A stretch of 32,660 nt of DNA from NCBI GenBank assembly GCA_017546785.1, contig JAFYRW010000006.1, positions 1 to 32,660 of the forward strand, read 5' to 3'. The position numbers were made by a program, and so were the translations under genes. This DNA is from Bacteroidaceae bacterium. GTDB lineage: Bacteria; Bacteroidota; Bacteroidia; Bacteroidales; Bacteroidaceae. The notes below the pieces were generated by a model that searched no databases, was not told the origin of the DNA, and saw nothing but the letters and a program-made list of their open reading frames with translations. Below are positions 1 to 32,660 of this stretch, piece after piece (within the stretch, counting starts at the first letter, position 1; every line of letters starts with the position of its first letter).

Positions 1-183
1 GGTAACCGAATCAATACCTTTGTTTACCGCCTTTTTAACCTCTTTCTTTATCACACTTTTAAAGCGGCACTTAACCTCCTTCTTGATTGTTCTCTCCATC
101 TGTTTGAGGAAACTTTGAGCCGAAACATCCATTGTGCTTACCGTGAGAATCAGTGTCAATGCTATAAGAATGTATTTCTTCAT
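1..183 (-). CDS. Secreted hypothetical protein, N-terminal part (runs off the window)
   Basis: An open frame begins with ATG at 183 and is still open at base 1, giving 61 residues. It starts with a classic Sec signal peptide: Lys-Lys, then a hydrophobic run (YILIALTLILTVS), then a plausible cleavage site after VSA. The visible mature part is short, basic and helical with repeated Lys/Glu patterns (KKEVK occurs twice). It is probably a small exported protein. No family can be named from this much sequence, and the C-terminus lies outside the window. The start is convincing because the signal peptide begins exactly at the only ATG; the upstream 270 bases are A/T-rich and hold no convincing gene. 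Confidence 0.6.
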   Translation of the reverse strand, partial: MKKYILIALTLILTVSTMDVSAQSFLKQMERTIKKEVKCRFKSVIKKEVKKAVNKGIDSVT

Positions 184-454
184 AATTTTTAAATTCAGAA
201 ACAATATGTTAATGTTATGTTTTTATCGGTATGGGATTCTTATTATTAGCTAGGTGTATATCTGTTGGGCTTTATAACAGCAACTTTAAATATTCTTTTT
301 TCTATCGCTAACAAACCTTTTTAGCAAGAAAGTCAAGAAGTAAGGGAAAGTATAGAATTTGCCGTTGAAGCCGATATTCTTGTATCCAAACTTTATTCCA
401 TATTTTATATCAGGATACTTGTCTTCTAAGCGTAAAGATAGTAATTTTTGGTGT

Positions 455-1123
455 TTATAAATTCTTGATCCACTTTTTTGACCATTCGAACAATGCTTTG
501 CCTGCTTCATCAAAATCAACAGCTTCGTCGTTCTTGTATTTTAAGAATGTCTCAATAATCGTCTGCTCTTCGGGTAAAGCAGCCTGTAGCAAGTGATTCT
601 GCTGCTTGAAATAGTTCCCTGTCTGCTTAAATATTATGGCTTGCACTACAAAGGAGGCTGCCTTATACAATCCCTTCAATATATCCTCGCTCTTTTCGTG
701 TAGCATATTGTGGACGCATCCGTGGTAAATGTTGCCTGCGCCTATCTTTATGGCTCTATTGACGGCGGTATTGTCTATCATTGGAAACAGATTGTTGAGG
801 CTTCCCTGTATGGGAGTCGTGTCGTGATAAAATTGGAAAAGGTCGGAAGGCTCCCAATTCATAATCTCATCTTTTCCCGACAGAAAGCCACAGATGAGTT
901 CTCTGTGGGGTAGTGTGTCCAGCATACAATTATAAGCCTGAATGTCCGACGCGTTCAATTCATCCAATATCACTACAACGTCTATATCACTCGATGCAGT
1001 TGCCTCGCCTCGACCATAGCTGCCCTGCAGACCAACAAACCATACACGATTTATAAAAACATCATTCAACTTATGGAGAAAATCATTCATCCAAACATTT
1101 ATCTCTATCATATTTTCTTTCAT
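455..1123 (-). CDS. Nucleotidyltransferase-domain protein (pol-beta superfamily)
   Basis: The protein carries the minimal nucleotidyltransferase signature GSYGRGE followed by SDIDVVV. The Gly-Ser pair is near residues 34-35, and the two metal-binding aspartates are near 46 and 48 of a 222-residue product. The family transfers a nucleotide to a small molecule, RNA or protein. The C-terminal half is all-helical with Trp/Lys-rich ends, compatible with a HEPN-like or kanamycin-nucleotidyltransferase-like helical domain, but I cannot name a substrate. The frame extends upstream to a TTG at 1189. I prefer ATG 1123 because the extension overlaps, in another frame, the remnant of a different coding region that ends 8 bases before this ATG. 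It could be a toxin-type NTase or an antibiotic-modifying enzyme; neither is shown. Confidence 0.75.
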   Translation of the reverse strand: MKENMIEINVWMNDFLHKLNDVFINRVWFVGLQGSYGRGEATASSDIDVVVILDELNASDIQAYNCMLDTLPHRELICGFLSGKDEIMNWEPSDLFQFYHDTTPIQGSLNNLFPMIDNTAVNRAIKIGAGNIYHGCVHNMLHEKSEDILKGLYKAASFVVQAIIFKQTGNYFKQQNHLLQAALPEEQTIIETFLKYKNDEAVDFDEAGKALFEWSKKWIKNL

Positions 1124-1131
1124 AATTTTCT

Positions 1132-1287
1132 TTATATCATCAACATAATCTGTCCTTCTGCTTTTGTGAACATATTGGGGTGTCGGCAAATTATTGCATA
1201 AACCTGATTGGATGTAACCGGTTGCCCATCCTAGCGAATATACAACCGTTGGTGGTTAATCATTTCTGCAATCTATTCCGTTCTCAT
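1132..1287 (-). pseudogene. Nonsense-interrupted HTH-like remnant (HARE-HTH-like pattern)
   Basis: Reading the minus strand from ATG 1287 gives a frame that begins MRTE, hits TAG, continues IAEMINHQRLYIR, hits a second TAG, and then reads DGQPVTSNQVYAIICRHPN and on to a stop at 1132-1134. With both ambers read as Gln, the order of features (helix IAEMIN, LYIR, DGxPVTxNQ, Y-I-HPxxF, then a G-I-L end) resembles the HARE-HTH / ASXL-type winged-helix DNA-binding domain. This is my recognition of a pattern and was not searched. The remnant ends 8 bases before the nucleotidyltransferase start, so the two may once have been one operon or one fused regulator. The frame continues open upstream of 1287 to about 1335 without recognisable similarity. 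Confidence 0.4.
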
Positions 1288-1435
1288 TCCTCTATTGACT
1301 TCTTCTTCCTCCTTGCTAGGCATAATACAAGCAGGCTTGATTATCTTTTCGCTTGTTCGTAGCTTTTGGCTTGCGAGGCAGTAAAGTATGGCTTCTTAAT
1401 GATGCATTCCCTAAAATTATATTCTGCTGCCGCAG

Positions 1436-1651
1436 CTATTCCTTTTTATAGCTGTTATTCCTTATATCAAAGGTTACATCCATATAAGAGCGTTTGCCGT
1501 TTATGTAATCGGTGTATAGCGATTCTGCGTTTCTGCCTCTTAGTATGCGGCATTTGCCACACGACTCGCAATCGTTCAAGCATTTCCAAGCTTCGCGAAC
1601 GTAGGTTAGACGCTCTTCGTTTGTGGAATTTTCTATATTGGGGGCTGTCAT
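1436..1651 (-). CDS. Small cysteine-motif protein, function unknown
   Basis: A 71-residue product starts at ATG 1651. It contains a compact cysteine cluster, C24-x3-C28-x2-C31-x2-C34, followed by a conserved-looking segment RGRNAESLYTDYINGKRSY. The cluster could bind zinc or an Fe-S centre. Composition is protein-like (balanced charges, aromatic residues in the C-terminal half), and no overlapping better frame exists. It lies upstream of the HTH remnant and nucleotidyltransferase on the same strand, so it may belong to the same accessory unit. I have a sense of having seen similar small proteins in Bacteroides genomes, but I cannot name a family and assign no function. Confidence 0.6.
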   Translation of the reverse strand: MTAPNIENSTNEERLTYVREAWKCLNDCESCGKCRILRGRNAESLYTDYINGKRSYMDVTFDIRNNSYKKE

Positions 1652-1776
1652 AATATCGCTTTTATAGTTGTTGTCTGTGGCTGTTATATCAACGTGTTAT
1701 TTTATTTTCTACAAACCTACAACAATATTTTGTATGAGCAAAATTGAATAGCTGAATAATGTGTCATATTATTATA

Positions 1777-1806
1777 TTGGTTGTTAGGATATTTATTATA
1801 CATTTG
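1777..1806 (+). promoter_or_regulatory. Bacteroidota promoter upstream of the nitroreductase
   Basis: TTG at 1777-1779 is followed by exactly 19 bases and then TACATTTG at 1799-1806, matching the Bacteroidota sigma pattern TTTG-N19-TAnnTTTG except for one base of the -33 box. It lies about 65 bases upstream of the nitroreductase ATG, which predicts a leader of roughly 55 bases. Confidence 0.6.
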
Positions 1807-1871
1807 CGTATTGCTCATTGCTCGATGATGCTCATTGGGCGAATGACAGCAATTATTAAAGAATAGAATAT

Positions 1872-2510
1872 ATGAAATTTAAGGCATTAACCATTGTTGC
1901 AGCGGCTCTGTCTATTATGCTGAGTGGCTGCCAAACAGAAAACAAGAGTATGGAAAACAAAGAGACTGCAGTCGTTGACGCAATTATGTCGAGACGTTCT
2001 ATCCGTCAGTATAAGGATATTCCCGTAGAGCGCGAATTGCTGCAAAAAATAGCAGAATGTGGCGTGTATGCTCCTAATGCAATGAATAAACAGGAGTGGG
2101 AGATTCGTATTGTCGATGATATGAATTATTTGAACGAGGTAACCGAATTGATGAAGGTTGATATGCCTTTCTTTGTTAAAAGTGATGAACCGAATTTTAG
2201 AAACGGATTCCGCAATGCAAGCGCGATAATCGCTGTTGCTTGCCCCGATGACCCTACAGGAATGACGCTGATAGGTGCCGGTCTTATGGGTGAGAATATG
2301 TGTCTTGCAGCGTTGGAGCTTGGCCTCGGCACTTGTGTTATGGCTGGTCCTTCTGTCTTTATGACAACGAACGAAAAGGCAAAGCCTTATCTTGATAAAT
2401 TGGGATTCAGCGATGGTTATAAGTTACGTTATTTTATAGGCGTTGGTTATCCCGATGAAACTCCTGCTGTAACGCCGAGAGATTTAAGCAAAATTAAGTT
2501 CGTCGATTGA
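1872..2510 (+). CDS. Nitroreductase-family protein with lipoprotein signal
   Basis: The 212-residue product begins with a lipoprotein signal peptide whose lipobox is LSGC, with Cys20 as the expected lipidated residue. The mature part is a nitroreductase fold: SRRSIRQY near residues 40-47 (the usual FMN-phosphate contact region), a YAPNAMNKQEW segment, and a C-terminal GVGYPDE motif typical of the family. Such enzymes use FMN and NAD(P)H to reduce nitro-compounds, quinones or flavins. The membrane anchor is unusual, because most family members are cytosolic; some Bacteroidales do carry exported versions. It is the first gene of a two-gene unit with a flavin reductase whose ATG is 11 bases after this stop. 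The substrate is unknown. Confidence 0.85.
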   Translation: MKFKALTIVAAALSIMLSGCQTENKSMENKETAVVDAIMSRRSIRQYKDIPVERELLQKIAECGVYAPNAMNKQEWEIRIVDDMNYLNEVTELMKVDMPFFVKSDEPNFRNGFRNASAIIAVACPDDPTGMTLIGAGLMGENMCLAALELGLGTCVMAGPSVFMTTNEKAKPYLDKLGFSDGYKLRYFIGVGYPDETPAVTPRDLSKIKFVD

Positions 2511-2521
2511 ATTCCCAATAT

Positions 2522-3085
2522 ATGAAAAGCTTCGGACAAAAATCCTGGATGCTCCCTCAACCTGTACTTATCATAGGAACATATAACAGCGACGGTACTC
2601 CTAATGCAATGAATGCTGCTTGGGGCGGTCAGTGGGATAGCAAAGAGATTGTAATATCTATGGGTGCACACGCAACAACCGACAATCTCAATCGTTGCGG
2701 AGAGTTTACTCTGGCTTTTGCTACACAAAAGACTATGGTGGCTGCTGACTTTGTAGGTATTGTCAGTGCAAAGAACTACCCCGAAAAGATAAAAAATACC
2801 GGATGGAACTATGTTGCTTCGGAAAATGTAAATGCTCCCGTCTTTACCGATTTCCCGATGATATTTGAGTGCCGTATCTTGCGTAAGATTGACGAGAGTG
2901 AAGAGGGTTATTACATTGTTGCGGAGATAATAAATATATTGGTTAATGATGAATATCTTTCGGACGACGGCAAGCCCGATGTTGAAAAGATGGAATTGAT
3001 TACATACGATCCTATACACCACGGCTATATGAGCTTGGGCAAGAGGGTGGGTACAGCCTTTTTCGATGGAAAGAAATTAAAGTGA
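2522..3085 (+). CDS. Flavin reductase-like protein (FMN-binding split barrel)
   Basis: This 187-residue protein has the layout of the flavin reductase / flavoredoxin family (DIM6/NTAB type). It shows an N-terminal PQPVLIIGTYNSDGTPNAMN strand-turn-strand, a MGAHATTDNL segment, FTLAFAT, then AADFVGIVSAKNYPEK, and a late split-barrel strand ending MSLGKRVG. Members bind FMN and either reduce flavins or act as electron carriers. The frame is open a little upstream to a TTG at 2507 that overlaps the preceding stop; I chose ATG 2522. It follows the nitroreductase by 11 bases, so the two are probably co-transcribed. No signal peptide is present, so the two products would work in different compartments if the nitroreductase is exported. 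Confidence 0.85.
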   Translation: MKSFGQKSWMLPQPVLIIGTYNSDGTPNAMNAAWGGQWDSKEIVISMGAHATTDNLNRCGEFTLAFATQKTMVAADFVGIVSAKNYPEKIKNTGWNYVASENVNAPVFTDFPMIFECRILRKIDESEEGYYIVAEIINILVNDEYLSDDGKPDVEKMELITYDPIHHGYMSLGKRVGTAFFDGKKLK

Positions 3086-3206
3086 CAATAGCCGTATATT
3101 GCGCCACCTTGCTGTTGCTGTGGAATATTATAGCAGAGTGGTGTGTGCAGAATAAATGGTTAAGCCTTTCTTGTGTATGATGGCATAAATTGTTATTTAC
3201 AAGAAT

Positions 3207-3247
3207 AAGACTCCTCATAGTGTCGAATCTCGACAAAGAGGAGTCTT
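3207..3247. terminator. Hairpin between convergent genes (probable terminator)
   Basis: AAGACTCCTC at 3207-3216 pairs perfectly with GAGGAGTCTT at 3238-3247, and an inner TGTCGA/TCGACA stem extends the hairpin. It lies between the flavin reductase and upp, which converge. The T-tracts are short on both sides, so termination is likely but not textbook. Confidence 0.5.
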
Positions 3248-3322
3248 TGTATGTAATTGGTGTATATCTCTTGACAATAATGGCAGATGCAACAAAATTG
3301 TCGCCAGCAAATATATAATCTA

Positions 3323-3946
3323 CTATTTTGTACCAAAAATTCTGTCTCCGGCATCGCCTAACCCCGGTAGAATATAGTTCTTCTCGTTCAGTCCTTCGTC
3401 GAGGGCCGCAAGATAAATGTCTACGTCGGGGTGCTGTTCGGTAACAGTGTTTACTCCTTGCGGCGATGCCACCAAACACATTAGTCGTATGTTCTTGTAT
3501 CCGTCGTTCTTTAGTCGTGCGATAGCATCGCAGGCGCTTCCGCCGGTAGCTAGCATCGGGTCGGTAACAATCACCAAGCGCTCTTTGTTGGCGGGCATCT
3601 TGTAGTAATAGAATACAGGTTTACAGGTCTCCTCGTCGCGATACAGTCCAATATGTCCTATTCGCGCCGAGGGAATGAGTGTTGTCAATCCTTCTACCAT
3701 TCCTAATCCTGCTCTGAGGATAGGGGCAATAACAACCTTCTTTCCCGAAATTTTTGGAGCATTCATCTTCATAAGAGGAGTCTCAATCTCCTCGTATTCC
3801 AGAGGAAGGTCGCGTGTTACCTCGTATCCCATAAACATTGATATCTCCTTGAGCAATTCTCGGAACTTTATTGTAGAAGTTTCTTTATTGCGCATAATGC
3901 TGAGCTTATGCAGCACAAGCGGGTGGTCTATTATATGTAATGCCAT
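3323..3946 (-). CDS. upp: Uracil phosphoribosyltransferase
   Basis: This 207-residue protein converts uracil and PRPP to UMP in pyrimidine salvage. Its length and sequence fit the bacterial Upp family: the N-terminal [17 protein letters not shown], the [16 protein letters not shown] segment, the PRPP-binding loop [12 protein letters not shown] at residues 127-138, and the uracil-pocket end [17 protein letters not shown]. Nothing is missing and no frame damage is seen. It is transcribed leftward as a single gene, with a -7 element upstream and a hairpin about 75 bases past the stop. Confidence 0.97.
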
Positions 3947-3969
3947 AATTTATGTTTAATCTCTCTTTG

Positions 3970-3977
3970 CAAATGTA
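3970..3977 (-). promoter_or_regulatory. -7 element of the upp promoter
   Basis: On the minus strand the sequence reads TACATTTG, a perfect TAnnTTTG match, 24 bases before the upp ATG. No good TTTG box is found at the ideal 19-base distance, so only the -7 half is claimed. Confidence 0.45.
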
Positions 3978-4240
3978 TTGCTTTTTTTATGAATATCTAA
4001 TATGTTTTCAATAATTAAATTATGTTGCAGAATAGTTCTTGGCGTAGAGTCTATACATTATAAGACAACCATTGAATTAAAAACGCTCGCTAAAATTTGA
4101 ATAGCAATAATATAAAAGAGGAAGAGAATGTCTTATGGCAATAATCCGTGCGGAATGTTCGATGAACCTCTGATTTTAGTGGAAAAAGAGGGACTCTTTT
4201 GTGGCTTAACTATTGTTTTTCAGAGAGATAATATAACAAA
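3978..4240. other. Intergenic stretch without a recognisable gene
   Basis: About 260 bases of A/T-rich sequence separate the upp promoter from the tRNA terminator. A plus-strand frame from ATG 4128 runs 57 codons but enters the antisense of the tRNA and looks accidental. I see no other feature here. Confidence 0.5.
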
Positions 4241-4265
4241 AAAAGGAGCATTGAATGCTCCTTTT
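4241..4265 (-). terminator. Rho-independent terminator of tRNA-Arg
   Basis: AAAAGGAGCAT and ATGCTCCTTTT form an 11-bp stem with a 3-base loop immediately past the tRNA 3' end. Read on the minus strand it is followed by a run of T residues (complement of 4236-4244), the classic intrinsic terminator layout. Confidence 0.85.
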
Positions 4266-4266
4266 G

Positions 4267-4340
4267 TGATCTCGACAGGATTCAAACCTGTAACCTTCTG
4301 ATCCGTAGTCAGATGCTCTATTCAGTTGAGCTACGAGACC
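4267..4340 (-). tRNA. tRNA-Arg (anticodon ACG)
   Basis: The 74-base minus-strand sequence folds as a full cloverleaf. The acceptor stem GGTCTCG pairs with CGAGATC (one G-U), followed by discriminator A. The D-arm region is TAGCTCAACTGAATAGAGCA. The anticodon stem TCTGA/TCAGA encloses the loop CTACGGA, giving anticodon ACG (Arg, CGU). The T-arm carries GGTTTGAATCC. The 3' CCA is not encoded. A near-perfect Bacteroidota promoter sits upstream and a terminator directly downstream, so it is a single-gene transcription unit. tRNA genes are common integration targets, and a decayed mobile-element gene begins 180 bases on its 5' side. Confidence 0.97.
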
Positions 4341-4357
4341 GTTGTCGTTTGACGGTG

Positions 4358-4388
4358 CAAAGGTAGTGCTTTTTTATTTAACTCCAAA
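4358..4388 (-). promoter_or_regulatory. Promoter of tRNA-Arg
   Basis: On the minus strand TTTG (complement of 4385-4388) is followed by exactly 19 bases and then TACCTTTG (complement of 4358-4365). This is a full match to the Bacteroidota TTTG-N19-TAnnTTTG promoter, 17 bases before the tRNA 5' end. It is the best promoter in the window and supports the assignment to Bacteroidota. Confidence 0.8.
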
Positions 4389-4518
4389 TTTTTTTATCAC
4401 TTTTTTGCTGTTGGCCCTTCGTTTTTTTATGAACACCTTCTCAAAAATAGTGTAATTTATTGTAATTCCGTAGTATAAGCTTTTTATAGAATGTGGCGTT
4501 TTTTATGATAATCTTGGG

Positions 4519-5850
4519 ATGAGTGCTATGGCCAAAAAGAAAACAGCACCTGAAACCGCGGTACAGCAAAATGCTGGTCACTCCACTGTCGTTTCAAGTG
4601 CTGATGGTACAAAGGTACTCAAAGATTTGGATTCTGCAATAGAGGAGTACAAAAATAAAACATCAAATAGACAAAAAACATTTATAGGTGATTTGTCTCG
4701 CGCACTCAAGTTGAGAAACAACGGTAATAATAGTAACTATGGTACCTTCACAACTGTTAATGGTGAAACTATGGAAATACGAGTTATTGACCATAATGTT
4801 TCAACAAAAAATATGGCCGATGCGGGTAAACTTGATGGTATTAGCATTGTTGTTACTCACAAGCCTAATAAAGGTATCAAAAATGATGGCGATGCTCACA
4901 TTGTAGAATTTTATTACAACACGCAGAAACTGCAAAAAGAATTAGGACAGTCCTATGTGGAAATCCTAAAATCGATTAAGCAGGCTCTTTATAGTGGTGA
5001 ATACAAAGATAATACTGGTCTCGCAGAGGTGCAGGAGGTAAATTCTTTAAACTCGCAAGAGGAGAGTACACTTTTCCGCGAGGTGGCAGAGAAACAGGGT
5101 GAGGATGAGCTTGCCTTGATAACGGATGCTGTGACCGGATTCGGGGAGAAGATTGGTGTTCCTGCAAGGGTTGTGAGTGATGCTCAGTCTTTGCCAGAGA
5201 ACAAACGCAACAAGAAGGGTTGGTTTGAGAATGGCGAGGTGGTTTCTAATCCATCGCTGAGACAGATGCGTACTGCTGCGGATGAGTATATGGCTGCTAT
5301 TGCCGAGGATGTGAACCTTGACAAGAATGTATGGCAAAAGATTATTGATGCTGTTCGTGCGTGGTTGAAGAAGCAGGGCGTTGATGTTGCTGAGCAGGCT
5401 AAGGGCATTCTATCTAAAGGTGCTTTGACTGACGAGGATATTACTGAATTGGTGAGACTGAGCTATGAGAACCTTAGAAATAGCAAGGCCAGCTACAGTA
5501 AGTTAACTGAAAGCGGAAATGTGAAAGGTGAGAGCGACGGTGAAACGAGGTTCAGCCGGAAAGGTGGTAAACAAAACATAGTTTATGAAACGGGTGCTGC
5601 AAGGCTTGATGCTGCTGAAGGTGTTACTACACGAATGAAGGCGCTCGAAACAGCAAAAGCTATGGACGACCGCGGTTATGACGCTTGGATGATAGAACAG
5701 CAGACCAAGTGGCAGAAGACTGAAGGCGGTGTGTGGAAGTATAATGGGGAGAAGAAAACAAAAAAGAATAATGCCGCTGCCCAAGAGTATGAAACATTGC
5801 GTCAAGCCGTAATGTTAAATAATAACTTATACGAAAAAACAAGCCAATAG
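4519..5850 (+). pseudogene. Decayed phage/ICE polyvalent protein, N-terminal part (metallopeptidase core deleted)
   Basis: The 443-codon frame has the domain order of the large 'polyvalent' proteins of Bacteroidales phages and conjugative elements. Residues about 50-155 hold a small domain with MADAGKLDGISIVV and SIKQALYSGEYKDNTGLAE. Residues about 214-324 are the two ends of a polyvalent-type metallopeptidase domain: an opening VPARVV...KGWFENGEVV, then directly the closing AADEYMA and helical tail. The middle, where HExxGH should lie, is absent. Residues about 352-435 resemble LPD23 (GAARLDAAEGVTTRMKALETA, W-K-Y). The frame then stops at a TAG, but the protein clearly continues in the next frame from 5850, so a one-base indel is inferred, most likely in the A6 run at 5833-5838. 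The fragment is related in architecture to the intact 1480-residue gene at 9406. Confidence 0.7.
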
Positions 5851-6395
5851 AGACTGCTTTTACGGCTGAAAATTTCTATATTTACAACAATTACGGCGAT
5901 GATAGTTTCTCTGTAATTAAGGCTATCCCTATTGAGGGAAATGAGGATATTATACAATACTACAATAATCTAATACAAGATGGAACTTATGGAAACAATG
6001 AAGATTTTGGCAAAGCTGCTGTTGCATTCGGGCGTGAGCAAGAACAACGCAATAGCGGTGAGCGCAATGCTAAAGGACAGCGAGGAGAAAATGCAACACC
6101 TGTTTCTTTGGATTTACGACAATCATCCGACCGAGGAGGAGATAATGCGCAAGGCAATAGCGATGAGCAAGGAGAAGTAACTCCCGAAGCGTCGGAAGGC
6201 GGCATACGCTTCCGCAAAGTGACTGACCCATTCAAGATTGCTGAACTTGAGGCGGGTGAGAAAATAAAGGTTTACAGCGCAATGCAGTTGATTGACGGTA
6301 AGCTGTATCATATAACGAGTAAATTCTCTTTTCTTTTGTATAAAGGCTCTTTGATGCTTTATAATGCTCCTCTTTTTTGTATCTTAGCAGCGTGA
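5850..6395 (+). pseudogene. Decayed polyvalent protein, C-terminal part after frameshift
   Basis: Frame zero continues the preceding protein without a start codon: ETAFTAENFYIYNNYGDDS, then a hydrophilic Gln/Glu/Arg-rich linker, then GIRFRKVTDPFKIAELEAGE and KVYSAMQLIDGKLYH. The last block is a recurring segment of Bacteroidales polyvalent proteins and should continue for hundreds of residues. Here it runs into unrelated A/T-rich sequence from roughly 6310 and stops at 6395, only 3 bases before the next gene. The C-terminus is therefore truncated as well. A TTG at 6108 could start translation of the last 95 codons, but nothing suggests this happens. Confidence 0.6.
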
Positions 6396-6398
6396 AAT

Positions 6399-7343
6399 AT
6401 GAATTATATGTCTTTGGAGCGATTTTATTACAACGATTTTAGCAGTTTCCTGCGCGGAAGATTCGGTTGCAAGGTGCAGAAAATATCTATTGATGCAGGT
6501 TTTACTTGCCCCAATCGTGATGGCTCTAAAGGTGTAGGGGGGTGTACCTTTTGCAATAATCAGACATTTAACCCCTCTTATTGTCGCGGAGCTGTCTCGG
6601 TGGAGCAGCAGATGCGTGAGGGCATTTCTTTCTTTTCGCATAAATATCCTCAGATGCGCTATCTTGCATATTTTCAGGCTTATACAAATACCTACGAAAG
6701 TTTGTCGGTGCTTCGCGAACGTTACGAGTATGCTCTTACCGTTGATGGCTGTGTGGGAATTGTGATTGGCACCCGCCCCGATTGTATGCCCGATGAGTTG
6801 CTCGATTATCTGCAGGAACTGTCGCTGCGTACTTTTGTTCTTGTGGAGTATGGTATAGAGAGTACTAACGATGCAACCTTGCTGCGAGTGAACAGAGGAC
6901 ACGACTATTCGGTTGCTGTTGATGCAGTCTGTCGTACTGCCCGACGCAATATTCCTGTAGGCGCACATATTATATTAGGACTGCCTGGAGAGACACGCGC
7001 AATGCTTATGCAGCAGGCTGCGCAATTGTCGGCATTGCCGCTTACCACCCTTAAACTGCATCAGCTGCAGTTGATTCGCGGGACACAAATGGCTGTGGAA
7101 TATGAATCGCTCCCCGACGATTTTCATCTTTTTACCCTCGAGGAGTATGTTGAGACCGTTGTTGATTATGTGGAGCGCCTGCGCCCCGATATAATATTGG
7201 AGCGTTTCACCTCTTCGTCGCCCAAAGAACTGTTGATTGCTCCAGACTGGGGACTTAAGAACTATGAATTTGTGGAGATTGTGAAGCGTCGTATGCGCGA
7301 GCGCGATACGTGGCAAGGAAAATACTATTCTGCCGTTGTTTGA
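6399..7343 (+). CDS. TIGR01212-family radical SAM protein (YhcC-like)
   Basis: The 314-residue protein has the radical SAM cluster motif in the family-specific spacing C37-x11-C49-x2-C52, within AGFTCPNRDGSKGVGGCTFC. It also has the downstream landmarks AYFQAYTNTY, IGTRPDC, EYGIES and HIILGLPGE. These identify the YhcC / TIGR01212 family of Elp3-like radical SAM proteins, whose substrate is not firmly established. Length is normal (E. coli YhcC is about 309 residues). A weak -7 candidate TATCTTAG lies at 6380-6387, close to the start. The neighbour upstream is a decayed mobile-element gene, so the promoter probably survived or was captured at that junction. It converges with the gamma-carbonic-anhydrase-like gene. 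Confidence 0.93.
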   Translation: MNYMSLERFYYNDFSSFLRGRFGCKVQKISIDAGFTCPNRDGSKGVGGCTFCNNQTFNPSYCRGAVSVEQQMREGISFFSHKYPQMRYLAYFQAYTNTYESLSVLRERYEYALTVDGCVGIVIGTRPDCMPDELLDYLQELSLRTFVLVEYGIESTNDATLLRVNRGHDYSVAVDAVCRTARRNIPVGAHIILGLPGETRAMLMQQAAQLSALPLTTLKLHQLQLIRGTQMAVEYESLPDDFHLFTLEEYVETVVDYVERLRPDIILERFTSSSPKELLIAPDWGLKNYEFVEIVKRRMRERDTWQGKYYSAVV

Positions 7344-7365
7344 CGCGGTAAAATAGTATTACATA

Positions 7366-7881
7366 TTATTCCTTGTACCACGATGCGTACATTACATAGT
7401 CGTTGGCTATGCGCTCTACAATATCCTTTTGCTGTTCCTTGCTCACCTCTTTAATCTTTTTTGCAGGAACACCGGCATATATATATCCTCCCTCGACTCT
7501 CATTCCCGATGTTACAAGAGCATTTGCGGCGACAATGGCTCCGCTCTCTACAATGGCATTGTCGAGCACTGTTGCGCCCATACCAATAAGGCAGTTGTCC
7601 TCTATGGTTGCGCCGTGAATGGTGGCATTGTGTCCAATGGATACGTTATTTCCTATTACTGTCTTTGAACGCTGGTAGAGCGTGTGTACAACAGCGCCAT
7701 CCTGTATGTTTACTTTGTTGCCTATGGTGATGCTGTTTACGTCGCCGCGTAACACTGTGCCGTACCATATTGAGCAGTCGTTGCCTATGCTTACCTCGCC
7801 AATGACAGCTGCTGTCTCGGCCAAAAAACAATTCTCTCCTATTGTGGGACGTAATCCACGTACCTCTTTTATAATTGCCAT
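7366..7881 (-). CDS. Gamma carbonic anhydrase-like hexapeptide-repeat protein
   Basis: The 171-residue protein is a left-handed beta-helix built of hexapeptide repeats (IGxxVxI, IGxxAxI patterns) with a C-terminal helix. The three histidines that bind the metal in gamma carbonic anhydrases are present in the expected spacing: H66, H84 and H89 (H-x17-H-x4-H), within DGAVVH and SIGHNATIH. The family (YrdA, PaaY, CaiE-like) includes true carbonic anhydrases and acyltransferase-like members, so the activity is not certain. The frame extends 14 codons upstream, but the ATG at 7881 begins the family-typical MAIIKEVRGLRPTIG, so I chose it. It converges with the radical SAM gene across a 22-base gap. 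Confidence 0.9.
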   Translation of the reverse strand: MAIIKEVRGLRPTIGENCFLAETAAVIGEVSIGNDCSIWYGTVLRGDVNSITIGNKVNIQDGAVVHTLYQRSKTVIGNNVSIGHNATIHGATIEDNCLIGMGATVLDNAIVESGAIVAANALVTSGMRVEGGYIYAGVPAKKIKEVSKEQQKDIVERIANDYVMYASWYKE

Positions 7882-7951
7882 ACAAATATATTTTCTTTGA
7901 GCGAGTAAAGATAAATAAAACAATTATGCTGTGAAACTCTTTTTGTGATAT

Positions 7952-8200
7952 TTACTCGTAGCCTACCCCTTTTAGAGTCTGTTGCAACAGACTATTAAGG
8001 TCGCTGTCGTCGTGCTCTTTCTCTTTGTTAAGCTTGACGAGAAAGTCAGCTGTTGTCTTTAGTGCCTGATTTATTGTTGATGGGTCTTCGCAATTGTGTG
8101 TCAGCTTCTCGAGCCGTCTGATTAGTCTGTGGAATAGTGCCAATGTCTCGTTGTGCACATCCTCGATTGTGATTCTTTCTATTTTCTTGTTGTTGCTCAT
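7952..8200 (-). CDS. Small helical protein, unknown, divergent from the portal operon
   Basis: An 82-residue protein starts at ATG 8200, with a perfect -7 element 15 bases upstream. It looks entirely helical and charged: an N-terminal IERITIEDVHNETLALFHRL helix, an RRLEKL segment, then ALKTTADFLVKLNKEK and a Leu/Gln-rich tail. No motif identifies it. Its position, divergent from and sharing a 137-base control region with the phage-like operon, makes it a candidate partner or regulator. Its size and helix content would also fit a phage small-terminase-like or structural accessory protein. These are guesses from context only. Confidence 0.55.
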   Translation of the reverse strand: MSNNKKIERITIEDVHNETLALFHRLIRRLEKLTHNCEDPSTINQALKTTADFLVKLNKEKEHDDSDLNSLLQQTLKGVGYE

Positions 8201-8215
8201 CTTGAATTTTTATTG

Positions 8216-8223
8216 CAAAAATA
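8216..8223 (-). promoter_or_regulatory. -7 element upstream of the 82-residue gene
   Basis: The minus strand reads TATTTTTG, a full TAnnTTTG match, 15 bases upstream of ATG 8200. No TTTG box at 19 bases. On the plus strand of the same intergenic region only imperfect candidates are visible for the portal operon (TCTTTTTG near 8304 and TTCTTTTG near 8317). Confidence 0.45.
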
Positions 8224-8337
8224 GTTTCTCCTTATTCATTTAAGGTTGTGTTATTGACAATTGCTTGCAATCTGCTTTTTGTCATTTCTACCACCTCACA
8301 ACCTCTTTTTGTGGCTTCTTTTGCACAAAAAAAATAT

Positions 8338-8916
8338 ATGTATAAAACAAATCTTTTAAGTTCAATGACCGGCGCATTGGGACTGTACGCCGGAGTGAAG
8401 GGGATGTTCGATTCGGCTAATGCTGCAAACAAGCAGCGTCGTATGCTCTCCGATGCAAAAGCCGAGGAGGATGCTTGGTTCAGACGTAATTATTATGGTA
8501 ATTATCTCGACAGTAGTATGGCGCGTGCGGCGCTGCGACGCGTTGAAAAAACATTACATCGTGCGAATAATCAGAATAGGGCGCGCGCAGTTGTCGCCGG
8601 AGAGACTCCCGAATTGGCGCTTGCTCGCAACGAACAGGGATTGCGCTCTATGGAAAATGTAATAGGCAATATCACAGAGAATGATACTGCTCGCAAGGAG
8701 AGGGTAGAGTCGGCTCATCGTGCCAATGTAAATGCCATACGCAACAAGGAAATGGCAATGCTGCAGGACGACGAGCAGGTAGCCAACAACGATATACTGG
8801 GCGGCGCACAGCTTATTCGCAACGCTGTTGCCGGAATGAATTGGGGTAAGCAGAATAGTGATAAAAAGGAAGCAGAGGAGGTTGATTATGGTAAAGTACC
8901 ACGATGGGACTGGTGA
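8338..8916 (+). CDS. Predicted phage-type internal/ejection protein, first gene of the portal operon
   Basis: From ATG 8338 the product has 192 residues. It opens with a short hydrophobic Gly-rich helix (LLSSMTGALGLYAGVKGMF). A long, Arg/Ala/Glu-rich helical body follows, with the pattern AEEDAWFRRNYYGNYLDSS and RARAVVAGETPELALARNE. Small, helical, Ala/Arg-rich proteins with this layout occur next to portal genes as DNA-ejection or pilot proteins of podophage-type virions. The assignment rests on pattern and neighbours, not a domain hit. The frame is open 30 codons further upstream from a TTG at 8248, but that part reads like non-coding sequence (hydrophobic, no family pattern), and the ATG has an A-rich leader typical of Bacteroidota. 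Its end overlaps the next gene by 29 bases. Confidence 0.6.
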   Translation: MYKTNLLSSMTGALGLYAGVKGMFDSANAANKQRRMLSDAKAEEDAWFRRNYYGNYLDSSMARAALRRVEKTLHRANNQNRARAVVAGETPELALARNEQGLRSMENVIGNITENDTARKERVESAHRANVNAIRNKEMAMLQDDEQVANNDILGGAQLIRNAVAGMNWGKQNSDKKEAEEVDYGKVPRWDW

Positions 8917-9385
8917 TGGTGAATACACCCTTCCCGAATACAAGAAAGCAGCGGTAGAGCGTATGCTCGACAGGGTGCTCAAAGCGCGAGAGGAGCATAA
9001 AGCTGTAGAGCGTATGCATAATAGTGCGCTGATAGGGGATTTTGCTTCGGGGCTGCTTAATGTAATAGCCCGCCGAAAGGGTAGCCGATTCTCGCTGCCC
9101 GTGGATGCATCGGGAAAGAGCGCTCCCTATTTCCTGCAGTCGAGTGAGCGTCTGCGTGAGGCCGAACGTGATTATAAAGGTCTTTTGGCAAAGGAAATTC
9201 TTTTCTCGTCCAAAGGCAATAAGAATAAAAGCTCCAATAGCAATGTAACATATATCCCCACGGTAACGAAAAGCACATCAAAATTCAATCTGCCAAAGCC
9301 TGACAGCAGTTGGAATAAGATTCTCGAAAAGTGGAGACGCGAAAAGATGCTTACTCCTCAATGGTACACAAAAAAGATATTCTAA
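8888..9385 (+). CDS. Predicted phage-type accessory structural protein, unknown
   Basis: The 165-residue product starts at ATG 8888, inside the end of the preceding gene (29-base overlap, translational coupling likely). It is basic, with two helical blocks (AAVERMLDRVLKAREEHKA and SSERLREAERDYKGLLAKE). Between them is GDFASGLLNVIARRKGSRF, and the C-terminus is Ser/Asn/Lys-rich. I do not recognise a family. Its place between an ejection-type protein and the giant polyvalent protein suggests an internal virion or assembly role. The frame stays open upstream to 8858 but without an ATG. The giant gene's ATG is 20 bases after its stop. Confidence 0.55.
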   Translation: MVKYHDGTGDGEYTLPEYKKAAVERMLDRVLKAREEHKAVERMHNSALIGDFASGLLNVIARRKGSRFSLPVDASGKSAPYFLQSSERLREAERDYKGLLAKEILFSSKGNKNKSSNSNVTYIPTVTKSTSKFNLPKPDSSWNKILEKWRREKMLTPQWYTKKIF

Positions 9386-9405
9386 TAACATAAACAATAG
9401 TGATT

Positions 9406-12400
9406 ATGACAACAAATGAATTTTACCCCGGCAACGGGCAGCAGAAAAAGAAGAAAAGATACAATGACAATCTTACGGATTTTGATTTCAGAGGCTCGGT
9501 GAGCCGTTCATTGCAGGAGAGCGACGATTATGCGGCTATGCAGCGCAATATGGAGTCAATATCCAGCTCGCAGCAGCGTATGGAGGAGTGGGGCGACAAT
9601 GAGAATCGTAGAGAATATTACAATGCCTCTATGCGCGACTATCTTGTGCCCAAAGATACTGAGCAGCGTCGCCGACAGCAGTTCGTACTCTCTCGTAACG
9701 CGGTAGACGATGCGGTAGATAGCTATTACAACGATACATTGCAGCCACAATTCAAGGCAAACAAGGAGGAGGCCGATAAAAGAGGAAATGAGGTATATAA
9801 GAATTATGCCGGAGTGCCGGGCGCCAATCCTTACACAGCATTGGGATATATGCGTCGCGAAACTGATCCTGCAAAGGTTATAAACAAGACAATGGACAGC
9901 TTGGACAATGATGAGCTTGATGAGATTACAGCTCCCTATGCGCGCTACGCAGGATTCGATCCCGAGGCTTATCGCGAGGCTGTAGTAAAGCCTAATCTGC
10001 AGAATAGGATGGTTGATGAATATGTTAAGGAGCGTACCCCCGACAGCTCGCTCGAATATATATCGCGTGCTGCGGTGGACAATTCTCTTTTGGGCAAGAT
10101 TGAGAATCTTGGCGAGAGTGCCTATGCGCAGAGCAACAGCAAAAGGATCATCGATGATATTGCAATGCAGAATTATAACCCTAACAGGGTGGAGAATTTT
10201 GCGGCAGGAGTAGGCTCGTTGCTTGTGGATACTGCAGTGTTCCACACATTGGGCGGTGTTGCGGGAAAGGCAACGTCGGGAGTAACATCTATAGTAAAGA
10301 ATCGTCTCGCAAGCAATATTCTGGCAAAGGGTGCCGCACGAGGAGTAACAAAAGAGAGTGCCAACGCAATGGCTGAGCGTCTGATTGTGAATAATATAAA
10401 GACAAAGATTATGCAAAGTTCGGCAACGCAGGGATTGACGCTGGGTGCCTACGATGCTGCCAACAGCGTTGCCGATGACCTTTTGCACGGTAACGGCGTG
10501 TCGTTGTCGTCAGCGGCGGGAGCCTTTGCCAAAGGAATGGGTACTGGTGCTGCTCTGGGAGTGGTCGGTACACCGTTGCGCGAACAGGCGCGAATGTTGT
10601 CGGGTGCAAAGAAGATGCTCGCAAATACCGGTGTGCTTACAGCCGAGTCGGCTGTGTTTACCGCATCGACAGAGGTTGGAAAGATTGCCTCGGGAATAGA
10701 TGTTGAGCCTATTGACCTTGTGCACGATTTTGGCGAGAGTGCCGCTACGCTGCTTGCTATGCGTATGTTCCATTGGCGTCCTGATATGAGAAATAAATTA
10801 AACTCAATGGGGCGTCTGAAGGGTGAATTGCGCTTTTCTCTTGCTGAGCGCGAGGAGATTGAAAAGGCCGGAGTGAGTGTGGACTCTTTTGTCGCCGACC
10901 TTGAAAAGTCGATGCGCGTAAGCTCGCGCGGATTCTCTAAAGAGGCTCTCGAGGTTAAGAGCCAGTATATGAAGCTTATGGAGAATCCTAATCTCTCGGC
11001 GTCGGCACGTTCAAAGCTTCTCTTCATTGTCGAGAATAAGATTACGTCTACGCCGCCTGTTCCTGTCGATTATAGTGTGGAGCGTCTCAATGATGGCAAG
11101 ATGCGTGCTACACTATACGACATTACCGGTGGAAAGATTGAGAGTAAGCTCTTCGATAGAAAGATAAATCTCGAGACCTATCTTTTGACAAATACGGGAA
11201 CATTGCGTGGCAACCGATTGAAAAGCTACGAGGAGATTCTGCAGCGTAACTATAATACGCAGGATTTTTTCCGTCAGGCGAATGAGTATGCAAAGGAGAA
11301 GAATGTCGATATAAATTTAATCTCCGATGCAATGTACAAGAAGGCCAACGGAGAATCGCTCAGCAAGGAAGAGGGTAAGGTGCTCGACGATATATTGTCG
11401 CGTACAGCCTATGCGTCGGGTGAGCTTGCTCGGATGCTCTCTGATATGAGAAGCGACATTGAGGCTGAGTATGAGCTGCATCCGGGAACAATATCGCATC
11501 AGATGAACAAGAATCCTTTCCGTTGTTCGCAACAGCTTAACGCGGCGCTCGATAAATATGAGCAGCTTATGTTCGAGCAGGTAAATGCGTTGAAGGGCGG
11601 TCAGCAGCGTCACGCAAAATACAAAGGCGCGACACTCAATATGACCAATGCTGAAAAGCAGAATGCCGAGCGTGAACAATACGAGGAGGATCTTTTGAAT
11701 AGCGAGACAGGAACTCTTGGAAAGCACGTAATCCCCGATATTACCGAACGATTGGGAGAGGCGATGGACTACGACAAGGTGCGCGTACCCAAAAAATGGG
11801 ATAAGCCTTATGTGTGGAGCCTCTTTGTTACACGCAAGACTCCCGAGGAGTTGCAACGATACTCTAAAGAGGCGCAGAAATTTGCCAATTCATTCGGCGT
11901 AAAGCTTGATTTTGTCTTTGACGAGCGCGACATAAAAAATAACAACGACAAAGAGTATGCAAAGCAGATACGTTCATTCGGATGGTATAACACGGAGGAT
12001 CACTCGTTGGTCATTAACCTGCCGAATCACCATTCTCTCGATGAGGTGAAGCGTACGGTAGTTCACGAGGTCGTAGGACATTATGGCCTAGCAAAAGTCT
12101 TTGGCTCTTACTATCACGACTTTCTCGAGGAGCTATATTATAGGTCGTCGAGCGAAGTTCAGCACGAGATAAAGAGCCTCTCGAGGAACAATAAGATAGC
12201 TATGCACGATTGTGTCGATGAGTATCTTGCGAAACTTACGGAATATACTTATCCTACCGGTGAGCAGCGTACGCTGTTGCAGTATCTGCGCGATTTTATA
12301 AAGAATATGCTTGTGCGACTAAAGCTATACAAGAGTGAACGGGAAATAGGCAAGGACGATATTGTCAGGCTGCTGACGAACCATCGCGAGGCAATGGCGA

Positions 12401-13848
12401 GAAAATATTCTTCGGCATATTCGCGTTTCGACGTTTTTGGCGATTTTCAATCGTCGCACAAAATGGGTAGCTATAATGATATGAGAGGCTATTTTCTGCG
12501 CGAGAAGGCAAAATATGATCAGGATAATAATATGAACTATGCTCCTAAAGAGTTTCGCGATTCGCGCAGAGCCTATATGGACCTCTATTTCAACGGTAGC
12601 GAAAAGAATGTAGCCGACGAGGCTGCTACCGAGCCTTTGTCCAAGAAATATAGATTCATAGGAACCGAGGGCGCAATGAATCTGAAAGATGCCAATGATG
12701 GCCGTTATATGAGTGATCTGCGAAAAGCTGTCAATATGAGAGAGGAGGGCTATTCTCCCAATATGATAAAGCTTAAGACTGGCTGGGAGATTGGCGGCGA
12801 CGGCAAATGGAGAATGGAGATTCCCGAGAATTTCGAGGTAAAGGATTATATTTATAATTCTCTGCTTTACTCCAACGACAAAATGTTCTACGTTTATAAG
12901 AATCTTATCTCTAAGCCGGGACAATTGACTCCTAATGAGTACAAACTTCTGCTTGATATTGAGACAAAAGAATCGCCGTACGACAAGAATGCCAAGCTTA
13001 CGGATATTATAAAGGATAGATTCTTTTTTAACGCTTACCCCGAGTTTAAGCAGATGCCTGTTAAGTTCAAGATGATGAACGACAAGGATTGTTATTACGA
13101 CTCGCGCGAGAAGGTCCTTTATATGGATAAACGCGGATTCTCGAGCCCTGCGCTGGGACGCGATATTACCGTTGCAATGCAACGAATGATTCAGGATTAT
13201 GAGAATTTCTCGCGAGGATTCGACTATGCGGCATTGGCAACAAAGGAGGAACGACAGAATTATTCCGAGGCTCGCAGCCTGCTCGAGACAATAAACGAAC
13301 TTAAGAACGAGCAGGACGCATATGGCCGCCTCGACTATTTCAAGGATGCTTTTCGTGATAAATTCAATATGGATTACGAGGAGTTTCAGCGTAGCTATCC
13401 CTCGCTCGACGATTATGTGAAAGGCACGCGCTCGGGCGATGCCTCGCCCTCTGTGGGTAATGTAGAGCTTAGAAATGTGGTGAATCGTTACGGGCTCAGC
13501 GACCATAAACGTCGCGCTTCGCTTGCCGATCGCACTGAGGATGTTCCGCGTAAATATCAGCGTCCGTCAATTTATCTCGATGGTCCAATGGATATTATTT
13601 ACAGTAAGATACGCGAGATTGAGAGTGACGAGCGTTACCCGAGAATAAAATCGGATAGTGAGCGCGATAAACCCTCGCGAATGAGCGAGCGTGAATTTGA
13701 AATGATGATAGACGAAATAGAGAGAAAGGTCTATCGCGACTTTTACAATCGACAGCAGGAGAGAATAAAGGAGAGCTACCGTCGTAAGGGCAAGAAAAGA
13801 GGCGGTAATAATTCTGATGGAAACGATGACGGAATTTTGATGAATTAA
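9406..13848 (+). CDS. Giant polyvalent protein: Ala/Gly-rich segment, HExxGH metallopeptidase, LPD23-like domain
   Basis: The 1480-residue frame is uninterrupted. In order: a charged helical N-terminus (1-260); an Ala/Gly-rich, partly hydrophobic segment (about 262-460: GVGSLLVDTAVFHTLGGVAG, AAGAFAKGMGTGAALGVVG) of the sort seen in phage ejection proteins; a helical middle; a polyvalent-type zinc metallopeptidase domain (about 830-1000) with HEVVGH at residues 887-892 and a following DEYLAKL whose Glu is the likely third ligand; an LPD23-like domain (about 1084-1265) with FIGTEGAMNL, TGWEIGGDGKWRMEIP (Trp1127 area) and AYPEFKQMPVKF; and a very charged C-terminus ending in poly-Lys/Gly. In the LPD23-like end the usual HEiQHaiQ is degenerate (VAMQRMIQDYENFSRG). 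Polyvalent proteins are known from phages and conjugative elements and can be delivered with DNA. A GTG at 9400 is an alternative start. Codon use resembles the chromosome. Confidence 0.8.
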   Translation: MTTNEFYPGNGQQKKKKRYNDNLTDFDFRGSVSRSLQESDDYAAMQRNMESISSSQQRMEEWGDNENRREYYNASMRDYLVPKDTEQRRRQQFVLSRNAVDDAVDSYYNDTLQPQFKANKEEADKRGNEVYKNYAGVPGANPYTALGYMRRETDPAKVINKTMDSLDNDELDEITAPYARYAGFDPEAYREAVVKPNLQNRMVDEYVKERTPDSSLEYISRAAVDNSLLGKIENLGESAYAQSNSKRIIDDIAMQNYNPNRVENFAAGVGSLLVDTAVFHTLGGVAGKATSGVTSIVKNRLASNILAKGAARGVTKESANAMAERLIVNNIKTKIMQSSATQGLTLGAYDAANSVADDLLHGNGVSLSSAAGAFAKGMGTGAALGVVGTPLREQARMLSGAKKMLANTGVLTAESAVFTASTEVGKIASGIDVEPIDLVHDFGESAATLLAMRMFHWRPDMRNKLNSMGRLKGELRFSLAEREEIEKAGVSVDSFVADLEKSMRVSSRGFSKEALEVKSQYMKLMENPNLSASARSKLLFIVENKITSTPPVPVDYSVERLNDGKMRATLYDITGGKIESKLFDRKINLETYLLTNTGTLRGNRLKSYEEILQRNYNTQDFFRQANEYAKEKNVDINLISDAMYKKANGESLSKEEGKVLDDILSRTAYASGELARMLSDMRSDIEAEYELHPGTISHQMNKNPFRCSQQLNAALDKYEQLMFEQVNALKGGQQRHAKYKGATLNMTNAEKQNAEREQYEEDLLNSETGTLGKHVIPDITERLGEAMDYDKVRVPKKWDKPYVWSLFVTRKTPEELQRYSKEAQKFANSFGVKLDFVFDERDIKNNNDKEYAKQIRSFGWYNTEDHSLVINLPNHHSLDEVKRTVVHEVVGHYGLAKVFGSYYHDFLEELYYRSSSEVQHEIKSLSRNNKIAMHDCVDEYLAKLTEYTYPTGEQRTLLQYLRDFIKNMLVRLKLYKSEREIGKDDIVRLLTNHREAMARKYSSAYSRFDVFGDFQSSHKMGSYNDMRGYFLREKAKYDQDNNMNYAPKEFRDSRRAYMDLYFNGSEKNVADEAATEPLSKKYRFIGTEGAMNLKDANDGRYMSDLRKAVNMREEGYSPNMIKLKTGWEIGGDGKWRMEIPENFEVKDYIYNSLLYSNDKMFYVYKNLISKPGQLTPNEYKLLLDIETKESPYDKNAKLTDIIKDRFFFNAYPEFKQMPVKFKMMNDKDCYYDSREKVLYMDKRGFSSPALGRDITVAMQRMIQDYENFSRGFDYAALATKEERQNYSEARSLLETINELKNEQDAYGRLDYFKDAFRDKFNMDYEEFQRSYPSLDDYVKGTRSGDASPSVGNVELRNVVNRYGLSDHKRRASLADRTEDVPRKYQRPSIYLDGPMDIIYSKIREIESDERYPRIKSDSERDKPSRMSEREFEMMIDEIERKVYRDFYNRQQERIKESYRRKGKKRGGNNSDGNDDGILMN

Positions 13849-13860
13849 AAGTGCCTGATA

Positions 13861-15873
13861 ATGAATAAATTCTTGAACAGAAAAGTAAAAGCACAATCCA
13901 ACAATCACCCTTTCTCCGATAAAATATCGGAGAAAGGGATGGCTGTGGAGTTTCTTAATGAATGTGCCAATTGCTGGAATGCACTCGATGAGGCGCGACG
14001 CAAAATGCGTCGCAGCATAATGTACAGCAGCGGCGACCAATGGGGCGACTATGTATTCGACCCCGACACTCACTCCTATATAACAGAGGGCGAGCTTATT
14101 AAGAAAAACGGTAAAGTGCCGCTGAAGAACAATATGATAGCTCCTATATTGAGTAATATCGATGGACAGCTGCGACAGAATCTTATGCGTCCGGTGTGTA
14201 TAGCGCGCGACCAAGCAGAGGGTAAGATTGGTGAGATGATGTCTATTGCTGTGGAGTATGTACACGACATAAATGAAATGGAGGAATTGGATTCCGATTC
14301 TATGCGTATGCTGCTGAACGGAGGAATAGCGGCGCAGCGAATAGAATTCGGTGTCAATTCATCAAGGAACAAGCAGGATGTATGGGTGTATAGCGTGAAC
14401 CCGTCGAGGCTATTCTTCAATAGCAATGTGGAGGATGTCCGTATGTGGGATATTACCTGTGTGGGCGAGCTTTTCGACCTTACTCTCGATGATGTATTGG
14501 CTCATTTTGCTGCAACACCTCAGGAAAAGGAACTTATTGTTTCTATCTATGGCGAGGGTGGGCTGCTCTATCCGAGCAATAGAGGAATGCAGGGCGACGA
14601 GGCGTTGAATATGTCGTTTTTCACTCCCTCGCGTTCTAATCTTTGTCGTGTGATTTTAGGATGGAAACTTGAGTCGCGCGAGGCATATTATTGGAACGAT
14701 ACTATGCAGGGAACGTGGGGCTATCTTCCGTACGACAAGGCAAGCCTCAGTGTTTTTGAGGCCGAGAATGAGAAACGGCGCAACGAGGCTCTTGCCGACG
14801 GAAAAGAGGAGGAGGATATTCTTTTGATAGAGTATAGCTACGCAACCGAACGTTTCTGGTATTATCGCTATATGTCACCATATGGACACGTGCTAAAGGA
14901 GGGGCGCAGCCCCTATTGGCACGGAGAACACAATTATGTGCTTCATCTTTATCCGTTGGTGCAGGGTAAGTTAGGCAATTTTGTGGAACAGTTTATTGAC
15001 CAGCAGCGCGCGATAAACAGAACTGCCACTCTCATTGACTTTATTCGCGGAACCTCCTCGAAAGGAGTGCTTGTGGTTGATGATGATGCCTTTGAGAGTA
15101 TGACACGCGAAGAGGTTGTCGATGAGTATGTCCGCTACAATGGAGTACTTTTTGTTAAACTGAAGCCTGGACAGAGCATCGATGGAGTGGTGCGCCAGTA
15201 TAACAGCGGAGCGGCGGTAGCCGGCGATTTTGAGCTTCTCAATCTTCAGTTGAGACTGATAAATGAAATATCTGGCGTAAATTCAGCAATGCAGGGACAG
15301 GCGCCGCGTGCGGGTACTCCTGCGAGCCTTTATGCGCAGCAAACATACAATTCATCACTCAATCTCAAGGGATTGCTGGATGGCTTCCGTACATTCCGCC
15401 GTCGTCGCGACAACAAGGTGATGAAGACCATTCAGCAATATTACAACGATGTACGTTACATTGATATAGCCGGAGCACAATATGGCGAAGAGTCAAAATG
15501 GTACACCCCCGAAAAGGTTCAGAATGTAGAAATGGACCTTACAATAGCCGAGGGTTATAATACTCCCGCCTATCAGATGCTTGCCAACGATTTTCTTATG
15601 GAGCTTTTCAGGGCGCAGGCGCTCGATGTCAAGACATTGCTGGAGAATAGCTCTTTCCCCTTTGCTGATAAGATTCTCGAGGCTATAAAGCGCAACGAGC
15701 AGCAGGTGGCGCAGGGCACTCAGATGAGTGGTATCCCTCAGGAACTGTTGGAGCAGTTGCAGGGAGCAACGGCCAATGCCCAAGCGGTTGGGCAGCCGGT
15801 AGAGCAGGGCGTGCAGATGGGTGACGGAGAACCTCTTCCCGACGAGTCTGTGGAGCTTGAGAAATATCAATAG
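13861..15873 (+). CDS. Phage portal protein
   Basis: The 670-residue protein reads as a portal (head-to-tail connector), the ring through which podophage and siphophage DNA enters and leaves the capsid. Landmarks are: an N-terminal GDQWGDYVFD after an Arg-rich helix; PILSNIDGQLRQN; a wing with VYSVNPSRLFFN; FVEQFIDQQRAINRT followed by a long helix; ISGVNSAMQGQAPRAGTPAS; and the stem/crown helices NLKGLLDGFRTFRRRRDNK. Length is like P22-type portals (about 725). It starts 12 bases after the giant gene and ends at a strong terminator. A second ATG at 13939 (Met27) lies just after a perfect hairpin and could be the true start. Terminase and capsid genes, which normally adjoin a portal, are absent. 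Confidence 0.8.
   Translation: MNKFLNRKVKAQSNNHPFSDKISEKGMAVEFLNECANCWNALDEARRKMRRSIMYSSGDQWGDYVFDPDTHSYITEGELIKKNGKVPLKNNMIAPILSNIDGQLRQNLMRPVCIARDQAEGKIGEMMSIAVEYVHDINEMEELDSDSMRMLLNGGIAAQRIEFGVNSSRNKQDVWVYSVNPSRLFFNSNVEDVRMWDITCVGELFDLTLDDVLAHFAATPQEKELIVSIYGEGGLLYPSNRGMQGDEALNMSFFTPSRSNLCRVILGWKLESREAYYWNDTMQGTWGYLPYDKASLSVFEAENEKRRNEALADGKEEEDILLIEYSYATERFWYYRYMSPYGHVLKEGRSPYWHGEHNYVLHLYPLVQGKLGNFVEQFIDQQRAINRTATLIDFIRGTSSKGVLVVDDDAFESMTREEVVDEYVRYNGVLFVKLKPGQSIDGVVRQYNSGAAVAGDFELLNLQLRLINEISGVNSAMQGQAPRAGTPASLYAQQTYNSSLNLKGLLDGFRTFRRRRDNKVMKTIQQYYNDVRYIDIAGAQYGEESKWYTPEKVQNVEMDLTIAEGYNTPAYQMLANDFLMELFRAQALDVKTLLENSSFPFADKILEAIKRNEQQVAQGTQMSGIPQELLEQLQGATANAQAVGQPVEQGVQMGDGEPLPDESVELEKYQ
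13908..13938. repeat. Perfect 14-bp inverted repeat near the start of the portal gene
   Basis: CCCTTTCTCCGATA at 13908-13921 and its exact reverse complement at 13925-13938 flank a 3-base AAA loop. It covers codons 16-26 of the portal frame and is followed one base later by ATG Met27. No T-run follows, so it is not an ordinary terminator. It could control translation or mRNA stability, or be a protein-binding site. Confidence 0.9.
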
Positions 15874-15883
15874 AGACAAAATG

Positions 15884-15924
15884 AGGGAGCATCCTAAAAG
15901 AGTAAAGGATGTTCCCTGTTTTTT
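15884..15924 (+). terminator. Rho-independent terminator of the portal operon
   Basis: AGGGAGCATCCT (15884-15895) pairs with AGGATGTTCCCT (15906-15917) through 12 bp including one G-U, followed by a T-rich run. It ends the four-gene unit and separates it from ligA. Confidence 0.85.
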
Positions 15925-15976
15925 CGTTATAATTCATTATCTTCGCACTCTCTCTAGAAGAGTAGTTAGGCAGTAA

Positions 15977-17989
<2,013 letters not shown>

Positions 17990-18054
17990 TTATAAAAAAT
18001 AATAATTTTAATATATATTTTCATCTTTTTGATGCAAGCTGACGATATTTAATG

Positions 18055-18062
18055 TATTTTTG
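18055..18062 (+). promoter_or_regulatory. -7 element upstream of dapA
   Basis: TATTTTTG matches TAnnTTTG and lies 27 bases before ATG 18090, in the 100-base gap after ligA. A TTTTTG occurs further upstream but at a longer than ideal distance (about 23 bases). It suggests that dapA starts its own transcription unit. Confidence 0.45.
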
Positions 18063-18089
18063 CAACGCTAAAAAACAGATTGAATATTT

Positions 18090-18992
18090 ATGATGCGAAA
18101 TAGATTGAAAGGTATGGGAGTGGCGATGGTTACTCCATTTACAATTACCGGAGACGTTGATTATGTTGCACTCGATAGAATGGTCGATGAACATTTGGCG
18201 AGTGGCACTGATTTTCTTTGTGTGTTGGGAACAACAGCCGAAACTCCCACATTGACAAAAGAAGAGAAACGTAATATTCGAAAGCGCATCATCGAAAAGG
18301 TTGCAGGCCGTTTGCCTATTCTCTTGGGAATGGGTGGCAATTGCACCCATAGCCTTGTAGAGGAGATAAAGGGTGAGGATCTTACAGGAGTAGATGCAAT
18401 ACTCTCTGTTGTTCCCTACTACAACAAGCCCAGTCAAGAAGGCATATACCAGCATTACAAAGCAGTAGCTTCGGCTACATCACTTCCTATAGTAATATAT
18501 AATGTTCCCGGTCGTACAGGAGTCAATATGCTCCCCGAGACAGTCATTCGCCTTGCCAACGATTGTGAGAATATCGTTGCAGTAAAGGAGGCGTCGGGAA
18601 ATTTGCACCAGATAAAGACTATCATCGACAATACTCCTGCCGACTTTGATGTTCTTTCGGGTGACGATGGTCTCATCTGCGATATTATGAAGATTGGTGG
18701 AGTGGGCGCAATTACAGTATTTGGCAATGCCTATCCCAAAGAGTTAACGGAAATGGTACGCCATCTGTCGAATGCCGACTACGAGAAGGCTGATGAGCTG
18801 AATGCAATATTTGCCGAAATGTACACCCTCCTTTTTGCCGACGGTAACCCTGCCGGAGTAAAATCGTTGATGGCTCATCAGAAGAAAATAGACAATAATC
18901 TGCGTCTGCCTCTTGTTCCTGCTCGTGCCGAGATTGACGAAGCAATGGCGCTTGCAATGGCTACTCTAGATAAGAAATTGGCTGCAAGATAA
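18090..18992 (+). CDS. dapA: 4-hydroxy-tetrahydrodipicolinate synthase
   Basis: The 300-residue TIM-barrel enzyme condenses pyruvate with aspartate semialdehyde in the lysine/diaminopimelate pathway. Catalytic features are in place: Schiff-base Lys166 in VAVKEASGN, Tyr137 in IYNVPGRTG, Thr48-Thr49 in GTTAETPTL, and the VVPYYNKPSQEGIYQHY segment. The C-terminal NPAGVKSLMAH helix fits DapA rather than sialic-acid or KDG aldolases. It heads a run of four closely spaced genes (gaps of 17, 10 and 18 bases) that ends at 23100. A second ATG one codon in is an equally good start. Confidence 0.96.
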   Translation: MMRNRLKGMGVAMVTPFTITGDVDYVALDRMVDEHLASGTDFLCVLGTTAETPTLTKEEKRNIRKRIIEKVAGRLPILLGMGGNCTHSLVEEIKGEDLTGVDAILSVVPYYNKPSQEGIYQHYKAVASATSLPIVIYNVPGRTGVNMLPETVIRLANDCENIVAVKEASGNLHQIKTIIDNTPADFDVLSGDDGLICDIMKIGGVGAITVFGNAYPKELTEMVRHLSNADYEKADELNAIFAEMYTLLFADGNPAGVKSLMAHQKKIDNNLRLPLVPARAEIDEAMALAMATLDKKLAAR

Positions 18993-19009
18993 ACTCTAAT
19001 CACGGAACT

Positions 19010-19969
19010 ATGAAGCCGAAAGTTTTGATTACATACAATATCTTCGGTGGACTATACCGTGAGATTCTAAAGGATTTTGATATTATAATTCCTGCCACCG
19101 AAGAGGGAAGTTTTACCTACGACGAGGTACTTGCAATGATTAGCGACTGCGATGCATTGTTGTCAATGTGGAATTTCCCGGTCGATGAACGTCTGCTTTC
19201 GGCCGCCAATAAGCTAAAGATTGTTGCCAATTATGCTGTAGGGTACGACAATATAAATGTCGATGCTGCTACAAAATATGGCATCGTGGTAGCAAATACT
19301 CCCGACCCTGTTACCGAACCTACTGCCGATATTGCAATGGGGCTTATTCTGTCGCTCTTGCGTGGTATAGTGGCCTACGACAATCGTCAGCGCAAAGGAG
19401 GATATATAAAAGGTATAATGACCGATCTTGGATATTCGCTCCGAGATAAAAAGCTTGGAATTCTTGGAATGGGACGCATAGGCAAGGCTCTTGCTGTTAG
19501 GGCAAAGGCCTTTGGAATGCATATTGCCTATAACAACCGTCACCGCTTGAGTACTGCCGAAGAGGAGCAATACAATGCTCAATATATGACTTTCGACGAA
19601 CTTGTATCTTCCTCGGACATACTCTCTATAAATGCTCCTTTAACAAAAGATACCTATCATATTATAGATGCCGAAGCTCTCTCTAAAATGAAGGCCGATG
19701 CATATATAGTAAATACGGCTCGCGGTCCGCTGATTGACGAGAATGCTCTTGTCGATGCTCTGCGCAACAACAAGATAGCCGGTGCCGGACTCGACGTGTA
19801 TGAATTCAACGACACTGTAACCAAAGAACTTACGGAGCTTGACAACACAGTGCTTTTACCGCATATAGGTACACAGACAGTAGAGGCAAGGCGCGAAATG
19901 GCGCAATTTGCCGCAACGAATATCCGCAATCTCTTCTTTGGTGGAAGGGTTGCGAAAGTAAACCAGTAA
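19010..19969 (+). CDS. D-2-hydroxyacid dehydrogenase (NAD-binding), catalytic Glu position altered
   Basis: The 319-residue protein is a D-isomer-specific 2-hydroxyacid dehydrogenase of the glyoxylate/hydroxypyruvate reductase or phosphoglycerate dehydrogenase type. It has NYAVGYDNI, TEPTADIAMGLIL, the nucleotide-binding GMGRIG at 153-158, and VNTARGPLIDE with catalytic Arg238. The PHIGTQT segment supplies catalytic His285. The Glu of the usual Arg-Glu-His triad belongs in a DVYExEP-like segment; here the codons read DVYEFNDT, so that position (267) is Asn and the following Pro is Asp. Either a neighbouring acidic residue substitutes or activity differs. It lies in a dapA operon, but its substrate cannot be told from sequence. 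Confidence 0.88.
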   Translation: MKPKVLITYNIFGGLYREILKDFDIIIPATEEGSFTYDEVLAMISDCDALLSMWNFPVDERLLSAANKLKIVANYAVGYDNINVDAATKYGIVVANTPDPVTEPTADIAMGLILSLLRGIVAYDNRQRKGGYIKGIMTDLGYSLRDKKLGILGMGRIGKALAVRAKAFGMHIAYNNRHRLSTAEEEQYNAQYMTFDELVSSSDILSINAPLTKDTYHIIDAEALSKMKADAYIVNTARGPLIDENALVDALRNNKIAGAGLDVYEFNDTVTKELTELDNTVLLPHIGTQTVEARREMAQFAATNIRNLFFGGRVAKVNQ

Positions 19970-19979
19970 CACATAAAAG

Positions 19980-20747
19980 ATGGAGAAAGTAAAGAGACTG
20001 CTCGATAATATGGTTCTACAATATAACTGCAAAGAGTTTATTGTATCGGACCCAGTGCAGTTTCCTCACGCTTTTTCCGAAAAGAAAGATGTTGAGATTG
20101 CAGCCCTGCTGGCATCGGTCATAGCTTGGGGTAATCGCACAATGATACTGCGCTCGGGCAAGAAAATGTTCTACGATATAATGGGTGGTGAACCCTATGA
20201 GTTTATTATGCGTAGCAAATTTCAAGCGCTCGATGAATCGATAAATATCCATCGTACTTTTTTTGTTCGCGATTTTTTGTATATTTGTCGTGGATTGCAA
20301 TATGTATACTCTTCGTACGACTCGTTGGAGACTCTTTTTGAGTGTGGCGATACGTGGAAGGGAATAGAGCGTTTGCGTACCGAGCTTGCAAATGCCAACG
20401 AAGGAATATCTACAAGGCATATTTCTAATCCTGTAGCGGTGAGCGGAAAGCCTGCTTCGGCCTGCAAACGTCTGCATATGATGCTGCGTTGGCTCTGTCG
20501 CGACGATGGTATTGTCGATATTGGACTATGGAAGGCTGTATCGCCCGCCTCGTTGATGATGCCTCTCGATGTTCACGTGGCGCGCACAAGCCGCGAACTG
20601 GGATTGGTGTCCCGCAAACAGAACGACCGTAAGACTGTCGAGGAACTTACATCCCGTTTAAGGGAATTTTCTCCCGACGATCCTGTGAAATACGACTTTG
20701 CTCTCTTTGGCGTTGGTGTCAGCGGAGCAGATTATAATAATGATTAA
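19980..20747 (+). CDS. TIGR02757 (DUF2400) family protein
   Basis: The 255-residue protein matches a family widespread in Bacteroidota and other groups and without an established function. Landmarks are DPVQFPHAFSEKKDVEIAAL, LLASVIAWGNRTMIL, KRLHMMLRWLCRDDG, VDIGLWKAVSPASLMMPLDV and the C-terminal DPVKYDFALFGVGVSG. The fold is helical, and the HhH-like architecture reminds one of DNA glycosylase folds, which is only a hint. It is 10 bases after the dehydrogenase and 18 bases before maeB, inside one operon. Confidence 0.88.
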   Translation: MEKVKRLLDNMVLQYNCKEFIVSDPVQFPHAFSEKKDVEIAALLASVIAWGNRTMILRSGKKMFYDIMGGEPYEFIMRSKFQALDESINIHRTFFVRDFLYICRGLQYVYSSYDSLETLFECGDTWKGIERLRTELANANEGISTRHISNPVAVSGKPASACKRLHMMLRWLCRDDGIVDIGLWKAVSPASLMMPLDVHVARTSRELGLVSRKQNDRKTVEELTSRLREFSPDDPVKYDFALFGVGVSGADYNND

Positions 20748-20765
20748 CGATAAAAAATAAAACAT

Positions 20766-23045
20766 ATGGCAAAGATAACAAAAGAAGATGCACTGAATTA
20801 TCACGAGGGCAAACGCCCCGGAAAGATAGAGGTTGTTCCTACAAAGCCCTATTTTACTCAGGCCGACCTTTCGTTGGCATACTCACCCGGAGTAGCCGAG
20901 CCTTGTCTTGAGATTCAGAAAGATCCTCAGAATGCATATAAATATACCGATAAAGGAAACCTTGTAGCTGTAATCTCTAACGGTACTGCAGTGCTTGGAC
21001 TCGGTGATATAGGTGCGTTGAGCGGTAAGCCTGTGATGGAGGGTAAAGGATTGCTCTTCAAAATATACGCAGGAATTGACGTATTTGACATTGAAATTAA
21101 CGAGAGTGATCCCAATAAATTCATCGAGACAGTAAAGGCTATATCTCCTACATTCGGTGGAGTGAACCTCGAGGATATAAAGGCTCCCGAGTGCTTCGAG
21201 ATTGAGCGTCGTCTAAAGGAGGAATTGGATATTCCTGTGATGCACGACGACCAGCACGGAACAGCGATAATCTCGGCCGCCGGTCTTCTTAACGCTCTCG
21301 AGGTAAACGGAAAAGATATCTCAAAGGTACAGGTTGTTGTCAATGGAGCAGGTGCTGCCGCAATCTCTTGTGCTCGTCTATATATTGCTCTTGGAGTAAA
21401 GCGAGAGAATGTTGTAATGCTCGACAGTAAAGGTGTAATATCGGACGACCGTGCCAACCTTACTCCCGAGAAGTTGGAGTTTGCAACCTCTCGCCACGAT
21501 ATTAAGACTCTTGCCGATGCAATTGTCGGAGCTGACGTATTCCTCGGCCTTTCAAAAGGAAATGTACTCTCTAAAGATATGGTTCGTTCAATGGCAAAAG
21601 ACCCCATTGTTTTTGCTCTTGCTAACCCCGAGCCCGAAATTACATATGAGGATGCAATGGATAGCCGCCCCGATGTTCTTATGAGTACTGGACGCTCCGA
21701 TTATCCCAACCAGATAAACAACGTTATTGGCTTCCCCTATATTTTCCGTGGAGCATTGGACACCGCTGCAACTGCAATCAACGAGGAGATGAAATTAGCA
21801 GCCGTACACGCAATTGCCAACCTTGCTAAGCAGCCCGTTCCCGAAATTGTGAACAAGGTTTATCACGTAAGCAACCTTACATTCGGTCGCAACTATTTTA
21901 TTCCAAAGCCTGTAGACCCTCGCTTGCTCGTCGAGGTATCGACTGCGGTAGCAAAGGCAGCCATTGCCAGTGGAGTAGCGCGCAAGAATATCACCGATTG
22001 GGATAAATACAAAGAGCATCTGCTTGAGTTTATGGGACGCTCGTCAAAGCTCACACAGCAGATGTTTGACACCGCACGTTCTAATCCCCAGCGTATAGTC
22101 TTTGCCGAGGGCGCGCACCCCTCGATGCTCAAGGCGGCGGTACGCGCACGCGAGGAGGGTATTTGTAAGCCTATCCTTTTGGGTAACGACGAAATTATTG
22201 TAAAATTGGCTCAGCAGCTCAAGCTTAGTCTCGAGGGTATAGATGTAGTGAACCTTCGTCACCCCAACGAGGCGGAGCGTCGCGAGAGATACGCAAGAAT
22301 CCTCACCGACAAGCGTCAGCGCGAGGGCTACACATTCGAGGAGGCCAACGACAAGATGTTCGAGCGTAACTACTTTGGTATGATGATGGTAGAGACTGGA
22401 GAGGCCGATGCGTTCATCACAGGACTCTACACAAAGTACTCTAACACAATAAAGGTTGCCAAAGAAGTAATCGGTGTACAGGAGGGATTCAATCATTTTG
22501 GTACAATGCACATCCTAAACTCAAAGAAGGGTACATATTTTGTTGCCGACACATTGGTTAATCGTGGCTCAACAACCGACACTCTCGTTGATATGGCACG
22601 TCTGTCGGATAAGGCTGTACGTTTCTTTAATTATGAGCCTGTGATGGCAATGATTTCTTATTCAAACTTTGGAACCGATAAGAATGGTAGCGCTATAAGC
22701 GTACACGATGCTGTTGCCCGTCTGCATAATGAATATCCCGAATTGGTGGTCGATGGAGAGATGCAGGTAAATGTTGCAATGAATACCGAATTGCGCGACA
22801 GCAAATATCCTTTCACAAAATTGAAAGGAAAGGATGTCAATACACTCATATTCCCTTGTTTGAGTGCAGCAAACTCATCGTATAAGATGTTGCAGGCATT
22901 GAGCCCCGACACCGAGATTATAGGACCTATACAGATGGGACTTAACAAGCCTATTCACTTTATCGACTTTGAAAGCTCTGTTCAGGAGATTATGAATGTG
23001 GTTGCTGTAGCGGCAATCGATGCAATTGTCGATAAAAAGAAGTAA
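20766..23045 (+). CDS. maeB: NADP-dependent malic enzyme with C-terminal phosphotransacetylase-like domain
   Basis: At 759 residues this is the fused MaeB type. The malic enzyme part (about 1-430) carries LAYSPGVAEPC, GKGLLFKIYAGIDVFDIEI, the metal-binding DDQHGTA at 161-167 and the nucleotide-binding GAGAAAIS near 194. The rest (about 430-759) is a phosphate-acetyltransferase-like domain (IVFAEGAHPSMLKAA, GLYTKYSNTIK, FPCLSAANSSYKMLQ), known in this family as a regulatory, non-catalytic module. It oxidatively decarboxylates malate to pyruvate, yielding NADPH. It is the last gene of the dapA operon and ends 23 bases before a bidirectional terminator. Confidence 0.96.
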   Translation: MAKITKEDALNYHEGKRPGKIEVVPTKPYFTQADLSLAYSPGVAEPCLEIQKDPQNAYKYTDKGNLVAVISNGTAVLGLGDIGALSGKPVMEGKGLLFKIYAGIDVFDIEINESDPNKFIETVKAISPTFGGVNLEDIKAPECFEIERRLKEELDIPVMHDDQHGTAIISAAGLLNALEVNGKDISKVQVVVNGAGAAAISCARLYIALGVKRENVVMLDSKGVISDDRANLTPEKLEFATSRHDIKTLADAIVGADVFLGLSKGNVLSKDMVRSMAKDPIVFALANPEPEITYEDAMDSRPDVLMSTGRSDYPNQINNVIGFPYIFRGALDTAATAINEEMKLAAVHAIANLAKQPVPEIVNKVYHVSNLTFGRNYFIPKPVDPRLLVEVSTAVAKAAIASGVARKNITDWDKYKEHLLEFMGRSSKLTQQMFDTARSNPQRIVFAEGAHPSMLKAAVRAREEGICKPILLGNDEIIVKLAQQLKLSLEGIDVVNLRHPNEAERRERYARILTDKRQREGYTFEEANDKMFERNYFGMMMVETGEADAFITGLYTKYSNTIKVAKEVIGVQEGFNHFGTMHILNSKKGTYFVADTLVNRGSTTDTLVDMARLSDKAVRFFNYEPVMAMISYSNFGTDKNGSAISVHDAVARLHNEYPELVVDGEMQVNVAMNTELRDSKYPFTKLKGKDVNTLIFPCLSAANSSYKMLQALSPDTEIIGPIQMGLNKPIHFIDFESSVQEIMNVVAVAAIDAIVDKKK

Positions 23046-23068
23046 TATCCTTTTCTTTGGATAAAAAT

Positions 23069-23100
23069 AAAGCCAATAGCAAAGCTATTGGCTTTATTTT
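23069..23100. terminator. Bidirectional terminator between maeB and the TPR gene
   Basis: AAAGCCAATAGC (23069-23080) and GCTATTGGCTTT (23084-23095) form a perfect 12-bp stem with an AAA loop. ATTTT follows on the plus strand, and the minus-strand side is also T-rich, so it serves both converging genes. Confidence 0.9.
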
Positions 23101-23119
23101 ATGTGTGTGCTTTTCTGTT

Positions 23120-25318
23120 TTATTCGTCGATAATATCGCGTAGCAGATTAAGCTCAAATTCGTTAGCTCCGCGAGAGAGTAGAATCTCTTTGTCGTTAAT
23201 GATATTATTATAGATATTACAACCGTAAGCCTCCTTTGCCTTTCTGTACAGAGCAATGGCCTGCTCTTTGTTCCCATTGACCCATTCAACGTGTCCGGCA
23301 TTCATAATATCCTCGCCTTTTGTCTTTGACGAATCGAATATCTTGTTGTAGTATTTGCGCGCCTGCTCATCTTTTCCTGCAAGGAAAGAACACCACGCTA
23401 TTGCACGCCAAGCGCGTACAGATTCATTTTCGAGATATTCTACTTTAAAGAATCGCGAGAATGCATCGTCATATTTCTTAAGTAGAGTATAACACTCGCC
23501 GCACTGCATTAATAAAGAGAGATTTTCGTGTGCAATCTTTTCGGCCGACTCGTAAAAATGCAACGCATTTTTAAAATCACCCAACAGACGATAGCATTGC
23601 GCCAGCCTACGCATATTCCACAAGGTGTCGGGGTTTATAATGTCGGCTTTAGTGAAATAATCGATAGCCTTTCTGTACTCACCCATCTTTTGCAGGCTGT
23701 ATCCCATTTTTTGATAAAATTGGAAACTATTGCCCAATCCTCTCTTTTCGCATTTTGTACCCACTGCATATGCCTCGTGGTAATACTCTTTCTCTACAAG
23801 ATAGTCGAAAACGCGTAGGGCACACTCTCTCTCCGACAGAAGGAAAGCTATAGGCTCTTTTAACAGAATGTTGAGAGGCTGCGCAAACGGGTCGTCAATC
23901 TCTTTTTTGAATTTAGATATTTTGAAGAATCTATATAAATCCTGAATATATTGGTTACCAATAAGTTCGGCGTCTTTTTCTTTGGGAATGTCTGTCGTTG
24001 TTTCCGGACCCTCCTTTGCAATGTCAGCCTCTCCTGTTATCTGCTGCATAAGCATATCCTGCTGCTCTTTTGGAACCTGCTTGAATGTTAAACAGAAAGA
24101 GTATTTGTCGCTGTTGCAAAAGAAACGCGATGAGCATATTGCCCCCATAAGGCTCTTTGACCCTCTTTCGTCGCGTGGTATAATGTCCGATATTTGTGGT
24201 ACGTTGGAGTCGAAAGGACGCAACCAATTCGAAAATTCCTCAAAGAAGGGATAGCCTTTCAGCTGCGAGAAAGTGCTCATATATACGTCGGCGCCTTCAA
24301 TCTGCCATTTGCTCATCTCTTCTAATTTGTCCTTAATCTTGTCCTGTTCAATCCACGCTTCCCATTCGGGATTCTGTCCCTCTTCCTCTAACTCCTTTAC
24401 AAGGTCTACTCCCATTTTTGAACCATCGAGACGCGGATTCTTCATCATTGCGGGGATAATCTCCTCGCGCATCTTGCGGTCTATTTTCTGTGTCTCGCGC
24501 GAACGCAACAATTGAAGCTGTATAGTAAGTATGCGTTGCTGTATATTAGGCTCGCCTACGAGTGTCTGTAGCGCCGCTGTAATCTCGGGGTAGTATTTTA
24601 ATCGGTCGGAGTATGTGTAGATAGAAAGAATAACTCCAATCAGTGCGCGAATGGCTATTTCATTTTTTACATTCTGGGCTAATCGGCACAAAAGTATAAC
24701 TTTTGCCGGCTCAAAGCATTTTAAAGTGCCCAATGTTATGGCGCTTACAAGGCTGCTTCTGTCGTTGGGCGTAATATCCTCGTCGTTCAACAGCTGGGTG
24801 ATATTTTCAATATCTTTGCCTTTCCAACAGTTGCTGCACCATATTCTATGGAATGTCTCCGCGAGAATCTTTTCGTGCTCATCTTTGAGCTCCTTCTCTA
24901 TTATTTCCGACTCCCTTTTTGGCAACATTCCTGTTACTGCTATATTTGCAGTATTCTCGCTTAGTCGTACGCGCATAATATCGGCAGCCGTCTCGTTCTT
25001 GTATTTGCGTCTATGCTGCGAATATATGTCGAATAATTTTTCGGCTCTACGCGATAGCGCTATTGCGTCGTTTATAATAAAACAACGGCCTAAAAGTTCA
25101 TTGTAGAGTCGCTCACGGTCGGGGTCGGGCATTCCTTTAGAGAAATATTCGAGCATATAGCTGTATGCAGTCTCAATATCGGCAAAACTGCTACGCAAGT
25201 CCCAATCACTAAGGCCGTCAAGCTCCTCTCCCAATAAATTGAGCGCTTGCTTGAGCTTCTCTTCGTGCAGTAGTGTGGCTACTTTTCTCTTTATTTCAAT
25301 TATACGTTGCTCGTCCAT
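23120..25318 (-). CDS. Large TPR-repeat protein, unknown function
   Basis: The 732-residue protein has no signal peptide and is likely cytosolic. The N-terminal 500 residues are helical and of a type I do not recognise, with a conserved-looking segment around WASNCWKG-like HRIWCSNCWKGKDIENI and a KGYPFFEEFSNWLRPFD motif. From about residue 515 the chain is a run of tetratricopeptide repeats (GYSLQKMGEYRKAIDYFTKA, AQCYRLLGDFKNALHFYESA, GECYTLLKKYDDAFSRFFKV, then two more). TPR arrays usually mediate protein-protein contacts. The gene follows pgk by 67 bases, with a hairpin between them, and converges with maeB. A scaffold or regulatory role is possible; none is shown. Confidence 0.8.
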   Translation of the reverse strand: MDEQRIIEIKRKVATLLHEEKLKQALNLLGEELDGLSDWDLRSSFADIETAYSYMLEYFSKGMPDPDRERLYNELLGRCFIINDAIALSRRAEKLFDIYSQHRRKYKNETAADIMRVRLSENTANIAVTGMLPKRESEIIEKELKDEHEKILAETFHRIWCSNCWKGKDIENITQLLNDEDITPNDRSSLVSAITLGTLKCFEPAKVILLCRLAQNVKNEIAIRALIGVILSIYTYSDRLKYYPEITAALQTLVGEPNIQQRILTIQLQLLRSRETQKIDRKMREEIIPAMMKNPRLDGSKMGVDLVKELEEEGQNPEWEAWIEQDKIKDKLEEMSKWQIEGADVYMSTFSQLKGYPFFEEFSNWLRPFDSNVPQISDIIPRDERGSKSLMGAICSSRFFCNSDKYSFCLTFKQVPKEQQDMLMQQITGEADIAKEGPETTTDIPKEKDAELIGNQYIQDLYRFFKISKFKKEIDDPFAQPLNILLKEPIAFLLSERECALRVFDYLVEKEYYHEAYAVGTKCEKRGLGNSFQFYQKMGYSLQKMGEYRKAIDYFTKADIINPDTLWNMRRLAQCYRLLGDFKNALHFYESAEKIAHENLSLLMQCGECYTLLKKYDDAFSRFFKVEYLENESVRAWRAIAWCSFLAGKDEQARKYYNKIFDSSKTKGEDIMNAGHVEWVNGNKEQAIALYRKAKEAYGCNIYNNIINDKEILLSRGANEFELNLLRDIIDE

Positions 25319-25328
25319 AACCTTATAT

Positions 25329-25367
25329 TATAAAACATAAACAGCGCGGATTGCCACGCTGTTTATG
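25329..25367 (-). terminator. Terminator of pgk
   Basis: CATAAACAGCG (25336-25346) pairs perfectly with CGCTGTTTATG (25357-25367). Read on the minus strand the stem is followed by TTTTAT, so it terminates transcription coming from pgk, with the TPR gene start 11 bases further. Confidence 0.75.
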
Positions 25368-25385
25368 CTAATATTTAAAATATGA

Positions 25386-26636
25386 TTATTCACCTTTTAC
25401 AGCAGCTACTCCGGGAAGAACCTTACCCTCGATAGCCTCAAGGAGAGCACCACCACCGGTAGAGATGTATGATACCTGTTCAGCCATACCAAACTTGTTG
25501 ATACAAGCAACAGAATCACCACCACCAATGAGTGAGAATGCACCGTTTGCTGTAGCCTTAGCGATAGCCTCTGCTATTGCACGTGAACCTGATGTAAAGT
25601 TGTCGAACTCAAATACACCGGCGGGACCGTTCCAAAGGATAGTCTTTGCATCTTCGATAGCTGCAGCGAAAGACTTACGAGCCTCGGGACCTGCATCCAA
25701 TCCTTCCCAACCCTCGGGGATATTGAGAACGGGAACAACCTGTGTGTTAGCGTCGTTAGAGAAATCATCAGCAGCAACACAGTCGGTAGCCAATACAAGG
25801 TTTACACCCTTAGCCTTAGCCTGCTCCATAATGTCGAGAGCCAACTGCAATTTGTCGTCCTCAACAATTGAGTTACCTACTGTACCACCCTGAGCCTTAG
25901 CAAAAGTATATGTCATACCACCGCAAAGGATAAGGTTGTCCACTTTATCCATAAGGTTCTCGATGATACCAATCTTTGTAGAAACCTTAGAACCACCCAT
26001 AATAGCGGTGAAAGGACGTTTGATATCTTTGAGGATGTTATCTACAGCCTGAACCTCTTTCTCCATCAAGTAACCGAGCATTTTGCTGTCCTCAGCAAAG
26101 TAGTCAGCGATTACAGCTGTTGAAGCGTGACGACGGTGTGCTGTACCGAATGCGTCGTTGATGTAGCAGTCAGCATAAGAAGCCAATGTCTTAGAGAACT
26201 CTTTCTGAGACTCCTTCATTGCTTTCTTAGCATCGTTGTATGCGGGATCCTCTTTGTCGATACCTACAGGCTTACCCTCCTCCTCGGGATAGAAACGTAG
26301 GTTCTCCAACATAAGAACCTCACCGGGTTGCAATGCAGCAGCAGCCTCGGCAGCCTTAGCGCAGTCGGGAGCGAACTGAACAGCAACGCCCAATTTCTCA
26401 GAAACAGCGTCTACAATCTGGCTCAAAGAGTATTTAGCGTTTACTTTGCCTTTGGGTTTACCCATATGAGACATAATGATAAGCGCACCACCATCGGCCA
26501 ATACTTTCTTCAAAGTGGGAAGAGCACCGCGAATACGTGTGTCGTCAGTAATTTTACCCTCTTCGTTCAAAGGCACGTTAAAGTCTACGCGAACGATAGC
26601 CTTTTTACCTGCAAAATTGAAATTGTCAATTGTCAT
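25386..26636 (-). CDS. pgk: Phosphoglycerate kinase
   Basis: The 416-residue protein is a full phosphoglycerate kinase, making ATP from 1,3-bisphosphoglycerate in glycolysis. Seen in order: [20 protein letters not shown] (substrate-binding N-domain), [64 protein letters not shown], the ATP-side [13 protein letters not shown] and the C-terminal [13 protein letters not shown]. Length is normal for the family. The leader of about 70 bases and a -7 element indicate its own promoter. Codon use is biased toward few codons, as expected of a highly expressed gene. Confidence 0.98.
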
Positions 26637-26711
26637 TGTGTAAAAATTATAAGTTAATAAAATGTTTTTCTAATTAAAATCTCCACAAAGGTTGTAGAGG
26701 TCATCATTCTG

Positions 26712-26719
26712 CAAATTTA
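26712..26719 (-). promoter_or_regulatory. -7 element of the pgk promoter
   Basis: The minus strand reads TAAATTTG, a full TAnnTTTG match, 75 bases upstream of the pgk ATG within an A/T-rich leader. No TTTG at the ideal distance. Confidence 0.45.
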
Positions 26720-26759
26720 ATATTTTAAAATAATAAAAAGCTAAATGATAGGTTATTTT

Positions 26760-27413
26760 TTATAAATTATTCCTTTCTTGTCTGTTGTACTCCTTGCAGA
26801 GCTTCCTTAGTCCACAATTGTTGCACTCCGGAGTACGCGCCTTACACACGTATCTGCCGTGTAGTATCAGCCAATGGTGAGCCTTTGGGATAAGCTCCTC
26901 GGGGAAATATTTTGTGAGTTCAAGCTCCACGCTGTAGGGGGTGGTGCAACGTTTAGGAACAAGTCCTATTCTGTGGCTCACTCGGAATACGTGCGTATCT
27001 ACCGCCATAGCACTCTTGTTGTATACCACCGACTGAATTACATTGGCAGTCTTTCGACCCACTCCAGGAAGGGTGGTGAGCTCCTCTAATGTGTCGGGAA
27101 CCTCACCGCTAAAATCGCTGCACAGCTTTTGAGCCATTCCGACAATATGCTTTGCCTTGTTGTTCGGGTAAGATATACTTTTTATATAGTTGAATACCTC
27201 GTCGGGGTGCGCTTCGGCAAGCTCGGCAGGGGTAGAGTAGCGTGCGAAAAGGTCGGGGGTAACCATGTTGACCCTCTTGTCAGTGCATTGTGCCGACAAG
27301 ATTACAGCAACCAGAAGCTCGTAAGGATTGCTGTAGTTAAGTTCAGTCTCGGCAACAGGCATTGCCTTTTCGAAATACTCTATTACAGCGTCGAATAGTT
27401 CCCTCTTTCTCAT
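26760..27413 (-). CDS. nth: Endonuclease III
   Basis: The 217-residue protein is a base-excision repair glycosylase/AP-lyase for oxidised pyrimidines. It has the helix-hairpin-helix LPGVGRKTANV with catalytic Lys121, catalytic Asp139 in AVDTHVFR, and the [4Fe-4S] loop C190-x6-C197-x2-C200-x5-C206. All family hallmarks are intact. It starts 37 bases after the histidine phosphatase on the same strand, so the two are probably co-transcribed. Confidence 0.97.
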   Translation of the reverse strand: MRKRELFDAVIEYFEKAMPVAETELNYSNPYELLVAVILSAQCTDKRVNMVTPDLFARYSTPAELAEAHPDEVFNYIKSISYPNNKAKHIVGMAQKLCSDFSGEVPDTLEELTTLPGVGRKTANVIQSVVYNKSAMAVDTHVFRVSHRIGLVPKRCTTPYSVELELTKYFPEELIPKAHHWLILHGRYVCKARTPECNNCGLRKLCKEYNRQERNNL

Positions 27414-27450
27414 TATTATATATACTATTTTGTCGTGTGAGGGAAAATAA

Positions 27451-27951
27451 TCAAATGTTGAATTTGCGTATCTCGCAATTGTCGAGCAGTGTTACCTCTC
27501 TATATGTAACACCCTCAAGCTCGGCCTGCATCACTCTTGCAAAAAAACCGTGGCTGAAGGCAAGAATCTTTTTATCGGCATACTCCTTTTTTATTTTGTC
27601 GATAAATTTGTTGGCTCTCACCTTTAACGAATCCTCACTCTCTACTGTGTCGTTAAGAGTGGCGCCTTTAATCTGTTTGCCGGTAAGATTGCCAAGGTCA
27701 CGCTCGCGCAAAAGAGGCTCTTCTATAATGTTGCACGATATTCCCTCGAGTGCTATCGATGCAGTGTCTATACAACGTTTAAGGTCGCTGCTCAATACAA
27801 TATCAAAGGGAATATTGGCCAATTTTTCTCTTATGGCCTTTGCCTGCTCTTTACCAATCTCCGATAGAGTACCGGCAGTCTGTCCCTGAAAAACCCCGCG
27901 TGCATTCTCCTCGGTCTCTCCGTGTCTTACAAGGTATAATGTAATAGCCAT
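27451..27951 (-). CDS. Histidine phosphatase family protein
   Basis: The 166-residue protein has the phosphoglycerate-mutase-like core. The phospho-accepting His10 lies in LVRHGETEEN, the second catalytic His134 in AFSHGFFARV, and the acid region is RERDLG at about 82-87. Small members of this family dephosphorylate varied substrates (sugar phosphates, alpha-ribazole phosphate), and the sequence does not decide which. It sits between pheS and nth. A terminator hairpin lies just 17 bases before its start, so it may depend on read-through from pheS. Confidence 0.9.
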   Translation of the reverse strand: MAITLYLVRHGETEENARGVFQGQTAGTLSEIGKEQAKAIREKLANIPFDIVLSSDLKRCIDTASIALEGISCNIIEEPLLRERDLGNLTGKQIKGATLNDTVESEDSLKVRANKFIDKIKKEYADKKILAFSHGFFARVMQAELEGVTYREVTLLDNCEIRKFNI

Positions 27952-27956
27952 TGCTT

Positions 27957-28003
27957 TAAAATTAGAAAAGGTCGGCTCGCCTTAATAAAGGAGTGCCGAC
28001 CTT
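27957..28003 (-). terminator. Terminator after pheS
   Basis: AAGGTCGGC (27968-27976) pairs perfectly with GCCGACCTT (27995-28003), with an inner CCTT/AAGG extension. On the minus strand it is followed by TTCTAATTTT. It lies between pheS and the histidine phosphatase and could attenuate expression of the latter. Confidence 0.7.
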
Positions 28004-28016
28004 AATTTATTTTTGT

Positions 28017-29036
28017 TTAGTTTGCATTCTCAAACAATTTCAGGAATCGTACGTCATTCTCGCTGAAGAGTCTGAGGTCCTTAACCTGATACTTAAGGTT
28101 TGTGATACGTTCAATACCCATACCAAAAGCATATCCCGAGTAAACCTTGCTGTCTATGCCACAAAGCTCAAGAACGTTGGGGTCTACCATACCACAACCG
28201 AGAATCTCAACCCAACCGGTTCCCTTACAGAAGGGGCAACCTTTACCACCGCAGATATTACAGCTTATGTCCATTTCGGCACTAGGCTCGGTGAAGGGGA
28301 AATAAGACGGACGCAGGCGAATCTTTGTATTTGTGCCAAACATCTCCTGAGCAAAGAGCAAGAGCACCTGCTTAAGGTCGGTGAACGAAACATTCTTGTC
28401 TACGTAGAGTCCCTCCAACTGATGGAAGAAGCAGTGTGCACGGTAGCTGATAGCTTCGTTGCGGTACACACGGCCCGGAGCAATAATGCGGATAGGTGGC
28501 TGAGTGTTCTCCATTACTCGGCTCTGCACGCTACTTGTGTGTGTGCGCAGAATAATGTCGGGGTGTGCCTCTACAAAGAATGTATCCTGCATATCTCGTG
28601 CGGGGTGATCCTCGGCAAAGTTCATCGATGAGAATACGTGCCAGTCATCCTCAACCTCGCAACCGTCGGCGATAGAGAATCCCAAGCGCGCAAAAATATC
28701 TACAATCTCATTCTTTACAATAGAAAGGGGGTGACGTGTACCCAAAGTCGAGGGGTACGAAGGACGTGTGAGGTCAATCTCGCACTGCTCCTCTTCTTTA
28801 TTCTCGAGGCTCTCCTTGAGAGCATTGAATCGCTCCTGGATAGCATTCTTAAGCTCGTTCAAGCGTACGCCTACCTCACGTTTTTGCTCGGCAGGAACCT
28901 CGCGGAACTGTGCCATCAAGCCATTTATAATACCTTTCTTACTCAAATATTTAAGGCGAAGATTCTCCAGCTCCTCGGCATTGCCGGCTGTTACTCCTTT
29001 TATCTCCTCAAGTAGTTGGTTTATCTGTTCTATCAT
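28017..29036 (-). CDS. pheS: Phenylalanine-tRNA ligase alpha subunit
   Basis: The 339-residue protein is the catalytic subunit of the (alpha-beta)2 enzyme. It has the N-terminal coiled coil (EELENLRLKYLSKKGIINGL), the class II motif 1 region (DLTRPSYPSTLGTRHPLSIV), motif 2 (VYRNEAISYRAHCFFHQLEG), the insertion FTEPSAEMDISC with a CxxC pair, and motif 3 (YAFGMGIERITNL). Length is typical. pheT is not adjacent here, which is common in Bacteroidales. A -7 element lies 43 bases upstream. Confidence 0.97.
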   Translation of the reverse strand: MIEQINQLLEEIKGVTAGNAEELENLRLKYLSKKGIINGLMAQFREVPAEQKREVGVRLNELKNAIQERFNALKESLENKEEEQCEIDLTRPSYPSTLGTRHPLSIVKNEIVDIFARLGFSIADGCEVEDDWHVFSSMNFAEDHPARDMQDTFFVEAHPDIILRTHTSSVQSRVMENTQPPIRIIAPGRVYRNEAISYRAHCFFHQLEGLYVDKNVSFTDLKQVLLLFAQEMFGTNTKIRLRPSYFPFTEPSAEMDISCNICGGKGCPFCKGTGWVEILGCGMVDPNVLELCGIDSKVYSGYAFGMGIERITNLKYQVKDLRLFSENDVRFLKLFENAN

Positions 29037-29078
29037 ATATTATGTTCCTGTTTTTATACTCAATTTACGAAACGATTG

Positions 29079-29086
29079 CAAAGTTA
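29079..29086 (-). promoter_or_regulatory. -7 element of the pheS promoter
   Basis: The minus strand reads TAACTTTG, a full TAnnTTTG match, 43 bases before the pheS ATG. The -33 half is not convincing. Apart from this element, 29087-29354 holds no recognisable gene; a frame from 29169 that runs into the recombinase relic reads as non-coding before Met 29355. Confidence 0.45.
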
Positions 29087-29354
29087 ATGAATATCTCCGG
29101 AAAAATCTAACGAATGAGGGAAAATAATGATGGCGACACTGGTGTTCAATGACTTATGAGGACTTATAATGACAGCCTCGCCGATGCAAAAGTGTAAGGA
29201 AATGAAAGGTAATGAGGGCGAACGGTTTACAAAATATTACCCGATAGGGGGGTGGTTTATAGGTCGTTGGATTTTATTTTTATTCTCTGCAATATTCTGC
29301 ATAACAATGTGTAACTCGCTGATAACTAATTTTGTAACCAAAAAGAATTGGATT

Positions 29355-29659
29355 ATGCGAAGTACGTTTAAGGTGCTGTTCTACGTGAACGGAAGCAAGG
29401 AGAAAAACGGTATTGTCCCGATAATAGGGCGAGTGACAATCAACGGTTCAGTGGTTCAATTCAGTTGCAAACAACAATTGCAAAAACAATGTGGGATGCC
29501 AAGAGCAATCGGGTAAATCAAAATATCAAGGAGCGACAATATCTTACCGAAGATGAAATCAAGGCAGTAATGACACACTAGTTTACGGATAAGAAGTTGG
29601 CTTATATCCGAGACCTATTCGTGTTTGCAAGTTTCACAGCTCTGTCATTTTTGAAGTAG
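29355..29659 (+). pseudogene. Tyrosine recombinase (Bacteroides integrase type), heavily decayed
   Basis: From ATG 29355 the frame reads MRSTFKVLFYVNGSKEKNG, VPIIGRVTINGSVVQFSCK: the arm-type DNA-binding start of Bacteroides mobile-element integrases. At about 29476 one base is missing; the adjoining frame continues KTMWDAKSNR. An internal deletion then removes the core-binding domain, and the sequence jumps to KERQYLTEDEIKAVMTH, TAG (29579-29581), FTDKKLAYIRDLFVFASFTA and a final TAG at 29657-29659. The catalytic Arg/His/Tyr region is lost. It is a relic of an integrated element. The 29660-29815 stretch stays open in another frame without recognised similarity and may be more of the same element. 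Confidence 0.8.
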
Positions 29660-29818
29660 TCATTGCTTTTGCATTTCGTTTGAACACATACGAAGCAAGC
29701 AAGATAAGAGGAAAGGTATTGGATGGTTTGTACCAACGAAAAGAGAATGGAATTAGTATACTGCTATCGTTGGAGAGTACCGAGCATCAAATTTTCTCAA
29801 AAGGGAATTGCTAACAAC

Positions 29819-29857
29819 GAAAAATGAGACCTGCGATTCGTAAGAATAGCAGGTCTC
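29819..29857 (-). terminator. Terminator of the surface lipoprotein gene
   Basis: GAGACCTGC (29826-29834) pairs perfectly with GCAGGTCTC (29849-29857), followed on the minus strand by ATTTTT. A second hairpin, AATCTCTATCA/TGATAGAGATT (29877-29905), overlaps the stop codon of the lipoprotein gene. Confidence 0.7.
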
Positions 29858-29903
29858 TACAATCATCTTATATGTAAATCTCTATCAAAGGGAATGATAG
29901 AGA

Positions 29904-32228
29904 TTATTTTGTTAAGGTAACCTCTATAAGTCCAGCTGTTCGAGACTGGAAATAAAGATCTTTAGCTTCATATCCGATCCAATATTCTCCTGTAGCGCAA
30001 TTACCACTAGTATTTTGGGTTGGTGTTAATACAGTATCGCCCACTTTTACTTGTGATATAGCGTAATCTGCTGGAACTTCAATAAGATTCATATAAACAT
30101 TAAGGTGTTCTCTTGGGTCTGTTGTGATGTATGGATTCATTCTACCGTCCTTAATCTCCAATTTATTGCCATTCTCATCCAACACGGCCAAATTAAAGGA
30201 AACTTTGTAAGAATTCTCACTGATTGTTTCTTTTTTAACATTGCTAAAGCGGAAAGTAACTGCATTTGCAATTCTGGTGTCTCCATCGTAAACAGAGTAA
30301 CCATAAATCTCAGGATTTACAGCAACAATAGGTAAAAAGTCAGCACCCGTACTTACTGATATAGTACTATTTTTATTGTGTGCTATATTGAGTTTTCTTA
30401 CATAATCTTTATAATCAATATCTTTAATAGGATAAACATTGTACTTCTCTGCGCCTGTGATAGTATATTTACCGGTGGGAACCTCAAGAACATCCTCGTC
30501 TTTGTTGTTAGTGAATACAACCTCATATTTATTAGATGTCTCCAATGTATTACCCTCCAAAGCAACAGCGTACTTTGTTGTCATCTTGCGGATAGCTACA
30601 GGATATGCTGCATTAACAGTTGTGTTCTTGATAACAAGGTTACCACGAGAATCGCCACCGTCAGCGCGTACACCGTAACCTGTAGCTACGATATTTGAGT
30701 TGATGATTGTGGGATATGCTGTGTTACCGAAAGAAACACCGCTCTTACAGTCTACAACATTAACACCCTCAATATAAATTTTGTCATCACAGCTCTGAGC
30801 CTGAAGGAGTGAGTGCAAATTAGTTGCAGTAGAGTTCTTGATTGCAAAGTTGTAGTACTGAGTACAACGTACAGCAACAACCTTCTCGTTACCGGTAAAC
30901 GTACAATTCTCAACGCTTACATTGTGAACATAACGTTTACCAATTTCTGTATTACCTGCTGAGATAAAGTCCAAAGCACCATCACCGTGTACAAAGTTGA
31001 TATTTCTGAAAGTCAGAGTCTCGGGAGAGTTACCGTGCATACCACCCTCAAGGTAGAATGTACCATCGAATGTTACGTTGCAACCATCGATAACAAGGTT
31101 TACACCGGGCTTCTGAACGATTGTAAACTCGAGAGTAGCTGCTGCACGTGTTGTGAAGAAATCCTTCAAACGAATCACATAGTCACCAGGCTTGTTAGCC
31201 TCCTCGATAGCTTGTACCAACTCATCGGGAGTAGAAACAATAGCTGTATGAACACCATTCTCGTCGGTGTAAATTTTGTTCTTCTCACCATCGAAACGCT
31301 CGTCAATTACAACGTTGAATGTAGCGGGGTTAGTGATAAGCTTACCGAGGATGTTTGTACGATAGTTACGCTGTGTGGTAACATTGGGGAAACTTGTAGA
31401 AGGAACATTTGTATTGCCATCCGCTGTCTCCCATACGAACTCAACGTCAGTCAAGGTCTTCTCTGAACCAAGGTCACCAACGAGCAAATAGTTCATTGCA
31501 AGGTAGTTGTACTCTTTCTCAACGCCATCGATAGTAACCTTGAGGGGCTCTGTAGGAATTGCGTTCATTTTGAATACAACCACTGTATCTTTACCTACAA
31601 CAGTGCTGTCGTAAGCATTGTAGAAACTGTAAACGTTGCTAACAATAATCTTGCTCTTCTCGATAACGATACCTGCATTTGCAGCATCTGCAAGCTCAGT
31701 AGCGTCGATACCGAGGTTAAGCTGTGCAAGGGGACGCTTCAATACAACAGTCTTCTCGACTCTGTTCATTGTCTCATTAGCCGATACGTGGCAAGCGCGT
31801 GTAAATGCATCGCGTTCCTCAACGTTAGAACTCTGATTGCCAAGAACCTCAATCTTCTTAAGGTCGTCAATTTTGTAGTATTTGCTGTTGCCTTGCTCGT
31901 CGCCATTGTAAGCGAAGAATACCACATTGTAAGCCTGACCTTTTGCCAAACGAACGTTGTACTGAGCCTCCTTGCCAACTATTGCAAGATTCTGGTCAAG
32001 GTTCATTTTAACACCTTTAGCATCGTAAACACAACATTTAACGCGGTTTACGGTTGTACCGTCACCAATAGCACGGGTGCCGATACCGTCAGGGGTAGAT
32101 ACGGTGAATGTAGCGTCTACATAATCACCTGCTGTCTCACCACCTACGAAGTCATCCTGTGAACAAGATGCTACAGCAAGCATACCTGCAAATGCAAGCA
32201 TACCAAAGAATAAATTCTTAATCTTCAT
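29904..32228 (-). CDS. Surface lipoprotein with DUF6562/fimbrillin-like N-terminus and probable beta-helix
   Basis: The 774-residue product begins with a lipoprotein signal peptide ending AVASC (Cys22). The residues after the cysteine, SQDD, fit the acidic lipoprotein export signal used in Bacteroidota to place lipoproteins on the cell surface. Residues about 38-310 have the pattern of DUF6562/fimbrillin-like modules (YVDATFTVSTPDGIGTRAIG, KRPLAQLNLGIDATEL, then NYLAMNYLLV). From about 380 to 590 come short strands ending in Asn-rich turns (LTFRNINFVHGD, VSVENCTFTGN, FAIKNSTATN, LVIKNTTVNA), typical of a right-handed parallel beta-helix. The rest is beta-rich. The beta-helix may bind or cut a glycan, but no catalytic residues can be assigned. 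Adhesin or pilus-like roles are possible. Confidence 0.8.
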   Translation of the reverse strand: MKIKNLFFGMLAFAGMLAVASCSQDDFVGGETAGDYVDATFTVSTPDGIGTRAIGDGTTVNRVKCCVYDAKGVKMNLDQNLAIVGKEAQYNVRLAKGQAYNVVFFAYNGDEQGNSKYYKIDDLKKIEVLGNQSSNVEERDAFTRACHVSANETMNRVEKTVVLKRPLAQLNLGIDATELADAANAGIVIEKSKIIVSNVYSFYNAYDSTVVGKDTVVVFKMNAIPTEPLKVTIDGVEKEYNYLAMNYLLVGDLGSEKTLTDVEFVWETADGNTNVPSTSFPNVTTQRNYRTNILGKLITNPATFNVVIDERFDGEKNKIYTDENGVHTAIVSTPDELVQAIEEANKPGDYVIRLKDFFTTRAAATLEFTIVQKPGVNLVIDGCNVTFDGTFYLEGGMHGNSPETLTFRNINFVHGDGALDFISAGNTEIGKRYVHNVSVENCTFTGNEKVVAVRCTQYYNFAIKNSTATNLHSLLQAQSCDDKIYIEGVNVVDCKSGVSFGNTAYPTIINSNIVATGYGVRADGGDSRGNLVIKNTTVNAAYPVAIRKMTTKYAVALEGNTLETSNKYEVVFTNNKDEDVLEVPTGKYTITGAEKYNVYPIKDIDYKDYVRKLNIAHNKNSTISVSTGADFLPIVAVNPEIYGYSVYDGDTRIANAVTFRFSNVKKETISENSYKVSFNLAVLDENGNKLEIKDGRMNPYITTDPREHLNVYMNLIEVPADYAISQVKVGDTVLTPTQNTSGNCATGEYWIGYEAKDLYFQSRTAGLIEVTLTK

Positions 32229-32346
32229 AGATTTTAAAAATTAGGTTAATAAATTATGTGTTATAAAAATATTCCAGCTTAACACCAATAAAAGCATTAA
32301 GTTTAAAACATTGTTGCACAACATTTTAAACTTTAAATACCACACT

Positions 32347-32362
32347 ATCTCTTGTTAAGAGA
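32347..32362 (+). repeat. Inverted repeat, left copy
   Basis: ATCTCTTGTTAAGAGA is the exact reverse complement of 32523-32538. Each copy is itself a short hairpin (CTCTT/AAGAG around a 3-base loop). The copies are separated by 160 bases in the leader upstream of the lipoprotein gene. Confidence 0.75.
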
Positions 32363-32500
32363 CAAACAAAAACCTTCAAAGGGGTTTCTGGTGCGAAAGC
32401 CAATAATTTAACAAATACAATTATTTCAATAAATTGGTATTTTTTTGCAGTTAAATATCTTTTGTGATTAACAAACAACCTTTAATTACAATATTTTACA

Positions 32501-32508
32501 TATATTTG
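32501..32508 (+). promoter_or_regulatory. Rightward -7 element
   Basis: TATATTTG is a full TAnnTTTG match on the plus strand. Initiation would fall a few bases before the terminator-like hairpin at 32520. Confidence 0.4.
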
Positions 32509-32519
32509 TACCGATAAAC

Positions 32520-32545
32520 AAATCTCTTAACAAGAGATTTTTCTC
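32520..32545 (+). terminator. Terminator-like or attenuator hairpin; contains right copy of the inverted repeat
   Basis: AAATCTCTT and AAGAGATTT form a 9-bp stem with an AAC loop, followed by TTCTC. It lies immediately after the rightward -7 element, so it would form at the 5' end of that transcript. It can also form on the minus strand, where T residues flank it too. Confidence 0.45.
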
Positions 32546-32660
32546 TAAAGACACAGGCTATTTTTACAGCCACCACAAATATTTGCTCCGAGTCGCTAAT
32601 TTACCGACTCACTGGCATTCTTATAAATAACAACACTTAACAGGATACAAAAAAGCGGCA

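Follow-up and report, generated by a model that had tools for sequence, protein, structure and literature searches.

The four adjacent plus-strand genes at 8338-15873 of the window, by which we mean the whole 32,660-nucleotide stretch of Bacteroidaceae DNA analysed here, are probably one part of a podovirus-derived, gene-transfer-agent-like particle system that belongs to a single genus of uncultured gut Bacteroidaceae and is inherited vertically. All four frames are real and intact, as the original prediction had it, and the one further mobile-type stretch recognised in the window, at about 4519-6340, consists of a broken frame, in agreement with the claim that the other mobile genes had been ruined. 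The operon had also been described as isolated, and this description has to be abandoned, since terminase, capsid, scaffold, tail and holin genes are conserved elsewhere in the genome and a promoter motif is common to both loci; the accompanying statement that terminase, capsid, tail and lysis genes are missing thus holds for the window and fails for the genome. Dependence on a helper is unsupported for the same reason, and the satellite interpretation was rejected because the locus is fixed in the genus and accompanied by its own terminase, capsid and tail genes.

The genes of the block, hereafter locus A, are tightly packed (Table 1): the second frame overlaps the first by 29 bases, the giant frame starts 20 bases after the second, and the portal frame begins 12 bases past the giant. 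Neither of the two small proteins has a Pfam or PHROG match, and their putative ejection-type assignment rests on their position before the giant and portal genes and, for the 192-aa protein, additionally on a 29% relative at the equivalent position in a prophage on contig C6 of the same genome. Similarity to the 165-aa protein was detected in part of the 41 loci only, and no match to it was found among 50,697 phage records. The giant protein ranges from 1372 to 1639 aa across 29 aligned rows, every one of which has the HExxH motif, and reaches 1887 aa in genome G023. The terminator hairpin, which was missed by a pattern scan because its loop has 10 bases and the scan allows 8, was not equalled by any of 200 shuffles. 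On the other side of the block, the divergent 82-aa gene occurs, among 61 family genomes, in three members of the same genus and in no others; its earlier labelling as xseB-like was dropped, there being no Pfam match and the gene having been found in the genus only.

Table 1. Features of locus A and its flanks (window coordinates).
Feature	Position	Strand	Evidence
Helical protein, 82 aa, transcribed divergently to the operon; own promoter motif copy	7952..8200	-	helical model, mean pLDDT 67
Divergent M1 copy before the 82-aa gene	8214..8259	-	matrix score 9.4
Composite operon promoter: M1 (8280-8296) plus TTTTGC box	8280..8325	+	matrix score 34.3
Putative small internal-virion/ejection-type protein, 192 aa, operon gene 1	8338..8916	+	ORF; C6 prophage relative
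Putative second small ejection-type protein, 165 aa, fast evolving	8888..9385	+	ORF
Giant polyvalent protein, 1480 aa from ATG	9406..13848	+	LPD23 (PF18838) 3.9e-9; HExxH motif
P22-like portal, 670 aa	13861..15873	+	Pfam P22_portal PF16510 1.1e-37; phrog_156 6.9e-62
Terminator, 12-pair hairpin and T run, preceding ligA (15989)	15884..15924	+	fold -20.6 kcal/mol, z -5.96

The block is a property of the genus rather than of this strain. The portal was found in 41 of 44 same-genus genomes, TerL in 43 and the tail protein in 41, and each of the three in all 11 good genomes. The suggested test for recurrence of the four-gene set at one locus came out positive: in 37 of the 41 loci the first ejection gene is present and the block stands directly behind the genus-specific 82-aa gene, the remaining four being cut by contig ends. 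The complementary locus B comprises terminase, scaffold, capsid, connectors, holin and tail, and in the genome of the window it occupies C20:18399-30139, with locus A on contig C11 and a repressor gene on contig C38. The loci are separated in most readable genomes: portal and terL are 107 kb apart in G035, and an ATP-synthase operon, its genes confirmed by Pfam, lies between loci A and B in G023 and G037. Where both genes are on one contig, the span from portal to terL is 20-32 kb in eight of ten genomes, small enough to fit an ordinary phage head. At the compact extreme, in G009 and G013, the terminase-capsid-tail locus is only about 2-3 kb from the four-gene block, so that 20-22 kb contain locus B, repressor and locus A, no core gene having been recognised in between, and in G013 a phage integrase follows 5 bases past the portal; the open reading frame lists of these two compact loci revealed no extra long replication-type frame. 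This layout is prophage-like and may be either ancestral or derived.

TerL was identified by profile, the holin gives a marginal profile match, and the remaining parts of locus B were assigned via synteny with phages. The putative capsid, whose identity is deduced from synteny and weak matches (a sub-threshold Pfam match of 0.0049 and 24% identity to a phage protein whose annotation goes no further than DUF2951 or DUF5309), is present at 78-91% identity in all 21 same-genus genomes listed and at 25-39% in ten of 280 other family genomes; its fold model from a two-row alignment has a pLDDT of 28.5, and a profile of 14 sequences found no PDB match. The copy in the genome of the window is 72% identical to a prophage capsid there, which gives no indication of a small head. 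One might suppose that these structural genes were retained for some other cell function, such as protein secretion or a compartment, without any DNA-filled particle, and a giant peptidase together with a portal could in principle make a secretion device; we regard this as highly unlikely, however, because TerL, portal, scaffold-like, capsid-like and connector-type genes are kept together, most readable loci also keep the holin-like gene, and the ratio of nonsynonymous to synonymous substitution (dN/dS) of the capsid, 0.052, is at the level of core genes, with that of TerL, 0.076, near it.

Purifying selection is evident in the particle genes. With both trees and ratios confined to genes that cover 75% or more of the reference, dN/dS lies between 0.05 and 0.16 across the particle genes, and the portal median is 0.088 over 19 pairs, which bears out the proposal that selection maintains the block and is far below the value near 1 that had been named beforehand as speaking against it. 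The copies of the genus form a single clade for the portal (support 99), terL (99) and the capsid (92). The trees of these three genes and of ligA, the single host gene used as a yardstick, agree better than any of 2000 permutations, with correlations to ligA of r 0.73-0.84 and 8-9 of 12-20 splits in common with it as opposed to at most three by chance; for portal and ligA the figure is nine of 20 splits, i.e., the agreement is partial. The codon usage of portal, terL and capsid is likewise closer to that of the host than is the codon usage of the C6 prophage.

These results bear directly on the relation to phages. A decaying remnant of a single deleted prophage was rejected, given a block that is genus-wide, intact and of such low dN/dS, and the state of the window does not reflect a recent deletion because the same block stands in 37 of 41 loci; the suspicion that close relatives might carry the full prophage here nevertheless retains some substance, inasmuch as G009 and G013 do have the terminase-capsid-tail locus nearby, in G013 together with an integrase. 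Relatives that are phages exist. Bacteroides phages BS-TP4, BKO1-TP3 and BF1-TP2, along with IMG/VR and prophage relatives, have, as far as the stretches reach, the giant, portal, terL, terS-like, scaffold-like, capsid-like and connector genes in common with the genus, but there the genes are joined in one phage or prophage, unlike the loci of the genus. Their portals are 35-59% identical, and in the phage relatives the portal is adjacent to terL or separated from it by a few genes (terL was not found within 21 kb in L193, nor within 14 kb in L185). That the genus merely hosts a highly prevalent temperate phage or its defective prophage, retained at or returned to the site and not owned by the host, could draw on these relatives, on the integrase-bearing related prophage on C6 and on the compact G009 and G013 layout, yet it is the least probable of the explanations considered: integrase-like matches were found in four of the 41 locus-A stretches and not at a constant position, other genomes have core genes separating the loci, each gene forms one clade with a host-like tree, and the viral contigs scanned contained relatives at 41-64% only, none exceeding 64% identity. 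Neither in the window nor as a rule are an integrase, replication genes and a contiguous phage genome present at the site.

What ties the separate loci together is the promoter motif M1, which is found at loci A and B and also upstream of unlinked muramidase genes. We derived the consensus by eye from loci A and B, and 45 of those promoters, that of the operon itself included, served to train the matrix, so that the scores at A and B are partly circular; in a cross-test, though, a model built on A alone scored 27 of 28 B regions above zero, and one built on B alone 36 of 37 A regions. Both the M1 and the M2 counts cover all but two of 30 locus-B regions, the two exceeding 600 bases (8.9 kb in G003, 2.1 kb in G027) being left out. 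The operon copy has the top score across the scanned 72 kb of its own genome, and the copies at its own locus B are weak (11.5 and 14.8). Of 212 control regions, 208 scored below zero, and each of the four above zero precedes a gene in a locus fetched for an M1 match. Upstream of GH108 genes 17 of 29 rows scored above zero, two of them representing one place; in many rows the alignment starts at residue 75 or beyond, which makes the upstream regions of those rows approximate. Ten genomes together have 46 M1 sites, of which, by our reading, 28 are at loci A or B, two inside terL and 16 elsewhere; among these 16, four are inside unrelated genes, apparently by chance, and three (one in L238, two in L245) lack a clear target.

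A second, putative element of control is a CI/LexA-type S24 repressor, present in 41 of 44 genus genomes and all 11 good ones, with conserved self-cleavage residues. The palindrome M2 is found at the repressor's own promoter, examined in 14 genomes, and at the terminase promoter, and AGCCANNNNTGGCT sites may be targets of the S24 protein.

The M1-linked proteins outside the two loci have an N-terminal region in common and differ in their enzyme domains (GH108, DUF6973); in 16 of 17 rows there is a same-strand neighbour gene, the start of which looks, by eye, secreted or lipoprotein-like in most, and G004 has three tandem copies. These swapped domains and partner-like neighbours, the tandem copies and a tail protein far less conserved than the capsid would suit a domesticated PBSX-like particle that packages DNA or protein and whose role is to kill kin or rivals, its lysin-type effectors and their immunity partners being driven by one common promoter. 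We nonetheless hold that explanation to be unlikely, as TerL, portal and the ejection set are under purifying selection and a pure bacteriocin would not need them; moreover, the cassettes differ from species to species, muramidase matches occur in 23 of 44 genomes (some decayed), and neither a muramidase match nor the 81-aa protein was found in the genome of the window. There is a slimmer chance of a dual use, whereby particles carry host DNA between kin and the producer is also armed with interchangeable muramidase-type effectors, of common N-terminal region and swapped enzyme domain, that have periplasmic or lipoprotein immunity partners, and gene transfer and the killing of non-kin would then be joined in one promoter-linked regulon.

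The gene-transfer-agent-like system that we favour agrees with one of the options originally offered, a domesticated delivery module, which is supported by the intact, genus-wide set and by purifying selection. We infer its induction, the order of control and the packaging and delivery of host DNA as follows. The S24 repressor would hold off its own gene, the terminase side of locus B and perhaps also a divergent 129-aa gene. Under stress it would cleave itself, and an M1-acting factor would then activate both loci, as well as the muramidase genes in many species. Heads would assemble on the portal and be filled with host DNA by TerL, holin and muramidase would lyse the producer, and the ejection proteins would deliver the DNA into a neighbouring cell. 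The regulon supplies testable targets, namely the repressor, the M1 factor and the muramidase cassettes, and hidden gene transfer agents (GTAs) might be detected more generally as leftover-looking phage genes linked through a common promoter motif and co-inheritance.

Among known systems, PBSX of Bacillus subtilis resembles the one proposed here in being prophage-derived and packaging host DNA, and differs in being long-tailed and located at one locus. It is described as acting like a tailocin, without DNA injection (PMC12946183). The definition of GTAs given in PMC9662315 names caudoviricete-derived virion-like particles, often endogenised at multiple loci and mostly inherited vertically, which contain mostly random host DNA, cannot fully package their own genome and deliver DNA to cells. 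In the present case the proteins are caudoviricete-derived, portal and TerL by profile and the others by synteny; the loci are on separate contigs here, far apart in G035 and nearly contiguous in G009 and G013; and inheritance is mostly vertical, as judged from one host gene and partial agreement. The gap in G035 speaks for incomplete self-packaging, whereas the shorter portal-terL spans of the eight genomes do not. RcGTA and other rhodogtaviriformids are similarly endogenised over several loci and mostly vertically inherited, but they are alphaproteobacterial and long-tailed, and their heads hold about 4 kb (PMC9662315).

The groups from which GTAs are chiefly on record in the literature consulted are Alphaproteobacteria, a few others and, as of 2026, Faecalibacterium; titles and abstract openings, a scope outside which bioRxiv and most subscription journals fall, announced none from Bacteroidota. 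If our reading is true, a genus-wide Bacteroidaceae system extends GTAs to a dominant gut phylum and points to a route of gene exchange there. Its closest counterpart in these comparisons is FpGTA of Faecalibacterium, portrayed in PMC12946183 as genus-wide, podovirus-type, housed in gut anaerobes, divided over two operons, which in one strain are separated by about 125 kb, with lysis genes away from the head operon and no replication genes. FpGTA differs in its Gram-positive hosts, in having the portal in the head operon, whereas here the portal has a locus of its own together with the ejection genes, and in its demonstrated particles with about 9 kb of DNA, the present system being deduced from its genes; conversely, a common promoter motif and an S24 repressor distinguish the Bacteroidaceae system from FpGTA as portrayed in that source (PMC12946183).

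The four genes that the original prediction had placed in one operon are present as described and all intact; they make up what we call locus A, next to a divergent 82-aa gene, and we read this locus as one part of a podovirus-derived, GTA-like particle system belonging to a single Bacteroidaceae genus. By profile matches the portal is P22-type and the giant protein carries an LPD23 domain; the HExxH motif of the giant protein is kept in 29/29 aligned rows, its identity between species is only about 30-46%, and a strong hairpin terminator stands 3' of the portal. The reading of these genes as a remnant was rejected: of the genus's 44 genomes 41 carry the portal, mostly as a single copy and with 69-83% identity over the matched parts. 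Completeness is 67, 75 and 82% in the three genomes lacking it, and all 11 with completeness of 90% or more and contamination of 5% or less have it (the own genome has 1,990,261 bases in 52 contigs and is 90.56% complete). In two portal rows (G042, G002) stops fall inside the match, but open frames 642 and 646 aa long are still present. When named genome records were scanned for the portal, 43 loci came back, 40 with an identity of 69% or higher; the records are titled Bacteroidaceae or Bacteroidales bacterium and are mostly MAGs from the hindgut of sheep, goats, yak, water buffalo, deer and cattle.

Locus A was compared over 41 stretches, namely that of the window and one from each of the 40 other portal-bearing genomes. 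The order 82-aa gene (minus strand), first ejection gene, giant and portal (plus strand) is the same in 37, the remaining four running off contig ends; ligA lies downstream within 23, the stretch ending or other DNA intervening elsewhere, and atp genes lie immediately upstream in 13. With reference proteins as queries, neither a terminase nor a capsid was found in the interval from the 82-aa gene to ligA, or to where the stretch ends. The 82-aa gene itself turned up in three of 61 family genomes, each belonging to the same genus.

The suspicion that the operon is a domesticated delivery module was correct; the parts absent from it lie elsewhere in the chromosome. With the terminase of contig C6 as query, TerL was found in 43/44 genus genomes, the second copy of the own genome lying on contig C20 within what we call locus B; a tail-type protein occurs in 41/44, and the locus-B holin matches PF05105 slightly below the cut-off. 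Gene order is constant over 33 locus-B stretches as far as each reaches, with the exception of G001, G003, G008, G027, G028, G035 and G042: tail and holin were not found in the stretches of G001, G028 and G035, whose tail matches are on other contigs, the holin was unrecognised in those of G008 and G042, and insertions of 8.9 and 2.1 kb precede the scaffold in G003 and G027. The tail match and terL lie on different contigs in G001, G003, G028 and G035 (L113, L115, L126, L131), so that the element may there be split into three places.

Features of the element and of neighbouring or related DNA. M1 matrix scores at loci A and B are partly circular, the matrix having been trained on 45 locus-A/B promoters.
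Feature	Position	Details
Locus A	window 8338-15873	two ejection-type genes, giant, portal
Divergent promoter region, locus A		82-aa gene / ejection gene; M1 score 34.3 before ejection gene, 9.4 before 82-aa gene
ligA	window, start 15989	downstream of portal and terminator
tRNA-Arg (acg)	window 4266-4340	
Broken polyvalent-type stretch	window, about 4519-6340	after tRNA-Arg; 443-aa frame 4519-5850, then frame breaks (by eye)
Locus B, own genome	C20:18399-30139	terL and small genes (-), then (+) scaffold-like, capsid-like, connector-type, holin, small lipoprotein-like gene (by eye), tail protein
Divergent promoter region, locus B		terS-like / scaffold; M1 score 11.5 before scaffold; further M1 match, outside this region, inside terminase-side operon (14.8)
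129-aa gene adjoining repressor, own genome		M1 score 11.6 before gene
Compact layout (loci B, repressor, A)	G013: L057, L080; G009: L049, L081	
Separate prophage, own genome	G000:C6:22000-69344 (L004-L006)	complete-looking; integrase, 4176-aa giant protein, portal, terL
Divergent prophage-type pair	G039:C128:12407-16376	portal 37%, terL 43%
M1-like promoter, viral-contig pair	L296/L297:9101	before scaffold gene
M1 cassette	L242:3057-4458; loci L252-L261	93-aa, 81-aa and glycosyltransferase genes
Enzyme domains, M1-linked proteins		L236 DUF6973; L249 GH108; L246 none recognised

Portal and terL share a contig in 10 genomes. Their joint span is 20-32 kb in eight of these and wider in G025 (43 kb) and G035 (111 kb, the gap being 107 kb). 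In G037 and G023 loci B and A are separated by the ATP-synthase operon (Pfam-confirmed in G037); in the own genome locus A is on C11, locus B on C20 and a repressor gene on C38, directly before atp genes. Two observations count against the main reading of a GTA-like system: in G009 and G013 only some 2-3 kb separates the loci, the repressor sitting in that interval, and the G013 portal is followed after 5 bases by a phage integrase (PF13102, 1.1e-21). This compact layout may be ancestral or a later form. G012, G025 and G029 likewise have integrase-like matches in the vicinity of locus A, at positions that differ. In phage BS-TP4, in the P. distasonis prophage L195 and in viral contigs L292-L297, portal and terL adjoin or have a few genes between them.

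The divergent promoter regions of both loci have in common a motif, M1 (TGNCATTWCAGCAACCT), which stands some 22 bases ahead of a TTTGC box. At up to three mismatches it is found in 25/37 forward and 25/37 reverse cases at locus A, 20/28 and 6/28 at locus B, 0/14 and 1/14 at repressor promoters and 5/1580 shuffles; with one mismatch allowed, ten whole genomes yielded 46 sites versus 2 for the reversed pattern. A palindrome, M2 (AGCCANNNNTGGCT), occurs with at most one mismatch at locus B in 16/28, before the S24 repressor gene in 12/14, at locus A in 1/37 and in 6/1580 shuffles. Over the 72 kb of the own genome scanned, M1 matrix matches of at least 8 fall in five places only, and exact M2 only at the terminase and repressor promoters. 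Among 12 phage and prophage sequences scanned, only one pair of viral-contig relatives (L296, L297) has an M1 matrix match (score 15.5, before the scaffold), and the motif may therefore derive from a phage ancestor; exact M2 was found in L293 only among seven checked. The S24 protein (PF00717; 3.6e-13 in G037, 7.6e-9 in the own genome) is present in 41/44 genus genomes; an Ala-Gly pair and a serine are invariant in 19 distinct aligned sequences and a lysine is kept in 18/18 reaching that position, which we take, after CI and LexA, to be the predicted cleavage and catalytic residues.

M1 sites unlinked to the two loci pointed to genes that had not been looked for beforehand, for example a GH108 muramidase in G007 (PF05838, 9.9e-18; phrog_315 endolysin, 5.4e-37), matched in 23/44 genus genomes and without a match in the own genome; the M1 promoter score is positive in 17/29 muramidase rows. 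Copies that are partial or contain stops (G015:C39, G025:C3, G018:C28, G010:C2) mean that the gene may be decaying in some species. The N-terminal region is common to the M1-linked proteins L236, L246, L249, L274, L277 and L279 and the enzyme domain varies; a same-strand gene adjoins in 16/17 rows examined. Across the cassettes L236, L239, L244, L246, L249, L274, L277 and L279-L281 the N-terminal regions are related in several, and the enzyme gene is followed by one whose start is signal- or lipoprotein-like (three tandem copies in G004); by analogy, these cassettes resemble polymorphic effector-immunity pairs. A second cassette under M1, of 93-aa, 81-aa and family-2 glycosyltransferase genes, was seen in three genomes; its 81-aa gene occurs in 10/44, with M1 (at most three mismatches) upstream in 9/10, and neither small gene has a Pfam or PHROG match.

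In the trees of portal (39 rows, SH-aLRT 99), TerL (33 rows, 99) and capsid (29 rows, 92) the copies from the genus group in a single clade that excludes phages and prophages, the exact places of the outside rows being unsure because several are long branches. Within the element, distances are correlated for portal with capsid (r 0.86; 19/25 splits common), portal with TerL (0.66; 19/28) and capsid with TerL (0.72; 17/26), and they correlate with host ligA for portal (0.73; 9/20), capsid (0.82; 8/12) and TerL (0.84; 9/14); for each pair 0/2000 permutations reached the observed r, and chance-common splits were at most 4. Median dN/dS (Nei-Gojobori, pairs with dS below 1.5 only) is 0.047 for ligA (7 pairs), 0.050 for atpA (3) and 0.052 for dapA (34) among host genes, and 0.052 for capsid (50), 0.076 for TerL (25), 0.088 for portal (19), 0.093 for scaffold (5), 0.103 for tail (2), 0.129 for holin (16), 0.148 for the first ejection gene (12), 0.158 for giant (3) and 0.161 for connector B219 (7). 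In a survey of 301 family genomes the capsid turned up in 21/21 listed genomes of the genus, the query's among them, at 78-91% identity, and in 10/280 others at 25-39%. Pattern scans of viral contigs returned relatives of the portal (two, 41 and 43%), TerL (three, 57-61%) and capsid (three, 63-64%); a single-sequence capsid query found none there. Codon-usage distances to host genes for portal, TerL and capsid are 0.100, 0.116 and 0.074 in the element and 0.176, 0.191 and 0.119 in the C6 prophage.

That separate, integrase-bearing prophage holds the own genome's second portal (58% identity to that of the window), and its capsid shares 72% identity with that of the genus element. G039 carries a further divergent prophage-type pair as well as the conserved element. 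Within the window, the broken polyvalent-type stretch has a weak LPD23 match (0.0038), only local likeness to the giant protein (30% over 90 aa) and no phage match; it resembles the decayed remains of a mobile element at a tRNA.

Three of the six features in the published GTA definition (PMC9662315) are found on sequence grounds and the other three need experiments, and we therefore call the element GTA-like and not a proven GTA. Its main rival is a reading as a PBSX-like killing particle. The GTA-like element has its nearest described counterpart in FpGTA (PMC12946183).
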